DNA of 64,000 nt from Thauera linaloolentis 47Lol = DSM 12138. GTDB lineage: Bacteria; Pseudomonadota; Gammaproteobacteria; Burkholderiales; Rhodocyclaceae. Made by a program: the position numbers and the translations under genes. Below, one piece after another: positions 1-64,000 of this stretch. The stretch's first letter is position 1; each line of letters begins with the position of its first letter. Under the pieces are notes generated by a model, which had not been told where the DNA came from, did no database searches, and saw only the letters and a program-made list of their open reading frames with translations. The stretch lies in the NCBI RefSeq assembly GCF_000310205.1, contig NZ_AMXE01000011.1, forward strand, positions 1 through 64,000, given 5' to 3'.

Positions 1-59
1 GCGCCTGGCTGGCGCTGCTGCCGCGCCGCGCGGCGGCGGGAGGTGCGGCGCGGCCTTGA
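1..59 (+). CDS. possible C-terminal tail of an upstream gene (partial)
   Basis: One forward frame is open from the window edge to a TGA at 57-59 and ends in a hydrophobic then Arg/Ala/Gly-rich tail (AWLALLPRR...). This would suit the last residues of a membrane protein convergent with the response regulator gene. Eighteen codons cannot prove coding, and GC-rich DNA gives such frames by chance. Confidence 0.2.
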   Translation, partial: AWLALLPRRAAAGGAARP

Positions 60-94
60 TGCCGCGCGCGTGGCGCGGGTGTTTCGGCGACTCG

Positions 95-748
95 TCAGCC
101 GGGCAGCGGCGCGTCGGTGATCAGGTGATGCTGGACGGCGTAGCGGACCAGCTCCGCCGTGTTGCCGAGGCCCATCTTCGCCTGGATGTTGGCCTTGTGG
201 GTGCTGACGGTCTTCACGCTGAGGTTGAGCCGCCGCGCGATCTCGGAGACGCCCAGGCCTTGCACGAGCATGAGGAAGATCTGGTAGTTCCTGTCGGTGA
301 GGCGGTTGTGCGGCAGTTGCGTATGGCGCCCCTGGAGGATGTCGCGGGTCAGGTTCTCGGCCACGCTCTGCTTGATGAACAGCCCGCCGCCGACGATCTT
401 GCGGATGGCTTCGGCAAGCAGCGATTCGGCGTTGTCCTTGCACAGGTAGCCGGATGCGCCGGCTTTCAGGGCGCGTACCGCATAGATGTCTTCCTTGTAC
501 ATGCTCAGGATCAGGATGGGCAGGCGCGGGAATTCGTCCTTGACCTGCTTGATGAGTTCGAGGCCGTTGCGGCCGGGCATGTTGAGGTCGAGCACGGCGG
601 CGTCCCACTCGCCGCTGCGCAGCGCGACCATCGCCTCGGCGCCGTCGCTGGCCTCGCCGCCGACGATGATGTCGGGCGAGTCGCTGAGGATGTGCTTGAG
701 CCCCGCGCGCAGGATGTCGTGGTCGTCGGCGATGAGTATGCGGATCAT
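95..748 (-). CDS. NarL/FixJ-family response regulator
   Basis: A 217-residue two-component response regulator. The N-terminal receiver domain shows the acidic pair D8-D9, the phospho-acceptor D54 (VLDLNMPG) and the conserved K104 (YLCKD). The C-terminal LuxR-type helix-turn-helix spans about residues 148-200 (LTDRNYQIFL... SEIARRLNLSVKTVSTHKANIQ). The start is fixed by a good ribosome-binding site (ACTGGAGGCACACG) and by an ATGA overlap with the upstream kinase gene. It is the last of three coupled genes facing the nos cluster, so I infer that it carries the output of that phosphorelay. Its DNA target is not proven; the paired palindromes at 4581 and 5351 are candidates. Confidence 0.93.
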   Translation of the reverse strand: MIRILIADDHDILRAGLKHILSDSPDIIVGGEASDGAEAMVALRSGEWDAAVLDLNMPGRNGLELIKQVKDEFPRLPILILSMYKEDIYAVRALKAGASGYLCKDNAESLLAEAIRKIVGGGLFIKQSVAENLTRDILQGRHTQLPHNRLTDRNYQIFLMLVQGLGVSEIARRLNLSVKTVSTHKANIQAKMGLGNTAELVRYAVQHHLITDAPLPG

Positions 749-1875
749 CGTGTGCCTCCAGTGGTCAGGGGCAGGGTGGCGGAAATGCGGGTGCCGTGGC
801 TGCCGTCGACGTTCATGTCCCCGCCCAGCATGCTGACCCGCTCGGACATGCCGAGGAGGCCAAACCCCCTTCTCGGCGCACGGTGGTCGAAGCCGCTGCC
901 GTCGTCCTGCACCAGGAGGTGCAGCCGCCCCTCCGCTTCCTCGAGCCGGATCTCGACATGGCTCGCCCCGGCATGGCGGGAGACGTTGGTCAGCGCCTCC
1001 TGCACGAAGCGGAACACGGCGATCGACTGGTTCGCGTCGAGGTCGTATTCGTCGCGGTCGGCCTGGAAGGTGCAGGCGATGGCCCAGCGTTCCTCGAACT
1101 GCCGGGCCAGGTGCTCGAGCGCCGCGTTCAGCCCGAGGACGTCGAGCATGCCGGGGCGCAGGCCCTCGGAGATGCGGCGCAGGGATTCGATGGTGCGTTC
1201 GACCAGCGCGTGCGCGGCGCCGATCCGTTCGTTGCAGAGCCCCCCGGCCTCGCCGCATTTCTTGCGGAGCCAGGCGAGGTCGATGCGCAGGGCCGTCAGG
1301 GCCTGCCCGAGTTCGTCGTGCAGTTCGCGCGCGATCGAGGTGCGCTCGCCTTCGCGCACGTCCTGCAGGAAGCGGGTGAGTTCGCGCAGGCGCTCCTGCG
1401 AATGCCTCAGCGCGCATTCGGAGCGGCGCAGTTGCTCGGTGCGCTCGTCGACCCGCTCCTCGAGCCGGGTCTGCAGGCGGAACAGTTCGATGTGGGTGCG
1501 CACGCGGGCGAGCACTTCCTCGGGCTGGAAGGGCTTGGCGACGTAGTCCACCGCGCCGAGCGAGAAGCCCTTCACCATGTCTCCCGTCTCGTGCAGCGCG
1601 GACAGGAAGATGACGGGGATGTCGCGCGTCTGCGGGTCCTGCTTGAGCAGGCGGCAGAGTTCGTAGCCGTCCATGCCCGGCATGCGCACGTCGAGCAGGA
1701 TCAGCTCGGGCGCGCGCGCGCGCGCCGAACGCAGCGCCATGCGCCCGTCCTGCGCCGCGCGCACCCGGTAGCCCGCGCCCGACAGCAGGTCGCCCAGGAG
1801 GTTGAGCGAGCCCACCGTGTCGTCGACGATGAGGATTTCGGCCTGGCCCAGAGGTGTCGCCGCCGTTGCCGTCAT
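745..1875 (-). CDS. sensor kinase with N-terminal receiver and HisKA_3 (NarX/DegS-like) core
   Basis: A 376-residue soluble protein. Residues 13-130 form a receiver domain (VDD at 17-19, phospho-acceptor D62 in LLDVRMPG, K114). A coiled stretch at about 135-165 follows, then a HisKA_3 dimerisation box (TSIARELHDELGQ, H186), then an HATPase_c domain with an N-box (FVQEALTNVSRHA) and glycine loops (DDGSGF, GFGLLGM). There is no membrane segment, so input probably comes by phosphotransfer to D62 from the hybrid kinase encoded just upstream, and output goes to the NarL-type regulator downstream. ATGA overlaps at both ends indicate one operon with translational coupling. Confidence 0.9.
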   Translation of the reverse strand: MTATAATPLGQAEILIVDDTVGSLNLLGDLLSGAGYRVRAAQDGRMALRSARARAPELILLDVRMPGMDGYELCRLLKQDPQTRDIPVIFLSALHETGDMVKGFSLGAVDYVAKPFQPEEVLARVRTHIELFRLQTRLEERVDERTEQLRRSECALRHSQERLRELTRFLQDVREGERTSIARELHDELGQALTALRIDLAWLRKKCGEAGGLCNERIGAAHALVERTIESLRRISEGLRPGMLDVLGLNAALEHLARQFEERWAIACTFQADRDEYDLDANQSIAVFRFVQEALTNVSRHAGASHVEIRLEEAEGRLHLLVQDDGSGFDHRAPRRGFGLLGMSERVSMLGGDMNVDGSHGTRISATLPLTTGGTR

Positions 1876-4439
1876 GATTGGTTCCCTTCCAGGTCCAGCA
1901 ATTCCCAGAGCTGCCGGTAGCGGCATTCGGTGGACAGCGGGAGCAGCACGCCGGCGAGTTCGGGGACGCGTTCCACGGCGGCCTCGATCGCCGCGCCGAT
2001 CTCCTCGCGGTTCAGCGAGATCGCGGCGTTGACGAGCCTGTCGCGCTCCGCGGGCGGCAATGCCTCGAGCAGCGCCCCCGCGTCCTGCGGCGCGGTGCGG
2101 GGCGGCGTGCTACAGTCGGGCTGCCGGCGCGCGAGGACGCTGTCGATCAGGTGCAGCAGTTCGGTTTCGTCGAAAGGCTTGCTGAGGAAGGCGTCGGCGC
2201 CCGCTTCGAGCGATGCGGCCCGGCTTTCGGCCAGCGCGTTCGCGGTCAGCATGATGATCGCGGGGCGCCGCGCGCCGAGCACCGCGGCGCGCCGGAGGAG
2301 CTCGATGCCTTCGCCGTCGGGCAAGTACCAGTCGAGCAGGACGAGGTCGAAGGCGCGGCTGTCCACCGCCGACCAGGCCTGTTCGAGGGTGGCGGCCTCG
2401 TCGACGCCGAAGCCGACCGGTTCGAGGATCGCGTGTGCGAGCATCCGCCCTTCCGGATTGTCGTCCACCACCAGGACCGAGGCCGCGCGTCCGGGGCCGC
2501 CCGCCGGCGGCGGTGCTTCGGCGCCTCGCGGCTGCGCGCCGTCGGCCACCGGGACGGTGATCGTGAAGTGGAATTCGGCGCCTTCGCCGAGGCGGGAATC
2601 CACCGCCAGCTCGCCGCCCATCATGCGCACGTAGCGCCGGCTGATGGTCAGCCCCAGGCCGGTGCCGGCGCGATGGACGGAGCCGACCTGCTCGAAGGAC
2701 GAGAAGATGCGCTGCTGGTCGTCCGGCCGGATGCCGATGCCGGTGTCGCGGACGCTGAAGCGAAGCTGCTGCGACACGTCCGAGACGGTGCGCGCGCTGG
2801 CGCGCAGGGTGATCGTGCCGCGCTCGGTGAACTTGACCGCGTTCGACAGCAGGTTGAGCAGCACCTGGCGCAGCATGCCGGGGTCGATCATCACCCGCGA
2901 GGGAAGGGACTCGGCGGCCAGGTGCAGGCGCAGCCCCTGTTCCTCGGCGCGCAGGCGCATCATCTCGGTGACCTGTTTCAGTAGCTCGAACAGGTCGACT
3001 TCCTCCTGGCGCATCGTCATCTTGCCCGACTCGATCTTGGAGAGCTCCAGGATGTCGTTGATCAGCGTGAGCAGATGCTGTCCTGAGTGGTTGATGATGG
3101 CCAGCGTGCGCCGGTTGTCCGGCGAGAGCGAGACGTCCTTTTCCATGAGCTTGGAGAAGCCGATCACCGCGTTGAGCGGCGTGCGCAGTTCGTGGCTCAT
3201 GTTGGCGAGGAAGGTGGACTTGCTGCGGTTGGCCGCTTCCGCCTGGTCGCGCGCGACGGTGAGCTCCCCGGTCCGCTGCCGCACGAGTTCCTCGAGGTGT
3301 TCGCGGTGGTCCGCAAGCTCGCGCTCGTTCCGTTTGCGCAGGGAGATGTCCGAGAAGATCGAGATGTAGCGCCGGGTGCTGCCGTCGGCCAGCCGCAGCG
3401 CCTGGATGGAGATTTCCTCGGGATAGGCTTCGCCGGTCTTGCGCCTGTTCCAGATCTCGCCGCGCCAATGGCCGTCGCGGCGCAGCTGTTCCCACAGCCG
3501 GGCGTAGAAGGCGTCGTCGTGCATGCCCGACTTGAGCATCCGCGGGTTGGCGCCGATGACTTCGTCGCGCCGGTAGCCGGTGATGTCGCAGAAGGCATCG
3601 TTGACCCACAGGATCGTCCCGTCCGGGTTGGTGATGACCGCGCCTTCGGCCATCGCGGCGAAGGCCATCTCGTTCTCGCGCCGCTCCTGGTCCTGGCGGA
3701 ACAGTTCCCATGCGCGGCGGCGGGAGGTGCGATAGAGCAGGGCGATGATGGACAGGCCGAGCAGCCAGATGATCCCGTGCCAGTACTGAATCGAGCGCCA
3801 GGCCGGTTCCTGCGCCGCGCGGTAGCTGTTGAGATCGATGGAGATGCTGGCGCCGCCGCGCAGCCCGCCGACCGGAATCAGGGTGTCACGATGGCACTCC
3901 AGGCATTCTTCTTCCATCCGCATCGGGATCATGACCCGCATCAGCCCGTGTCCGCCGCGCCGCGGCAGGGTCTCGGTGATGATGGATGCCCCTTTCTCCA
4001 GTTCCTCGAGGGCCTTGCTTTCCCATTCGTCGGCGATGTTGTCGCGGTTGTGCAACTGCCTGGAGGTGAGGCGCTCGTTGAGCCCCGATTTCTGGTTGGA
4101 CATGTCGTGGATCGCCAGCAGCAGGTGCATCGGCGTGACCAGGACCAGGTCGAGCGGTTCATTGAGCCGGGTGACGGCGGTGACGCGCTGTTCGTGATCG
4201 AGCGAATTGAGCGTGGGGACGTATTTCTCGCGGATGAAGACGCCCTCGACCGACGAGGCCCATTCGCGAATCGTCATGTCCTTTTTCAGGCTGGCAATGG
4301 CCGCAATGCGCGCCAGCTCGGCCGCGGTGCGATTAAGTTGTTCGCGCTGGGTAATCAGCGAGGCGAGAACGAGGACGGTCCACACGACCGTGATCAGCAC
4401 GACCCCTTTGAATACGGCGGGAGGGTGGAAATTGTCCAT
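1872..4439 (-). CDS. membrane hybrid histidine kinase with haem-motif sensor (DUF3365-like), PAS, HisKA, HATPase and receiver
   Basis: About 855 residues from this ATG. TM1 spans residues 10-30. A periplasmic sensor region of about 180 residues carries ECLECH (C179, C182, H183), a c-type haem site of the kind seen in DUF3365/Tll0287-like domains. TM2 spans about 220-237. A PAS domain lies at about 255-370, HisKA has H416 (MSHELRTPLN), and HATPase_c shows NLLSNAVKF, DTGIGI and GTGLGL. The receiver domain has D703, and a 75-residue tail has no obvious Hpt histidine. The haem motif suggests a redox or gas sensor (inference). An in-frame ATG at 4535 would add 32 residues; neither start has a clear ribosome-binding site. 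First gene of the operon divergent from nos. Confidence 0.88.
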   Translation of the reverse strand: MDNFHPPAVFKGVVLITVVWTVLVLASLITQREQLNRTAAELARIAAIASLKKDMTIREWASSVEGVFIREKYVPTLNSLDHEQRVTAVTRLNEPLDLVLVTPMHLLLAIHDMSNQKSGLNERLTSRQLHNRDNIADEWESKALEELEKGASIITETLPRRGGHGLMRVMIPMRMEEECLECHRDTLIPVGGLRGGASISIDLNSYRAAQEPAWRSIQYWHGIIWLLGLSIIALLYRTSRRRAWELFRQDQERRENEMAFAAMAEGAVITNPDGTILWVNDAFCDITGYRRDEVIGANPRMLKSGMHDDAFYARLWEQLRRDGHWRGEIWNRRKTGEAYPEEISIQALRLADGSTRRYISIFSDISLRKRNERELADHREHLEELVRQRTGELTVARDQAEAANRSKSTFLANMSHELRTPLNAVIGFSKLMEKDVSLSPDNRRTLAIINHSGQHLLTLINDILELSKIESGKMTMRQEEVDLFELLKQVTEMMRLRAEEQGLRLHLAAESLPSRVMIDPGMLRQVLLNLLSNAVKFTERGTITLRASARTVSDVSQQLRFSVRDTGIGIRPDDQQRIFSSFEQVGSVHRAGTGLGLTISRRYVRMMGGELAVDSRLGEGAEFHFTITVPVADGAQPRGAEAPPPAGGPGRAASVLVVDDNPEGRMLAHAILEPVGFGVDEAATLEQAWSAVDSRAFDLVLLDWYLPDGEGIELLRRAAVLGARRPAIIMLTANALAESRAASLEAGADAFLSKPFDETELLHLIDSVLARRQPDCSTPPRTAPQDAGALLEALPPAERDRLVNAAISLNREEIGAAIEAAVERVPELAGVLLPLSTECRYRQLWELLDLEGNQS

Positions 4440-4580
4440 GCAATGCTTTTGCGGGCGGTTCTCGTCGTCACGGCGCGAAATGGCCAGGCGGACTTTGCGC
4501 TCCTTCGTGTTAATCGTCAAATACAAGCAATTCATGATGTAGCCCGCCGCGCAAGGAATTCCGCGGCTCGCGGCGCGCGC

Positions 4581-4596
4581 TTAGGAATATTCCTAG
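4581..4596. promoter_or_regulatory. palindromic operator candidate, copy 1
   Basis: TTAGGAATATTCCTAG contains the perfect palindrome TAGGAATATTCCTA (4582-4595). Read as TTAGGAA-TA-TTCCTAG, it has the 7-2-7 layout used by NarL-family regulators, although the arm sequence differs from the E. coli NarL heptamer. A near-identical site lies upstream of nosZ at 5351-5366. Binding by the adjacent response regulator is inference. Confidence 0.5.
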
Positions 4597-4725
4597 GCCG
4601 TCCAGGATTATTTGACGGACCATTTTCAGCCATCATGACCTGACGGCCGCCGCCGCGCGTGGGCACAATAAGCCGGCGGGAATTATCGACTGATGACGCG
4701 CGTGAATAATTTCGCGCCCGAATAT

Positions 4726-4747
4726 CATCGGCATGGAAATGCCGATG
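4726..4747. other. perfect 9-bp inverted repeat
   Basis: CATCGGCAT and ATGCCGATG flank a GGAA loop, just upstream of the likely start of the small membrane protein at 4774. There is no T-run after it, so it is not a simple terminator. It could be a leader hairpin or a protein-binding site. Confidence 0.4.
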
Positions 4748-4773
4748 CATTCCGGCGCGGCGGCGGAGTGGAC

Positions 4774-5274
4774 ATGGAGGATGGGCGAGGGCGGGGCGCC
4801 ATGCGCAAGGCGGGCATGAAGCGCATGCGATGGGGCCTTGCCGCGGTGTCGGCAATGATTGCCGCGGGGGCATGCCATTTCTGGCTCGGGCCGGTGCTGT
4901 TTCCGCGGCCCGATCTCGTCGTGGCGCCGGAACCGGGGTGCGACCTGCAGCGCAGCGCCTGCGTCACCGAGGTGGCGCCGGGGGCGGTCGAGGTCCGGTT
5001 CGAGCCCCGCCCCATTCCGTCCGCGCGCCCTTTCCGCGCCCGCGTGATGGCGAAAGGCCTGTCCGTGCGCAAGGTCGAGATCGATTTCTCCGGCACCACC
5101 ATGGACATGGGCTTCAACCGCACGGTGCTCGCCGTCGCCGGCGACGGAAGCCATGCCGCAGAGGTGGTGCTGCCGGCATGCATCAGCGGCCCGATGGAAT
5201 GGCGCGCGACGTTCGTTCTCCATGGCGGGGACCGCCGCATCGTCATTTCCCACGTTTTTCAAAGCGGTGAATGA
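4774..5274 (+). CDS. hypothetical membrane-anchored periplasmic protein
   Basis: About 166 residues from the ATG at 4774, which has a GGAG ribosome-binding site; an ATG at 4801 is an alternative and 4693 opens the frame. A basic N-terminus is followed by one hydrophobic segment (about residues 18-37). A beta-rich domain of about 120 residues then contains two cysteines (C in PGCDLQ and SACVTE) and a Met-rich loop (GTTMDMGFN). I do not recognise the family. Size and layout resemble small accessory proteins such as FixH or copper-handling proteins, but no diagnostic motif is present. It lies between the two palindromes and is codirectional with nosZ. Confidence 0.65.
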   Translation: MEDGRGRGAMRKAGMKRMRWGLAAVSAMIAAGACHFWLGPVLFPRPDLVVAPEPGCDLQRSACVTEVAPGAVEVRFEPRPIPSARPFRARVMAKGLSVRKVEIDFSGTTMDMGFNRTVLAVAGDGSHAAEVVLPACISGPMEWRATFVLHGGDRRIVISHVFQSGE

Positions 5275-5530
5275 GTCCGGCCGCCCGTGCATTGACCGAT
5301 CGGCGCGAATGCAATAGGGCCGGCGGCCGGCCCGAATGTCCGAACGCGCCATAGGATTATTCCTATCCCGCCTCTCCCTTATTCCGGTCGTCGATATCAG
5401 GATTCGTCACCTGTCCATTGCCTGGCGCGCGGCGCAGAATTCACCTCGAGAACACCGGGTAATGGTGTTTGCATTGCAGGAAAGGGCGACGGAAGAAAAT
5501 GAATGCAGCTCTTCTTTTAGGAGAATCGAT
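5275..5530 (+). promoter_or_regulatory. nosZ upstream region
   Basis: This 256-base gap holds a 17-base GC hairpin (GGGCCGGC/GCCGGCCC, 5317-5333) after the hypothetical gene, with no T-run. It also holds a second copy of the palindrome at 5351-5366, and a strong ribosome-binding site (AGGAGA) before the nosZ ATG. Frames open across it but show no coding character. No canonical FNR box or clear -10/-35 pair is visible. Confidence 0.5.
5351..5366. promoter_or_regulatory. palindromic operator candidate, copy 2 (upstream of nosZ)
   Basis: ATAGGATTATTCCTAT has 6-bp perfect arms (ATAGGA/TCCTAT) and shares the core TAGGAWTATTCCTA with the site at 4581-4596. It lies about 165 bases before the nosZ start, far enough to activate a promoter around 5400. 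The regulator assignment is inference. Confidence 0.5.
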
Positions 5531-7813
5531 ATGAAAGGCCTGGCGATCAAGGCAACGGCGACGTTGCTGGCGACGGTGATCGGGGCGGGCGCGGCATGTG
5601 CCGCGGAATCTCTGCAGGATGTCGTGAAACGGCGCAATCTGACCCAGCAGGATCTGCTCGCTGCGGCGAAGACTTATACGCCCAGCGGGGGGCGGGATGA
5701 ATTCCTCGCCTTCAGCTCGGGCGGCCAGTCGGGGCAGATGCTGGTGTATGGCGTCCCGTCGATGCGGATCCTGAAATACATCGGCGTATTCACTCCGGAG
5801 CCGTGGCAGGGCTATGGCTATGACGAGGAATCCAAGAAGGTGCTCGCCGGCGGCCGTATCGACGGCAAGGACATCACGTGGGGCGATACCCACCACCCGG
5901 CGATTTCCGAGACCAATGGCGAATACGACGGCCAGTTCCTGTTCATCAACGACAAGTCGAACCCGCGCCTGGCGGTGCTCGATCTGCGCGATTTCGAGAC
6001 CAAGCAGATCGTCGTCAACCCGATCATGAAGTCGGAGCACGGCGGCGCCTTCGTCACGCCGAACACCGAGTACGTCATCGAGGCTTCGCAGTACGCCTCG
6101 CCGCTGGAGAACCAGAAGTTCCACCCGCTCGAAGAGTTCAACGAGAAATACCGCGGCGCGATCACCTACTGGAAGTTCGACCGCGAAGCGGGCCTGTTGA
6201 AGGCCGACCAGTCGTTCTCGCTCGAGCTTCCGCCGTATTCGCAGGACCTTTCCGACGCCGGCAAGCTGGGCTCGGACGGCTGGTCCTTCACCAACAGCTT
6301 CTGCACCGAACGCTATGTGGGCGGGATCGAGAAGGGGCGCCCGCCGTATGAGGCCGGCTGCTCCGCCAAGGACACCGACTACATGCACGTGATCAACTGG
6401 CGGAAGGCCGCGGAGATCGCAAAGGACGACAAGAACGTCAAGGTCATCAACGACCACCGGGTGATCCCGATGGAAGTGGCGATCCGCGAAGGCATCCTGT
6501 TCCTGATTCCCGAGCCGAAGAGCCCGCACGGCGTCGACGTCACGCCGGACGGCAAGTACATCGTGGTGGCCGGCAAGCTCGATACCCACGTGTCGGTGTA
6601 TTCCTTCGACAAGATCATGGCGGCGGTCAAGGCGCAGCGCTTCGAGTCCAAGGATCCGTACGGCATTCCCGTCATCGGCATGAAGGATGCGCTGCATACC
6701 CAGGTGCAACTGGGCCTCGGCCCCCTGCATACCCAGTTCGACTCGAAGCAGTGCATCGCCTACACCTCGCTCTACGTGGACAGCATGGTGGCGAAGTGGA
6801 ACTTCTGCGAAGGCAAGCTGCTGGACAAGCTGGCCATCCACTACAACATCGGCCACCTGATGACGATGGAGGGCGATACGACCAAGCCGAAGGGCAAGTA
6901 CCTGGTGGCGCTCAACAAGCTGTCGATCGACCGCTTCAACCCGGTCGGCCCGCTGCACCCGCAGAACCACCAGCTCATCGACATCAGCAACGACAAGATG
7001 CAGCTGCTCTATGACATGCCGCTGCCGCTCGGCGAGCCGCACTACGTGGTCGGGATCGACGCCAGCAAGCTCAAGCCCGCCGTGCGCTACAAGGTCGGCA
7101 CCAACAGCCGCACCGACGAGCAGCACCCAGGCAAGGTCCGCGCAGGCGAGGAGAAGGTCGTCCGCAACGGCAACAAGGTCGAGGTGTACGGCACGCTGAT
7201 CCGCTCGCACATCACGCCCGAAACCATCGAGGTCGAGCAGGGCGACGAGGTCACGATATTCCTCACGAACCTCGAGCGCGCCCAGGACGAGACCCACGGC
7301 TTCACCGTGTCGACCTACAACGTGCATGCGTCGGTCGAGCCGGGCAAGACCGTCTCGGTCAAGTTCACCGCCGACAAGGAAGGCGTGTATCCGTACTACT
7401 GCACCGAGTTCTGCTCCGCGCTCCACCTCGAGATGCAGGGCTACCTGCTGGTCAAGCCGAAGGGCTGGAAGCCGTCCGCGACCGCCACGCTGGCCGCCGC
7501 CAACTACACCGAGACCGACTACAAGAACACCTTGAAGAAGGTCGTGGATACGCAGGCGGTCATCGACCAGGTCGTCGGCTACATCACCTCGGTCAACTAC
7601 AAGGCCTACCCGGAAGTGGCGGCGCTGATGGAAGACGCCACCGACCAGCTCGGCAAGACCGCCGACGCCAAGGCCAAGCACGAGGCCGCCGCCGCCCGGC
7701 AGGACTGGGAGCAGGCGAACCTGTGGGCCGAGCAGGTATGGCAATACCAGGTCAAGGCGGCCGATATCGGCCTGCGCGCCAAGACCTTCCTGGAGCAGAA
7801 AGGCGCCAAGTGA
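5531..7813 (+). CDS. nosZ: nitrous-oxide reductase, clade II (Sec-dependent)
   Basis: A 760-residue periplasmic enzyme that reduces N2O to N2. The start follows AGGAGAATCGAT. The N-terminus (MKGLAIKATATLLATVIGAGAACA) is a Sec signal with no twin arginine, which is the mark of clade II enzymes. A beta-propeller with the CuZ histidine region (WGDTHHP and others) is followed by a cupredoxin domain. The CuA motif there is CTEFCSALHLEM (C624, C628, H632, M635). About 110 residues follow CuA; they carry no haem motif, unlike the cytochrome-fused NosZ of Wolinella. It leads an operon of maturation and electron-transfer genes. Confidence 0.97.
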   Translation: MKGLAIKATATLLATVIGAGAACAAESLQDVVKRRNLTQQDLLAAAKTYTPSGGRDEFLAFSSGGQSGQMLVYGVPSMRILKYIGVFTPEPWQGYGYDEESKKVLAGGRIDGKDITWGDTHHPAISETNGEYDGQFLFINDKSNPRLAVLDLRDFETKQIVVNPIMKSEHGGAFVTPNTEYVIEASQYASPLENQKFHPLEEFNEKYRGAITYWKFDREAGLLKADQSFSLELPPYSQDLSDAGKLGSDGWSFTNSFCTERYVGGIEKGRPPYEAGCSAKDTDYMHVINWRKAAEIAKDDKNVKVINDHRVIPMEVAIREGILFLIPEPKSPHGVDVTPDGKYIVVAGKLDTHVSVYSFDKIMAAVKAQRFESKDPYGIPVIGMKDALHTQVQLGLGPLHTQFDSKQCIAYTSLYVDSMVAKWNFCEGKLLDKLAIHYNIGHLMTMEGDTTKPKGKYLVALNKLSIDRFNPVGPLHPQNHQLIDISNDKMQLLYDMPLPLGEPHYVVGIDASKLKPAVRYKVGTNSRTDEQHPGKVRAGEEKVVRNGNKVEVYGTLIRSHITPETIEVEQGDEVTIFLTNLERAQDETHGFTVSTYNVHASVEPGKTVSVKFTADKEGVYPYYCTEFCSALHLEMQGYLLVKPKGWKPSATATLAAANYTETDYKNTLKKVVDTQAVIDQVVGYITSVNYKAYPEVAALMEDATDQLGKTADAKAKHEAAAARQDWEQANLWAEQVWQYQVKAADIGLRAKTFLEQKGAK

Positions 7814-7823
7814 TCCACGCCCC

Positions 7824-7884
7824 CCCGGGCCGGGCGCCCGGGCGGCTCCAGCCGGGGAGGGCGGCCAGCGGCCCCCGCCCCGGC
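7824..7884 (+). other. GC hairpins after nosZ
   Basis: CCCGGGC/GCCCGGG (7824-7842) is followed by a longer imperfect stem closed by GCCGGGG/CCCCGGC (7851-7884). There is no U-tract. These hairpins may protect the nosZ message or cause partial termination. Confidence 0.45.
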
Positions 7885-7906
7885 ACCTGACAAGGAATGA
7901 ATCCCG

Positions 7907-8215
7907 ATGAAACCGATCGTTGCCCTGCTGCTCGCGGCCGTTGCATCCGCGCCGGCGCTTGCCGCTCCGGATGGCGCGAAGCTGTACATGGAAAAGACCT
8001 GTAACGCCTGCCACGGCGCCGATGCCAGGAAGGCGCTGCTGCCGAGCTATCCCAGGCTCGCCGGCCAGAACGCGGCCTACGCCGAGCAGCAGATGAAGGA
8101 CATCAAGAGCGGCGCGCGCGACAACGGCCAGACCGCAGCGATGAAGGGCGTCATGCATCTCGTCAACGACGAGGAGATCAAGGCGATCGCGACCTGGCTC
8201 GAAAGCCTGAAGTAA
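7907..8215 (+). CDS. nosC1: monohaem cytochrome c (NosC1-like)
   Basis: A 102-residue exported cytochrome c. A Sec signal (about residues 1-20) ends at ALA-AP, and the single haem site is CNACH (C32, C35, H36). A later Met (MKGVMHL) could be the axial ligand. It is followed at once by a dihaem cytochrome, the pair known in clade II nos clusters such as that of Wolinella, where NosC1 and NosC2 are proposed to carry electrons from the NosGH quinol side towards NosZ. The symbol is by position and size. Confidence 0.85.
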   Translation: MKPIVALLLAAVASAPALAAPDGAKLYMEKTCNACHGADARKALLPSYPRLAGQNAAYAEQQMKDIKSGARDNGQTAAMKGVMHLVNDEEIKAIATWLESLK

Positions 8216-8220
8216 ACCCG

Positions 8221-8255
8221 GCCCTGGCGCGTCGCGAGCCGCAACGCGCCAGGGC
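8221..8255 (+). other. 12-bp perfect hairpin between the two cytochrome genes
   Basis: GCCCTGGCGCGT and ACGCGCCAGGGC flank an 11-base loop. There is no T-run, so read-through is likely. It is the second of three intercistronic hairpins in the 5' part of the nos operon. Confidence 0.55.
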
Positions 8256-8307
8256 GAATCATCCGGCGGGGCGCTCCCGCCGCCCTGCACCAGAAGAGGA
8301 TCGAATC

Positions 8308-9024
8308 ATGAAGACAAGAATTCTGCTCGCCGCCGTTCTCTCCGCAAGCGTCGCCTTCGCCGGGCCGCCCGCGCCGAAGAAGGAAGGCATCGAGGGCCAG
8401 GGCTACGTCTGGAACGCCCAGGAGGGCGAGAAGATCGAGGCGCTGAAGCTCAAGGGCGACGTCACGCGCGGCGAGGAAGCCTACGAGGTCTGCGGCGCCT
8501 GTCACCTGCCTTCCGGCGCCGGACGTCCGGACGGCACCTTCCCGCAGCTCGCCGGCCAGCACACGACCGTGCTGATCAAGCAGATGGCCGACATCCGCGC
8601 TGGCCTGCGCGACAACCCGACGATGTACCCGTTCGCCGCGACGCTGATCGACCCGCAGGAGCTGGCCGACGTCTCCGCCTACATCGAGAACCTGTGCATT
8701 CCGACCGACCACGGCAAGTACGAAGGCGCGGATGCCGCGCTGCAGGTCGCCAAGGGCAAGGACCTGTACGAGAAGCAGTGCAAGGAATGCCATGGCGGAA
8801 GCGGCGAGGGCGACAAGTCCAAGTTCTATCCGGTCATCGCCGGCCAGCACTACAAGTACCTGCTGCGCCAGATGACCGAGATCCGCGACGGGCACCGCCG
8901 CAATGCCAATCCCGACATGGTCAAGGTGATCAAGCCCTATACCGACGATCAGCTGGTGGCCATTTCGGCCTACCAGGCGAGCCTGAAGATGCCGGGCGCG
9001 ATGTGCGGCGACGGCAAGAAGTAG
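8308..9024 (+). CDS. nosC2: dihaem cytochrome c (NosC2-like, c4/c553 type)
   Basis: A 238-residue periplasmic dihaem cytochrome. A short signal ends near AFA-GP, and the haem sites are CGACH (C62-H66) and CKECH (C158-H162). Each sits in a repeated unit that continues with Q-LAGQH and a run like LIKQMADIRAG / LLRQMTEIRDG, typical of cytochrome c4-like duplications. It probably relays electrons between the membrane quinol dehydrogenase NosGH and NosZ. It lies between nosC1 and the NosB-like gene. Confidence 0.85.
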   Translation: MKTRILLAAVLSASVAFAGPPAPKKEGIEGQGYVWNAQEGEKIEALKLKGDVTRGEEAYEVCGACHLPSGAGRPDGTFPQLAGQHTTVLIKQMADIRAGLRDNPTMYPFAATLIDPQELADVSAYIENLCIPTDHGKYEGADAALQVAKGKDLYEKQCKECHGGSGEGDKSKFYPVIAGQHYKYLLRQMTEIRDGHRRNANPDMVKVIKPYTDDQLVAISAYQASLKMPGAMCGDGKK

Positions 9025-9044
9025 GCCGCCCGCAGTCACGCCCA

Positions 9045-9070
9045 GCCCGGGTCCGTGGATGGACCCGGGC
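9045..9070 (+). other. 10-bp perfect hairpin after the dihaem cytochrome
   Basis: GCCCGGGTCC and GGACCCGGGC flank a GTGGAT loop, about 20 bases after the stop and 34 before the next start. There is no U-tract. Confidence 0.5.
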
Positions 9071-9103
9071 CGTCCCACCCCCTCCTTGCGACCGGAGCTC
9101 AGA

Positions 9104-10105
9104 ATGTCCGCAACACAAAGCAAGAACGGCCTGATTGCAAGCCTTGTGCTGGTGGCCCTCGTGGCGATGGTCGCCGCCTACTTCGCGCCGATCTGGTGGG
9201 TTTCGCTCACCGCGCCGAACTACCCCGAGGATGCCTTCCCGGACGGCATCCGCATCCACTTCCATTTCGACGGCGTACACAATGGCTGCACCACGCCGCC
9301 CAAGACCTCCCGCCTGGCCGCCGAGACCATGGCCGAGGACATGGGCGAGGGCACGGGGCGCTACAACCCCATCCTCTCCGAGCAGACCACGCTGACGGGC
9401 AAGGCGACGGCGCTTGATTGCGTTCACGAGATGAACACGATCAACCACTACGTCGGCATGTACCCGATCGCCACCGGCGGCCCCGTCGAGACCCGGCTTT
9501 CGAAGTTCTTCATCGGCTTCTTCGCGGTGATGCTGGCCGGGTTCGCGGTGCGCAACCGGAAGGCCCGACTCGGTATCCTCGGCCTGGGCTTCGGCGCGCT
9601 CGCGGTGTGGATGATCGTCGACCAGTTCGTGCTGGGCAGGCTCGCCGCCCATGTCGACCACTACGTCAAGGAGTCGGCCACCTTCTTCAACGAACCGGAG
9701 CGCATCGCGGCCTGGGGCAGCAATGTGGCGATGATCTCCAAGGCCGCCATCTTCGGCCTGATCGCGGCCATGGCGGTGGTGGTCGCGGGCGTCGCGAAGT
9801 TCCGCTCCTTCGAGCTGCTGCTCGCGCTGATCCCCGCGCTGCTGCCGCTGTTCTACCTGATCGAGTATTCGGGCTGGCTGTGGTTCTTCGGCCACAACCT
9901 GCACCCGTGGGGCGCGTTCACGGTCAAGCCCTTCATGCCCACCGTGTTCGGCGAGGGCAAGGTGGCCCAGTTTTCCACCTTCTCCTATCCGCACTGGGGC
10001 TACGCCCTGCTGGTGGTGGTCTTCCTGTGCCTGATGCTCGCCCTGCTGCTGCGCCGCAAGCAACTGCGCGAGGAACTGCCGCGGGGCGATGCCCGGCAAG
10101 GATGA
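9104..10105 (+). CDS. nosB: NosB-like multi-pass membrane protein
   Basis: About 333 residues; the start ATG has GGAG upstream. One N-terminal membrane helix (about 10-32) precedes a soluble stretch rich in His and Cys (HFHFDGVHNGC near 52-62, DCVHEMNTINHYVGM near 105-119). Some five more hydrophobic segments occupy residues 135 to 325. Clade II nos loci carry a membrane protein, NosB, of unknown role; I assign this by size, topology and position. The conserved His/Cys loop could bind metal or haem (inference). Confidence 0.7.
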   Translation: MSATQSKNGLIASLVLVALVAMVAAYFAPIWWVSLTAPNYPEDAFPDGIRIHFHFDGVHNGCTTPPKTSRLAAETMAEDMGEGTGRYNPILSEQTTLTGKATALDCVHEMNTINHYVGMYPIATGGPVETRLSKFFIGFFAVMLAGFAVRNRKARLGILGLGFGALAVWMIVDQFVLGRLAAHVDHYVKESATFFNEPERIAAWGSNVAMISKAAIFGLIAAMAVVVAGVAKFRSFELLLALIPALLPLFYLIEYSGWLWFFGHNLHPWGAFTVKPFMPTVFGEGKVAQFSTFSYPHWGYALLVVVFLCLMLALLLRRKQLREELPRGDARQG

Positions 10106-11512
10106 ATGGCCGTGAGCACGTTCGTGAGCACCCTTCGCCGGCTGGCATGGCTCGCCGCGGCGGCGGCCCTGGCGCTGCATGCCGCCACGGCGCGCGCGGC
10201 CGGCGAGGACGAGGAGCACGGCGCCGGGCCGGGGGCCGGGGCCGACTTCTCCACCGCGCCGAGGGTCGACGTGCACAAGCCCGTCGAGCTGATCCCGCTC
10301 TACCTGCGCGCCAAGCGCATCCACGGCCTGCAGCCCTTCCAGGAACTCGTCGACAAGGCGCCCGAGGGCAGCGTGCTCGCGGTGCCCGCCGGACACTACG
10401 CCGGCCCGGTGCACCTGAAGAAGCGGCTGAGCATCGAGGGCCAGGGCGAGGTCGTGATCGACGGCGGCGACAAGGGCACGGTGTTCGTCGTCGAGGCCAA
10501 TGGCGCGGTCCTGCGCAACCTGACGATCACCGGCTCGGGCGAATCCCACGACTCCGACGATACCTGCCTGAACATCCGCGGCCACGGTAACCTGATCGAG
10601 AAGCTGAAGATTGCCGACTGCCTGTTCGGCATCGACCTCAAGCAGGCCGACCGCAACATCGTGCGCGGCAACACGGTGCGCTCGAAGGATTTCGAGCTCG
10701 GCGTGCGCGGCGACGGCATCCGGCTGTGGTACAGCAATGACAACCTGATCGAGGACAACCTCGTCACCGACACGCGCGACATGGTGGCGTGGTATTCGCA
10801 CCGCAACATCTACCGCGGCAACGAAGGGCGGCGCAGCCGCTACTCGATCCACTTCATGTTCGCCAACGACAACGTCGTCGAGAACAACCGCTTCTACGAC
10901 AACGCGGTCGGCGTGTACTTCATGTACATGGAGGGCGGCGTGGCGCGCAACAACGTCATCTCCCACGCCACCGGTGCCACCGGCATGGGGTTGGGCTTCA
11001 AGGAGTCCTCGGACATCCTGATCGAGAACAACGAGGTCATCTACTGCGCCGTCGGCGTGGGCTCGGACCTCTCGCCCTTCCAGCCCGACACCACGATCCG
11101 CTTCGTCGGCAACCGCTTCGCTTTCAACGGCATCGCCATCCAGCTTACCAGCGAGCTGGGCGGCAACGAACTGCTCGGCAACACCTTCGAGGGCAACCTG
11201 ACCGACGTGTTCCAGGGCGGCCGGGGTGGGGGCGTGAAGAACCGGTGGGTGGGCAACTACTTCGATACCTACCAGGGCTTCGACCGCGACGGCGACGGCC
11301 ATGGCGACACCCCGCACGAAGACTATGCCTATGCCGACCGGCTCTGGATGGAAATTCCCAACGCGCGCTTCTTCAAGGCGTCGCCCGTCCTCGAACTGCT
11401 CGATTTTCTCGAACGCCTCGCGCCGTTCTCGGCCCCGGGCCTCCAGGCCAGGGACGAAGCGCCCCTGTACGCCAGGCCGGAGCGGCCGATCAAAGGAAGG
11501 ACCCATGAGTGA
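10106..11512 (+). CDS. nosD: periplasmic copper-processing protein NosD
   Basis: A 468-residue exported right-handed beta-helix protein needed for the copper sites of NosZ. A signal peptide spans about residues 1-32 (ending ATARA-AG), then come many PbH1/CASH-type repeats (NLIEDNLV, NVVENNRFYDNAVGVYF, ILIENNEVIYCAVG). Length suits the family. The ATG follows the upstream stop directly (TGAATG), and the gene overlaps nosG by 8 bases. NosD acts with the ABC pair NosFY encoded downstream. Confidence 0.95.
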   Translation: MAVSTFVSTLRRLAWLAAAAALALHAATARAAGEDEEHGAGPGAGADFSTAPRVDVHKPVELIPLYLRAKRIHGLQPFQELVDKAPEGSVLAVPAGHYAGPVHLKKRLSIEGQGEVVIDGGDKGTVFVVEANGAVLRNLTITGSGESHDSDDTCLNIRGHGNLIEKLKIADCLFGIDLKQADRNIVRGNTVRSKDFELGVRGDGIRLWYSNDNLIEDNLVTDTRDMVAWYSHRNIYRGNEGRRSRYSIHFMFANDNVVENNRFYDNAVGVYFMYMEGGVARNNVISHATGATGMGLGFKESSDILIENNEVIYCAVGVGSDLSPFQPDTTIRFVGNRFAFNGIAIQLTSELGGNELLGNTFEGNLTDVFQGGRGGGVKNRWVGNYFDTYQGFDRDGDGHGDTPHEDYAYADRLWMEIPNARFFKASPVLELLDFLERLAPFSAPGLQARDEAPLYARPERPIKGRTHE

Positions 11513-12374
11513 AACGAAAAAACCGCCCGCCGCGCCCGCCGCTTCCGCCAAGGGAAGCGTGCCGGTCTCGCGCGAGCGCCAGCGCCAGGGCCGGCGCAAG
11601 ACCCTGCGCACCCTGCTGCTGACCGGCGGTGTGCTGGGCGCGGGCCTGTCGGGCTATCTGCCGCTGGTCTATGCGCGCACCAGCCGGCTGCGGCCGCCCG
11701 GCGCGCTGGATGAAAAGGCCTTCCTGCAGTCCTGCATCAAATGCGGGCAGTGCGTGCAGGTCTGCCCGGTCGACGCGATCAAGCTCGCCGATCTGGTGGA
11801 CGGCTTCGGCGTCGGCACGCCGTACATCGACGCCCGCGCACAGGCCTGTGATTTTTCCTGTGATGCGGTGCAGTGCGTCCTCGCCTGTCCGACCGGCTCG
11901 CTGACCTACCACAAGCCCGCCTTCCTGCCGGTGCGCGAGGGGGCGGCGCTGCCGCAGAAGCCGACGCTGATCGCGAAGATGAACGACCCCGAGCCCACGC
12001 TCAACCTCACCGAGCGCATGGGCGTGGCGCGCCTCGCCCGGCCCGAGTCCTGTCTCGCGATGAGGGGCGAGGGTTTCAAGGGCCAGGCGCGCGGCGCCGG
12101 CTTCGAGGGCCGGATGCGCTATGCCGCCGTGGACCGCTGGAACCCCATCCGGGTGGCGGACCACCCCTACGACCTGCCGCTGTGCGACCTGTGCATGCGC
12201 GAATGCCCGATTGCCGGCGCGATCTCGCTGGAGAAGTTCACCGGCGCCGACGGCAAGGTGCGCGCGCGGCCGGTCGTGCACGAGAACTGCGTCGGCTGCG
12301 GCGTCTGCGAGATGATCTGCCCGACCGAAGCCGCCTCGATCACCATCGTCCCGCGCGAGGTGTGGCAATCATGA
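11505..12374 (+). CDS. nosG: ferredoxin-type quinol dehydrogenase subunit NosG (NapG-like)
   Basis: A 289-residue iron-sulfur protein anchored by one hydrophobic helix (about residues 33-55). It has four cysteine clusters: CIKCGQCVQVCP near residue 77, then CDFSCDAVQCVLACP, CDLCMRECP, and CVGCGVCEMICP at the C-terminal end. This is the NapG/NosG pattern. With NosH it is thought to oxidise menaquinol and pass electrons to periplasmic cytochromes. The start has AAAGGAAGG upstream and overlaps the nosD stop; it is coupled to nosH by ATGA. Confidence 0.93.
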   Translation: MSETKKPPAAPAASAKGSVPVSRERQRQGRRKTLRTLLLTGGVLGAGLSGYLPLVYARTSRLRPPGALDEKAFLQSCIKCGQCVQVCPVDAIKLADLVDGFGVGTPYIDARAQACDFSCDAVQCVLACPTGSLTYHKPAFLPVREGAALPQKPTLIAKMNDPEPTLNLTERMGVARLARPESCLAMRGEGFKGQARGAGFEGRMRYAAVDRWNPIRVADHPYDLPLCDLCMRECPIAGAISLEKFTGADGKVRARPVVHENCVGCGVCEMICPTEAASITIVPREVWQS

Positions 12375-13348
12375 GCAAGCTGCTGACACGCCGCTACATC
12401 GACCAGATCAAGGTGATGTTCGGCAAGGAACCCGCGAAGCCCACGGAGATTTCTCCCGCGGCGCAGAAGATCCACTTCTACAAGAAGAACAACCGCGACG
12501 AGATCGCCGAACTCAAGCACCAACGCGCGCACGAGAAGCCGAGCCATAAATGGCGCAACCGGCGCTGGGCGACGCTGATCCTGGCCAACCTGCTGTTTGT
12601 GGCCTCGTACTGGCTCGACATCCAGGTCCTCGAGGGCGCGTTGACCGCTTCGCGCTTCGTCGGCTTCCACATGGCCGACCTCAACTCGGCGCTGCAGGTG
12701 ATGCTGGCGCACAAGCACATCATCACCAACCTGCTGATCGGCACCGGCACGGTGCTGATGCTGTGGGCGCTGCTCGGCGGGCGCACCTTCTGTTCCTGGG
12801 TCTGCCCCTACCACCTGCTGGCGGAGTGGGCGGAGAAGGCGCACCTCTACCTGGCGAAGAAGAAGCTCGTCACCGACCAGCCGATCGACCGCCGCCTGCG
12901 CACCGTGTTCTGGATCGTGTTCGCGCTGCTCGCGGTGCTGACCGGCTATACCGTGTTCGAGTCGATCTCGCCCACCGGCATCCTGTCCCGCGCGCTGATC
13001 TACGGCGCCGGCCTATCGGTCCTGTGGGTGGCGGCGCTGCTCGTGTTCGAGATTTTCTTCTCGCGCCGCGCCTGGTGTCGCTACGCCTGCCCCATCGGCC
13101 TGACCTACGGCGTCGTCGGCATCCTGTCGCCCGTCCGCATCAAGTACACGCTCGAAGGCTGCTTCCACGAAGGCGACTGCCGCAAGGTCTGCCTCGTCCC
13201 GCACGTGCTCGACACCGTCATCAAGGGCCGGGCCATCGAGCCCGAGGTGCCGCTCGGCCCCGATTGCACGCGCTGCGGGCTGTGCGTGGACGCGTGCCCG
13301 ACGGGCTCGCTGAGCTACGACGTCAAAGGGCTGTCGAGGCTGCTGTGA
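12371..13348 (+). CDS. nosH: membrane quinol dehydrogenase subunit NosH (NapH-like)
   Basis: A 325-residue membrane iron-sulfur protein. Four or so helices lie between residues about 60 and 235. Two CX3CP motifs (FCSWVCPYH and WCRYACPIG) are typical of NapH/NosH/RdxA-like proteins. Two ferredoxin sites near the C-terminus are GCFHEGDCRKVC and DCTRCGLCVDACP. It is the likely menaquinol-oxidising partner of NosG. It overlaps nosG by 4 bases and stands 42 bases before nosF. Confidence 0.93.
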   Translation: MSKLLTRRYIDQIKVMFGKEPAKPTEISPAAQKIHFYKKNNRDEIAELKHQRAHEKPSHKWRNRRWATLILANLLFVASYWLDIQVLEGALTASRFVGFHMADLNSALQVMLAHKHIITNLLIGTGTVLMLWALLGGRTFCSWVCPYHLLAEWAEKAHLYLAKKKLVTDQPIDRRLRTVFWIVFALLAVLTGYTVFESISPTGILSRALIYGAGLSVLWVAALLVFEIFFSRRAWCRYACPIGLTYGVVGILSPVRIKYTLEGCFHEGDCRKVCLVPHVLDTVIKGRAIEPEVPLGPDCTRCGLCVDACPTGSLSYDVKGLSRLL

Positions 13349-13390
13349 GCGTTCCGTCCATCCACCCCGCGGCATGACCGGAGGCAAGCC

Positions 13391-14242
13391 ATGATCCGAC
13401 TGGAAAACGTCACGAAAACCTTTCGCGGCGCGCGCGTGCTCGACGGCATCTCGCTGGAGATCGGGCTCGGCGAGCGCATCGCGCTGATCGGCTCGAACGG
13501 CGCCGGCAAGACCACGCTGATCCGCTGCCTGCTCGGCGAATACGTCCATGACGGCCTGATCACCATCGACGGCCTCGATCCGCGCCGGGAACGCGCGCGC
13601 GTGCTCGGCCAGATTGGCTTCGTGCCGCAGCTGCCGCCGCCGCTCAGGATGCCGGTCGGCCGCCTGATCGACTTCGCCGCCAGCCTGTGCGGCACGGCGC
13701 CCGGCCGCATCGAGGATATCGCCGAGCGCCTGGGCCTGCACGTCGACGCGATCCGCTCGCGGCCGTTCGTGCGCCTGTCCGGCGGCATGAAGCAGAAGCT
13801 GCTCATCGCGCTCGCGCTCGGCCGCGATGCGCGGCTGCTGTTCATGGACGAGCCGGCGGCGAACCTCGACCCCGAGGCGCGCAAGATCTTCTTCGAACTG
13901 CTCGCCGGGCATGCGGACCATGCCGCGATGCTCATTTCCAGCCATCGCCTGGACGAGGTGGCGTCGCTCGTCAACCGGGTGGTGGAGATGGACATGGGGC
14001 GCGTGGTGCTCGACGACGCCCTCGCCGGGAGCGTCGAGCTGGGCAGCGTGCTCGCCTGCCGCATCGTGCTGAAGCACTTCGAGCCGGCCTTCGCCAAGAC
14101 GCTCGACGGCTGGCGCTTCGCCGCCGATGCCGAGCGCCTGGTGTGGCGGGGCGCGGTCGCGGCGCCCGACCGGCTGCGCTTTCTCGGTGCGGTGGCGCGC
14201 TACGCCGGCCTGTTGAGCCATTTTTCGCTGGGAGAACACTGA
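13391..14242 (+). CDS. nosF: ABC transporter ATPase NosF
   Basis: A 283-residue ATPase with Walker A GSNGAGKTT (about residues 37-45), Q-loop, signature LSGGMKQK, Walker B LLFMDEP and H-loop SSHRLDE. NosF works with the permease NosY and periplasmic NosD in supplying or maturing the NosZ copper-sulfide centre. The next gene starts 2 bases after its stop. Confidence 0.95.
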   Translation: MIRLENVTKTFRGARVLDGISLEIGLGERIALIGSNGAGKTTLIRCLLGEYVHDGLITIDGLDPRRERARVLGQIGFVPQLPPPLRMPVGRLIDFAASLCGTAPGRIEDIAERLGLHVDAIRSRPFVRLSGGMKQKLLIALALGRDARLLFMDEPAANLDPEARKIFFELLAGHADHAAMLISSHRLDEVASLVNRVVEMDMGRVVLDDALAGSVELGSVLACRIVLKHFEPAFAKTLDGWRFAADAERLVWRGAVAAPDRLRFLGAVARYAGLLSHFSLGEH

Positions 14243-14243
14243 C

Positions 14244-14771
14244 ATGTGCGATGCGCACTCCTCTCTCCACGGCGCCGCGCCCCGGCTGCGGCGCCGCGCC
14301 TTCCTCGCGCGGGCGGGCGTGGCCCCGCTGCTGCTCAGCCCGCTTGCCGGCCTGCTCGCCGCCTGCGGCAAGGGCGGCTGGCCCGACGGCATGGCCCCGA
14401 TCCGCTGGGACCGCGATACCTGCATCCGCTGCAAGATGGTGATCTCCGACCGCCGCTTCGCCGCCGAACTGCGCGGCGGCCCCGCCGGCACCGTGTTCAA
14501 GTTCGACGACATCGGCTGCCTGGTCTTCTGGCTGCAGGAGCAAGCCGAGGCCCATCCGTGGATGGCGGCCGCCGACACCCGCATGTGGGTCGCCGACTTC
14601 GCCAGCCCGAGCCGCGAGGCGATGCGCTGGCTCGATCCGCGGCAGGCGCGCTACGTCGCGCGCAGCTCGCCGATGGGCTACAACTTCGCCGCGCTGGCCG
14701 AGGCCGAGGCCGAGGCGGATGCCGTCGATTACGGGCAGATGCGGCAGCGCACGCTGTCGAGGGGACGATGA
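14244..14771 (+). CDS. nosL: copper-binding lipoprotein NosL
   Basis: A 175-residue outer-envelope lipoprotein and Cu(I) chaperone for NosZ. An arginine-rich start is followed by a hydrophobic stretch and lipobox LLAAC (C41). The NosL copper motif CIRCKM (C60, C63, M65) follows. It sits between nosF and nosY, so nosF and nosY are not adjacent here, whereas in the Wolinella locus nosL comes last. Its stop overlaps the nosY start region (ATGATGA). Confidence 0.92.
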   Translation: MCDAHSSLHGAAPRLRRRAFLARAGVAPLLLSPLAGLLAACGKGGWPDGMAPIRWDRDTCIRCKMVISDRRFAAELRGGPAGTVFKFDDIGCLVFWLQEQAEAHPWMAAADTRMWVADFASPSREAMRWLDPRQARYVARSSPMGYNFAALAEAEAEADAVDYGQMRQRTLSRGR

Positions 14772-15598
14772 TGAAACAACTGTTCCTCACCGCCCGGCTC
14801 GACATCGCCGAATCGCTGCGCGCGCGCTGGTTCCTGATCTACACGCTGGTGTTCGGCGGCATCATCGTGCTGCTCTTCGTCTTCGGCCTGACCGAGTCGC
14901 GCGTGCTGGGCTTCATCGGCCTGTCGCGCCTGCTGGTCACTTACATCCAGCTCACGATGGCGATCCTGCCGATCTTCGTCCTCATCACCACGGTGCGCTC
15001 GGTGGCCGGAGACCGCGAGGCGGGCGTCTTCGAGTACCTGCTGGCCCTGCCGGTGCCGCTCGGCGCCTGGTTCTGGGGCAAGATCATCGGGCGCTACGCG
15101 GTGATCTTCGCGCCGGTCGTCCTCGCCATGGGCGGCGCGGTGCTGTGGGGGCAGTTCGACGGCATCGAGATCCCGTGGGCGATGTTCGGCTACTACACTG
15201 CGCTGATCGCGGTGATGGCACTGTGCTTCCTCGGGATCGGCATGCTGCTCTCGTCCGTCGCCCGCAGCACCGACATGGCCCAGGGTGCGGCCTTCCTGGT
15301 GTGGCTCGCGCTGCTGCTCTTTCTCGACCTGATCCTGCTGGGCGTCATGATCCAGGGGAGGATCGACCCCGAACTGGCGGTGGCGATTGCGCTGCTGAAC
15401 CCGCTGCAGGTGTTCCGCACGGCCGCGCTCGCCATGTTCGACCCGCAGCTCATCGTGCTCGGGCCGGCCGCCTACGTGATTCTCGACATCTTCGGCGAGG
15501 CGGGCTTCCGCGTCTTCGCCATCGCCTATCCGGCGGCGCTGGGCATCGGCTCGGCGCTGCTCGGCTACCATTTCTTCCGCAGGGGGGACCTACTGTGA
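14768..15598 (+). CDS. nosY: ABC transporter permease NosY
   Basis: A 276-residue integral membrane protein with about six helices, belonging to the ABC-2 permease type. It starts MMKQ at overlapping ATGs 14768 and 14771; the second has the better distance to GAGGGG. It partners NosF. Its stop is shared with the GTG start of the thioredoxin gene (GTGA), so the operon continues without a gap. Confidence 0.92.
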   Translation: MMKQLFLTARLDIAESLRARWFLIYTLVFGGIIVLLFVFGLTESRVLGFIGLSRLLVTYIQLTMAILPIFVLITTVRSVAGDREAGVFEYLLALPVPLGAWFWGKIIGRYAVIFAPVVLAMGGAVLWGQFDGIEIPWAMFGYYTALIAVMALCFLGIGMLLSSVARSTDMAQGAAFLVWLALLLFLDLILLGVMIQGRIDPELAVAIALLNPLQVFRTAALAMFDPQLIVLGPAAYVILDIFGEAGFRVFAIAYPAALGIGSALLGYHFFRRGDLL

Positions 15599-16089
15599 AA
15601 CGGCTTGCCAGACGCTTCCTTCTTCCATTGCTCATGGCGTGCAGCGCGGCCGCCGCCGCGGCCGACGCGGATGCGCTGTTCGCGGCCGCGCTGACGGGCA
15701 CCGATGGCCGGCCGGCCGCGCTTGCCGAATACCGGGGCAAGCCGCTGCTGGTCAATTTCTGGGCGCGCTGGTGCCCGCCGTGCCGCAGCGAGATGCCCGA
15801 GCTGGCGGCTCTTCAGGCCGAATACGGCGCGCAGGGGCTCACCGTGCTGGGCATTGCCATCGACGACGATCCGGTTGCGGTGAGGGAGTTCCTGGCCGCC
15901 TACGACATCGGCTATCCGGTCGCCCTGGGGCGGGACACGGGCATCGGGTTGATGCAGTCGCTGGGCAACGCGTCCGCCGGGCTTCCGTTCACGCTGGCGA
16001 TCGACCGCGAGGGCGGGGTGCTCCTGCGCAAGCTCGGCGCATTCGGCAAGGACGACTTCCACGGCGTCGCGCAGGAGCTGATGCGATGA
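15595..16089 (+). CDS. TlpA/ResA-like periplasmic thioredoxin
   Basis: A 164-residue protein beginning with GTG, which overlaps the nosY stop. A signal sequence of about 23 residues precedes a thioredoxin fold with active site WARWCPPCRSEMPE (C60, C63). The usual TlpA-type strand order and cis-Pro region (AGLPFTLAIDREG) follow. Such proteins reduce cysteines of apo-metalloproteins outside the cytoplasm. Sitting in the nos operon, it may keep the NosL or CuA cysteines, or the cytochrome CxxCH thiols, reduced (inference). Confidence 0.85.
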   Translation: MKRLARRFLLPLLMACSAAAAAADADALFAAALTGTDGRPAALAEYRGKPLLVNFWARWCPPCRSEMPELAALQAEYGAQGLTVLGIAIDDDPVAVREFLAAYDIGYPVALGRDTGIGLMQSLGNASAGLPFTLAIDREGGVLLRKLGAFGKDDFHGVAQELMR

Positions 16090-16811
16090 CGCCGGAGACG
16101 CCGGCTTCGGCGAGCTTCGGCGGGACGGCGGTTTCCCCCGGCGAGCGGCGCAGGCGCATCCGCGGCGTCTTCGAGGCGATCGCGCCGCGCTACGACCTGA
16201 TGAACGACCTGATGAGCTTCGGCATCCACCGCCTGTGGAAGCGCACGCTCGCCAGGCGCTGCGAGGACTACCGCGGGATCGTCGTCGATCTGGCCGGCGG
16301 CACCGGCGACATGGCCGCGCGGCTGTGCGCGGAGGGGCGCACGGTGATCGTGTGCGATCCCTCGTGGGCGATGATGTCCGTGGGCCGCCGGCGCGGCATC
16401 CCCGCCGTGTGGAGCGCCGGCGAAGCCGAACGCCTGCCTTTCGCCTCCGCCAGCGTGGACCTCCTGACCCTTTCCTTCGGCCTGCGCAATACCACCGAAA
16501 TCGGCGCCGCGCTTGCCGAGATCCACCGCGTGCTCAAGCCCGGCGGCTGCTTCGCCTGCCTGGAGTTCTCACGCCCGGCGTGGTGGCTCGCGCCGGTGTA
16601 CGACCGCTATTCGCGCCTCGTCATCCCCCGGCTCGGCGCCGCCGTGGCCGGCAGGCCCGAGGCTTATACTTACCTGATCGAATCCATCCGGCGCTTCCCC
16701 GATCAGCAGGCCCTGGCCGCGACCTTGTCGGCGACCGGCTTCCAGTCCGTCCACTGGGAAAACCTTTCTTTCGGCATCGCATGCATACACTACGCGAGAC
16801 GTTCCCCCTGA
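16086..16811 (+). CDS. UbiE/MenG-type quinone C-methyltransferase
   Basis: A 241-residue SAM-dependent methyltransferase. RIRGVFEAIAPRYDLMNDLMSFGIHRLWKR is the UbiE/MenG signature start, with motif I VVDLAGGTGD and a later LTLSFGLRN and LEFSRPA. It would methylate demethylmenaquinone (or the ubiquinone precursor). Next to menA and in the nos operon, the menaquinone role is favoured. It overlaps the thioredoxin gene by ATGA. A second, general ubiE elsewhere in the genome is likely but cannot be seen here. Confidence 0.88.
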   Translation: MTPETPASASFGGTAVSPGERRRRIRGVFEAIAPRYDLMNDLMSFGIHRLWKRTLARRCEDYRGIVVDLAGGTGDMAARLCAEGRTVIVCDPSWAMMSVGRRRGIPAVWSAGEAERLPFASASVDLLTLSFGLRNTTEIGAALAEIHRVLKPGGCFACLEFSRPAWWLAPVYDRYSRLVIPRLGAAVAGRPEAYTYLIESIRRFPDQQALAATLSATGFQSVHWENLSFGIACIHYARRSP

Positions 16812-17719
16812 GCCGTTCCGCGCCGTCGCGCGGCATGCGCGTCGCCCGCGTCTGGTGGACGGCCATCCGGCCGCGCACGCTCGGCATCGCGATCGCGCCG
16901 GTGGCGGTCGGGACCGCCCTCGCCGTGGCCGATGGCGCACGGATCGACTGGCTCGTGCTGCTGGCGACACTGGCGAGCGCGCTCCTGATCCAGATCGGCA
17001 CCAATCTCCACAACGACGCGGCCGATTTCGAACGCGGCACGGACGGTCCGCGCCGCGTCGGGCCGCTACGCGTGACTGCCGCCGGGTTGGCGAGCCCGGC
17101 CGCGGTCAAGCGCGGCGCCGTTCTCGCCTTCGCCGCCGCGCTCGCCCTCGGCGGCTATCTGGTGGCGGTGGGCGGCGGCGTCATCCTGGTCATCGGCTGC
17201 GCCTCCTTGCTGGCGGGCTGGGCCTATTCGGGCGGGCCGAGGCCGATTTCGCACACGCCGCTTGGAGAGTCGTTCGTGCTGTTCTTCTTCGGCGTGCTCG
17301 CGGTGTGCGGCAGCCACTGGCTGCAGGCGCGGGCGTTCTCCCCGCTCGGGGTGGCGGCGGGGATCGCGGTCGGCGCGCCCTTTGCCGCCGTCTTGCTGGT
17401 GAACAACTTCCGCGACCTGGAAACCGATCTGCTGAGCGGGCGGCGGACCCTGGCCGCCCTGCTCGGTCGCGCCGGCTGCATGCGGGCCTATGTGTTGCTC
17501 GTCCTGCTGCCGCTGCCGCTGCTCGGCTCCATCGCGCTTGCCGGCCGCCCCGGCGTGCTGCTGGGCCTGCTCGCGATGCCGGCCTTCGCGCGCCTGGCGG
17601 TCCGTTTCCGGGCCGCTTCCGGCCAGGGGTTCAATGCCGTGCTGGCCGGCACGGCATGCCAGGGCAGCTGGCTGGGGCTGGCGATGGCTGCCGGCATCCT
17701 GTCCGCGCACCTGCTCTAG
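16781..17719 (+). CDS. menA: 1,4-dihydroxy-2-naphthoate polyprenyltransferase
   Basis: About 312 residues from this ATG (31-base overlap with the methyltransferase); a start at 16835 would give 294. It is a membrane prenyltransferase of the UbiA superfamily. The MenA-specific motif is GTNLHNDAADFERGTD followed by RRVGPLR, and the second aspartate motif is NNFRDLETDLLSGRRT. It joins the prenyl chain to DHNA to form demethylmenaquinone. Its place behind nosGH, which use menaquinol in clade II systems, suggests dedicated quinone supply. The other men genes are not in this window. Confidence 0.9.
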   Translation: MHTLRETFPLSRSAPSRGMRVARVWWTAIRPRTLGIAIAPVAVGTALAVADGARIDWLVLLATLASALLIQIGTNLHNDAADFERGTDGPRRVGPLRVTAAGLASPAAVKRGAVLAFAAALALGGYLVAVGGGVILVIGCASLLAGWAYSGGPRPISHTPLGESFVLFFFGVLAVCGSHWLQARAFSPLGVAAGIAVGAPFAAVLLVNNFRDLETDLLSGRRTLAALLGRAGCMRAYVLLVLLPLPLLGSIALAGRPGVLLGLLAMPAFARLAVRFRAASGQGFNAVLAGTACQGSWLGLAMAAGILSAHLL

Positions 17720-17733
17720 CGGACGCCGCCGGC

Positions 17734-18606
17734 ATGCTGGCCGACGTGCTGCTGCCCGCTGCGCTGGCGTTCATCATGTTCTCGGTCGGCCTCTCGCTGG
17801 AGGCGGCGGATTTCCGCCACGTCTTCGCGCGCCCGGCGGTCCTGGCCGCCGCACTGGCCGGGCAACTGGTGCTGATGCCGCTGGCGGCGTTCGCCGTGGC
17901 CCGGCTGGCGGGGCTGCCGGGCGAGCTTGCGGTCGGGCTGATGATTCTCGCCGCCTGTCCCGGCGGGGCGAGCTCGGCCTTCCTGACCCGGCTCGCGCGC
18001 GGCAACATCGCGCTCTCGCTGACGGTCACCGTGATCAGCAGCCTTGCAGCGATCGCGACCTTTCCGCTGCTGCTCAAGTTGGTGTTCAGCCATGCGGCGA
18101 GCGGCGCCTTCGCCGACGGCATACAGCGCCTGGGTGCCCTGCCGATGGAGAGGCTGGTGGGCAGCGTGCTGGCGATCACCACGCTGCCCACCGCGCTCGG
18201 CGTGGCTGTGCGCCACCGCGCGGGGCGGGGTGGTGGATGGCGCGCCGAGCGGATCGTCGGCCAGGTGGCGCTGGTGTTCTTCGCCGCCATCGTGCTGGGG
18301 ACCTTTCTCGCGCACCGGCAGGCCATCGTGTCGAGCCTGCCCGAGGTCGGGCCCGCGGCGATGCTGCTCAACCTGCTCGCGATGGCGGGCGGCTACGCGC
18401 TCGTCGCGCTGGCCGGCGGGCATCGACGCGACTCGGTGGCGGCGGCGATGGAGTGCGGGCTGCAGAACGTCGGCCTGGCGATCTTCGTCGCCGTTTCCCT
18501 GTTGCGGCAGCCTCTGATGGCGGCCCCCGGCATCGTCTATGCCCTGGTGATGAATGCCGGCGCATTCGCCCTGATCCTCCTGTCGCGCAAGCATCCGGGC
18601 CGATAG
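17734..18606 (+). CDS. BASS-family (bile acid:sodium symporter-like) transporter
   Basis: A 290-residue protein with about nine to ten hydrophobic helices and the family hallmark motifs ACPGGASSAFLTRLARGNIALS and MECGLQNVGLAIFVA. It is probably a Na+-coupled uptake carrier for an organic anion. It starts 14 bases after menA and is the last gene of the run. The substrate cannot be read from sequence; a link with menaquinone precursors would be speculation. Confidence 0.8.
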   Translation: MLADVLLPAALAFIMFSVGLSLEAADFRHVFARPAVLAAALAGQLVLMPLAAFAVARLAGLPGELAVGLMILAACPGGASSAFLTRLARGNIALSLTVTVISSLAAIATFPLLLKLVFSHAASGAFADGIQRLGALPMERLVGSVLAITTLPTALGVAVRHRAGRGGGWRAERIVGQVALVFFAAIVLGTFLAHRQAIVSSLPEVGPAAMLLNLLAMAGGYALVALAGGHRRDSVAAAMECGLQNVGLAIFVAVSLLRQPLMAAPGIVYALVMNAGAFALILLSRKHPGR

Positions 18607-18878
18607 CCCGCCGGCGGCGTATGCCGCATGGCGTCGAGCGATCCGCAACAAGCGGATACAATCACGGCGCCCGGAAAAGCAAGAATGCGCCGGAAGACAC
18701 ATGCACGGAACAGGATTCGATCATGCTGCGGGGCGTTCATCCCGGCGGGCGCTCGGCGGGGATCGAAATGGCCGCGGCGTGGGTCGAAGGGGCAGCAGGG
18801 CGAGGCCGGCGCGGCTGGCCGCGCCCGGGCACGAAGCGCGCATGCGTCTTGCGCGTGATTTCCAGACGAAGAGGAACC
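18607..18878. other. intergenic region before rapZ
   Basis: These 272 bases hold short open frames without coding features, and no clear T-tailed terminator. A GAAGAGGAA ribosome-binding site stands in front of rapZ. I see nothing else in it. Confidence 0.4.
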
Positions 18879-19778
18879 ATGCAGATCGTACTCATCAGCG
18901 GCTTGTCGGGATCGGGCAAGAGCATCGCGCTCAATGTCCTGGAGGATGCCGGCTACTACGTTGTCGACAACCTGCCGGCTGCGTTGCTGCCGCAATTGGT
19001 GACGCATCTGCGCGGTGCGGGCTGGATGCGGGTGGCGGTGGCGGTCGATATGCGCTCGGGGGCGAGCATCGCGGCGCTGCCGAGCCAACTGGAAGTGCTG
19101 CGCGAGACGGTGTCCGATCTTCGCTTCATTTTTCTCGAGGCGCGCGATGAGGCACTGATCGCGCGTTTTTCCGAAACCCGCCGCCGCCATCCGCTGGCGG
19201 GCGGCGAAGTCACGGTGGAGGAGGCGATCCAGCGCGAGCGCGACGCGCTGGCGAGCATCGCCGAACTGGCCCACCGCATCGATACCAGCGACCTGCATCC
19301 GAACACGCTGCGCGCGTGGGTGAAGGATTTCGTCCATGTCGACGAGAGCGAGGGGCTGACGCTGATGTTCGAGTCCTTCGGCTTCAAGTACGGCATTCCG
19401 CTCGACGCCGATCTCGTGTTCGACGTCCGCTGCCTGCCCAACCCTTATTACGATCCGCGCCTGCGCCCATTGACCGGCTGTGACGAGCCGGTGAAGGAAT
19501 TCCTGCGCAAGATTCCGGAGGTCGGCCGCATGGCCGAGGATATCCGCCGCTTTATCGCCAATTGGCTGCCGTCCTACGTGCGCGACAACCGCAGCTACCT
19601 GACGGTGGCGATCGGGTGTACCGGCGGCCAGCACCGCTCGGTGTACCTCGTGGAGTGGCTGGCGGAGCGCTTCCGCGACCAGGCCAGCGTGATCGTCCGT
19701 CATCGGTCGTCGGCGCGGCGGGCTGCCGACCGGGGGGCGGCGCAGGTGCATGCGCCGGTGGAAGACAAGCAGCCGTGA
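18879..19778 (+). CDS. rapZ: RNase adapter protein RapZ
   Basis: A 299-residue P-loop protein (YvcJ/RapZ family). Walker A is GLSGSGKS at residues 8-15, followed by the family run VLEDAGYYVVDNLP. The C-terminal domain has SFGFKYGIP, DVRCLPNPYY and IGCTGGQHRSVY. In enterobacteria it guides RNase E to the GlmZ sRNA and senses glucosamine-6-phosphate; in betaproteobacteria the partners are less known. It overlaps the next gene by GTGA. Confidence 0.95.
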   Translation: MQIVLISGLSGSGKSIALNVLEDAGYYVVDNLPAALLPQLVTHLRGAGWMRVAVAVDMRSGASIAALPSQLEVLRETVSDLRFIFLEARDEALIARFSETRRRHPLAGGEVTVEEAIQRERDALASIAELAHRIDTSDLHPNTLRAWVKDFVHVDESEGLTLMFESFGFKYGIPLDADLVFDVRCLPNPYYDPRLRPLTGCDEPVKEFLRKIPEVGRMAEDIRRFIANWLPSYVRDNRSYLTVAIGCTGGQHRSVYLVEWLAERFRDQASVIVRHRSSARRAADRGAAQVHAPVEDKQP

Positions 19779-20167
19779 GATTTCCCGCCGCCGCGGCCTG
19801 GCGGACATTGTTGCGGCCGGGCGATGTGCTGGTGGTGATCGGCGGGCTTGCGCTGTGCGTCCATGCCGTGGCGGTGCTCTGGCAGGGGGGGCGGCCCGAG
19901 GCGGCGATCGTGCGCGCCGGTGGCAAGGTCGTGGCCGAACTCGATCTGTCCGCTCCGCGCGTGCTGGATGTGCCGGGGCCGCTGGGCACTACGCGCATCG
20001 AGATCCAGCCCGGGCGGGCGCGTGTCGCCGCCGACCCCGGCCCCCGGCAGTATTGCGTGCGCCAAGGGTGGCTGACGCAGGCCGGCGCGGTGGCGATCTG
20101 CGCCCCCAACGAGGTCAGCCTAAGCCTGAGCGGCCGTGGAGCGGACTATGACTCGCTCAACTATTGA
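19775..20167 (+). CDS. NusG-domain-II membrane-anchored protein
   Basis: A 130-residue protein starting with GTG, which overlaps the rapZ stop. One N-terminal helix (about 14-38, PGDVLVVIGGLALCVHAVAVLW) precedes an extracytoplasmic domain of about 85 residues. That domain resembles the NusG_II family: GGKVVAELDL, TRIEIQPGRARVAADPGPRQYCVRQGWLTQAGAVAICAPN. Such genes are usually found beside Gx transporters, as here. The molecular role is unknown. Confidence 0.75.
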   Translation: MRFPAAAAWRTLLRPGDVLVVIGGLALCVHAVAVLWQGGRPEAAIVRAGGKVVAELDLSAPRVLDVPGPLGTTRIEIQPGRARVAADPGPRQYCVRQGWLTQAGAVAICAPNEVSLSLSGRGADYDSLNY

Positions 20168-20720
20168 ACTCGTCCCTTCGCTGAAGGACCGCCGCATCGC
20201 ACGCCATGCGGCAGCGGCGATCGTGCTGACCGTGGCCGAGGCGGCGATTCCGCTGCCCTTGCCGGGGGTCAAGCCGGGGCTGGCGAACATCGTCACCCTG
20301 ATCGTGCTGGCTCGCTGGGGTTGGCGCGAAGCCGTGTGGGTGGCCTTGCTGCGGGTGTTCGCCGGCAGCCTGCTGCTGGGGCAGTTTCTTGCGCCGGGTT
20401 TCTTCCTGAGCCTGTCCGGGGCGTTTGCCAGCCTGGTGGCGCTGGGCTTGGCCATGCATCTGCCACGGCGTTGGTTCGGTCCGGTCAGCCACAGCATCCT
20501 GGCGGCGTTCGCGCATATCGGTGCGCAACTGGTGGTGGCGCGGCTGTGGCTCGTGCCGCATGACGGGGTGTTCTATCTGATGCCGGTATTCGCGCTCGCG
20601 GCAGTGGTGTTCGGCTTGGTCAATGGCCTGGTTGCCGCGCGTCTGCTGCAGGAACTGTGCGGCGAACCCGGCGGGGAGAGGGGCGCGCCGCGGTCTTCCG
20701 CGCCGGCTTCGGAACGCTGA
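20148..20720 (+). CDS. Gx transporter family protein (heptaprenyl diphosphate synthase component I-like)
   Basis: A 190-residue protein with about five hydrophobic segments. The family signature is GVKPGLANIVTLIVLARWGWREA followed by R-FAGSLLLGQF. The start at 20148 has GGAG upstream; a GTG at 20136 is also in frame. Despite the database name there is no prenyltransferase motif. It looks like an ECF-type substrate-binding membrane subunit. It overlaps the NusG-II gene and forms a rapZ-NusG_II-Gx run. Confidence 0.75.
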   Translation: MTRSTIELVPSLKDRRIARHAAAAIVLTVAEAAIPLPLPGVKPGLANIVTLIVLARWGWREAVWVALLRVFAGSLLLGQFLAPGFFLSLSGAFASLVALGLAMHLPRRWFGPVSHSILAAFAHIGAQLVVARLWLVPHDGVFYLMPVFALAAVVFGLVNGLVAARLLQELCGEPGGERGAPRSSAPASER

Positions 20721-20776
20721 GCGCCGGCCTGCGTCCAACTTCGCACTTCGGGTGCGGGGCAAGGACGGAGCGACGC

Positions 20777-20998
20777 ATGAAGGGATGGTGGTGGAGATGC
20801 TTGTCCGCGCTGCTCGCGGCGATCTGCGGCCTTGCATTCGGCTGGTTCGCGGGTGTCGGCGTGGCGCGCGCCGAGAACGGCCGCACGGCGGCGAGTACCC
20901 CCGCCCGCGCGGCCGCATGCGCCAGGGAAGCTCAGACATGGGCCGAGAACCACGCCAGCAGGCGCTTCCAGCCATCTTCCGCTTCGTTCTTGCGGTAG
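20777..20998 (+). CDS. small exported protein candidate
   Basis: A 73-codon frame with GGAG six bases before the ATG. It has an N-terminal WWWR followed by a hydrophobic core ending in ARA (residues about 1-32), a plausible signal or anchor. The remainder is Ala/Arg-rich with one Cys and no known motif. The last 67 bases overlap the 3' end of the opposing dienelactone hydrolase gene. It could be a chance frame. Confidence 0.3.
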
Positions 20999-21807
20999 CT
21001 CGGACGATAGTCGGCGTGGAAGGCGTGCGGGGCGTCGGGATAGACGACGATTTCGCCCGGCTTGCCGGCCGAGCGGATGGCGCCGCGCATCGCCTCGACA
21101 TCGTCGAGCGGAATGCCTTGGTCCTGCCCGCCATAGAGGCCGAGCACCGGTGCGTTGAGATTTGCCGCCACGTCGATCGGATGTGTCGGCTGGTTTTCCG
21201 AAGAGGCGCCGCGCAGGCGGCCATACCAGGCGACGCCCGCTTTCAGGGCGGGATTGTGTGCGGCGTACAGCCAGGTGATGCGGCCGCCCCAGCAGAAGCC
21301 GGTGATCGCCAGGCGTGCGGTGTCGCCGCCGCGGGTCGCGGCCCATCTTGCGCAGGCGTCGAGGTCGGCCATGACCTGCGCGTCGGGCACTTTCGACACG
21401 ATCGACGACAGGATGTCGGCGATGTTCTCGAGCGCGGCCGGGTCGCCCTGGCGGAAGTACAGCTCCGGAGCGATCGCCAGATAACCCTGCCCGGCGAGGC
21501 GGCGGCAGACGTCGCGGATGTGCTCATGAACGCCGAAGATTTCCTGCACTACGAGCACGACCGGCAGTCCGTCACCCCGGGCGGGGCGGGCAAAGTACAC
21601 CGGTAGCTGCTCGCCGCCCGACTCGACCGTGGCGGTGCCGGTGTCGAGACCGGTGCTGTCGGTGCTGATCACCGTGCTTGCCTGGATCGGGCACACCGCG
21701 AGGGCGAACCCGGTGGCGGCGACCGTCGTGACGAAGCCGCGGCGATCGAGGCGCGCGGCGGGCAGCAGGCTGTCGAATTCGGTCGTGGAGGTGTCGCTTG
21801 CATTCAT
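20932..21807 (-). CDS. Tat-exported dienelactone hydrolase family protein
   Basis: A 291-residue alpha/beta hydrolase. The N-terminus carries [19 protein letters not shown], a twin-arginine signal, so the enzyme is periplasmic. The nucleophile Cys lies in GFCWGG; the catalytic Asp (YGGQDQGIP) and His ([11 protein letters not shown]) follow in family order. It would hydrolyse dienelactones or related cyclic esters, but the true substrate is unknown. The start has GGAGAAGGAC upstream. The family is cytoplasmic in many aromatic degraders; export is typical of a second subgroup. Confidence 0.88.
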
Positions 21808-22055
21808 GTCCTTCTCCGGTTGGGGCGGCGATTGAGGAAGTGGTCCACGCCGATGATGCAGTGTTGCCGCATCGTGCGCAGCCCTGCAATGACTCCGCCA
21901 TGACGGAGATGTTCCCGGGGCGGCCGGCAATGCGGACGCGGATCTCGGTGCGCATCGTCCGGCGCCATCAATGAAGAATGGCCACCGCGCTCCCCCACTG
22001 CGTGAGGTCGCTGCCCCCAGGCGGGGCGCTTTTCGTCTTGGGACGGTCCGGCGAC
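21808..22055. other. intergenic region between the hydrolase gene and the infA terminator
   Basis: About 250 bases with no convincing gene, repeat or terminator. It must contain the promoter of the minus-strand hydrolase gene. Confidence 0.4.
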
Positions 22056-22088
22056 GAAAAAAAGCCCCTGCTCGATGGCAGGGGCTTT
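22056..22088 (-). terminator. Rho-independent terminator of infA
   Basis: On the minus strand AAAGCCCCTGC pairs with GCAGGGGCTTT around a CATCGA loop (22061-22088), followed by a run of T (the A-run 22057-22063 on the plus strand). It lies 17 bases after the infA stop. Confidence 0.85.
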
Positions 22089-22104
22089 GCGGGGTGGTGC
22101 AGGT

Positions 22105-22371
22105 TCAGCGGCGGCGCGGAGGCGGCGCAGCCGGCGCACCGGCGGGGCGGCCCGGCAGGTGACGGAAGGTGATCCGGCCCTTGCTCAGATCGTAGGGCGA
22201 CATCTCGAGCGAGACGTTGTCGCCGGCGATGATGCGGATATGGTGCTTGCGCATCTTGCCACCGGAGTAGGCGATGAGGTTGTGACCGTTGTCCAGGGTG
22301 ACGCGGTAACGGCCGTCCGGCAAGACTTCCGTAACGGATCCGTGCATTTCGATGAGTTCTTCCTTGGCCAT
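22105..22371 (-). CDS. infA: translation initiation factor IF-1 (extended form)
   Basis: An 88-residue S1/OB-fold protein, [24 protein letters not shown]..., with the usual IF-1 core to about residue 72. A tail rich in Pro, Ala and Arg ([16 protein letters not shown]) follows. The 72-residue form is normally in the ribosomal protein operon. Betaproteobacteria often have this second, longer copy as a lone gene. AAGGAG stands before the ATG, and the gene is monocistronic with its own terminator. Confidence 0.93.
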
Positions 22372-22964
22372 GTTCGGGCTCCTTGTCATTGTGCCGGCGC
22401 GTGCTTCGGGTGCGCAGCGGCGGTTTGCCCGCCTCCGCCAGGGTGGGCATCGGGCCGGTTGCTTGCACGTATGGCGCAAGGGGCGGGCCGGCCGGGCCTG
22501 TGAAAAAGTGACAGGCCCGCAAATCTGGAACGATTGCACGCCCGCGTCGTGTCGAGCGGGCGCGAGCTGCGCGTCGGGTACTGACTGGCGCACTGCGTCG
22601 GGGCGATCCGAAGCGCCTGCAAGGCGTGAAAGACCGCATCGGCCTGCAGCGCACCGGCGCCGCAGGAGGTGTCTCGGAAAAAAACCGGGCGAGCCCGCCA
22701 GGGGACGCCGGACGACACGGCAAGTTGTTGCAGGGAAGGGGAAGCCGAGTCAAATGCGCCACGGTGTCATCCAGACCACGGGCAGGTGAAACAGCCATCG
22801 GCGCGACGTTTTCGGACCCGCGACAGGAACACCTGCCCATGGTAACGAAACTATGTTGCCGATCTTCAGCACTCGGCATGATACCTGCTGGCAAGGGAAC
22901 GTGTCCAACGGGTTTTCGGCGATGGCATCCTCATGGCCGGATTCGTCCGGGCCAGGACGGGCGT
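22372..22964. other. 593-base region without a convincing gene
   Basis: Open frames here are shadows with no ribosome-binding site or family features. It holds a 7-bp inverted repeat (CGCCCGC/GCGGGCG, near 22540-22563), the infA promoter region and a weak terminator-like element at 22678-22697 on the minus strand. Confidence 0.4.
22678..22697 (-). terminator. weak terminator-like element
   Basis: On the minus strand CGGG-CTCG-CCCG is followed by G and seven T. The stem is only 4 bp. It could end a transcript from the small gene at 22965-23252, some 270 bases upstream. Confidence 0.3.
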
Positions 22965-23252
22965 TCAGCCATGGTGTGTCGGCCGAAGGGCGGACGGCTG
23001 GCCGCGCTCGTCGCAGTGGGGCCGGCAGTCTTCCGCGCACGGGGTCGCGTACCTGCCGTCCCGGCTTCGATGCTCTTCCATGCTGCTTGCGCTGACCACG
23101 ACTGCCGGCAACTGCCATTCCGTTTCGGATGCCTGCGCCACCGGCTTTCCTGCTTGGAAACCTTCGTCTCCGGGGTTCATGGCGGCCATGACGCTCAGTG
23201 CGTGGACCGCAACGACGGCTGCGGCGATCAGAGTCTTCATCCCGGTTTTCAT
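22965..23252 (-). CDS. small exported protein, function unknown
   Basis: A 95-residue frame with a strong ribosome-binding site (GAGGAG) seven bases before the ATG. It has a clear signal peptide, MKTGMKTLIAAAVVAVHALSVMA. The mature part contains EGFQAGKPVAQ and a C-terminal run of three cysteines spaced C-x3-C-x3-C, with histidines after it (CAEDCRPHC... THHG). I do not recognise the family; the Cys/His tail could bind metal. It is monocistronic. Confidence 0.6.
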   Translation of the reverse strand: MKTGMKTLIAAAVVAVHALSVMAAMNPGDEGFQAGKPVAQASETEWQLPAVVVSASSMEEHRSRDGRYATPCAEDCRPHCDERGQPSALRPTHHG

Positions 23253-23570
23253 GTGCCTGCTCCTCAGGTTCGATGCGCCCGCCGTTTGGGCGATGGCGCC
23301 ATTTGACCAGCCTGATGTATGCGGCATTTGTCCGGAACCGGGGGATTTGCTTGCTGATGTGTCCCCTGCCTTGCCGGATACGTTGGGATACGTGTTGGAG
23401 TGCTGTTACGGCAGGGCGCCTCGGGCGACGGTTCGTGGCACCGGCACGCCAGCGCATTTTCAATCGCAGCTGCAGCGCGCTGTTGGGGATGGCTGGCGTG
23501 GGGACGCGGCTCTCACGCCGGGCAGGCGCCTGACCATCAGGATGGCGTAAGCGGTATCGTGGCGCGGAAC
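23253..23570. other. region between the small exported protein and the tRNA terminator
   Basis: About 320 bases in which I see no gene or repeat. It must hold the promoter of the minus-strand small gene. Confidence 0.4.
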
Positions 23571-23573
23571 CCG

Positions 23574-23606
23574 AAAACAAAAACGCCAGCCCCGAGAGGC
23601 TGGCGT
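23574..23606 (-). terminator. Rho-independent terminator after tRNA-Lys
   Basis: On the minus strand ACGCCAGCC pairs with GGCTGGCGT (23583-23606, 6-base loop), followed by TTTTTGTTTT. It lies 17 bases beyond the tRNA 3' end. Confidence 0.85.
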
Positions 23607-23622
23607 AAGTGCTTGAATTCAT

Positions 23623-23698
23623 TGGTAGGCCGTGCAGGATTCGAACCTGCGACCAACGGATTAAAAGTCCGCTGCTCTACCAACTGAGCTAACGACCC
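23623..23698 (-). tRNA. tRNA-Lys (anticodon TTT)
   Basis: A 76-nt tRNA read on the minus strand: GGGTCGT acceptor 5' strand, D-arm AGCTCAGTTGGTAGAGC, anticodon loop ACTTTTAA, T-arm with GGTTCGAATCC, and an encoded CCA. All stems pair. Confidence 0.97.
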
Positions 23699-23774
23699 AA
23701 AAGAGAGGCGGAATTTTAGAAGGAGGGGAGGCCTGCGTCAAGAAGCAATTTTGCCGCCCTTCGGGGGGCTCCGT

Positions 23775-24881
23775 TCAGGCTTCCCGCATCAGCAGCCAGT
23801 ACTGGATCTTCATCGTGACTGCGGATCCGGTGATGATCGCAACGGTGGTGATGACCGATCCGAGGGCGAGGGTGGACAGGCCGGTGACGCCCTGGCCGAT
23901 GGTGCAGCCCAGCGCCGTTACGCCGCCGAAGCCCATCAGGATGCCCCCCGCCATGTGGCGGGCGAGGTCGGGTGCGTCGCGGAAGCCCTCGATGCGGAAG
24001 CGCTTCGACAGTACGGCGTGGATGGCCGCGCCGGCGACCACGCCCAGCGTGCTGGCGATGCCGAAGGTGACGATGCGGCTGCTGTCGCTCCACAGCATCA
24101 GCAGTTCGAGGGTGAAGGCCAGAGGGCCGACGAAGGTGAGTGATTCCGGGCGGCCGCTGTTGGTACCGATGAAGGCTTCTTCCAGGGTTTCCGGGTGTTC
24201 GGCGACGTGGCCGATGTGGCCGGAAACATACCAAGCCGCGACCACGGTGGCGCCGATGATCGCGCCCCCGAGCCAGACGTCGGCGGATCGTGCCTCGCGC
24301 TTGGCGAATGCCCATAGCAGCAATGCGCCGCCGGTCACGCCGGCGGCAATCGCCAGGGCGCCGGCCGGGTCGATGCCGCTGGCGGCGATGAAGGCGGGGA
24401 GGTCCTGGCCGTGGGGCAGGTCGATCGCGACGGGGTCGAGGAAGCGGACGCGCCACACCGCGAACAGGCCGCGCAGCGTCATGTAGGCGCTGATGCCGAG
24501 GAAGACGAAAACCACCAGCGACTTGAGGTTGCCGCCGCCGATACGGATCAGGGTCTTGCTGCCGCAGCCGGAGGCGAGCGTCATGCCGACGCCGAAGGCG
24601 AGGCCGCCGATGACGTGGGACAGCCAGATCAGCCTGGCGCCGGTGTAGATCGAGCGGGAGACGTCGAGGAGGCCGGCCAGCTGCAGCGCGGCGGTGCCGA
24701 GGATGGCGGCCGCGATGGCAACGGCCCACATGCGCATGCGGTTCCAGTCGCCCATGTTGACGACGTCGGATACGGCACCCATGGTGCAGAAGTTGGTGCG
24801 ATTGGCAACGAACCCGAATACCGTGCCGACTGCGAAGGCAAGCCAGGCGATGACGGGGGCTGAGACGATCGTTTCTTCCAT
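23775..24881 (-). CDS. YeeE/YedE-family permease (thiosulfate/sulfur-compound transporter)
   Basis: A 368-residue membrane protein with about nine helices. Two repeats carry the family cysteine motifs: NRTNFCTMGAVSDV and the paired LASGCGSKT / TALGCTIGQG. E. coli YeeE takes up thiosulfate through such cysteines. The full two-repeat length fits that group. It starts 103 bases after the end of queC and may be in the same transcript. The permease is plausible beside a sulfate assimilation genome, but its substrate is inferred. Confidence 0.85.
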   Translation of the reverse strand: MEETIVSAPVIAWLAFAVGTVFGFVANRTNFCTMGAVSDVVNMGDWNRMRMWAVAIAAAILGTAALQLAGLLDVSRSIYTGARLIWLSHVIGGLAFGVGMTLASGCGSKTLIRIGGGNLKSLVVFVFLGISAYMTLRGLFAVWRVRFLDPVAIDLPHGQDLPAFIAASGIDPAGALAIAAGVTGGALLLWAFAKREARSADVWLGGAIIGATVVAAWYVSGHIGHVAEHPETLEEAFIGTNSGRPESLTFVGPLAFTLELLMLWSDSSRIVTFGIASTLGVVAGAAIHAVLSKRFRIEGFRDAPDLARHMAGGILMGFGGVTALGCTIGQGVTGLSTLALGSVITTVAIITGSAVTMKIQYWLLMREA

Positions 24882-24984
24882 GATGCGGCCAGCGGCTGAA
24901 TGGCCGGCCATTCTAGGCGAAAAGCCTGGCCGGGTTGAGACGCCGCGCCTTGCCTGGGGGGCGGCCGTGCTTGCGCAATGCGGT

Positions 24985-25689
24985 TCAGTCGTTGCGCAAC
25001 TGGTAGGGCGTCGGGTCCGGCACGTCGGCGGCGGCGAAGCCCATCGCGCGCAGGCGGCAGGCTTCGCAGCGGCCGCAGGCGCGGCCGGCGTCATCGGCCT
25101 GGTAGCAGGTGACGGTGATGCCGTAGTCGACGCCGAGCCCGATGCCGCGGCGGATGATGTCGGCCTTGCTCGATTCGATCAGCGGTGCGTGGATGCGCAG
25201 CTGGGCGCCTTCGATGCCGGCCTTGGTGGCCAGGTTGGCCATGGCTTCGAAAGCCTGGATGAATGCCGGGCGGCAGTCTGGGTAGCCGGAATAGTCCACC
25301 GCGTTGACGCCGATGAAGATGTCGTTCGCACCGAGCACTTCGGCCCAGGCCATCGCGATGGACAACATCACCGTGTTGCGTGCGGGGACGTAGGTCACCG
25401 GGATGCAGGGCCGCTCGTCGTCGCCGGGCAGGGCCTCCGGTATGTCGATGGCGGGGTCGGTCAGGGCGGAGCCGCCGAACTGGCCGAGGTTGATGCGCGC
25501 GAGCCGGTGCTCCTTGGCGCCCAGTGCCTGTGCCACGCGCAGGGAGGCGGTCAGTTCGGCCGCGTGGCGCTGGCCATAGGCTACCGACAGGGCGTAGGTC
25601 TCGAATCCCATGTCGCGGGCGATGGCGAGGCAGGTGGCAGAGTCGAGGCCGCCTGAAAGCAGGACGACGGCGCGTTTGGCTGGGGTCAT
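24985..25689 (-). CDS. queC: 7-cyano-7-deazaguanine synthase
   Basis: A 234-residue ATP-dependent enzyme of queuosine synthesis that converts CDG to preQ0. The PP-loop is [10 protein letters not shown] (residues about 10-19), and the zinc site is [20 protein letters not shown] near the C-terminus. Length matches the family. It lies 40 bases after queE, at the end of the tol-pal run. Confidence 0.96.
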
Positions 25690-25729
25690 CGGGGTGGGTT
25701 CCGGGTGAGAAGCTGAACGGTGCTGCGGA

Positions 25730-26398
25730 TCAGCGGCCGCGGGCGTCGTTCCACAGCACTTTGTGCAATTGCAGCTGAAAGCGGACCGGCAGGCGGTCGC
25801 GCACCACCCATTCCGCCAGCCGTGCAGGATCGAGGGCGCCGGCGACGGGCGACAACAGCACGGTGCAGCGTTCGGCGATGCGGTGCTGGGCGATCTGGCG
25901 CTTCGCCCATTCGTAATCCGCCTCGCCGGCGAGCACGATCTTGATCTCGTCGTGCGGGGTGAGCAGGGCGATGTTCGCGTAGAGGTTGCGCTCGACCTCG
26001 CCCGAGCCGGGGGCCTTGAGGTCGACGACGCGCGACACGCGCGGATCGACCGCGCCGACGTCGAGTGCGCCGCTGGTCTCGAGCGACACCGAGTAGCCCG
26101 CGTCGCACAAGGCGCTCAGCAGCGCCAGGCAAGCCTTCTGCGACAGCGGTTCGCCGCCGGAGACACAGACATGCTCGAGGCCGTGGCGTGCGACTTCGGC
26201 CATCACTTCGTCGAGCGTGCGCGATTCGCCGCCGGTGAAGGCGTAGGCCGTGTCGCACCAGGTACAGCGCAGGGGACAGCCGGTGAGACGCACGAACACC
26301 GTCGGCAGGCCCACGCGCGTCGATTCGCCCTGCACCGAAGCGAATATCTCGGTAATGCGCAGTTTGACGGCTGCCGCCGTCGATGTTCCGCTTGCCAC
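25730..26398 (-). CDS. queE: 7-carboxy-7-deazaguanine synthase (radical SAM)
   Basis: A 222-residue enzyme making CDG from CPH4. It has [12 protein letters not shown], the radical SAM motif [10 protein letters not shown] (C-x3-C-x2-C), and SGGEPL. I chose a GTG start at 26398, which gives the usual length and overlap-free spacing from cpoB. The frame is open further upstream inside cpoB, but that part is not family-like. The GTG has no clear ribosome-binding site. Confidence 0.92.
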
Positions 26399-26408
26399 TG
26401 CGCCGGGC

Positions 26409-27116
26409 TCAGCGCTGGCCGAGGCGCTGCCTGGCGACCTGGGCGGCGTTGCTCTGCGGATAGCGCTCGACCAGCGTCTGCAGCGTGCGGCGCGAGGTTG
26501 CCGCATCGCCGATGGACTGCTGGCTGTTGGCGAGGCCGAGCAGGGCGTCGGGGGCGACGTTGTCGTTGGGCCACTTGGTCAGCACGGTGTTGAAGTGCTT
26601 GGTGGCGGCGTTGATGTCCTTGGTCTGCAGGGCCGCGTTGCCTGCCCAGAAATGGGCGCCGGCACTGAAGCTGCCTGCGGGGTACTGGGTGGTGAAGGCG
26701 TCGAAGGCGGTCAGCGCCTCGCGATGCTTGCCGTCCTTGAGCAGATTGAGCGCAGCCTCGTAGTCGGCGGACTCCGCTGCGGGGTCGCCGGCGCCGCTGG
26801 CCGGGCCCACCGTTTCGATCTGGCGCAGACGGGTGTCGAGGTCGACGTAGAAGTCCCGCTGCCGCTGCTTGAGGGTTTCCACCTCGTTGACCAGCAGCTC
26901 GATCTGGCCGCGCAGGCGGGCCACTTCGGCACGCAACTGCTCGTTCTGGTTGGCGAGTTCGAGCTGGCCGCGACTGGTGGTCTCGAGCCGGCTTTCGACA
27001 TCCTGGCGCATATCGGTGATCTGGCGACGGGCCTCGGCGTCATCGAACAGACCCGCTTGCGCGGGTCCGGCCGATGACAGGATGAGAATCGCCGCCAGCG
27101 GCAGCAGGCGCTTCAT
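26409..27116 (-). CDS. cpoB: cell division coordinator CpoB (YbgF)
   Basis: A 235-residue periplasmic protein. A signal peptide (residues 1-21, PAQA-GL) is followed by a coiled coil (about 30-100, ending KQRQRDFYVDLDTRLRQIE) and a C-terminal TPR domain of three repeats (AALNLLKDGKHREALTAF..., HFWAGNAALQTKDINAA...). It links PBP1b activity with Tol-driven outer membrane constriction. It starts one base after the pal stop. Confidence 0.95.
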   Translation of the reverse strand: MKRLLPLAAILILSSAGPAQAGLFDDAEARRQITDMRQDVESRLETTSRGQLELANQNEQLRAEVARLRGQIELLVNEVETLKQRQRDFYVDLDTRLRQIETVGPASGAGDPAAESADYEAALNLLKDGKHREALTAFDAFTTQYPAGSFSAGAHFWAGNAALQTKDINAATKHFNTVLTKWPNDNVAPDALLGLANSQQSIGDAATSRRTLQTLVERYPQSNAAQVARQRLGQR

Positions 27117-27117
27117 C

Positions 27118-27639
27118 TCAGAACTCGCCCGAGTACAGCATGTCGCCGCGGCGGTTTTCGGCGAAGCACGCTTCGGTGGCCGCGTCGCAGCGGGGCTTTT
27201 CTTCGCCCAGGCTCACGGACTCGATCTGCGTTTCCTTGGCGCCCAGCAGCAGCAGGGCCTGCTTGACCACGTCGGCACGCTTCTGGCCCAGCGCCAGGTT
27301 GTACTCGCGGCTGCCGCGCTCGTCGGTGTTGCCCTGGATGAGCATCTTGATCTGCGGGTTCTGCACCAGGAAGCGGGCGTGGGCTTCGACCAGCGGCTTG
27401 GCTTCGGACTTGATGACGTAGCTGTCGAAATCGAAGAACACGCTGCGCTTGGACAGGATGTTGTTCGGGTCGGTCAGGGCGGCGATGCCCGAGCCGGATG
27501 CGCCGTCGGCGGTCACGGTGGCCACGCCGGCGCCGCCCGAGCGGTCTTCGACCTTGGCTGCGGTGTCGGTGCTGGTGCCGGTGCTCGAGCACGCGGCAAG
27601 GATGAGCGACAGCAGGGCGGGGATTGCAAGTTTTTTCAT
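27118..27639 (-). CDS. pal: peptidoglycan-associated lipoprotein Pal
   Basis: A 173-residue outer membrane lipoprotein. The lipobox LILAAC (C17) ends the signal, and an OmpA-like peptidoglycan-binding domain follows (YVIKSEAKPLVEAHARFL, IQGNTDERGSREYNLALGQKRA). It is the last core gene of the Tol-Pal system and has GGAG before the ATG. Confidence 0.97.
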   Translation of the reverse strand: MKKLAIPALLSLILAACSSTGTSTDTAAKVEDRSGGAGVATVTADGASGSGIAALTDPNNILSKRSVFFDFDSYVIKSEAKPLVEAHARFLVQNPQIKMLIQGNTDERGSREYNLALGQKRADVVKQALLLLGAKETQIESVSLGEEKPRCDAATEACFAENRRGDMLYSGEF

Positions 27640-27693
27640 GTGCGATGCTCCGGTTTGTTTGGTTTTGAGACAGCAGTGATTCTTACAGCTTTG

Positions 27694-28974
27694 TTATTGC
27701 CGTGGCTGCGGACCCCAGGCGGGCTCGCGGACATCGGCTGCCTGCACCGTCAGGCGCTGCTTGATCCGCCCATCCGACGACACCGCCGACAGCACGCCTC
27801 GTCCGCCGCTTTCGGTGGCGTAGAGGATCATGCGGCCATTGGGGGCGAAGCTGGGCGATTCGTCGCGTGCCGAATCGGTGAGGATCGTTGTCTGGCGGGT
27901 GGCGAGGTCCTGCACGGCCACCTGGAAGCGGCCTGCGTTGCGGGTGACGAAGGCGAGCAGCTTGCCGTCCGCGGAAAGGCGCGGGCTGACGTTGTAGCTG
28001 CCGTCGAAGGTCACGCGCTGGGCGCTGCCGCCGCCAGCGGAGATGCGGTAGATCTGCGGACTGCCGCCGCGATCGGAAGTGAAGTAGATGTTGTCGTCCT
28101 TGCCCCAGAAGGGCTCGGTGTCGATGCCGGACGAACTGGCCAGGCGGCGCACGCCGGAGCCGTCGGCATTGAGCGCGTAGAGTTGCGACTGGCCATCCTT
28201 GGTCAGCACCACCGCGAGCTGGCTGCCGTCGGGCGACCAGGTGGGGGCGGAGTTGGAGCCCTTGAAATTGGCGACCACGCGGCGCTGGCCGGTCGCGAGC
28301 GTATGGACGTAGACGATCGGCTTCTTCTGCTCGAACGAGACGTAGGCCAGGCGCTGGCCGTCGGGCGACCAGGCGGGCGAGATGATCGGTTCGCGCGAGC
28401 GCAGGGCCGTGGCCGCGTTCATGCCGTCGGCGTCGGCGACCTGCAGTTCGAAGTTGGCACCGCTCTTGATGACGTAGGCGATGCGGGTGGAAAAGTAGCC
28501 CGGCTGGCCGGTGAGCTTCTCGTAGACGAAGTCGGCGATGCGGTGGCCGATGAGGCGGTTCTGCGAGGCCATCATCGGCAGCGCCATGGCGCCGAGTTCG
28601 AGCTGCGTCTGGGTGTCGAACAGGCGGAAGCGCACTTCGTAGCGGCCACTGCCCTGCGAGATGACGCTGCCGGTCAGCACGGCGTCGGCGCCGCGGCCGC
28701 GCATGGCCGGCAGGTCGGGCACCACGGATTCGGGCAGGGCCAGGGCGCCGAGGTCGATGAGGCTGAACAGGCCGCTGCGATCGAGGTCGGCGCGCACCAC
28801 GTCGGTGACGCTGTTCGGCAACTGGCCCTCGTTCTGGAAGATCGGGATGATCACTGGAAAGCGCGAGGCGCCCGCGCCGGTGATCTCGATCGAGAGCTGG
28901 GCGTGCGCGCCCAGCGCAAGGCTGGCGAGCGCAATGGCGAACATCAGTCGGAAGGCGGTGAGGATTCGTGTCAT
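27694..28974 (-). CDS. tolB: Tol-Pal system protein TolB
   Basis: A 426-residue periplasmic beta-propeller. A signal peptide spans residues about 1-25 (GAHA-QL), then comes the TolB_N domain (about 27-160), then six WD40-like repeats (SPAWSPDGQRLAYVSFE, APTWSPDGSQLAVVL, SPRLSADGKLLAFV). It binds Pal and TolA. AGGAG lies before the ATG. Confidence 0.97.
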   Translation of the reverse strand: MTRILTAFRLMFAIALASLALGAHAQLSIEITGAGASRFPVIIPIFQNEGQLPNSVTDVVRADLDRSGLFSLIDLGALALPESVVPDLPAMRGRGADAVLTGSVISQGSGRYEVRFRLFDTQTQLELGAMALPMMASQNRLIGHRIADFVYEKLTGQPGYFSTRIAYVIKSGANFELQVADADGMNAATALRSREPIISPAWSPDGQRLAYVSFEQKKPIVYVHTLATGQRRVVANFKGSNSAPTWSPDGSQLAVVLTKDGQSQLYALNADGSGVRRLASSSGIDTEPFWGKDDNIYFTSDRGGSPQIYRISAGGGSAQRVTFDGSYNVSPRLSADGKLLAFVTRNAGRFQVAVQDLATRQTTILTDSARDESPSFAPNGRMILYATESGGRGVLSAVSSDGRIKQRLTVQAADVREPAWGPQPRQ

Positions 28975-29028
28975 GTGAGGCTGCTCCTGCCGCGGATTAT
29001 ATCGATGGATTAAGTAGATAAGGCATGT

Positions 29029-29910
29029 TCAGTCTTCGGCCAGCGGGCGGAACTTGAGTTCCAGCGTGCGCTGGAATAGAGCGGGGCTGGCCGGCAGGGG
29101 CAGCGGGCTCGACCCCAGGATCGCACGCCTGATGGCTTCGTCCAGCGTCGGCACGCCGGAAGAGCGCTTGAGCCGCACGTCGAGCACTTCTCCGGACGGT
29201 AGCTGATCGACCTCGAAAGTCGCCTCGGGGTTTCCCGTCAGGCCAGGCGGACGCAGCAGCTTGCCGCGCACCTTGGTGGCAATGGCGAGCTTGTACTTGT
29301 CCATGTCGCCCTGCGCGCCGGCGCGGGCGGCCTCCTGGCGCAACATGCCTTCGAGGCGGGCATCCTGCGCAGCCTGCGTCTCCTTTGCCAGGAGCTGCTT
29401 CATGTAGTCGTCCTGCACCGGCTTGGGCTTGGGCTCGGGCTTGGCCTGTGGCTTGGGGGCGGGTTTGGGTGCCGGCTTCGGCTCAGGTTTGGGCTCGGGC
29501 TTCGGTTCAGGCTTCTTGGGCTCGGGCTTGGGGGCAGGCTTGGGCGGCTCGGGCTTTTTCTCCGGTGCCTTGGTGGCGATCTCGGGTTTGGGCGTGGGTG
29601 CCGGCTTGGGCGGCTCCGGCCTGGGTTCGGGTTTAGGCTCGGGCTTGGGTTCGGGCTTCGGCGCCGGAGGCTCGGGTTTGGGCTCCGGTTTCGGTTCGGG
29701 TTTGGGGGCCGGTCTGGGCTCCGGCTTCGGGGCCGGCGTGGCCACGGTGGGGGCGCTGACCAGGCCTACTTCGAGCGCGGCTGGCGGCGCGCTCTGCCAG
29801 CGGATGCCGAAGAACAGGAACAGGAACAGGCCCAGGTGGACCGCGACGGTCAGGCCGAGGGATTGCCATTTGCCCGGCGCTTCGCGGGGCGGTGCTGCTC
29901 TATCCCTCAT
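29029..29910 (-). CDS. tolA: cell envelope integrity protein TolA
   Basis: A 293-residue inner-membrane protein with one N-terminal helix (about 17-37). A long Pro/Lys/Glu-rich arm (residues about 55-165, mostly KPEP and KPAP units) leads to a helical segment, then the TolA/TonB C-terminal domain ([34 protein letters not shown]). In E. coli the arm is an Ala/Lys helix; here it is the extended TonB-like Pro-Lys/Pro-Glu type. It overlaps tolR by ATGA. Confidence 0.93.
29411..29745. repeat. in-gene KPEP/KPAP repeat tract of tolA
   Basis: Tandem short repeats (units like GGCTTGGGCTCG on the plus strand) encode the Pro-Lys/Pro-Glu arm. The tract is degenerate at the DNA level and belongs to the coding sequence. 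Its length is likely to vary between strains through slippage. Confidence 0.8.
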
Positions 29911-30323
29911 TTTTGCGCGGTGCCGCTCTGGGTGACAAGGCTGATCTTGCGCACGCCGGTGCCGCGCGCGACTTCGAGCACGTCGATCACCTTCTGGTAG
30001 TCCAGCGTGCTGTGCGCGGCGACGAGGAAGGCCTGATCGGGATTCTTTGCCAGTGCCTCCTGCAGGGCGGGTTCGAGCTGGTCGTTGCGCAGCGGGCGGG
30101 AGGTGCCGCTGTTGCTGGCGCGCAGGGCCAGTTTGCCGCCGGCGTCCAGCTCGATGACGATGGCTTCGGCCCGTGGTGGCGGCGTGCCCGCGCCCGCGGA
30201 TGGCACGTCGATGGTGCCTTGCTGGATCATCGGCGCGGTGACCATGAAGATCACCAGCAGCACCAGCATCACGTCGATGTAGGGCACGACGTTGATCTGG
30301 TTCATGAGGCGGCGTTGGCGCAT
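29907..30323 (-). CDS. tolR: Tol-Pal system protein TolR
   Basis: A 138-residue ExbD/TolR family protein with one helix (about residues 15-35, [19 protein letters not shown]) containing the ion-pathway Asp in [10 protein letters not shown] periplasmic domain follows. With TolQ it uses the proton motive force to energise TolA. It is 18 bases downstream of tolQ. Confidence 0.96.
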
Positions 30324-30341
30324 GGTTTGCCTCCGTGTCCG

Positions 30342-31010
30342 TCAGCGCAGGTTGCGCTGCAGGATGTTGGAGAACTCTTCGATGAAGCTCTCGAAGCGGA
30401 TGCCCAGGCGATCGATGTCGTGGGCGAAGCGGTTGTAGGCGACGACCGCGGGAATGGCGGCGAACAGGCCGATCGCGGTCGCGACCAGCGCTTCGGCGAT
30501 GCCCGGCGCGACTTGCGCGAGGGTGGCCGCGCCGACGCTGGAGAGGCCGCGGAACGAGTTCATGATGCCCCACACGGTGCCGAGCAGGCCGATGTAGGGC
30601 GACACCGAGCCGACCGAGGCGAGGAAGGCGAGGTGGGCTTCCAGGTCGTCGACCTCGCGCTGGTAGGTCGCGCGCATCGCGCGCCGCGCGCCGTCGAGGA
30701 TGGCGGAGTGGTCGTGTCCCTTGGCGCGCAGCTTGGTGTATTCGCGGTAGCCGGCCTCGAAGATGCGCTCCATGCCGCCGGCCTCGTGGCGGGCCGCGGC
30801 GTCGAACAGGGTGTTGAGGTCGCCGCCGCTCCAGAAGTCGCGTTCGAATTCGTCGGTCTGCGTGCGCGCGGCGCGGATCTGGAACCACTTGCGGAAGATC
30901 CAGTACCAGGACACCAGCGACAGGGTGGCGAGGAGCGCCATGACGAGCTGGACGAGCACGCTCGCCTGGCTGATGAGGCTGAGAATGGAGAGGTCGTGGG
31001 TGACGGTCAT
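30342..31010 (-). CDS. tolQ: Tol-Pal system protein TolQ
   Basis: A 222-residue inner-membrane protein of the ExbB/TolQ/MotA family with three helices (about 18-40, 130-155 and 165-190). Motifs are [22 protein letters not shown] and [23 protein letters not shown]. It overlaps ybgC by ATGA. Confidence 0.97.
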
Positions 31011-31465
31011 GCTAGGCTTTCGAAGTGGGCGTGCAGATGGGACGGCATCGGTGCCGGTTTTTGCCGGCCATGGTCGATGCAGGCGATTAGGACCTGGGCG
31101 GTGAACAGAAGTTGCCCGCCGCGCCGGATTTCCTGGTCGAATGTCAGGCTGGCACGGCGCAGTGCGGCGATGCGGGTGGCAACCTGCAAGGCGTCGTCGA
31201 GGCGGGCCGGATGCAGGTAGTCCGCCTTGACCGCGCGCACGACGAAGGCGATGCCCGTCGATTCCAGCAGCTTGTGCTGTTCGACGCCGAGCGCGCGCAG
31301 CCATTCGGTGCGGGCCCGCTCGCAGAAGCGCAGGTAGTTGGCGTAGTAGACGACGCCCGCCGCGTCGGTGTCCTCGTAATACACGCGGACAGGCAGAATG
31401 AACGAGGCCGCCGGGGACGGCGAATCCTCCGGCGGTCGTGGCGCGGCAGCGATTTTGGGTTGCAT
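31007..31465 (-). CDS. ybgC: tol-pal-associated acyl-CoA thioesterase YbgC
   Basis: A 152-residue hotdog-fold thioesterase. The active-site motif is [26 protein letters not shown] with the catalytic Asp in the EDTD element. It opens the ybgC-tolQRAB-pal-cpoB run. It is divergent from the STAS protein gene, with 168 bases between them for both promoters. Confidence 0.95.
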
Positions 31466-31633
31466 CGCAGCATTCTATCCGAGCCTGTGGAGCCGTCCAG
31501 TGGCTCGTGCTGATGCGTATATTTACAAAACGTAATCCCCGCCGAGGCCTGTATTCGCAGGCATATTGCGGGAAATGCTATCCTTCGGCACGGGCTCCGG
31601 AGCCCGTATCGAACACTTTGGACGAAGCGCAGC

Positions 31634-32797
31634 GTGGCACTTTCCTTTTTCGGCCGGAAACGGCCGGGTGGCACAAGGCCGGCGGAGCGGGCCGAGGCGG
31701 TCGAGCATGCGGGCGAGGCCATGCTTCCGCCGCCGACCGTGCTCTCGGAGCTCGACTTTACCGGCGGCGGGGCCGGGCGCGGTCTCACGACCGCCGCGGG
31801 CGAAGTCGAAGTCCAGGAGATCGGCGCCGGCATCGGTGCGGTATTCGAGGAAGCCGCGATCCTCTACGCCAATGGCAACGTCGGCGAGGCCGAGCAGGTG
31901 CTGGTGGCGACGCTCGACGACGCGAAGGCGACGACGGGCGAGGGGCTGTGGATGATGCTGCTCGACCTGTACCGCCTGACCGGGCAGCGCCAGCGCTTCG
32001 AAGCGCGCGTGCTCGACTACGCGACCCGCTTCGAACGCTCTCCTCCGCCCTGGGTGGACCTGTCCGCCGCTGCCTCGCGCCCCAGTGGGGACCGTACGCC
32101 GACGGTCGGGCTGTCCGGCAGCCTGGGGGCCCAGGCCGAGACCCAGCTGGCCCAGATCGCCGCCGTTGCGCGGCGCGGTGGCGCCGTGCGTATCGATGTC
32201 GGCAAGCTGCGCAAGGTCGCGGATGCCGGCTGTGGCTTGCTGCTCCGTCTGCTCGACGAACTGGCGGCCGAGCGCGTCAAGGTCGGGCTGTCGAGCGTCG
32301 AGCCGTTCATCGATGAGCTTGCCAGGCGTACGGTCGCGGGGCAGCCGGACGGGCGCGACACCTGGCTGCTGTTGCTCGAACTGCTTCAATTCACCGGCGA
32401 CCAGGCACGCTTCGAGAATTTCGCCATCGATTACGCCGTCACCTTCGAGGAGTCGCCGCCATCGTGGAAGGGCATCGCTGCCGCCACGCCCAGGCTCGCC
32501 GAGCCGGAAGCGGCGGCGGATGACGGGGTGCCCCGGCTGAGCGGCGAACTGTGCGGGGCCTCGAACGAGTACCTCAAGCGTCTTGCAGGCCTCGCGGCCG
32601 AGCGGGACGCGTTGAAGGTGGATTGCGGCCAACTGCGCCGGGTCGATTTCGTCTGTGCGGGGCTGCTTTTCAACATTCTCGCCACGGTCAAGGCGCAGGG
32701 TAAACTCGTGACCCTGTTTAACGTCAATGCCATGGTCGCGGCGTTGTTGCGCGTCATGAGTGTTGATCAGGTCGCACACGTCACGTTGCGCTACTGA
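31634..32797 (+). CDS. protein with two [TPR-like + STAS] modules
   Basis: A 387-residue soluble protein starting with GTG. It is an internal duplication. Each half has a helical segment with the pattern LxLLxLxxxTGxxxRFExxxxDYAxxFExSPPxW (near residues 105-140 and 240-275), followed by a STAS-like domain (GLSGSL...[23 protein letters not shown], and RLSGEL...[23 protein letters not shown]). STAS domains often act in anti-sigma antagonist or lipid-transport complexes. Neither copy shows a clear phospho-Ser, the aligned spot being DAGC and DFVC. It lies 44 bases before hslV. Confidence 0.75.
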
Positions 32798-32841
32798 ACA
32801 ACAACCTAGCAGCGCCGGCCGCGGGCCGGCGGGGAATCATC

Positions 32842-33378
32842 ATGGAACAATATCGCGGCACCACCATCCTGTCGGTGCGGCGCGGCAATCGCGTCGCCCT
32901 CGGCGGGGACGGCCAGGTCACCCTGGGCAACATCGTCATCAAGGCTTCGGCGCGCAAGGTGCGCACCCTCTACAACGGCGGCATCCTGGCCGGCTTCGCG
33001 GGCGGCACCGCCGATGCCTTCACGCTGTTCGAGCGTTTCGAAGCCAAGCTCGACAAGCATCAGGGCAACCTGCTGCGCTCGGCGGTCGAACTGGCCAAGG
33101 ACTGGCGAACCGACCGCATGCTGCGCCGGCTGGAGGCCATGCTGGCGGTCGCCGACCGCGACCATTCGCTGATCATCACCGGCAATGGCGACGTGCTCGA
33201 GCCCGAGCAGGGCATCGTCGCCATCGGCAGCGGCGGCGCCTACGCCCAGGCGGCCGCGCGCGCGCTGATCGAGAATACCGAGCAGGCGCCGGCCGAAGTC
33301 GTCTCCAAGGCGCTCGGCATCGCCGCCGACCTGTGCATCTACACCAATCACCATCACACCATCGAAGTGCTGGATTGA
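32842..33378 (+). CDS. hslV: ATP-dependent protease subunit HslV
   Basis: A 178-residue peptidase subunit of the HslUV proteasome-like protease. The catalytic Thr is the first of [24 protein letters not shown] after a 6-residue leader (MEQYRG) that is removed. It lies 10 bases upstream of hslU. Confidence 0.97.
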
Positions 33379-33388
33379 GAGCGAACGC

Positions 33389-34723
33389 ATGACCCAGATG
33401 ACCCCGCCGGAGATCGTCTCCGAACTTGACAAGCACATCGTCGGCCAGGACAAGGCCAAGAAGGCCGTCGCCATCGCGCTGCGCAACCGCTGGCGCCGCG
33501 CCCAGGTCGAGGAGCCGCTGCGCAGCGAGATCACGCCCAAGAACATCCTGATGATCGGCCCCACCGGCGTCGGCAAGACCGAGATCGCCCGCCGCCTGGC
33601 GCGTTTGGCGAATGCGCCGTTCATCAAGATCGAGGCGACCAAGTTCACCGAAGTGGGCTACGTCGGGCGCGATGTGGACACGATCATCCGCGACCTGATG
33701 GAGATCGCCATCAAGGACGGCCGCGAGCGCGCGATGAAGCGGGTGCGCGACCGTGCCCTCGATGCCGCCGAGGACCGGGTGCTCGACACCCTGCTGCCGC
33801 CCGCGCGCGGCGTGGGTTTCAATGCCGAACCCGAGCCGGCGCAGGATTCGGCGACGCGGCAGAAATTCCGCAAGAAGCTGCGCGAAGGCGAATTGGACGA
33901 CAAGGAAATCGACATCGAGGTGGCGGCACCGTCGATGCAGGCCGAAATCTTCGCGCCGCCGGGCATGGAAGAACTGACCCAGCAGATCCAGGGCATGTTC
34001 CAGAATCTGGGCAGCGGCAGGAAGAAGCAGCGCAAGCTGAAGATCCGCGAGGCGCTGAAGCTGCTCGCCGACGAAGAGGCGGCGCGCATGATCAACGACG
34101 AGGAGGTCAAGCTCGAGGCCGTGCGCGCGGTCGAGCAGAACGGCATCGTGTTCCTCGACGAAGTGGACAAGATCGCTGCCCGCAGCGACGCGCATGGTGC
34201 CGACGTCTCCCGCCAGGGCGTGCAGCGCGACCTGCTGCCCCTGGTCGAAGGCACCACGATCTCGACCAAGTACGGCATGATCAAGACCGACCACGTCCTG
34301 TTCATCGCCAGCGGGGCCTTCCACCTGTCGAAGCCCAGCGACCTGATTCCCGAACTGCAGGGCCGCTTCCCGATCCGCGTCGAACTCGAATCGCTGTCGG
34401 TCGAAGACTTCGAACGCATCCTCACCAGCACCGACGCCTGCCTGACGCGCCAGTACGAGGCCTTGCTGGCGACCGATGGCGTTAAGGTCGATTTCACCCC
34501 CGAAGGCATCCGCCGCCTGGCCGAGATCGCCTTCCAGGTGAACGAGAAGACCGAGAACATTGGCGCCCGCCGCCTGTACACGGTGATGGAGAAACTGCTC
34601 GAGGAAGTGTCCTTCGAGGCGGGCAAGGGCACGCTCGACAAGGTGGTGGTCGATGCGGCCTATGTCGATGGCCGGCTCGACATGCTGGCGCAGAGGGAGG
34701 ATCTCGCGCGCTACGTGCTCTGA
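33389..34723 (+). CDS. hslU: HslU ATPase subunit
   Basis: A 444-residue AAA+ unfoldase. Walker A is GPTGVGKTE near residue 60, Walker B is [10 protein letters not shown], the pore motif is GYVGRD, sensor 2 is GARRL, and the C-terminal tail is VL as used for docking into HslV. The intermediate domain (about 110-240) has the usual charged helices. It ends at a strong hairpin terminator. Confidence 0.97.
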
Positions 34724-34748
34724 TCGCGTCCTGAACAGGCGCCACATG

Positions 34749-34790
34749 CGCCCCGGTTGCGGATGAGCGCCGCAACCGGGGCGTTCCCTT
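34749..34790 (+). terminator. terminator of hslVU
   Basis: A 14-bp perfect stem (CGCCCCGGTTGCGG pairing with CCGCAACCGGGGCG, loop ATGAGCG) is followed by a short pyrimidine-rich tract TTCCCTTT. It lies 26 bases after the hslU stop. Confidence 0.75.
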
Positions 34791-34821
34791 TCACGGCCGT
34801 GGTCTTTTGCGCGTCATTCCC

Positions 34822-35697
34822 ATGCTGATCCGAATCATCGAAATCCTGTTTCCGCTCTTTGCGATCACCGCGCTCGGCTATCTGGTCGGGCGCCGCATGA
34901 AGCCGGACCTGTCGCACGCCAACAAGCTGAACATGGACGTGTTCGTGCCGGCGCTGGTGTTTGCGGCGCTTGCCAACAAGGCGTTCGACATCAGTGCCTA
35001 TCTGCCGCTGGTCCTCGCCGCCACCGTGATGGTGGTCGGCTCCGGTCTCGTCGCATGGGCGATTGCGCGCGCGGTCGGCATCGAGCCGAAGACCTTGGTG
35101 CCGCCGATCATGTTCAACAACTGCGGCAATCTCGGCCTGCCGCTGGCGGTGCTGGCCTTCGGCGAAGCGGCGCTGGCGCCGATGGTCGTGCTGTTCATGG
35201 TGTCGAACCTGATTCACTTCTCCTTCGGTGCCTGGCTGTTCGACCGCCGCGTCAGTGTGTTCACGGTGTGGAAAGTGCCGTCGGTGCTGGCGACCTTCCT
35301 CGGGATCGGGGTCAGCCTGTCGCGGTTCGAAGTGTGGCCGCCGCTGCTGACCGCGATCCGCATGCTGGGCGAAATCTCGATTCCGCTGATGCTGTTCGGC
35401 CTGGGGGTGCGGCTGGCAGGCTCGCGTGTCGGCGCGATCGGTTTCGGGCTGCTCGGCGCCGTGCTGCGCCCCGTCACCGGCATGTTGCTGGCGTGGGTCA
35501 TCATGCTGCTGATCGATCTGCCGCCGCGTGAACAGGCCTTGCTGCTGGTGTTCGGCGCGCTGCCGCCAGCGGTGCTCAACTACATGTTCGCCGAGCGCTA
35601 CGACCAGCAGCCGGACAAGGTGGCCTCCATGGTGCTGATCGGCAACGTCGCCGCAGTGCTGTTCCTGTCGGTCGCGCTGGCCCTGGTACTGGACTGA
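34822..35697 (+). CDS. AEC-family permease
   Basis: A 291-residue membrane protein with about ten helices in two halves (auxin efflux carrier family). PPIMFNNCGNLGLPLAVLAFG and LPPAVLNYMFAERY are the family motifs. A TTG at 34807 could add five residues. It probably exports a small organic acid or is a malate/malonate-type carrier; the substrate is unknown. The next gene starts one base after its stop. Confidence 0.85.
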   Translation: MLIRIIEILFPLFAITALGYLVGRRMKPDLSHANKLNMDVFVPALVFAALANKAFDISAYLPLVLAATVMVVGSGLVAWAIARAVGIEPKTLVPPIMFNNCGNLGLPLAVLAFGEAALAPMVVLFMVSNLIHFSFGAWLFDRRVSVFTVWKVPSVLATFLGIGVSLSRFEVWPPLLTAIRMLGEISIPLMLFGLGVRLAGSRVGAIGFGLLGAVLRPVTGMLLAWVIMLLIDLPPREQALLLVFGALPPAVLNYMFAERYDQQPDKVASMVLIGNVAAVLFLSVALALVLD

Positions 35698-35698
35698 C

Positions 35699-36043
35699 AT
35701 GGGGGCTTCGCCGCCGCTCAGATGGGGCAATCTTTACGCGCCTTTGCCCGCTGCGGGCGCCGAAGAGCATTTCCAGACGCTGTTCGCCGGCGGGGCCTGC
35801 CGGGTCGAGCGCATCGTTTCGCACGGCCAGGTCAGCCCGCCTGGCTTCTGGTACGACCAGGCCGAGGACGAATGGGTCGTGCTGTTGCAGGGCGAGGCCG
35901 AACTCGGCTTTGCCGACGGCCAGCGCATTAAGCTGCTGCCGGGCGACTGGGTGGAAATCCCCGCCGGCTGCCGGCATCGGGTGGAGGCGACCGCGCAGGG
36001 GACTGTCTGGCTGGCCGTGCATTGCATGGACGGCGCCGGCTGA
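35699..36043 (+). CDS. small cupin-domain protein
   Basis: A 114-residue single-domain cupin. Motif 1 is EDEWVVLLQGEAELGF (the second metal ligand position is E rather than H), and motif 2 is LLPGDWVEIPAGCRHRVEAT with the distal His. It probably binds metal and a small ligand. It is coupled to the AEC permease gene by one base, and convergent with hslR. Confidence 0.8.
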   Translation: MGASPPLRWGNLYAPLPAAGAEEHFQTLFAGGACRVERIVSHGQVSPPGFWYDQAEDEWVVLLQGEAELGFADGQRIKLLPGDWVEIPAGCRHRVEATAQGTVWLAVHCMDGAG

Positions 36044-36059
36044 AGCCTGGCGGGCGGCT

Positions 36060-36485
36060 TCAGTGTCCGCTGAAGCGGTCGATGCGGCGGCGGTCGCGCT
36101 TGGTCGGGCGGCCATGCAGGTCCGCGCCCGGCGTTGCGGCAAACTTGCGCAGTTCGCGCGCCTGTTCGCGCTGCGTGACGCTCTCCGCGGTTTCTTCATA
36201 CAGCGTCTGCGCCACACTCGCAGAACCGCGTTTGTCCGCGATCGCGCGCACGACGACCGTGCGTGTTTCCTCGCCGGCCGTGACGTCTATCCGGTCGCCC
36301 GCCTTGACCTCGCGCGCGGGCTTGGCCGCCACGCCGTTGAGCTTGACCTTGCCGCCGTCGACGGCTTCGGTTGCTGCCGTACGGTGCTTGAAGAAACGGG
36401 CTGCCCACAGCCATTTGTCGAGGCGGGTGGAAAGGAGTCCGGGGCCGGTCACCAGCGCATATTCCGAAGTGGATGGTCGCGGCAT
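36060..36485 (-). CDS. hslR: ribosome-associated heat shock protein Hsp15
   Basis: A 141-residue S4-domain RNA-binding protein. TRLDKWLWAARFFKHRTAATEAVDGGKVKLNG is the S4 signature of Hsp15, and a basic C-terminus (GRPTKRDRRRIDRF) follows. In E. coli it binds stalled 50S-nascent chain complexes. The start at 36485 adds about 18 residues before the S4 motif and is the only ATG that keeps the domain whole. Confidence 0.9.
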   Translation of the reverse strand: MPRPSTSEYALVTGPGLLSTRLDKWLWAARFFKHRTAATEAVDGGKVKLNGVAAKPAREVKAGDRIDVTAGEETRTVVVRAIADKRGSASVAQTLYEETAESVTQREQARELRKFAATPGADLHGRPTKRDRRRIDRFSGH

Positions 36486-36596
36486 TATCCACAATGGAGA
36501 AAAGCTGCGCAAAGCCGGGCGGGTACAAGTGGCCGTCCGCCGTGCCGTGCAAGCACGTGCTGCATGCGCCAGGCCCCGGGGCCTTCGTCCGGAAAC

Positions 36597-36620
36597 GAAA
36601 ACGGCGCCTTGCGGCGCCGT
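36597..36620 (-). terminator. terminator after the first PEP-CTERM gene
   Basis: On the minus strand ACGGCGCC pairs with GGCGCCGT around GCAA, then TTTTCGTTTC follows. It lies 23 bases beyond the stop. The core resembles the terminator of the second PEP-CTERM gene at 49197. Confidence 0.75.
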
Positions 36621-36642
36621 CTCGAATCTTTGCGGAGAGCGC

Positions 36643-37437
36643 TCAGGCTTCGTGCCTGCGACGGCGCACCATGCCGAGGCCGGCCAGGCCGATGCCGAGC
36701 AGGGCGAGTGTGGCGGGTTCGGGGACCGGTTGCGGGTTCGGTGGCTCCACCTGGTCACCCACGAATCCGATCAGATTCTTGGTCAGGTTCTGCTGGTCGT
36801 CCCCCCGGTTTCCCTGCATGAAATTGACGTCGAAGATCGTGGTCAGGGCGCCATCGAGCGCATTCTCCAGATCGCCGACCCCCCATGCGATGCCGGAGCC
36901 GCCCGTCCCGTTTTGTCGCTCGGTAATGAAGCTGCCATTGCCGGCATCGCCGACGCCGCCTGCGCATGCGTAATTGACCGATGCCACGGCATTGGGGCCG
37001 TTGAACGGTGCGTTGACGCGTTGCGTGCCGTCGCAGTTGAATGCCCAGTTGAGGCTCCCGCCGCCGGCCAGCGCGATGAAGTCGAGGATGCTGTTGTTGC
37101 GGGGCATGAAATTATCGTTCTCGCCCATCAGGAACATGCCGCCACCCGCCTGGAGAAAACCGAGGTACTGGGTCTGCTGGGCGCCGGTTAGTGCGAAATT
37201 GGTGCTGAAGCGGATGTCCCATACCTGAGTGTAAGGGCTCAGGTCGGTCGGGATGTCGCTGGTGATGGTGACCGTGTTGCCAGCGGCGGTGTGGAGGGCG
37301 CTGAGATTGTTGGTGATCTGGGACGTCGTTTCGGCTTCGCTGGTCTGATTGGCTCCGTTCACAATCAGAACCGGTCCGGCCAGGACTGCGCCCGACATCG
37401 AGATGGCCATCGCGCCGACAAGTAGTTTCAGTTTCAT
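36643..37437 (-). CDS. PEP-CTERM sorting domain protein
   Basis: A 264-residue exported protein. A signal peptide (residues 1-20, AVLA-GP) leads to a domain with VWDIRF and GGGMFLMGEND, loosely like class I amidotransferase-type folds (weak inference). The tail is VPEPATLALLGIGLAGLGMVRRRR: the PEP motif, a helix and a basic end, which is the exosortase recognition signal. AAGGA stands before the ATG. A sigma-54-type promoter lies at 37503-37518. Confidence 0.9.
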   Translation of the reverse strand: MKLKLLVGAMAISMSGAVLAGPVLIVNGANQTSEAETTSQITNNLSALHTAAGNTVTITSDIPTDLSPYTQVWDIRFSTNFALTGAQQTQYLGFLQAGGGMFLMGENDNFMPRNNSILDFIALAGGGSLNWAFNCDGTQRVNAPFNGPNAVASVNYACAGGVGDAGNGSFITERQNGTGGSGIAWGVGDLENALDGALTTIFDVNFMQGNRGDDQQNLTKNLIGFVGDQVEPPNPQPVPEPATLALLGIGLAGLGMVRRRRHEA

Positions 37438-37502
37438 CTGCAATCCTTGAGTTCGTTGGTTTTTGTGTCTGTTTGACGCCGTTGGATAACGACGACGAAC
37501 AA

Positions 37503-37518
37503 AGCAGATACCGTGCCA
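37503..37518 (-). promoter_or_regulatory. sigma-54 (-24/-12) promoter of the first PEP-CTERM gene
   Basis: On the minus strand TGGCACGGTATCTGCT matches the RpoN consensus TGGCAC-N5-TTGCW, with GG (37517-37516) and GC (37505-37504) separated by exactly 10 bases. The transcript would start near 37493, about 55 bases before the ATG. Confidence 0.75.
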
Positions 37519-37629
37519 CCGTCTTCTATGCAGATGAGCGGAAAAGGAAAATCCGTAAGGCTGCGCCGGGTTCTGTCTCAGGATGTAAATTTATTCGACG
37601 TCGGGAAAGATGAATGCAGCAAGCCGGCG

Positions 37630-37672
37630 GCAAAGAAAAGCCGCGGCATGGCACGGAGCCATGGCGCGGCTT
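37630..37672 (-). terminator. terminator of the cys operon
   Basis: On the minus strand a 15-bp stem with one mismatch (AAGCCGCG-C-CATGGC pairing back to GCATGGC region, 37638-37672) is followed by TTTTCTTT. It lies 18 bases after the cysN stop. Confidence 0.8.
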
Positions 37673-37689
37673 GGGGATGGGGCATCGGG

Positions 37690-38976
37690 TCAGCCGATCA
37701 TCCCCGCGCCGACGGTGTTGTTGGTGCTTTCGTCGATGATGATGAAGGCGCCGGTGCCGCGGTTGTCCGCATAGCGGTCGGCGACGATAGGCTGGGCGAG
37801 CTTGAGCGTGACGCGGGCGATGTCGTTCATCGCCAGGCCGGTAGCGGCTTCCCGTTCCAGCGTGTTCACGTCCAGGCGGTAGTCGATCTTGGCGAGCTTG
37901 GCCTTCACTTCGCGCGTGGTGTGGCGCACGAGATAGGTGCGCGCCGGCGACAGCGGGGCTTCGGCCAGCCAGCAGATGGTGGCGTCGATCTGCTTGACCG
38001 GCTCGGGCGCCTCGGCGGACTTGACGATGAGATCGCCGCGCGAGATGTCGATCTCGTCTTCCAGCAGCAGAGCCGCCGATTGCTCGTGGATGGCGCGCTC
38101 CAGCGGGATGCCGCCGATTTCGATCCGCCTGACCTTGCTGGTGGCGCCCGAGGGCAGTACCGTGACGGCGTCGCCGACGGCGATCTCGCCCGATTCGACT
38201 CGGCCCATGAAGCCGCGGTAATCGTGCAGCTCGGGGTTGGCCGAATCCTGCGGGCGGCAGACGAACTGCACCGGGAAGCGGAAGTCCTCGGCGCGCTCGG
38301 TGTGGGCGGCGGGGGCATTCTCGAGGATGTCGAGCAAGGTGGGGCCGTCGTACCAGCCCAGGCGTTCGCCGCGGTCGACGATCATGTCGCCGGCCAGCGC
38401 CGAGATCGGGATGAAGCGCACGTCCTTGATGCCCAGTTTGGCGGCGAAGGCGAGATAGTCGGCCTTGATGCGCTCGAACACCGCCTGGTCGTAGTCGACC
38501 AGGTCCATCTTGTTGACCGCCACCAGCAGGTGGGGAATGCCGACCAGGCTGGCGAGGTAGGAGTGGCGGCGGGTCTGGGTCAGGATGCCCTTGCGCGCAT
38601 CGACGAGGATGATGGCCAGATTGGCGGTGGAGGCCGCGGTGACCATGTTGCGGGTGTACTGCTCGTGGCCCGGCGCGTCGGCGATGATGTACTTGCGCCG
38701 GCCGGTGGAGAAGTAGCGGTAGGCGACGTCGATGGTGATGCCTTGTTCGCGCTCGGCCTGCAGGCCGTCGGTGAGCAGCGACAGGTCGACCGCGTTCATG
38801 CCGCGCTTGGCCGAGGTCCTTTCGATGGCGTTGAGGGTGTCGGCGAGGATGGTCTTGCTGTCGAACAGCAGGCGGCCGATCAGGGTGCTCTTGCCGTCGT
38901 CGACGCTGCCGCAGGTCAGAAAGCGCAGCAGGCCGTTGTCGATCTCGGGCAGTTGTTCGGGTGCGGACATGGTCAT
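37690..38976 (-). CDS. cysN: sulfate adenylyltransferase subunit 1
   Basis: A 428-residue EF-Tu-like GTPase that drives APS formation by CysD. G1 is GSVDDGKSTLIGRL, G3 DAPGHEQYTRN and G4 NKMDLVDY. At 428 residues it lacks a fused APS kinase (CysC) domain, which fits the APS-reductase route. Two ATGs lie six bases apart; AAGGA fits both. It lies 35 bases downstream of cysD. Confidence 0.96.
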   Translation of the reverse strand: MTMSAPEQLPEIDNGLLRFLTCGSVDDGKSTLIGRLLFDSKTILADTLNAIERTSAKRGMNAVDLSLLTDGLQAEREQGITIDVAYRYFSTGRRKYIIADAPGHEQYTRNMVTAASTANLAIILVDARKGILTQTRRHSYLASLVGIPHLLVAVNKMDLVDYDQAVFERIKADYLAFAAKLGIKDVRFIPISALAGDMIVDRGERLGWYDGPTLLDILENAPAAHTERAEDFRFPVQFVCRPQDSANPELHDYRGFMGRVESGEIAVGDAVTVLPSGATSKVRRIEIGGIPLERAIHEQSAALLLEDEIDISRGDLIVKSAEAPEPVKQIDATICWLAEAPLSPARTYLVRHTTREVKAKLAKIDYRLDVNTLEREAATGLAMNDIARVTLKLAQPIVADRYADNRGTGAFIIIDESTNNTVGAGMIG

Positions 38977-39011
38977 GATTCCTTCAAGCTTTCTTCAAGT
39001 TCGGTCGCGGG

Positions 39012-39926
39012 TCAGAAGTAGCCTTCTTTCTTGCGCTGCTCCATCGATGCCTCGGAAGTCTGGTCGTCCATCCGCGTCGCGCCGCGCTCGGTGATCGTGG
39101 TCGTTGCCGTCTCGGCCAGGATTTTCTCCACCGTGTCGGCATCGGATTCGACCGGCGCCGTGCAGGTGATGTCGCCGACGGTGCGGAAGCGCACCAGCAC
39201 GTCCTCGACCGTGTCGCCCGGCTTTGCCGGCGTCAGATCGGTGACAGGCTGCAGCAGGCCGTTCTTGCGCACCACCGGGCGGGTGTGGGCGAAATAGATC
39301 GACGGCAGCTCCAGCGCTTCACGCTGGATGTATTGCCACACGTCCAGCTCCGTCCAGTTGCTGATCGGAAAGGCGCGGATGTTCTCGCCCTTGTGGCTGC
39401 GGGCGTTGTACAGGTTCCACAGCTCCGGGCGCTGGTTCTTCGGGTCCCATTGGCCGAATTCGTCGCGGAAGCTCATGATCCGTTCCTTGGCGCGCGCCTT
39501 CTCCTCGTCGCGCCGCGCGCCGCCGATGCAGGCGTCGAAGCCGAATTCCTCGATGGCTTCCAGCAGCGTCACCGACTGGTGCTTGTTGCGCGACTCGCCC
39601 GGATGCTTCAGCACCACGGTGCCGCGCGCCATGGAGTCTTCCACCGAACGCACGATCAGGCGCTCGCCCAGCTCGGCGGCGCGCTTGTCGCGGAAATCGG
39701 TCACTTCCGTGTAGTTGTGGCCGGTGTCGATGTGCATCAGCGGGAAAGGAAAGCGGCCCGGGCGGAAGGCTTTCTCGGCCAGGCGCAGCAGACAGATCGA
39801 ATCCTTGCCGCCGGAGAACAGCAGCACCGGATTGGCGCACTGGCCGGCGACTTCGCGCAGGATGTGGATGGCCTCGGCTTCGAGCCAGTCGAGGTGGGAC
39901 AGCGTCTGTTTGGTCAGCGTCGACAT
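39012..39926 (-). CDS. cysD: sulfate adenylyltransferase subunit 2
   Basis: A 304-residue ATP pyrophosphatase-type enzyme. The PP-loop is LLFSGGKDSICLLRLA near residue 38, followed by MHIDTGHNYTEV and the C-terminal tail MEQRKKEGYF typical of CysD. It forms APS from sulfate and ATP with CysN. A 109-base gap separates it from cysH. Confidence 0.97.
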   Translation of the reverse strand: MSTLTKQTLSHLDWLEAEAIHILREVAGQCANPVLLFSGGKDSICLLRLAEKAFRPGRFPFPLMHIDTGHNYTEVTDFRDKRAAELGERLIVRSVEDSMARGTVVLKHPGESRNKHQSVTLLEAIEEFGFDACIGGARRDEEKARAKERIMSFRDEFGQWDPKNQRPELWNLYNARSHKGENIRAFPISNWTELDVWQYIQREALELPSIYFAHTRPVVRKNGLLQPVTDLTPAKPGDTVEDVLVRFRTVGDITCTAPVESDADTVEKILAETATTTITERGATRMDDQTSEASMEQRKKEGYF

Positions 39927-40035
39927 GATGTGATTACCGTTGCGGATGCTTGTTCGGATACCTGCGTAAGGTGTGCGCCGAGTCCAGCCGGCGCCGGGGG
40001 CGCCGCGGGCGGGTGGCGGCTTGCCTGCCCCGTGT

Positions 40036-40806
40036 TCAGCCTTTCTTGGCGTGGAGGCCGCATTCCTTCGTCTCGGGGTCTTCCCACCACCATCGCCCGG
40101 CGCGCACGTCCTCGCCCAGCGCGATGGCGCGCGTACAGGGGGCACAGCCGATGCTCGGGTAGAACTGGTCGTGCAAGGCGTTGTAGGGCACGTCGAAGAT
40201 GCGGATGTAGGCCCATACCTCGGTCTCGCTCCAGTCCGACAGCGGGTTGAGTTTCTGCAGCCCGTTGGCACTGTCGAATTCGCGCAGCGGCAGGCCGCTG
40301 CGGGTTACGGACTGGGCGGCGCGCAGGCCGGTGATCCAGGCTCGCTTGCCGGCCAGCGCGCGGCGCAGGGGCTCCATCTTGCGCACGCCGCAGCAGGCCT
40401 TGCGCAGTTCGATCGAGTCGTAGAAAGCGTTGATGCCATGGCTACGGACGAAATCTTCCACCGACGCGGCGTCGGGGAAGAACACCTTCAGCTTCGTGCC
40501 GTAGCGCTGCTCGACTTCGCCCATCAGCGTATAGGTCTCGGCCGGCAGACGGCCGGTGTCGAGCGAGAAGACCTCGATCGGCAGCGCATTCGACAGGATC
40601 AGGTCGGTCAGCACCATGTCCTCGGCGCCGAAGCTGTTGGCGAAGCACAGCGCGTCCGGGCCGCCGAACTCGGCGGCCGCGTCGCGCAGCAGGGCGAGCG
40701 CGGCCGCGGCCTTGGCGCTCACGCTCGCACGCAGCGCGTCGTCGAGCCCGGGCCGGGTCGCGGGGTTGCCGGCTGCGGGGCGCAGCGCAGAGACACTGGC
40801 GTTCAT
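40036..40806 (-). CDS. cysH: adenylyl-sulfate reductase, APS type
   Basis: A 256-residue thioredoxin-dependent reductase. It has the PP-loop-like SFGAEDMVL, and the two cysteine pairs RKACCGVRK and GCAPCTRA that bind a [4Fe-4S] cluster. Those pairs mark the APS-using branch, whereas PAPS reductases lack them. The catalytic C-terminal KECGLH follows. No PAPS step (cysC) is seen, which agrees. It overlaps the DUF934 gene by ATGA. Confidence 0.95.
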   Translation of the reverse strand: MNASVSALRPAAGNPATRPGLDDALRASVSAKAAAALALLRDAAAEFGGPDALCFANSFGAEDMVLTDLILSNALPIEVFSLDTGRLPAETYTLMGEVEQRYGTKLKVFFPDAASVEDFVRSHGINAFYDSIELRKACCGVRKMEPLRRALAGKRAWITGLRAAQSVTRSGLPLREFDSANGLQKLNPLSDWSETEVWAYIRIFDVPYNALHDQFYPSIGCAPCTRAIALGEDVRAGRWWWEDPETKECGLHAKKG

Positions 40807-41357
40807 CGGGCGGCATCCTCTTGTCGCGGGCTGCGCGGCTGGCGGCGGAACAGTGGTTCCGGACGGTCGACCGCGCCCTGGTAGGGATTGGTGAAGTCCC
40901 GCAGGCTGGCGAGTGCGGCTTCGAGCTGGGCCGTCGTGTACTTGCCCTCGCGCGGCTGCAGCACGCTGAAGCCGCAGCGCAGCAGGAAGAAGAACTGGTC
41001 GCGCAGCACGTCGCCGATCGCGCGCAGCTCGCCCTCGTAGGCCAAGCGCGTGCGCAACAGGGTGGCGAGCGAATAGCCGCGGCCGTCGGCGAACTTGGGG
41101 AAATCGACGGCGACGACCGGCAGCGCCGGCAGATCGGCCGCCAGCGCGGCGGGGTCTTCGTCGCCGGCGAGCCAGACGCCGAGCGTGCCGGCCTCGGCCT
41201 TCGGCAGCAGTTCGGCGCGCCGCGCCTGCCAGGTGGCAAGGGGAACGATGACGTGGCCGGCAGGCAGCACGGCATCGGCTGCAGCCTCGCCCTCGGCCAG
41301 GCGCAATACCTGCCAGTCGTCCGACTGGACGCGGCCGTTCTTGATGATCTCAGGCAT
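40803..41357 (-). CDS. DUF934 protein of sulfite reductase operons
   Basis: A 184-residue protein with the family core FPKFADGRGYSLATLLRTRLAYEGELRAIGDVLRDQFFFLLRCGF. DUF934 genes nearly always lie between cysI and cysH in proteobacteria; the role is not settled (an accessory or reductant partner has been suggested). The start MPEIIKNG overlaps the cysI stop by 8 bases. Confidence 0.9.
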   Translation of the reverse strand: MPEIIKNGRVQSDDWQVLRLAEGEAAADAVLPAGHVIVPLATWQARRAELLPKAEAGTLGVWLAGDEDPAALAADLPALPVVAVDFPKFADGRGYSLATLLRTRLAYEGELRAIGDVLRDQFFFLLRCGFSVLQPREGKYTTAQLEAALASLRDFTNPYQGAVDRPEPLFRRQPRSPRQEDAAR

Positions 41358-43038
41358 TGGTGGTCTCCCGGGCTTCGAGGCGGGCGTTGCGTTCGGCATA
41401 GACGCGGGTCTTGAACGAGTCGACGCCGATGCGGCGCACGGTATCGATGAAGCGCTCGTCGTCATGGCGGTTGTCGACGAAGGTATCGATCAGCGAACTG
41501 ATCACGTCCGGCATCTCGGCGGCGGCGAAGGAGGGGCCGATCACCTTGCCCAGCGCAGCCTGGCTGCCTTGGGAGCCGCCGATCGTCACCTGGTAGAACT
41601 CCTGGCCGTTCTTGTCCACGCCGAGAATGCCGATGTGGCCGACGTGATGGTGGCCACAGGCGTTCATGCAGCCGGAGATGTTCAGTTCCAGCTCTCCCAG
41701 ATCGTACAGGTGGTCGAGGTCGCTGAAGCGGTCCTGGATCGCGTTGGCGATCGGGATCGACTTGGCGTTGGCCAGCGCGCAGAAATCGCCGCCGGGACAG
41801 GAGATGATGTCGGTCAGCAAGCCGATGTTCGGTGTCGCCAGGCCCAGCTCGCGCGCCTGCTGCCAGAGCGCGAACAGGCCGGCCTCGCGCACGCTGGCGA
41901 GCAGCACGTTCTGTTCGTGGGTGTTGCGCACCTCGCCGAAGGCATAGCGGTCGGCGAGGTCGGCGATGGCGTCGAACTGCTCGGCCGTGACGTCGCCCGG
42001 CGCCACGCCATAGGGCTTCAGCGACAGCACCACGCTCGCGTAGCCCGGCACCTGGTGGGTACGCACGTTGCGTCGCGCCCAGGCGGCAAAGGCCTTGTCT
42101 TGCGCGAGGTGGGCACGGTAGCCGGCATCCTGCGGCAGCGGGGCCAGCAGCGGGTCGTCGAAGCGGCTCGCGACACGATCGATCTCGGCCTGGGTCAGCG
42201 TGGACGGGCCATCCTTGAGGTGGATGAACTCCGCTTCCACCTGGCGCGCGAATTCTTCGACGCCGAGCGCCTTCACCAGGATCTTGATGCGTGCCTTGTA
42301 AGCATTGTCGCGGCGCCCATGCAGGTTGTAGACACGCAGGATCGCCTCGCAGTAGTTCAGGATCTGCTGCCAGGGCACGAAGGCGGAGACTTCCTCGCCG
42401 ATGATCGGCGTGCGGCCCAGGCCGCCGCCCACCAGCACGCGGAAGCCCAACGCGCCCGCCGCGTCGTGTGCGATGTCGAGACCGATGTCGTGCGCGTGGA
42501 TGAGCGCGCGGTCCTGCTTCGCGCCGTTGACCGCAATCTTGAACTTGCGCGGCAGGAAGGCGAATTCGGGGTGGAAGGTGCTCCACTGGCGCAGGATCTC
42601 GCACCATGGGCGCGGGTCGGCGATCTCGTCGGCGGCCACGCCGGCGAAGGGGTCGGAAGTGACGTTGCGGATGCAGTTGCCGGAAGTCTGGATCGCGTGC
42701 ATCTGCACCTGGGCCAGCAGGCCGAGGATTTCGGGTACGTCTTCCAGGCGCGGCCAGTTGAACTGGATGTTCTGGCGCGTGGTGACGTGGCCGTAGCCGC
42801 GGTCATACTTGCGCGCGATATGGCCCAGCGTGCGCAACTGCTTCGAGTTCAGGTTGCCGTAGGGCACGGCGATGCGCAGCATCGGCGCGTAGCGCTGGAT
42901 GTAGAGGCCGTTCTGCAGGCGCAGCGGGCGGAATTCGTCCTCGCTCAGCTCGCCGGCGAGGTAGCGCTGGGTCTGGTCGGCGAACTGGGCGACGCGCTCA
43001 TCGACGATGCGCTGGTCGTATTCGTCGTACTGGTACAT
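41350..43038 (-). CDS. cysI: sulfite reductase haemoprotein (nitrite/sulfite reductase family)
   Basis: A 562-residue sirohaem/[4Fe-4S] enzyme. It has two ferredoxin-like half domains (RIAVPYGNLNSKQLRTLGHIA), sirohaem-binding TTRQNIQFNW and TSGNCIRNVT, and the cluster cysteines SCPGGDFC and CMNACGHH. It reduces sulfite to sulfide. No cysJ flavoprotein gene is nearby, so the electron donor is probably ferredoxin or an unlinked protein. First gene of the minus-strand cys operon. Confidence 0.93.
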   Translation of the reverse strand: MYQYDEYDQRIVDERVAQFADQTQRYLAGELSEDEFRPLRLQNGLYIQRYAPMLRIAVPYGNLNSKQLRTLGHIARKYDRGYGHVTTRQNIQFNWPRLEDVPEILGLLAQVQMHAIQTSGNCIRNVTSDPFAGVAADEIADPRPWCEILRQWSTFHPEFAFLPRKFKIAVNGAKQDRALIHAHDIGLDIAHDAAGALGFRVLVGGGLGRTPIIGEEVSAFVPWQQILNYCEAILRVYNLHGRRDNAYKARIKILVKALGVEEFARQVEAEFIHLKDGPSTLTQAEIDRVASRFDDPLLAPLPQDAGYRAHLAQDKAFAAWARRNVRTHQVPGYASVVLSLKPYGVAPGDVTAEQFDAIADLADRYAFGEVRNTHEQNVLLASVREAGLFALWQQARELGLATPNIGLLTDIISCPGGDFCALANAKSIPIANAIQDRFSDLDHLYDLGELELNISGCMNACGHHHVGHIGILGVDKNGQEFYQVTIGGSQGSQAALGKVIGPSFAAAEMPDVISSLIDTFVDNRHDDERFIDTVRRIGVDSFKTRVYAERNARLEARETTNA

Positions 43039-43213
43039 GGTCTCTTTCTCGTCGAAGGCCGGCGAGGGAGCGCCGGGCTGCGGTTCGTGGTGGGGCGCCG
43101 GAGCGGGCGAGGCACTACACTTTGTGGAGTGTCGCGATCGTAGAGATTTGCCTTAGGGCTCAGAAGGTGTTCGGAGTTAAACTCTAAGAATTGAAAGTTA
43201 TAAAGATTGGGCC
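43039..43213. promoter_or_regulatory. cysI-cysB divergent promoter region
   Basis: 175 bases between divergent starts; the cysB-proximal half is AT-rich (GAGTTAAACTCTAAGAATTGAAAG). It contains the short palindrome GAGTTAAACTC near 43171-43181. CysB-type regulators bind such regions, so autoregulation and control of the cys operon are likely (inference). Confidence 0.5.
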
Positions 43214-44155
43214 ATGAACCTGCAGCAATTGCGCTATATCCACGAGGTTGCCCGCCGCGGCCTCAATGTCTCCGAAGCGGCCGACGCCTTGTTTACCTCG
43301 CAGCCCGGCGTGTCCAAGCAGATCCGCCAGCTCGAGACCGAGCTCGGCATCGAGATCTTCGAGCGCCATGGCAAGCGCCTGGTCGCCGTTACCGAGCCCG
43401 GCCGCGCCGTGCTGGGAATTGCCGAACGGGTGCTGCGCGATCTCGACAACCTCCAGCAAGTCGGCGACGAGTTCGCCAACGAGGGGGTGGGCAGCCTGTC
43501 GATCGCCACCACCCATACGCAGGCGCGCTACATGCTGCCGGGCGTGGTGCGCGATTTCATGCGGCGTTATCCGCAGGTCAAGCTGTCGCTGCACCAGGGC
43601 AATCCGCGTCAGGTGTGCGAGATGGTCCTGGACGGCACGGCCGACATCGCCATCGCCACCGAGGCCATCGCCGAGTACGACGACTTGGTGATGCTGCCCT
43701 GCTATCAGTGGAACCGCTGCATCGTCGCCACGCCGCGCCATCCCATCCTGCGCGAGTCGCCGCTGACGCTGGAGGCGATCGCGCGCTATCCGCTGATCAC
43801 CTACGACGATGCCTTCACCGGCCGCAGCCTGATCAACAAGGCCTTTCTCGGCCGTGGCCTCAAGCCCAACGTCGTGCTGTCGGCGATCGACTCGGACGTG
43901 ATCAAGAAGTACGTCGAGATGGACCTGGGTATCGGCATCCTCGCGCGCATGGCCTACAGCCCGGAAGATGACCGGCGGCTGGGCATGGTGGATGCGTCGC
44001 ACCTGTTCGAGTCGAGCACGACCCGTATCGGCCTGCGCAAGCGGGCCTGGCTGCGCACCTATGTATACGCCTTCATCGAGGGCTTCGCCCCGCATCTGAC
44101 GCGGCGCATCGTCGAAAGCACGCTCGTTGGCGGCGGCAGCGACCCTGGCCTCTAG
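43214..44155 (+). CDS. cysB: LysR-type regulator of sulfur assimilation
   Basis: A 313-residue LysR-family regulator. The helix-turn-helix (MNLQQLRYIHEVARRGLNVSEAADALFTSQPGVSKQIRQLE) is of CysB/Cbl type. The effector domain has TTHTQARYMLP, a CysB hallmark, and VLDGTADIAIATE. It is divergent from the cys operon and probably activates it under sulfur limitation. Confidence 0.95.
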   Translation: MNLQQLRYIHEVARRGLNVSEAADALFTSQPGVSKQIRQLETELGIEIFERHGKRLVAVTEPGRAVLGIAERVLRDLDNLQQVGDEFANEGVGSLSIATTHTQARYMLPGVVRDFMRRYPQVKLSLHQGNPRQVCEMVLDGTADIAIATEAIAEYDDLVMLPCYQWNRCIVATPRHPILRESPLTLEAIARYPLITYDDAFTGRSLINKAFLGRGLKPNVVLSAIDSDVIKKYVEMDLGIGILARMAYSPEDDRRLGMVDASHLFESSTTRIGLRKRAWLRTYVYAFIEGFAPHLTRRIVESTLVGGGSDPGL

Positions 44156-44170
44156 CCGGGCGCCCGGCGG
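44155..44170. terminator. short GC hairpin between cysB and the asparaginase gene
   Basis: GCCGG-GCGC-CCGGC lies in the 23-base gap between the convergent stops. There is no T-run on either strand; it may act bidirectionally. Confidence 0.3.
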
Positions 44171-44178
44171 GGGCGGAT

Positions 44179-45180
44179 TCAGCCGCGCTCGAACCAGCGC
44201 TTGAGGCGCGCGCCGCGCAGTCCGGCGCCGAGGCCGGCGATGAGCCGGACGCGCGCTTTCAGCGGGTCGAGCGCGCTGCACTGCAGCCAGTTGCCGGGCC
44301 GCCCGGCGAAATGCGCGGTGGTGCCGGCGCCGCAGCGGCTGGCCAGCACCACCGGCAGGGTGTGCGGCAGTACCTCGGTGAGCGCGATTTCCCAGCTGTC
44401 GGGCAGGCTGGCGTTGCCCGGCAGGGCCAGCACCAGCCCGGCGCCGCCGCTCAGCAGGCTGGCGCGTGCCAGCGCTCGCACCACGGCCGCAGCCAGCGCC
44501 GGCGAGCTGCCCGCGGCCACCGTCAGCAGCTCGACCGGCGGCAGCACCTGGATGCTGTCGGGCAGGCTGATGCGGTGGCGGCGGTAAGGCGCGAGTCCCT
44601 GCAGCAGGGCATCGCCGGCATCGACGGTGAGCGCATCGGGCGAGCCGAAAGCGTCGACCGCAGACGGGTGGCGCTTGGCAAGGCGTGCGGCGGGCAGGAT
44701 GCGGCCGCCCAGCACGGCGAGCACGCCGGCGCGGCCTGCCGCCGGGCGGCAGGCGAGCTGCACGGCCTGGTAGAGATTGAGCGGGCCGTCCGCCGACAGT
44801 GCGGTGGCCGGGCGCATCGCCGCGGTCATGACCACCGGCTTCGCGGTAGCCAGCGCGATGTGGAGGAAGTAGGCGGTTTCTTCCAGCGTGTCGGTGCCGT
44901 GGGTGATGACGATGCCGTCCACATCGGCTGCATCGGCCAGCGCCTGCACGCGGCGCAGCAGGACCAGCCAGTGCGCGGGGCCCATGTCCTTGCTGTCGAT
45001 GCTGAACGGCTGCTCGGCACGTATGTCGGCCAGTTCCGCCAATTGGGGAACGGCGGCGAGCAGATCTTCGGCGCCCAGGCGGCCGGCGCTGTACCCCGTG
45101 GTGTCGGTCGGCGAGGCGGCTGTGCCGGCGATGGTGCCGCCGGTGGCGATCAGGGCGATGCGGGGTTTGCGCGTGCTCAA
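44179..45180 (-). CDS. L-asparaginase
   Basis: A 333-residue amidohydrolase. The two threonine motifs are ATGGTIAGTA (near residue 12) and THGTDTLEETAYFL (near residue 93), with the S-x-D element DSKDMGPAHW between them. No signal peptide is seen with the TTG start at 45180, which places the protein directly at the family N-terminus. An ATG at 45243 would add 21 unrelated residues. The start is therefore uncertain. Confidence 0.88.
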   Translation of the reverse strand: MSTRKPRIALIATGGTIAGTAASPTDTTGYSAGRLGAEDLLAAVPQLAELADIRAEQPFSIDSKDMGPAHWLVLLRRVQALADAADVDGIVITHGTDTLEETAYFLHIALATAKPVVMTAAMRPATALSADGPLNLYQAVQLACRPAAGRAGVLAVLGGRILPAARLAKRHPSAVDAFGSPDALTVDAGDALLQGLAPYRRHRISLPDSIQVLPPVELLTVAAGSSPALAAAVVRALARASLLSGGAGLVLALPGNASLPDSWEIALTEVLPHTLPVVLASRCGAGTTAHFAGRPGNWLQCSALDPLKARVRLIAGLGAGLRGARLKRWFERG

Positions 45181-45456
45181 GGTCGTTGAATGCCGGTTTT
45201 GTTCGGGTGGATTGGCGGGCGCCGCCGGGGCTGCGCAGTGCATGCCCCGCGCCGGGGCGCGATGAAGAGGCGCGGGTATCCCGGGCGTGGGAAACCGTCC
45301 TCGGCCTGCTGTCGATTCTACGGGATGGCGAGCGTGCCCTGCCAGTCGGGCGCGGAAGCGTCGCAAGAATGGCGATGATGCTATTGATGCCGATGATGAC
45401 GGATTGCACGGGACCGTTTCGAAGCGCTTTATATACTTTGCGCACACCAGAACCGG
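45181..45456. other. divergent gap between the asparaginase and PrsT-like genes
   Basis: 276 bases that must carry both promoters. I see TTTATATACTTTGCG shortly before the PrsT-like start, which resembles an AT-rich -10 region. I found no GG-N10-GC sigma-54 site of the kind upstream of the PEP-CTERM genes. Confidence 0.35.
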
Positions 45457-48273
45457 ATGCCTCCGTCCATGAACCGCTCCCCCCGATCGTTTGCCCGCGT
45501 GCTCGCCATTGGCGCCGCCTCGCTGTTCCTGTGCGCATCGGCGTTTGCCGGTCCGGTGGCGGCGAGCCGCTATTACGAGGACGGCTTGAAGCGCTTCGAG
45601 GAGCAGGATGTCGTCGGTGCGATCATCCAGCTCAAGAATGCCTTGCAGCAGGACCGCGACATGCTGGCGGCGCATCTGCTGCTGGCGCGTGCCTATTTCA
45701 GGCAAGGCGACGTCGGGCCGGCCGAGGTCGAGTTCCGCGAAGCCTTGCGTCTCGGCGTGAATCGCGCCGAGGTGGCGGTGCCGCTGGCGCGCATCTATCT
45801 GCTGCAGGGGCGGCCGGCGGTACTGCTCGAAAACGTGCCGGCGGAGGGTTTGCCGGCGGCAGCCCGGCTGGAAGTGCTGAGCTTGCGTGGCCTGGCGCAT
45901 GCGGCGCTGGGGCAGCGGGCACAGGCCGAGCACAGTTTCGCGGATGCGCGCGCACTCGATCCGTCTTCGCCCGTGCCGCTCGCGGCGGAAGTGCCGATGC
46001 TGATCGGCAGCGGCAATCTCGCGCTGGCGCGCGAGCGCGCGGAGCTCGCGGTGCGCAACGGCCCCGAGTTCGCGCAGGCCTTCAATGCGCGCGCCTCGGT
46101 TGCGCATTCGGCGGGTGATCTTCCGCAGGCTCTTGCGGACTACGAGCGTGCCGTGGCGCTCGATCCCGGCCTGATCGATGCGGTGGTTGCCCGTGCCGGC
46201 ATCCTCGTCGATCTCGGCCGCGATGAAGAGGCGAAGTCCGCACTGGAGGTGACGCGGGGCGGCCCCACCGAGCCTCGGGCCGCCTACCTGCTGGCGCTGA
46301 TCGCGGAGCGCCAGGGCGATGCCGCGCAGGCGGCGCGTTATCTTGCCGAAGCGGCCGGCCTGGTCGACGCGCTACCCTCCGAGTGGGTGGCCGGCCATGA
46401 GCAGTTGCTGATGGTGGGGGCGCTGGCACACCATGCGGGGCGGCAGTTCGAGAAGGCCAGAAAGTATCTCGAAGCGGCGATCGTGCGCTATCCGAACAAT
46501 CAGGGCGCGCGCAAGCTGCTTGCGTCCATCCATCTCGACATGAATGACCATGCACGGGCCACGGGCCTCCTCGAGCACGTTCTGCGCGTGCAGCCAGGGG
46601 ACGCTCAGGCGCTGAATCTGCTCGGGCGGGTCAACCTCGCACAGCGCCGATACGGCAAGGCCAGCGAGCTGTTCGAAGAGGCGGCCCGCGGCGGGGACGT
46701 GCATGCACAGTCCGCCCTGGGGTTCAGCCAGCTCGGCCTGGGCGACGTGGGCGCGGCGGTGAAAAGCCTGCAGCTTGCCTTCGAGCGTTCGCCCGGCGAC
46801 CTGGCCGTGGCCAACGCGCTGGCGAACATCCTGATGCGGCAGGAGGACCACAAGGGTGCCTTGTCGGTTGCGGAGCGTGCCAGCGCGGCGGTGCCAGGCA
46901 ATCCGGTTGCGCTCAATCTGCTGGGGGCGATCAAGAGTGCGACGGGCGATGCGAAGGGCGCGCGGGCGGCCTTCGATGCGGCCCTGCAGCGCAATGCGGC
47001 ATTCATGCCCGCCCGCCTCAACCTCGCCCGGCTCGATGTCGCTGAAGGGCGTCTGGAGCGGGCACGCCAGACCTATGCCGAGCTACTCAAGCAGAACCGC
47101 AGCGATGTCGTGGCGATGCACGAGTCGGGCATGCTCGAACAGCGGGCGGGAAACCTGCGGGAGGCCGCGCGCTGGTTCGAGAAGGCCGCCGCAGAGCGTC
47201 CGGATGACATCCGCTCCGGCCTGGCGCTGATCGGCGTCAGGGCGGAGATGGGCGACAAGGCGGGCGCTCTGGAAGCCAGCAAGGCGCTCGCAGTGCGCAA
47301 AGGCTCGGATCTGGCGGTGCTGGCGGCGCTGGCCGAGTCGCAGATCGCCGTGGGTGACAACAAGGCCGCGCAGCAGACCTTGCGCGAGATGACCCGGATC
47401 GCGGAGTTCGATGCGCCGCGCCTGGTCCGCATCGGCTATCTGCAGCTTGCGGCCGGCAATCCGGCTGGGGCGGCTTATTCGGCGCAGAAGGCGCTGCAGG
47501 GGCGACCCGGGGACGAGGCGGCGATGGTGTTGGAGATCGAAGCGGCACTGCTCGGGCCGTCCGACGCCCTGGCCGGCGTCGATGGGCTGATCGCCGCCTT
47601 GCGCGCCGCGCACCCGTCGAGCGCGAGCGGTTCGAGGCTGGCGGGAGACCGTGCGGTGCAGCGCCGGCGCTTCGACGAGGCGGAGCGGCACTATCGCGAT
47701 GCATTCGCGTCGGCTCCGTCGCTCGAGTTGTTGCAGCGGCGGGCGAGTGTCGCCGTGCTGAAAGGTGAGCCGAAGTCGCTGGTGCCGGTCCTGAAACGCT
47801 GGCTGGCGGAAAACGGCGATGAGCCGCGGGTCCGCGAAATGTTGGCCGAGCTCTGGATGCGGGATGGCGACTGGAAGGCCGCGCGCGACGAGTACGAGCG
47901 TCTCGTGAGCGGCGGCAATGCAGGGGCCAGCGTCTTCAACAATCTGGCGAACGTGCGCCTGGTGCTGGGCGAGGGGGACCCGGTGCCGATGGCCGAGCGG
48001 GCGCACGCGCTGGCACCAGGGGATGTCGGCATCGTCGATACGCTGGGCTGGGCGCTTGCGCATGCCGGCCGGCTGGACGAGGCCATGCGGCATCTGCGCG
48101 ATGCGCGCCTGCGTGCGCCGGAAGACCCCGAGATCCGTTGGCATCTGGCGTATGTCCTGGCGAAGCTCGGGCGTGTGGCCGAAGCACGCGGCGAACTTCA
48201 GTCCGCCCTGCGGGAAAGCCCCGATGGGGCGTGGGTCGGCAAGGCCCGGGAGCTGCTCGGCCAGCTCGAGTAG
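45457..48273 (+). CDS. prsT: PrsT-like TPR protein of the PEP-CTERM/exosortase system
   Basis: A 938-residue exported protein; an ATG at 45469 would remove four residues. A signal peptide (to about residue 31, ASAFA-GP) is followed by ASRYYEDGLKRFEEQDVVGAIIQLKNALQQDRDMLAAHLLLARAYFRQGD. This is the opening of the PrsT family, here with signal peptidase I rather than lipobox character. Some 20 TPR repeats fill the rest. PrsT proteins accompany EpsH/XrtA exosortase loci and exopolysaccharide or floc formation. It precedes a PEP-CTERM substrate gene. Confidence 0.85.
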   Translation: MPPSMNRSPRSFARVLAIGAASLFLCASAFAGPVAASRYYEDGLKRFEEQDVVGAIIQLKNALQQDRDMLAAHLLLARAYFRQGDVGPAEVEFREALRLGVNRAEVAVPLARIYLLQGRPAVLLENVPAEGLPAAARLEVLSLRGLAHAALGQRAQAEHSFADARALDPSSPVPLAAEVPMLIGSGNLALARERAELAVRNGPEFAQAFNARASVAHSAGDLPQALADYERAVALDPGLIDAVVARAGILVDLGRDEEAKSALEVTRGGPTEPRAAYLLALIAERQGDAAQAARYLAEAAGLVDALPSEWVAGHEQLLMVGALAHHAGRQFEKARKYLEAAIVRYPNNQGARKLLASIHLDMNDHARATGLLEHVLRVQPGDAQALNLLGRVNLAQRRYGKASELFEEAARGGDVHAQSALGFSQLGLGDVGAAVKSLQLAFERSPGDLAVANALANILMRQEDHKGALSVAERASAAVPGNPVALNLLGAIKSATGDAKGARAAFDAALQRNAAFMPARLNLARLDVAEGRLERARQTYAELLKQNRSDVVAMHESGMLEQRAGNLREAARWFEKAAAERPDDIRSGLALIGVRAEMGDKAGALEASKALAVRKGSDLAVLAALAESQIAVGDNKAAQQTLREMTRIAEFDAPRLVRIGYLQLAAGNPAGAAYSAQKALQGRPGDEAAMVLEIEAALLGPSDALAGVDGLIAALRAAHPSSASGSRLAGDRAVQRRRFDEAERHYRDAFASAPSLELLQRRASVAVLKGEPKSLVPVLKRWLAENGDEPRVREMLAELWMRDGDWKAARDEYERLVSGGNAGASVFNNLANVRLVLGEGDPVPMAERAHALAPGDVGIVDTLGWALAHAGRLDEAMRHLRDARLRAPEDPEIRWHLAYVLAKLGRVAEARGELQSALRESPDGAWVGKARELLGQLE

Positions 48274-48354
48274 TGTCGGAAATTTTGACGTGTACGATCT
48301 TTGTTGATTTTGTTAGATGAATCAAATTTTTGATAAACAATGAGTTTTTCTTTT

Positions 48355-48370
48355 TGGCTCGGTTTTTGCT
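48355..48370 (+). promoter_or_regulatory. sigma-54 (-24/-12) promoter of the second PEP-CTERM gene
   Basis: TGGCTCGGTTTTTGCT has GG (48356-48357) and GC (48368-48369) exactly 10 bases apart and a TTGC -12 element. It sits in an AT-rich gap; the transcript would start near 48381, about 28 bases before the ATG. Confidence 0.75.
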
Positions 48371-48408
48371 GTGTAAGCCTTGGAATAACTGAAGTCAGGA
48401 AAACTACA

Positions 48409-49167
48409 ATGAACCCGATCGCTTTCAAATCTGCCGTTGCAGCCGTGTTGTGTGCCGGCTCGCTGTCGGCCATGGCCGCGACCAACTGGTCGCTGACCAA
48501 CTCCGCCGCCAACGAACCGTCGGTGACGGGCTGGAAGGCTTCGAACAACACCACCAATATCAACGGAACAGACGTCGGATACTGGGTCGGTTCGGGCATC
48601 GGCGTCGGGGGCGAGCCCTCGAACGACAATCAGCATGCGCTCGACAACAAGGCCGGATACGAAGTCGCGCTGCTGAGCTTCGACAGCCTGGTCCGGCTCG
48701 AGAGCGTCAAGGCGGGCTGGGCTCCCAACGACTCGGACATCTTCGTCATGGCGTTTACCGGGTTCGGCTCGATGACGGCGGCCCAGTCCCTGGATGGCGG
48801 CACCTTCGCCAGCCTCGCCAGCCGCGGCTGGACGCTGGTCGGCAACTACGGCAACATCGGCACCGCCACCAAGGAACTGGGCACGACTTCTGGCGCGTTC
48901 GAGAATACGTACTCGAGCTTCTGGCTGATCGGGGCGGGTGGTTTCACAGCTGGCACCGGTGTCAATTCGGGAGATGTCAGAAACAACGGGGTTGTACGTG
49001 ATTTTAGTAATCAGACCTACGATTACCTGAAGCTCGCCAGCGTCGGCGGCACGGTCAAACCGAATGATGGCGGCGGCAGCGTGCCCGAACCCGGCTCGCT
49101 GGCGCTGGCCGGCATCGCCCTGCTCGGCATGGTCGGACTGCGACGCAGCCGTCGGATTCCGGTCTGA
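48409..49167 (+). CDS. PEP-CTERM sorting domain protein
   Basis: A 252-residue exported protein. A signal peptide (residues 1-23, SAMA-AT) leads to a beta-rich domain with many Asn, Gly and Ser residues, like other exosortase substrates. The tail is VPEPGSLALAGIALLGMVGLRRSRR. AGGA precedes the ATG. It follows the PrsT-like gene by 135 bases but has its own sigma-54-type promoter and a strong terminator. Confidence 0.92.
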   Translation: MNPIAFKSAVAAVLCAGSLSAMAATNWSLTNSAANEPSVTGWKASNNTTNINGTDVGYWVGSGIGVGGEPSNDNQHALDNKAGYEVALLSFDSLVRLESVKAGWAPNDSDIFVMAFTGFGSMTAAQSLDGGTFASLASRGWTLVGNYGNIGTATKELGTTSGAFENTYSSFWLIGAGGFTAGTGVNSGDVRNNGVVRDFSNQTYDYLKLASVGGTVKPNDGGGSVPEPGSLALAGIALLGMVGLRRSRRIPV

Positions 49168-49196
49168 CGCCGGCTGCCGGCAAGCTTCGAATCCAT

Positions 49197-49223
49197 ATGG
49201 CGCCTGCGGGCGCCATTTTTTTT
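49197..49223 (+). terminator. Rho-independent terminator of the second PEP-CTERM gene
   Basis: ATGGCGCC pairs with GGCGCCAT around TGCG, then a run of T follows. It lies 30 bases after the stop. Confidence 0.9.
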
Positions 49224-49251
49224 CCTGCACGCCCCGTGCGGCGGCAGTGAG

Positions 49252-51108
49252 TCAGCGCGAAGCCGGGTCGGATGGTGCGTCGGACGGATCGCCGCTCGCG
49301 CCGCTTCGCGGCTCTCCCGCCTCTTCCTGTTTCTGCAGCATCCACATCTGCGCGTAGGCGCCGCCGTTTGCCAGCAGCGCGCCGTGCCGCCCCCGCTCGA
49401 CGATGCACCCGCCGTCGAGCACGATGATCTCGTCCGCATCCATGATCGTCGACAGCCTGTGCGCGATGACGAGCGCGGTGCGGCCCTTGGCGGCGCGTTC
49501 GATCTGGGCCTGGATCGCCTTCTCGGTCTTCGAGTCCAGTGCCGAGGTGGCTTCGTCGAAGATCAGGATCGCGGGGTTCTTCAGCAATGCGCGGGCGATC
49601 GCCACGCGCTGTTTTTCGCCGCCCGACAGTTTCAGGCCCCGTTCGCCGACGCGGGTCTCGTAGCCGTCCGGCAGATGGCGGATGAAGTCTTCCAGTTGCG
49701 CGGCGCGCGCCACGGCCTCGACTTCTTCGCGGCGCGCGCTCGGCCGGCCGTACTGGATGTTGTAGAACAGGGTGTCGTTGAACAGCACCGTGTCCTGCGG
49801 AACGATGCCGATGGCCGCGCGCAGGCTGTCCTGGCCGAGCTGGCGGATGTCGTGGCCGTTCACCCGGATCGCGCCGCCCTGCACGTCGTAGAAGCGGTAC
49901 AGCAGGCGCGCCAGCGTCGATTTGCCCGAACCGGAGTGGCCGACCACCGCGACGGTGCGGCCCGCGGGAATGTCGAAGGCGACGTCGAACAGGATCGAGC
50001 GCTTGGCGTCGTAGGCGAAACAGACGTTCTCGAAACGCACGCCGGCCGGCCCCGGAGGGAGCGTCTGCGCATCCGGCGCGTCGGCGATTTCGCGGTGCTG
50101 GTGCATCAGCCCGAACATGCGCTCGATGTCGGTGAGCGCCTGGCGGATCTCGCGGTAGATCACGCCGAGGAAGTTGAGCGGGATGTAGAGCTGGATCAGG
50201 AAGGCGTTCACCAGCACGATGTCGCCGATCGTCATCTCGCCGCTCGCCACGCGGATCGCGGCCTGCCACATCATTGCCGTGACGGCGACCGCGACGATCG
50301 CCGCCTGGCCGATGTTGAGCCCCGACAGCGAGTACTGGTTGGTGATCTGGGCCTTGATCCACTTGCCGAGCTGCTCGTCGTAGCGGCGCGCCTCGAATTC
50401 CTCGTTGTTGAAGTACTTGACCGTCTCGTAGTTGATCAGGCTGTCGATCGCGCGCGCGTTGGCCGCCGAGTCGAATTCGTTGGCCTGGCGGCGCAGCGTG
50501 GTGCGCCAGTTGGTGACCTGGACGGTGAAGCCGATGTAGGCCACCAGCGCGGCGAGCGTGATGAGCGCGAATACCGCGTCGTACTGCACCAGCAGGATGC
50601 CGATGACGAGGCCGATCTCGATCAGCGTCGGCAGAATGGAGTACAGCGTGTAGCTGATCAGCGAGCCGATCGAGCGCGTGCCGCGCTCGATGTCGCGCGT
50701 CAGACCGCCGGTCTGGCGCTCCAGGTGAAAGCGCAGCGACAGCGCATGCAGATGGCGGAACACGCGCAGCGAAATCTCCCGCACCGCCTGCTGCGTGACG
50801 CGTGCGAAGACGATCTCGCGCAGCTCGGTGAACAGCGAGGTCGAGAAGCGGAACACGCCGTAGGCGAGCAGCAGCGAGGCCGGAACGACGATGAAGGCCT
50901 GTTCGCGTGTGATCGACAGATCGTCGATCAGGTGCTTGAAGACGATGGGCACCGTGACGTTCGCGCCCTTGGCCGCGAGCAGACAGCAGAACGCGAAGAT
51001 CACTCTTCCCTTGTAGGCCCAGATGAACGGAAACAGGCTCTTCAGTGTCTGCCAGTCGTGGCGTTCGGTGGGTTCGGGGCCGGGCAGGGCGGCGGAAGAG
51101 CGTCTCAT
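49252..51108 (-). CDS. ABC exporter of the Atm1/HMT type (fused permease-ATPase)
   Basis: A 618-residue half-transporter. Six helices occupy residues about 25-320; the NBD follows with Walker A GHSGSGKST, Q-loop, signature LSGGEKQR, Walker B ILIFDEATSALD and H-loop AHRLST. YFNNEEFEARRYDEQLGKW and NFLGVIYREIRQ are typical of the Atm1 group, which exports glutathione-linked metal or sulfur species. It is divergent from the TetR gene; whether that regulator controls it is unknown. Confidence 0.9.
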   Translation of the reverse strand: MRRSSAALPGPEPTERHDWQTLKSLFPFIWAYKGRVIFAFCCLLAAKGANVTVPIVFKHLIDDLSITREQAFIVVPASLLLAYGVFRFSTSLFTELREIVFARVTQQAVREISLRVFRHLHALSLRFHLERQTGGLTRDIERGTRSIGSLISYTLYSILPTLIEIGLVIGILLVQYDAVFALITLAALVAYIGFTVQVTNWRTTLRRQANEFDSAANARAIDSLINYETVKYFNNEEFEARRYDEQLGKWIKAQITNQYSLSGLNIGQAAIVAVAVTAMMWQAAIRVASGEMTIGDIVLVNAFLIQLYIPLNFLGVIYREIRQALTDIERMFGLMHQHREIADAPDAQTLPPGPAGVRFENVCFAYDAKRSILFDVAFDIPAGRTVAVVGHSGSGKSTLARLLYRFYDVQGGAIRVNGHDIRQLGQDSLRAAIGIVPQDTVLFNDTLFYNIQYGRPSARREEVEAVARAAQLEDFIRHLPDGYETRVGERGLKLSGGEKQRVAIARALLKNPAILIFDEATSALDSKTEKAIQAQIERAAKGRTALVIAHRLSTIMDADEIIVLDGGCIVERGRHGALLANGGAYAQMWMLQKQEEAGEPRSGASGDPSDAPSDPASR

Positions 51109-51224
51109 GGTCTTTTTCGGAATGGGCTGGCGGAGAGCGGGCGATTCTGTTGTGCGGGCATCCGCGAGTCAAACCGTTGGCTGCCCATGAAGCACGGCTT
51201 GACTTTGGATAAAGTGAACGTATG

Positions 51225-51244
51225 ATTCAAACAAACGTTTGAAT
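51225..51244. promoter_or_regulatory. PsrA-type operator
   Basis: ATTCAAACAAACGTTTGAAT is a perfect inverted repeat with 8-bp arms and a 4-base centre. It contains CAAAC-N4-GTTTG, the described PsrA consensus (G/C-AAAC-N2-4-GTTT-G/C). It ends 11 bases before the TetR ATG, an autorepression position. Confidence 0.75.
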
Positions 51245-51255
51245 AGAGAGCGCCG

Positions 51256-51933
51256 ATGTTTCCCGAGCCACGCCTGCCACAGCCCGAAACGCGCGACCGC
51301 ATTCTCGACGAGGCTGAGCGGCTGTTCGTGGAGTATGGCTTCGAGGGCACGTCGATGCGCATGATCACCGGTGCGGCGAACGCCAACCTGGCCGCGGTGA
51401 ACTACCACTTCGGCAGCAAGGATGCGCTGATCCAGGCGGTGTTCCGGCGCCGCCTGACGGCCCTGAACGAGACCCGGCTGGCGGCGCTCGACCAGTTGGA
51501 GGCGGAAGCCGGCGGCGGGTTGATCAAGCCCAGCCGCATCGTCGAAGCCTTCTTCGGCACCGCGCTCGAACTGGCGGCGGACATGGCGCATGGCGGCAAC
51601 ACCTTCATGCGCCTGCTCAGCCGCACCTACAACGAACCGAACGCCTTCGTACGCCAGTTCCTGGCCGAGGAATACGCCGAGGTGATGGACCGCTTCCTGG
51701 GGGCGCTGTTCCGCGCGCTGCCGGGCGTGCCGCGCCACGAGATCATGTGGCGCTTCCACTACATGCTGGGGGCGATGTCCTTTGCGATCGCGGGCATCGA
51801 AAGCGTCTATGCGATGGCCGGCATGTCCCGCGAGGCGGAAGACCCGTCCCGCCTGCTGCCGCGCCTGATGAGTTTCCTGCTCGGCGGCCTGCGGGCGCCG
51901 TTGCCCGATTTCGGTGCGTCCGGACACGATTGA
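51256..51933 (+). CDS. TetR-family regulator, PsrA-like
   Basis: A 225-residue repressor. The N-terminal helix-turn-helix (TRDRILDEAERLFVEYGFEGTSMRMITGAANANLAAVNYHFGSKDALI) precedes a larger ligand-binding domain. It heads a beta-oxidation operon and stands next to a PsrA-type operator, so it probably senses long-chain fatty acyl ligands and controls fadE and the following genes. The symbol psrA is not given because homology cannot be checked here. Confidence 0.88.
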   Translation: MFPEPRLPQPETRDRILDEAERLFVEYGFEGTSMRMITGAANANLAAVNYHFGSKDALIQAVFRRRLTALNETRLAALDQLEAEAGGGLIKPSRIVEAFFGTALELAADMAHGGNTFMRLLSRTYNEPNAFVRQFLAEEYAEVMDRFLGALFRALPGVPRHEIMWRFHYMLGAMSFAIAGIESVYAMAGMSREAEDPSRLLPRLMSFLLGGLRAPLPDFGASGHD

Positions 51934-51986
51934 TTTGACGACAGGGCGCGGGGCCCGTCCCGAACGCCCGGCACGAGGAGAACGTG

Positions 51987-54473
51987 ATGGTCTGGTTGTT
52001 GCTGGTTTCCCTCCCTCCCTTGGCAGGCGCGCTCGCCTACGGGCGAGCGCCACTTTTTGCCTGGCTTCTGGCGGGGCTGGTGTGGCTTGCGGCATTGGGG
52101 TGGGCGGGCGACTGGCCGGTGCTGCTGACCTTGCTGGCGCTGGCCCTCTACGCGGGGGCGATGAGCGTCTTCCTCGTCGATTCGCTGCGCCGCCAATGGG
52201 TGACGGCGCCGATCTTCAAGGCCTTCCGCAAGGCCCTGCCGGCAATGTCGCAGACCGAGAAGGACGCGCTCGAGGCCGGCACGGTGTGGTGGGAGGGCGA
52301 GCTTTTCAGCGGCGATCCGGACTGGCGCACGCTCGACGGTTATCCCTGGCCCAAGCTGAGCGCCGAGGAGCAGTCCTTCCTCGACAACGAGGTCGACGCG
52401 TTGTGCCGCCTGACCCGCGACTGGGATTGCACGCAACGGCAGGACATGCCGCCCGAAGTGTGGCGCTACATCAAGGACAAGGGCTTCCTGGGCATGATCA
52501 TTCCCAGGGAATACGGCGGCAAGGGCTTCTCCGCCTATGCCCATTCGCAGGTCATCACCAAGCTGTCGACCCGCTCGTCGGCCCCGGCGGTCACGGTGAT
52601 GGTGCCGAATTCGCTCGGCCCGGCCGAACTTCTGCTGCACTACGGCACGCCGGAGCAGAAGCAGCGCTACCTGCCGGGCCTCGCCAGCGGGCGGGAGATC
52701 CCCGCCTTCGCGCTGACCAGCCCGTGGGCCGGTTCGGACGCGGCCTCCATCCCCGACGCCGGCGTGGTGTGCAAGGGCATGTGGCAGGGCGAGGAAGTGC
52801 TGGGCATGCGCGTCAGCTTCGACAAGCGCTACATCACGCTGGCGCCGGTGTGCACCGTGTTCGGGCTCGCCTTCCGGCTGTATGACCCGGACGGGCTGCT
52901 CGGCGGCGAGGCGGACGTCGGCATTACCTGCGCGCTGGTGCCGCACGAACATCCGGGGGTGGACATCGGCCGCCGCCATTTCCCGCTCAACGCGGTGTGG
53001 ATGAACGGCCCGGTGCGCGGCAGGGACGTGTTCATGCCGCTCGATTTCATCATCGGCGGCCCCGCGATGGCCGGCCAGGGCTGGCGCATGCTAATGGAGT
53101 GCCTCGCGGCCGGGCGCTCGATCTCGCTGCCGGGCTCGAACGTCGGCATGCAGAAGCTCACCGCGCGCACCGTGGGCGCCTATGCCCGCGTGCGCTACCA
53201 GTTCAAGACCCAGATCGGCCGCTTCGAGGGCGTGGAAGAGGCGCTGACCCGCATCGGCGCCAACACCTATCTGTGCGACGCGGCGCGGACGATGACCGCC
53301 GCTGCGATCGACCTCGGCGAAAAGCCGTCCGTGGTGTCGGCGATCGTCAAGTACCACGTCACCGAGCGCGCCCGCCAGGTGGTCAACGACGGCATGGACG
53401 TGATCGGCGGCAAGGGCATCTGCCTGGGGCCGCAGAACTTCCTCGGCCGCGCCTACCAGCAGATTCCGGTCGGCATCACGGTCGAAGGCGCCAACATCCT
53501 GACGCGCAGCCTGATCCTGTTCGGCCAGGGGGCGATCCGCTGCCATCCCTTCGTGCTCACCGAAATGGACGCCGCGCAGCGCAACGACGAGGACGCTTTC
53601 GACAAAGCCTTGTGGAGCCACGTCAGCTTTACCGTGGGCAATGCCGGGCGCGCCTTCGTGATGGGGCTGACCGGCTCGCACTTCGTCAGGCTGCCGATGG
53701 ACGTCGCGCCCGAAACGCGGCGCTACTATCAGCAGCTCACCCGCTTCTCTGCGGCCTTCGCCTTCATCGCCGACATTTCGATGGGGACGCTGGGCGGTGC
53801 GCTCAAGCGCAAGGAAAAGCTGTCGGCGCGGCTGGGCGACATCCTGTCGCTGATGTATCTCGCCACCGCGACGCTGAAGCGTTTCGAGGCCGAAGGCCGC
53901 CAGGCGGCCGATGCGCCGCTGATGCACTGGGCGATCTGGGACTGCATGTTCCGCATACAGCTCGCCTTCGAAGGCGTCATCGCCAACTTCCCGAACCGGC
54001 TGTTCGCCTTCCTGCTGCGCCGGCTCGTGGTGTTCCCGCTCGGCCGTCCCTACGTGGTGCCGTCCGACCGCCTGGGGCATGAAGTCGCCGCGCTGCTGAT
54101 CGGGCCGTCCGCCACGCGCGACCGCCTCACCGCCGATGTCCATCTGCCAGACGACGTCGAGGAGCCGGTCGGTGCGCTGGAGGCGGCGCTACTGGCCACG
54201 GTCGCGGCCGAGCCGATCGAGGACAAGCTCAAGCAGGCGCTGCGTTCGGGGGCGTTCAAGCCGGGGCTGATGACCGGCGGCGACGTCGACGAGGTCTGGC
54301 GCCGCGCGCGTGAGGCGGGTGTCATCACCGAGGACGAGTACCTGCTCGTCGAGCGCCGCAACACGCTGCGTGATAAGGTCATCCGCGTGGACGACTTTCC
54401 GTATGACTTCGGTCTCCGCGCCGCGCTGGATGGAATGCCGGCATCCTCGCCGGCACGCGAGGAGGTGGCATGA
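51987..54473 (+). CDS. fadE: FadE-type acyl-CoA dehydrogenase
   Basis: An 828-residue membrane-linked flavoenzyme that starts beta-oxidation. Two hydrophobic segments (about 1-55) precede the catalytic domain (MIIPREYGGKGFSAYAHSQVITKLSTRS, ALTSPWAGSDAAS, the glutamate region NDGMDVIGGKGICLG). A C-terminal DUF1974 domain follows. Length and layout match E. coli FadE (814). GAGGAGAA lies before the ATG. It overlaps the thiolase gene by ATGA. Confidence 0.96.
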   Translation: MVWLLLVSLPPLAGALAYGRAPLFAWLLAGLVWLAALGWAGDWPVLLTLLALALYAGAMSVFLVDSLRRQWVTAPIFKAFRKALPAMSQTEKDALEAGTVWWEGELFSGDPDWRTLDGYPWPKLSAEEQSFLDNEVDALCRLTRDWDCTQRQDMPPEVWRYIKDKGFLGMIIPREYGGKGFSAYAHSQVITKLSTRSSAPAVTVMVPNSLGPAELLLHYGTPEQKQRYLPGLASGREIPAFALTSPWAGSDAASIPDAGVVCKGMWQGEEVLGMRVSFDKRYITLAPVCTVFGLAFRLYDPDGLLGGEADVGITCALVPHEHPGVDIGRRHFPLNAVWMNGPVRGRDVFMPLDFIIGGPAMAGQGWRMLMECLAAGRSISLPGSNVGMQKLTARTVGAYARVRYQFKTQIGRFEGVEEALTRIGANTYLCDAARTMTAAAIDLGEKPSVVSAIVKYHVTERARQVVNDGMDVIGGKGICLGPQNFLGRAYQQIPVGITVEGANILTRSLILFGQGAIRCHPFVLTEMDAAQRNDEDAFDKALWSHVSFTVGNAGRAFVMGLTGSHFVRLPMDVAPETRRYYQQLTRFSAAFAFIADISMGTLGGALKRKEKLSARLGDILSLMYLATATLKRFEAEGRQAADAPLMHWAIWDCMFRIQLAFEGVIANFPNRLFAFLLRRLVVFPLGRPYVVPSDRLGHEVAALLIGPSATRDRLTADVHLPDDVEEPVGALEAALLATVAAEPIEDKLKQALRSGAFKPGLMTGGDVDEVWRRAREAGVITEDEYLLVERRNTLRDKVIRVDDFPYDFGLRAALDGMPASSPAREEVA

Positions 54474-55756
54474 GCGGTGAAGTGTTCATCGTCGATGGCG
54501 CGCGCACGCCTTTCCTGAAGGCGAGGACCGGCCCCGGCCCCTTCACCGCGGCCGACCTGGCGACGGCAGCCGGCACGGCGCTGCTGCTGCGCCAGCCCTT
54601 CGCGCCGGAACTGCTCGACGAAGTGATCCTGGGCTGCGCCAGCCCGTCGGCGGACGAGGTCAACATCGGCCGCGTGGTGGCGCTGCGCATGGGCTGCGGC
54701 AATGCGGTGCCGGGCTGGACGGTGATGCGCAACTGCGCGTCGGGCATGCAGGCGCTGGATTCGGCGATCGCCAACATCCGCTGCGGCCGCTCGGGCCTGG
54801 TGCTGGCGGGCGGCGTCGATGCGCTGTCGCACGCCCCCCTGCTGTTCTCCGACAAGATGGTGCGCTGGCTGGCCGGCTGGTACGCGGCCAGGACGCCCGG
54901 CCAGAAGCTGGCCGCGCTGAAGGCTTTCCGCCCCGGCCATCTCGCCCCGGTAATCGGCATCATGAAGGGGCTGACCGACCCGGTCGTCGGCCAGATGATG
55001 GGACAGACCGCCGAGAACCTCGCGTTCGGCTTCGGCATCACGCGCGAGGAAATGGATGCCCTGGCGGTCGACAGCCATCGCCGCGTGGCCGCCGCGCAGG
55101 ATGCCGGCCATTACGCGGACGAGATCGTGCCGCTGATCGGGCGCGACGGCACGGTATTCGCCGCCGACGATGGCGTCAGGCGGGATTCGTCGATGGCCGG
55201 GCTGGCGAAGCTGAAACCTTTCTTCGACAAGAAATACGGCCGCGTCACCGCCGGCAACAGTTCGCAGATCAGCGACGGTGCCGCATGGCTTCTGCTGGCT
55301 TCGGCCGAAGCGGTCGAGCGCCACGGCCTGCGGCCGCTCGGGCGCATCGTCGACAGCCAGTGGGCCGGGTTGGCGCCCGAGCAGATGGGCCTGGGGCCGG
55401 TGCATGCGGTGCTGCCGATCCTGCAGCGCCACGGCCTGGCGCCGGATGACATCGATGCCTGGGAACTGAACGAGGCCTTCGCCGCGCAGGTCATCGCCTG
55501 CCTGCGCGCGTTCGGCGACGATGAATACTGCCGCACGCATTTCGGCCTCGAATCCGCGCCGGGCGCGCCGGACATGGCGCGGCTCAACGTCGACGGCGGC
55601 GCGGTGGCGCTGGGCCATCCGGTCGGTGCGAGCGGCGCGCGCATCGTGCTGCATCTGCTGCACGTGCTGCGCCGCAGCGGCGGCAGGCGCGGACTGGCGT
55701 CGATCTGCATCGGCGGCGGGCAGGGCGGGGCGATGCTGGTGGAGGCCGTGCAATGA
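54470..55756 (+). CDS. thiolase (acetyl-CoA C-acyltransferase, FadI-like)
   Basis: A 428-residue thiolase. The nucleophilic Cys lies in VMRNCASGMQALDSA. The C-terminal motifs are ELNEAFAAQ with His nearby, GGAVALGHPVGASGARI, and SICIGGGQGGAMLVE with the second catalytic Cys. The larger loop region and length suit the FadI subgroup that pairs with FadJ. It overlaps the next gene by ATGA. Confidence 0.93.
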   Translation: MSGEVFIVDGARTPFLKARTGPGPFTAADLATAAGTALLLRQPFAPELLDEVILGCASPSADEVNIGRVVALRMGCGNAVPGWTVMRNCASGMQALDSAIANIRCGRSGLVLAGGVDALSHAPLLFSDKMVRWLAGWYAARTPGQKLAALKAFRPGHLAPVIGIMKGLTDPVVGQMMGQTAENLAFGFGITREEMDALAVDSHRRVAAAQDAGHYADEIVPLIGRDGTVFAADDGVRRDSSMAGLAKLKPFFDKKYGRVTAGNSSQISDGAAWLLLASAEAVERHGLRPLGRIVDSQWAGLAPEQMGLGPVHAVLPILQRHGLAPDDIDAWELNEAFAAQVIACLRAFGDDEYCRTHFGLESAPGAPDMARLNVDGGAVALGHPVGASGARIVLHLLHVLRRSGGRRGLASICIGGGQGGAMLVEAVQ

Positions 55757-57774
55757 ACCATCCCATGCAACAGGACTGGAAGCACTGGACGCTGCGCCGC
55801 GAGGCCGACGGCCTGGCCTGGCTGGAAATCGATTGCGCCGGAGCGGCGGCCAACACCTTGTCGGCCGAAGTGATGGCCGAGTTCGCGCAGGCGCTCGACG
55901 AACTGGACCGCCATCCGCCCGGCGCGCTGGTCATCGCCTCCGGCAAGGCGGCCGGCTTCATCGCCGGCGCGGACATCGAGGAATTCTCGCGGCTCGACGC
56001 CCCCGCCGCGGCGCGTGCGCTGGTCGAGCGCGGCTGGAACCTGTTCAATCGCCTGGCCGCGGTGCGCTACCCCACGCTGGCGCTGATCCGCGGCCATTGC
56101 CTGGGCGGCGGCCTGGAACTCGCGCTCGCCTGCCGCTACCGGCTGGCGGTCGATGAGCCCGCCACCAAGCTGGCGCTGCCGGAGGTGATGCTCGGCATCG
56201 TGCCGGGCTGGGGCGGCATGCTGCGCCTGCCCGAGGCCATCGGCCCGGCGGCGGCGCTGGACATGATGCTGACCGGCAAGAGCGTCGACGCGCGCAAGGC
56301 GAAGCGCCTGGGCCTGGTCGACGATTGCGTGCCGCTGCGCGTCATGGCGTCGGCCGCGCGCATCGTCGCGCTGTCCGGCGCCACGCGGCGCAAGCTCGCG
56401 CTGCACGAGCGCATCCTGCGCCGTGCGATGAACGGCCCGCTGCGCGGCAAGGTGGCGGACAAGGCGCGCAAGCAGACGGCGGCGAAGGCGGCGCGCGAGC
56501 ACTATCCGGCGCCCTACGCGATCATCGACATCTGGGAGAAGCACCAAGGCAATGCCTTGGCCGTGCCGGCGGGCGAGCCCGCTTCGCTGGAAGCCATCCT
56601 TGCCTCGCCGACGGCGAAGAACCTGGTGCGCGTGTTCTTCCTGCAGGAGCGCCTGAAGGCCTTCGGCAAGGACATCGACTTCACGCCGCGGCGCGTGCAC
56701 GTGGTCGGCGCCGGCGTCATGGGCGGCGACATCGCAGCGGTGTGCGCGCTGCGCGGGATGCGGGTGACGCTGCAGGACCAGTCGGTGGAGCGCATCGCGC
56801 CCGCGATCCAGCGTGCGATGAAGCTGTTCGAGCGCCGCACCAAGGGCGACGCGCGCGCGCTGCGCTTCGCGCTCGACCGCCTGACGCCCGATCCGCAGGG
56901 GCACGGCGCGGCCCATGCCGATGTGATCATCGAGGCCATCTTCGAGGACCTCGAAGCCAAGCGCAGCCTGTTCGCCGGCCTCGAACGCCGCGCCCGGCCG
57001 GATGCGGTACTCGCCACCAATACGTCCAGCCTGCGCCTGGAGGACATCGCCAGCGTGCTGCAGGACCCGTCGCGGCTGGTCGGCATCCATTTCTTCAATC
57101 CGGTGCCGCAGCTGCCGCTCGTCGAAGTCGTGCGCGGCGCCGCCAGCGATGCCGAAATGCTGCGCCGCGCGACCGGCTTTGTGCGCGCCATCGACAAGCT
57201 GCCGCTGCCGGTGGAGAGCGCTCCCGGCTTTCTCGTCAATGCGGTGCTCGGCCCCTACATGCTCGAAGCGCTGCGCTGCGTGGAGGAAGGCCGCTCGCCG
57301 GAAACCGTGGATGCGGCGTTGACGCGTTTCGGCATGCCGATCGGTCCGGTGGAACTGGTCGATACCGTGGGGCTGGACATTGCGCTGGCGGCCGGCAAGG
57401 CCCTGGCCGGCGAGGGCGCCGCGCCGCCTCAGCGGCTGCTGCAGCTGGTGTCGGCGGGCAAGCTCGGCCGCAAGAGCGGCGAGGGTTACTACCGCTGGGC
57501 CGACGGCCGGGCGCAGAAGGGTGAGGCAGGCGCGTTCGACGCCGAACTGGTGGATCGCATCCTGGCGCCGCTGCTGGCCGCTGCCGAGCGCTGCGTGCGC
57601 GACGGCGTGGTCGCCGATGCCGAGCTCGCCGATGCGGGTGTAATCTTCGGCACAGGCTTCGCCCCGCACACCGGTGGCCCGCTGCACCTCGCGCGCAGTC
57701 TGGGGAAAACCCGGATTGGCGGGGCTCCGGCCGTGGCCGAACGTGGCGGCGAGGCCGCCAGCCAGGAGAACTAG
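55753..57774 (+). CDS. enoyl-CoA hydratase/3-hydroxyacyl-CoA dehydrogenase (FadJ-like)
   Basis: A 673-residue fusion. The hydratase/isomerase domain (about 10-200) has AGFIAGADIEEFS and RGHCLGGGLELALACRYR. The dehydrogenase domain has the Rossmann motif HVVGAGVMGGDIAAVCALRG, then NTSSLRLEDIA and HFFNPVPQLPLVEVVRG. The domain order is that of FadB/FadJ. Together with the preceding thiolase it forms a full beta-oxidation complex. Confidence 0.94.
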   Translation: MNHPMQQDWKHWTLRREADGLAWLEIDCAGAAANTLSAEVMAEFAQALDELDRHPPGALVIASGKAAGFIAGADIEEFSRLDAPAAARALVERGWNLFNRLAAVRYPTLALIRGHCLGGGLELALACRYRLAVDEPATKLALPEVMLGIVPGWGGMLRLPEAIGPAAALDMMLTGKSVDARKAKRLGLVDDCVPLRVMASAARIVALSGATRRKLALHERILRRAMNGPLRGKVADKARKQTAAKAAREHYPAPYAIIDIWEKHQGNALAVPAGEPASLEAILASPTAKNLVRVFFLQERLKAFGKDIDFTPRRVHVVGAGVMGGDIAAVCALRGMRVTLQDQSVERIAPAIQRAMKLFERRTKGDARALRFALDRLTPDPQGHGAAHADVIIEAIFEDLEAKRSLFAGLERRARPDAVLATNTSSLRLEDIASVLQDPSRLVGIHFFNPVPQLPLVEVVRGAASDAEMLRRATGFVRAIDKLPLPVESAPGFLVNAVLGPYMLEALRCVEEGRSPETVDAALTRFGMPIGPVELVDTVGLDIALAAGKALAGEGAAPPQRLLQLVSAGKLGRKSGEGYYRWADGRAQKGEAGAFDAELVDRILAPLLAAAERCVRDGVVADAELADAGVIFGTGFAPHTGGPLHLARSLGKTRIGGAPAVAERGGEAASQEN

Positions 57775-58182
57775 ATGAGCGATTTCCAGAGCGATGCCAC
57801 CGAACTGCCGCATGACAAGCAGCCGGCATTGCGTGTCATGCCGATGCCCTCCGACTTGAATCCCGCCGGCGACGTGTTCGGCGGCTGGGTGATGTCGATG
57901 GTCGACATCGCCGGCGCGATACCGGCCGTGCGCCGCGCGCGCTCGCGGGTGGCGACGGTTGCGGTCAACTCCTTCATCTTCAAGCAGCCGGTCTCGGTGG
58001 GCGATCTCGTCAGCTTCTATGCAGAGGTGATCGCGGTCGGGCGCACCTCGATCACCGTGGATGTCGAGGTCTTCGCCGAGCGCGACGCGGAAAACCCGGT
58101 CGTGGTCAAGGTGACCGAGGCGCAGTTGACGTACGTTGCGCTCGACGACAAGGGGCGCAAGCGGCCGGTGCCGGCCGGATAG
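57775..58182 (+). CDS. hotdog acyl-CoA thioesterase (YciA-like)
   Basis: A 135-residue single hotdog domain. Motifs are MPSDLNPAGDVFGGWVMSMVDIAGAI with the catalytic Asp, and VAVNSFIFKQPVSVGDLVSFYAEV. It hydrolyses acyl-CoA and may release CoA when beta-oxidation backs up. It starts directly after the FadJ-like stop. Confidence 0.9.
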   Translation: MSDFQSDATELPHDKQPALRVMPMPSDLNPAGDVFGGWVMSMVDIAGAIPAVRRARSRVATVAVNSFIFKQPVSVGDLVSFYAEVIAVGRTSITVDVEVFAERDAENPVVVKVTEAQLTYVALDDKGRKRPVPAG

Positions 58183-58259
58183 GCCGGCGGGTTGGGGCAG
58201 TCCGTTTTTCAGCAGTGCGGGCCGGGCCCGCAAGTCATAAAAAAGTGAGGGGACACGAC

Positions 58260-59546
58260 ATGCAACGGAAGCGTCTGACAATCGAGGTCGCGGCGGCGGC
58301 CACCCTACTGGCGGCAGGCAATGCGATGGCCGCCGGTTTCGCGCTGCAGAACCAGAACGGGGCCGGGACGGGCTATGCCTATGCCGGGTCGGCGGCGGTG
58401 GCAGAGGATGCGAGCACCGTCTACTTCAACCCCGCAGGCATGCTGTACCTGGGCGAGGGGCATCATGTCTCGGGTGCGTTCACGGTGCTCGACCGCAAGC
58501 TGGAGTTTTCCGACCGGGGGTCGAACGCATTGCGTGTGGCCGCGCCGCCGGTGCCGGCCTATCCGCTGGGCAGCGACGGCGGCGACGCCGGCGGTGCGTC
58601 ACTGGTGCCGGCCGTGTTCTGGGCGATGTCGCTGAACAAGGATTTGCGCCTGGGGCTGGGGATTTCGCCGACCTTCGGCAACGCGACCGAATGGGACGAC
58701 GACTTCATCGGCCGCTACCAGGGCGCCTATTCGGAGATCAAGGCGATCAACATCAACCCCAGCGTCGCGTTTAGGGTCAATGACGTCGTGTCGCTGGGCT
58801 TCGGCATCAACTACGTCCGCTTCGAGGCCGACCTGCGCGGCATGCAGCCCGTCACCGCGCTGCTGCCCAATACCGTGGACATCGAAAGCAAGCTGTCGGG
58901 CGACGACAGCGGATGGGGCTGGAACGCGGGGGTGATCTTCCAGTTGAACCCTGCGCTGCGCGTGGGCCTCACCTACCGTTCGACGATCGACCTGGATGTC
59001 GAGGGCAAGGTCGAGGCGGGGCCGATGTCCACGCCGGCCAAGGTGTCGATCGAACTGCCGGATACGGCTTCGCTGGCGCTGGCCTACCAGGCGAGCGACA
59101 GGCTGCAGATCCTCGCCGACTACACCTGGACGGGCTGGAGTTCCCTGCCGCGTCTGGAGGTCCGGCATCGCAGCCTCGGCGCCATCCTGACCGACGAATA
59201 CCTCGGCTTCAAGGACAGCTACCGTGTCGGCGTCGGCATGCAGTACCAGTACACCGATGCGCTGCGCCTGCGCGCGGGCGTGGCCTACGACCAGTCGCCG
59301 ATCCGCAAGGCCGAGGACCGCACCGTGCGCCTGCCCGACTCCGACCGCACCTGGCTCGCGATCGGCTTCAACTACAAGTTCAACAAGCAGACCTCGGTCG
59401 ACGCCGGCTATGCGCGCCTGTTCTTCGACAAGGAGAAGATCGACCGCCGCACCGTGCTCGGCACCACCGCGACGGGCCAGTTCGTCCGCGGCTCGTTCGA
59501 TACCTCGGTGAACATCTTCTCGGTCCAGCTCAATCACGCTTTCTGA
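58260..59546 (+). CDS. FadL-family outer membrane long-chain fatty acid transporter
   Basis: A 428-residue beta-barrel protein. A signal peptide (about 1-25, AMA-AGFALQNQNGAGTGYAYAGSAAVAEDASTVYFNPAGM) runs into the N-terminal hatch typical of FadL/OmpP1. The C-terminus ends in the barrel-insertion signal NHAF. GTGAGGGG precedes the ATG. It takes up the substrates of the operon; 78 bases separate it from the thioesterase gene. Confidence 0.94.
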   Translation: MQRKRLTIEVAAAATLLAAGNAMAAGFALQNQNGAGTGYAYAGSAAVAEDASTVYFNPAGMLYLGEGHHVSGAFTVLDRKLEFSDRGSNALRVAAPPVPAYPLGSDGGDAGGASLVPAVFWAMSLNKDLRLGLGISPTFGNATEWDDDFIGRYQGAYSEIKAININPSVAFRVNDVVSLGFGINYVRFEADLRGMQPVTALLPNTVDIESKLSGDDSGWGWNAGVIFQLNPALRVGLTYRSTIDLDVEGKVEAGPMSTPAKVSIELPDTASLALAYQASDRLQILADYTWTGWSSLPRLEVRHRSLGAILTDEYLGFKDSYRVGVGMQYQYTDALRLRAGVAYDQSPIRKAEDRTVRLPDSDRTWLAIGFNYKFNKQTSVDAGYARLFFDKEKIDRRTVLGTTATGQFVRGSFDTSVNIFSVQLNHAF

Positions 59547-59559
59547 CCCCCGCAGAGGG

Positions 59560-59587
59560 GGGCGGCCGGCCTCGGGGCCGGCCGCCC
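59560..59587 (+). other. 12-bp perfect hairpin between the FadL and FadN-like genes
   Basis: GGGCGGCCGGCC and GGCCGGCCGCCC flank a TCGG tetraloop. There is no T-run. It may stabilise the porin message or cause partial termination. Confidence 0.5.
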
Positions 59588-59604
59588 AGCATCCGGAGAA
59601 CCGT

Positions 59605-61986
59605 ATGAGTCGTCTCATCATCCGCAAGGTCGCCGTGCTCGGCGCCGGCGTCATGGGCGCGCAGATCGCGGCTCACTGCGCCAATGCCGATGTCCCCGTG
59701 ATCCTGTTCGACCTCCCCGCCAGGGAGGGCGACGCCAACGGCATTGTCGGCAAGGCGCTCGACGCCATGAAGAAGCTCGATCCCGCGCCGTTCGCGGCGC
59801 GGGATCGCGTCCGCCACGTCGAGGCCGCCAACTACGCCGGCGACCTCGCGCGCCTGGGCGAGTGCGATCTCATCATCGAGGCCATCGCCGAGAAAATCGA
59901 GTGGAAGCTCGACCTCTATGCCAAGGTCGCGCCGCACCTGAAGCCGGGCGCGGTATTCGCATCCAATACCTCGGGCCTGTCGATCAACGCGTTGTCGGCA
60001 GGCATGCCGGCCGCTGCGCGCAGCCGTTTCTGCGGCATCCATTTCTTCAATCCGCCGCGCTACATGCCGCTGGTGGAACTGATCCCGACCGCCGATACCG
60101 ATCCGGCGACGCTCGATGTGCTGGAAGCCTGGCTGACCACCCGCCTGGGCAAGAGCATCATCCGCGCGAAGGACACGCCCAACTTCGTCGCCAACCGCGT
60201 CGGCGTGTTCTCCATCCTGGCGGTGCTGCACCATACGGCGCGGCTGGGGCTGGCCTTCGACGAGGTCGACCTGCTGACCGGGCCGCGCATCGGCCGGCCC
60301 AAGAGCGCCACCTTCCGCACCGCCGACGTGGTCGGTCTCGACACGCTGGCGCATGTCGTCGGCACCATGCAGGCGACGCTGCCGAACGACCCCTGGCATG
60401 CGTATTTCAAGCCGCCCGAATGGCTGCAGGCGCTGATCGGCAAGGGCGCGCTGGGGCAGAAGACGCGGTGCGGCATCTATCGCAAGCAGGGGCGGCAGAT
60501 CCAGGTGCTGGACCTCGGCCTGCAGGACTACCGCGACAGCGGCGGCGAGGTCTTCCCCGACGTCGAGGACATCCTGAAGCTGAAGAACCCGGCCGACAGG
60601 TTCGCCCAGCTCGCGGCGCACCCGCATCCGCAGGCGCAGTTCCTGTGGTCCATCTTCCGCGACGTGTTCCATTACTGCGCGGTGCATCTGGGCGACATCG
60701 CCGACAATGCGCGCGACGTCGATCTGGCGATGCGCTGGGGCTTCGGCTGGGCGCAGGGGCCGTTCGAGACCTGGCAGGCCGCGGGCTGGCGCGAGGTGGC
60801 GGAAATGGTCCAGGACGACATCCGGCATGGCCGCGCGATGTCGAGCGTGCCTTTGCCGCCGTGGGTGTTCGAGCGCGAGGGCGTGCATGCGCCGGCGGGG
60901 TCTTTCAGCGCGGAGGACGATGCGCTGAAGCCGCGTTCGGCCTTGCCGGTGTACCGGCGCCAGCTCTACCCCGATCGCGTGTTCGGCGAGGCGCCGGACG
61001 AGCGCGGCGATACCTTGTGGGAAAACGGCGGCGTGCGCCTGTGGCGGCGCGCCGACCAGGATGCGCGCATCGGCATCGTCTCCATCACATCCAAGATGCA
61101 TGCCATCGGCGACGAGGTCATGGACGGCATGCTGGAGGCCATCGCGCGCGCCGAGGTCGATCTCGACGGCCTGGTGATATGGCATCCGGCGCCGTTCGCG
61201 GTGGGGGCGAACCTGCAGCAGGTGGGCGAAGCCTGCCGCGCCGGCCAGTTCGAGTTGCTCGACGACATGGTGGCGAAGTTCCAGCGCAGCTCGATGGCGA
61301 TCAAGCACGCCCAGGTGCCGGTGGTGGCCGCGGTGCAGGGCATGGCCCTGGGCGGCGGCTGCGAGTTCGCGATGCACGCGGCGCACCGGGTGATGGCGCT
61401 GGAAAGCTATGTCGGCCTGGTCGAGGCGGGCGTGGGCCTGATCCCGGCCGGCGGCGGCAGCAAGGAGTTCGCCCTGCAGGCGCATGCGATGGCGCAGCGC
61501 ACCGCGGGCGGCGACGTGTTCCCGTTCATCCAGACCGCTTTCCAGACCATCGCCATGGCGACGGTGGCCAAGAGCGCCATCGAGGCCGTGCAACTCGGCT
61601 TCGCCAGGGTTTCGGACGACATCCTGTTCAACGCCAACGAACTGCTCTACGCCGCCATCCGGCGCGCGCGGGGGATGGCGGAATCCGCCTGGCGGCCGGT
61701 GCTGACCGATCCGGCGGTCGTCGTGGCCGGGCGCGACGGCATCGCCACCTGCGAATTGATGCTGGTGAACATGGCCGAGGGCGGCTTCATCTCGGCACAC
61801 GACTACCGCGTCGCCAAGGCCGCCGCGACGGCGCTGTGCGGCGGCGAGGTGGACAGCGGCAGCCGCGTCGGCGAGCAGTGGATCCTCGACGTCGAGCGCG
61901 CGCAGTTCGTCGAGCTGCTGAAGACCGAGAAGACCCAGCAGCGCATCGCGCACATGCTCGAAACGGGCAAGCCATTGCGCAATTGA
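59605..61986 (+). CDS. 3-hydroxyacyl-CoA dehydrogenase/enoyl-CoA hydratase in FadN order
   Basis: A 793-residue fusion with the dehydrogenase first (AVLGAGVMGAQIAAHCANADV, HFFNPPRYMPLVELIPT, GPRIGRPKSATFRTADVVGLDTL). The hydratase domain comes second (about 500-700, AVQGMALGGGCEFAMHAAHRV and ESYVGLVEAGVGLIPAGGG). This is the FadN/HbdA order, opposite to the FadJ-like gene upstream. It carries out the same two steps, probably on a different chain length range. Confidence 0.94.
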   Translation: MSRLIIRKVAVLGAGVMGAQIAAHCANADVPVILFDLPAREGDANGIVGKALDAMKKLDPAPFAARDRVRHVEAANYAGDLARLGECDLIIEAIAEKIEWKLDLYAKVAPHLKPGAVFASNTSGLSINALSAGMPAAARSRFCGIHFFNPPRYMPLVELIPTADTDPATLDVLEAWLTTRLGKSIIRAKDTPNFVANRVGVFSILAVLHHTARLGLAFDEVDLLTGPRIGRPKSATFRTADVVGLDTLAHVVGTMQATLPNDPWHAYFKPPEWLQALIGKGALGQKTRCGIYRKQGRQIQVLDLGLQDYRDSGGEVFPDVEDILKLKNPADRFAQLAAHPHPQAQFLWSIFRDVFHYCAVHLGDIADNARDVDLAMRWGFGWAQGPFETWQAAGWREVAEMVQDDIRHGRAMSSVPLPPWVFEREGVHAPAGSFSAEDDALKPRSALPVYRRQLYPDRVFGEAPDERGDTLWENGGVRLWRRADQDARIGIVSITSKMHAIGDEVMDGMLEAIARAEVDLDGLVIWHPAPFAVGANLQQVGEACRAGQFELLDDMVAKFQRSSMAIKHAQVPVVAAVQGMALGGGCEFAMHAAHRVMALESYVGLVEAGVGLIPAGGGSKEFALQAHAMAQRTAGGDVFPFIQTAFQTIAMATVAKSAIEAVQLGFARVSDDILFNANELLYAAIRRARGMAESAWRPVLTDPAVVVAGRDGIATCELMLVNMAEGGFISAHDYRVAKAAATALCGGEVDSGSRVGEQWILDVERAQFVELLKTEKTQQRIAHMLETGKPLRN

Positions 61987-62023
61987 TCGCAAGCGAGTGA
62001 TCGCGACTGAGAGAGAACGAACG

Positions 62024-63223
62024 ATGAGCAAACAGATCCAGGACGCCTACATCGTCGCCGCGCTGCGCACGCCGGTTGCGAGGCGCAACGGCGCTTTCCG
62101 CCATGTGCGGCCCGACGACATGCTGGCCGCGGTGCTGAGGGAGCTGGCCGCCCGCGTGCCCAACCTCGACTGCAACGAGATCGGCGACGTGATCACCGGC
62201 TGCGCGATGCCCGAGGCGGAGCAGGGCATGAACGTGTCGCGCATCGGCCTGCTGCTAGCCGGGCTGCCGGATGCGGTGCCCGGCATCACGATCAACCGCT
62301 TCTGCGCCTCCGGCCTGCAGGCGGTGGCCGATGCCGCCAGCCGCATCCGGCTCGGCGAGGCCGACGTGATGATCGCCGCCGGCACCGAGAGCATGAGCGC
62401 GATGCCGCAGATCATGGGCAACAAGGTCAGCCTCAACCCGGCGATCTTCGCCCATGCGGAGAACATCGACATCGCCTACGGCATGGGCCTGACCGCCGAG
62501 CGCGTCGCCGCGCAGTGGAACGTGAGCCGTGAGGACCAGGACGCGTTCGCCGCCGAATCGCACCGCCGCGCCTGCGCCGCCATCGCCGAAGGGCGTTTCG
62601 ATGCCGAGACCCTGCCTTACGCGGTGAAGTCGCATGTGCCGGGCGAGGGGGGCACGGTGCGCATCGTCGAACGCCTGGTGTCGCGGGACGAAGGGCCACG
62701 GCCGGATTCGACGGTGGACCGGCTGGCGAAGCTGAAGCCGGTGTTCGCCGCGCGCGGTTCGGTCACCGCGGGCAACAGCTCGCAGATGTCCGACGGCGCC
62801 GCCGCCGTGCTGTTGATGAGCGAGGCCGCGGTCAAGCGCTACAACGTGGCGCCGATCGCGCGCTTCGCGGGCTATGCGGTGGCCGGCGTGCCGCCCGAGG
62901 TGATGGGCATCGGCCCGGTGGAGGCCATTCCGCGCGCGCTGAAGCGCGCCGGCCTGGGCATGGGTGACATCGGCTGGACCGAGCTCAACGAGGCTTTTGC
63001 CGCCCAGGCGCTGGCGGTGATGCGCCAGCTCGACATCGACCCCGCCCGCGTGAACCCGCTCGGCGGCGCGATCGCGCTCGGCCACCCGCTGGGGGCGACG
63101 GGCGCGATCCGCACCGCCACGCTGATGGCTGCGATGCAGCGCGATCCGGGGCTGCGCTACGGCATGATCAGCATGTGCATCGGCACCGGCATGGGGGCTG
63201 CGGGCGTTTTCGAGCGGGTCTGA
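62024..63223 (+). CDS. thiolase (acetyl-CoA C-acyltransferase, FadA-like)
   Basis: A 399-residue thiolase: the nucleophile is in ITINRFCASGLQAVADAA, then ELNEAFAAQAL, GGAIALGHPLGATGAIR and SMCIGTGMGAAGVFE. Length is that of FadA. It pairs with the FadN-like gene 37 bases upstream. GAGAGAAC precedes the ATG. Confidence 0.95.
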   Translation: MSKQIQDAYIVAALRTPVARRNGAFRHVRPDDMLAAVLRELAARVPNLDCNEIGDVITGCAMPEAEQGMNVSRIGLLLAGLPDAVPGITINRFCASGLQAVADAASRIRLGEADVMIAAGTESMSAMPQIMGNKVSLNPAIFAHAENIDIAYGMGLTAERVAAQWNVSREDQDAFAAESHRRACAAIAEGRFDAETLPYAVKSHVPGEGGTVRIVERLVSRDEGPRPDSTVDRLAKLKPVFAARGSVTAGNSSQMSDGAAAVLLMSEAAVKRYNVAPIARFAGYAVAGVPPEVMGIGPVEAIPRALKRAGLGMGDIGWTELNEAFAAQALAVMRQLDIDPARVNPLGGAIALGHPLGATGAIRTATLMAAMQRDPGLRYGMISMCIGTGMGAAGVFERV

Positions 63224-63322
63224 CGGGTGCCGCCGGCCGTCGCGGCGGCGGGGCGTGCCCCGTGTCAGAATGCCTGCCTCCGCATCCCGCGCGCGCGGGC
63301 ATTCTTACGTGAGGATTCATCC

Positions 63323-64000
63323 ATGGCTGGAACCGTCCTGCTCGACGACGCCGACGGCGTCGCGACCCTGACCCTGAACCGTCCCCAGGCGCTGAATGCG
63401 CTGTCCGTCGAGATGATGGAAGACCTGGCCGAGGCCGTCCGCGGGCTGGCGGCACGCAGTGATGCCGCGGTCGTCGTGGTCAAGGGCGCCGGCGAGCATT
63501 TCATGGCCGGGGGCGACCTGAAGGATTTCGCCGCGCGGCTGCACCTTTCGCCCGAAGCGCGCCTGGCGGCCTTCAAGGCGATGATCGCGCAGTACATCAA
63601 CCCCACGGTCGAGATCCTGCAGGGGCTGCGGCAACCGGTCATCGCCTGCGTGCGCGGCGCCTGCGCGGGTTTCGGCCTGTCGCTGATGGCGGGCTGCGAT
63701 CTGGTCGTCGCGGCGGACAACGCCCGGTTCACGACGGCGTATTCGTCGATTGCCCTGTCGGGGGATGGCGGCGCCTCGTATTTTCTGCCGCGTATCGTCG
63801 GCGCGCGCAAGGCAGCCGAACTGCTGCTCCTGGCCGAACGCTTCGACGCAGCGGAGGCGCAGCGCCTGGGGCTGGTCAATCGCGTGGTGCCGGATGCCCA
63901 GCTCGAAGAAGCCGTGGCCGCGCTGGCCGCCCGTCTCAGGAACGGACCGCGCCATACCTATGGCGAAATCAAGCGCCTGCTCGCGGCATCACACGGCACG
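63323..64000 (+). CDS. enoyl-CoA hydratase/isomerase family protein (truncated by the window edge)
   Basis: 226 codons are visible. The oxyanion-hole segments are FMAGGDLKDFA and VRGACAGFGLSLMAGCDLVVAA, and the SIALSGDGGASYFLPRIVGARKA region carries the place of the second glutamate (Asp here, as in the isomerase-type members). GTGAGGA lies before the ATG. A 99-base gap separates it from the thiolase; it may continue the beta-oxidation operon. Confidence 0.9.
   Translation, partial: MAGTVLLDDADGVATLTLNRPQALNALSVEMMEDLAEAVRGLAARSDAAVVVVKGAGEHFMAGGDLKDFAARLHLSPEARLAAFKAMIAQYINPTVEILQGLRQPVIACVRGACAGFGLSLMAGCDLVVAADNARFTTAYSSIALSGDGGASYFLPRIVGARKAAELLLLAERFDAAEAQRLGLVNRVVPDAQLEEAVAALAARLRNGPRHTYGEIKRLLAASHGT

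Follow-up and report, generated by a model that had tools for sequence, protein, structure and literature searches.

The window analysed here, a 64,000-nucleotide stretch of DNA from Thauera linaloolentis 47Lol (= DSM 12138), carries a clade II nos operon that continues into a thioredoxin-like gene, ubiE, menA and a gene for a transporter of the BASS family. Sec-type NosZ and the NosD, NosG, NosH, NosF, NosL and NosY proteins are all encoded there. The genes, in window coordinates, are as follows:

5336..7813, + strand: nosZ, clade II (Sec-type) nitrous oxide reductase (TIGR04246, 907 bits, cut-off 625)
7907..8215, + strand: small c-type cytochrome-like ORF (CNACH sequence in the ORF)
8308..9024, + strand: c-type cytochrome with two domains (Pfam Cytochrom_C, two stretches)
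9059..10105, + strand: NosB-like membrane protein (no family match; same place in relatives, named by position)
10106..11512, + strand: nosD (TIGR04247, 371 bits, cut-off 300)
11571..12374, + strand: nosG-type ferredoxin protein, NapG/MauM-like (PRK09476 NapG, 143 bits, under the cut-off of 269)
12503..13348, + strand: nosH-type quinol dehydrogenase, NapH/MauN-like (TIGR02163, 235 bits, cut-off 213)
13391..14242, + strand: nosF, ABC ATPase (Pfam ABC_tran)
14244..14771, + strand: nosL (PF05573, 26.5 bits, cut-off 24)
14768..15598, + strand: nosY, ABC permease (PF12679)
15595..16089, + strand: TlpA/ResA-like thioredoxin protein, hereafter redoxin (Pfam Redoxin; TlpA-type matches under cut-off)
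16086..16811, + strand: ubiE/menG, demethylmenaquinone methyltransferase by family (TIGR01934, 243 bits, cut-off 158)
16781..17719 (alternative start 16835), + strand: menA, DHNA polyprenyltransferase by family (TIGR00751, 158 bits, cut-off 102)
17734..18606, + strand: BASS-family transporter, predicted DHNA importer (PF01758, 120 bits, cut-off 24)

The extent of nosG was set from conservation among relatives, and the true start of nosZ may lie downstream of position 5336, where its ORF begins. We take this to be a Wolinella-type clade II nos operon with NosGH, with which it shares the content and order nosZ-cytochrome-B-D-G-H-F-L-Y; the window and its relatives differ in adding redoxin-ubiE-menA, followed by either a BASS gene or men genes. 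A sequence-only reading of this DNA had placed ubiE/menG and menA inside the nos operon, which the profile matches at these positions bear out, and had the operon running into them through 4-base overlaps. Such overlaps do join nosL to nosY (14768-14771), nosY to the redoxin gene (15595-15598) and the redoxin gene to ubiE (16086-16089), but ubiE and menA either overlap by 31 bases or are separated by 23, depending on whether menA starts at 16781 or 16835. The BASS gene, which that reading did not mention, begins 14 bases 3′ of menA, in place of the missing men genes. A simple consensus scan returned nothing resembling a sigma-70 site in 13300-19400, and nothing resembling a terminator on the plus strand from the end of nosY to 19400.

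Judged by sequence, the products of ubiE and menA are real UbiE- and MenA-type proteins. UbiE (241 aa) passes TIGR01934 and MenA passes TIGR00751, as well as Pfam UbiA (86 bits, cut-off 34); the cut-offs of the narrower equivalogs PRK00216 and PRK06080, respectively, were not reached. MenA, one of four UbiA-superfamily members encoded in the genome, has N-x-x-N-D and N-N-x-R-D stretches, which presumably correspond to the Asp-rich motifs of that superfamily. Scored against the NCBIfam model MpqE (methyl-plastoquinone methyltransferase), UbiE gave 192 bits, under the cut-off of 335. In trees of 80 and 88 MenA rows, the window's protein shares one starred clade with rows from Men-positive genomes. 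The prenyltransferase thus falls among MenA proteins whose genomes encode the full Men pathway, and a placement outside MenA, the outcome that would have told against the sequence-only reading, was not borne out.

MenA prenylates the ring of 1,4-dihydroxy-2-naphthoate (DHNA). The window's genome (220 contigs, 4.2 Mb, 99.99% complete) was searched with profiles for the enzymes that supply this compound. MenD and MenB gave best matches at paralogue level only (87 bits against a cut-off of 244, and 150 bits against 343, respectively), and MqnA/MqnD (PF02621) gave no match, a profile that did find matches in 4 of 14 named genomes used as controls. With none of MenD, MenB and MqnA/D over cut-off, there is therefore no known route to DHNA in this genome, which retains the late enzymes of a pathway whose DHNA-forming part is absent over cut-off. 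Menaquinone synthesis as first proposed for the locus falls by this result, an outcome that the sequence-only reading had itself named as grounds for refutation. The two enzyme types are genuine, but the "last two steps" of synthesis attributed to them would have to read as the last two steps after salvage of a precursor. The ubiE and menA genes look maintained rather than decayed.

The protein encoded next to menA belongs to the PF01758 family, and its best Foldseek matches are BASS structures. It lies outside the narrower NCBIfam bass subfamily TIGR00841 (170 bits, cut-off 326) and misses the cut-off of the PanS model (106 bits against 400). Its AlphaFold model (pLDDT 85.7) is closest in fold to ASBT_NM with bound pantoate (8oyg, TM 0.85). 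Compared with the pantoate and bile acid carriers ASBT_NM and PanS, the men-associated BASS proteins retain the equivalents of Glu260, Gln264, Asn265 and Asn295 (E240, Q244, N245 and N274), invariant in 18 of 18 rows, of which we assume Glu260 and Gln264 to be sodium ligands in ASBT_NM. They differ in that Met, invariant in the same 18 rows, aligns with His294 and, in the profile consensus, Val aligns with Thr112. The Ser114-Asn115 pair is retained in none of the 18 rows. DHNA is an aromatic acid. In the ASBT_NM structure, the pantoate carboxylate contacts the main-chain nitrogens of Thr112 and Ala113; Asn265, His294 and Asn295 are close to the pantoate hydroxyls, and the sodium ligands include Ser114 and Asn115 (PMC10645422). 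Small organic acids and bile acids are described there as substrates of BASS proteins. With the Ser114-Asn115 pair lost, ion coupling may therefore differ. A carrier of carboxylates whose pocket is altered and less polar, perhaps with changed sodium coupling, fits an aromatic acid, a fit that does not by itself identify the substrate. In a tree with four paralogues, the men-associated BASS proteins formed one group with support of 100, the paralogue rows being only about 40% filled. Plasmid searches with BASS and MenA returned only matches of <60% identity.

A scan of named genome contigs yielded 124 MenA relatives, the best 80 of which were kept as loci. Among these best 80 of 124, the order nosY-redoxin-ubiE-menA-BASS recurs in many relatives (Rhodocyclales and Rhodoferax), and Magnetospirillum relatives show nosY-ubiE-menA-BASS without the redoxin gene. 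Pseudothauera rhizosphaerae and P. nasutitermitis (L008 and L009) are among the carriers of nos-ubiE-menA-BASS, and MenD stays under cut-off in them. Many BASS-menA modules also lie away from nos, in Denitromonas, Thauera and some Rhodoferax. In eight records (L031, L046, L071, L186, L191, L206, L208 and L209, where L046/L206 and L071/L191 are each the same record twice, judged by identical coordinates), menB-C-E-F-D or menF-D-B-C-E follows menA in the nos operon instead; none of the eight has a BASS gene, and no MenH match was found at the nos loci with men genes. Gene order in relatives, to which the sequence-only reading had pointed, thus supports its pairing of nos with menaquinone genes. 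Repetition of the nos-ubiE-menA order in so many genomes is not chance and, since some relatives carry men genes at the same site of the nos operon, menaquinone supply and N2O respiration are likely to be linked in a conserved way. The Escherichia coli menFDHBCE operon offers a comparison: MenA is common to both, and homologues of MenF, MenD, MenB, MenC and MenE occur in the relatives, whose men genes are attached to nos, whereas the window's genome has neither MenD nor MenB over cut-off.

To set these loci in a wider frame, 297 genomes, mostly drafts and one per species, were drawn from the window's larger GTDB family. MenA exceeded its cut-off in 89 of them, and 80 were analysed (nine of 59-85% completeness were left out and two of 80-83% were kept). 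MenD passed in 39 of the 80; MenB passed in all of these and in G309, 40 in total. Members of the men-associated BASS subfamily (326-440 bits, against at most 176 for the next paralogues listed) were present in 26 of the 80, all of them among the 40 genomes without the Men pathway and none among the 40 with it (Fisher p = 6e-11, a value that makes the evidence look stronger than it is, since related genomes enter as independent observations). BASS and the Men pathway exclude each other almost totally, and the genera g62, g20 and g66 each contain both BASS and Men genomes. In 22 of the 26 BASS genomes, the window's included, BASS lies within 3 kb of menA; the other four are G153, where the menA contig ends, and G343, G290 and G304. 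No internal stop codon occurred among the MenA and BASS matches listed for the family. Two other accounts of the missing pathway were rejected. Divergent MenD proteins were not overlooked: passing matches scored 386-429 bits against 89 for the next best in a second sample of 50 genomes, and 304-450 bits in the 80 genomes (among matches listed to E 1e-30), and MenB gave the same split of genomes. The futalosine route fails as well, PF02621 being over cut-off in 0 of 51 and 0 of 80 genomes; each set gave only three weak matches, at 20-21 bits.

The exchange takes place at one site where menA is linked to nos. Among the 79 other genomes, 19 have menA no more than 6 kb from nosY, of which nine have BASS, 10 have the Men pathway and none has both or neither; adding the window gives 20 genomes, with BASS after menA in 10 (about 0.9 kb separates the two genes in G281) and the Men pathway in 10. 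The men genes follow menA in nine of these last 10, G100 (L189/L258) being the exception. That BASS merely tracks nos was rejected by stratifying on clade II NosZ, which was over cut-off in 54 of the 80 MenA genomes and matched none of 14 control genomes. In the NosZ stratum, 20 of the 25 genomes without the Men pathway had BASS, against none of the 29 with it (p = 1.7e-10). In the remaining 26 genomes, BASS occurred in 6 of 15 without the pathway and in none of 11 with it (p = 0.02); this stratum is impure, since seven of its members (G058, G116, G261, G320, G164, G209 and G310) have nosF-Y beside menA and nosZ is probably missing from their assemblies. Genus g62 separates the two features further. 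Its genomes G343, G290 and G304, without the Men pathway, carry BASS after nosY-redoxin in the nos operon (L169-L171) and menA elsewhere (L142-L144). In the Men-positive G272, G251 and G162, the nos operon ends at the redoxin gene (L240, L243 and L244), and no BASS was found in the >5 kb past it or genome-wide. Exclusion between BASS and the Men pathway is therefore independent of the linkage of menA to BASS.

The second sample comprised 50 genomes, those carrying 50 of the 80 kept MenA loci, and is partly made up of the same records as the family set. MenD, and in the same genomes MenB, was over cut-off in nine. BASS adjoined menA in 37 of the 41 MenD-negative genomes and in one of the nine MenD-positive ones. 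The four MenD-negative cases without BASS include two loci that end at menA (L021 and L025), one with no adjoining BASS (L057) and one (L045) from a genome in which a contig begins with a fragment of MenD. The MenD-positive genome with BASS, L051/G035, is a MAG from the Rhodospirillaceae (Alphaproteobacteria) and a true exception.

MenA trees were built with 80 rows and, including other families, with 88 rows, the latter without the divergent or long-branch G166, G186, G196, G234, G111, G161, G247, G330, G328 and G177, of which G330 is Men-positive. The main MenA clade of the 80-row tree holds 71 rows (39 Men, 26 BASS and 6 neither). In both trees, BASS and Men rows interleave, in places within one genus, which argues that their MenA proteins act on one substrate, DHNA. 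With only BASS and Men rows considered, seven changes between the two states are needed in the 80-row tree and six in the 88-row tree, where well-supported branches force only three. Independent-pair tests gave no concordant pair, means of 3.7 (80-row) and 2.6 (88-row) opposite pairs, and 4.3-4.4 pairs in which BASS did not differ. The median p values of 0.125 and 0.25, respectively (range 0.125-1), are not significant; with so few independent pairs they could not reach 0.05, and the direction is the expected one.

These observations are probably best accounted for if ubiE, menA and the BASS gene together constitute a module, attached to the clade II nos operon, for making menaquinone from salvaged DHNA. 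The host cell would make no DHNA, and the BASS protein would import DHNA released by other microbes. MenA would then add the polyprenyl tail and UbiE methylate the ring to give menaquinone, and NosGH would oxidise the resulting menaquinol and pass electrons through c-type cytochromes to NosZ. As only MenA and UbiE remain, DHNA is the pathway intermediate that would suffice. Across relatives, a single slot of the nos operon holds either the predicted importer or the DHNA-making menB-C-E-F-D genes. We infer which substrate the BASS protein carries and in which direction, which quinone is produced, and that the window's NosGH uses menaquinol. We also lean, with somewhat less assurance, toward a broader reading, in which this would be the first importer to be assigned DHNA, and the menaquinone-dependent N2O respiration of many clade II N2O reducers (in groups of Rhodocyclaceae, Rhodoferax and Magnetospirillum) would use a precursor made by others, the slot deciding between making and importing it.

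Three alternatives were weighed against the salvage module. An unrecognised pathway might make DHNA or an isomer, with BASS moving some intermediate in or out; MenA is indeed kept although both known pathways are under cut-off, and a third route would lie beyond the reach of profile searches. We regard this as unlikely: BASS occupies the place of menBCEFD in relatives, five enzymes are not replaceable by one transporter unless their product is external, and no other gene was common to the nos-linked and unlinked BASS loci (compared by eye, with some genes mis-framed). It is less likely still that MenA and UbiE act on a different imported aromatic acid to form a different quinone. The MpqE score of UbiE illustrates that relatives of this methyltransferase serve other quinones, but in the MenA trees Men-positive and BASS genomes are intermixed, in places within a genus, and the window's protein passes TIGR00751.

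We rate as equally improbable a view in which BASS has nothing to do with its neighbours, common descent explains the exclusion, and menA-ubiE is the decaying remnant of a lost pathway. The small number of independent contrasts and their lack of significance speak for this view, as do the 14 of 80 genomes with MenA and neither BASS nor the Men pathway. Eight of these 14 are at least 95% complete (G111, G247, G161, G328, G177, G148, G092 and G166) and eight are placed outside the main MenA clade; of those inside it (G148, G092, G177, G222, G213 and G080), inspection by eye revealed no substitute transporter near menA in G092, G148, G080, G222 and G177. Against a remnant stand the spread of the module from beta- to alphaproteobacteria, MenA and BASS matches free of internal stops among those listed, and genus g62, where BASS sits in nos and menA elsewhere, and BASS still marks the absence of the pathway. 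A separate bound on the salvage module comes from the 208 of 297 family genomes, counted regardless of nosZ type, in which MenA is under cut-off: clade II nos may not need menaquinone in general and, elsewhere in the family, may well use ubiquinone.

Truncated pathways fed from outside have precedents. Lactiplantibacillus plantarum keeps the late enzymes of a menaquinone pathway supplied with exogenous DHNA, and in lactic acid bacteria, where cross-feeding of DHNA has been shown, the uptake route is said to await identification (PMC10746273); group B Streptococcus is reportedly cross-fed by Lactococcus (a study cited in PMC12421875). The window's genome resembles both in lacking DHNA synthesis and keeping the late enzymes, and external DHNA is predicted here. 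It differs in that those organisms are Gram-positive fermenters, whereas here the module would serve N2O respiration in Proteobacteria and includes a specific predicted transporter. In the open-licence PMC literature, we found no report of a DHNA transporter or of menA inside a nos operon, and passages on quinones in PMC11906303 and PMC10390337 do not mention the latter. If the precursor is borrowed, N2O removal in sludge, soil and sediment would hinge on nearby DHNA producers, and pure cultures grown free of DHNA would understate N2O-reducing capacity. Removal of a greenhouse gas could in this way be coupled to compounds that other microbes release, and the predicted BASS importer offers a testable candidate for DHNA uptake.

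Finally, the family survey also turned up eight MenB-like matches of 311-320 bits (G001, G024, G036, G248, G270, G234, G194 and G156), which fall under the cut-off and were not counted as MenB. Six of the eight genomes are without MenD, G194 and G156 also carry a true MenB, and some of the records seem to be one genome twice, with identical coordinates. We presume that these proteins may be 2-ketocyclohexanecarboxyl-CoA hydrolases.

The ubiE-menA-BASS module, in which a gene for a BASS-family transporter follows menA, lies outside the nos operon at four Rhodoferax loci (L026, L030, L032, and L033) and likewise at three loci from Denitromonas and relatives (L040, L052, and L062), where a cytochrome-type gene is found near the module. 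Six loci from Thauera (L010, L013, L015, L027, L035, and L036) carry menA-BASS with neither a ubiE nor a nos match nearby. At Thauera menA-BASS loci without a nearby ubiE, a housekeeping UbiE could be the candidate enzyme for methylation. Genome G339 has menA-BASS and the clade II nos operon on different contigs (loci L148 and L254).

Among the genomes examined, only a Rhodospirillaceae MAG (locus L051) combined a MenD scoring over the cut-off with a men-type BASS. Three genomes had neither the Men pathway nor BASS (G222, G148, and G092; loci L134, L136, and L137), and inspection by eye placed a cytochrome cd1 nitrite reductase-like gene near their menA. In these genomes, menA may be tied to a different step of denitrification.

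The genome from which the window derives (G000) encodes a second NosZ-like protein on contig C20 (positions 6161-7900, minus strand). This protein, which scored 460 bits against the clade II NosZ model, below the cut-off of 625, points to a clade I type nosZ in the genome besides its clade II nosZ. Nine genomes of the family (G069, G130, G079, G138, G343, G290, G251, G156, and G073) each harbor two clade II nosZ genes, located a few kilobases apart and with identical or almost identical scores, a pattern that resembles the outcome of a recent nosZ tandem duplication.

Among the loci considered next to BASS (L151, L153, L154, L155, L163, and L166), several have BASS followed by an additional NosD-like gene that is divergent; its identity to the NosD of the window is ∼41% in L039 and L041. 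At some loci, it is followed by SoxY-like and flavocytochrome-like genes, as named by eye.
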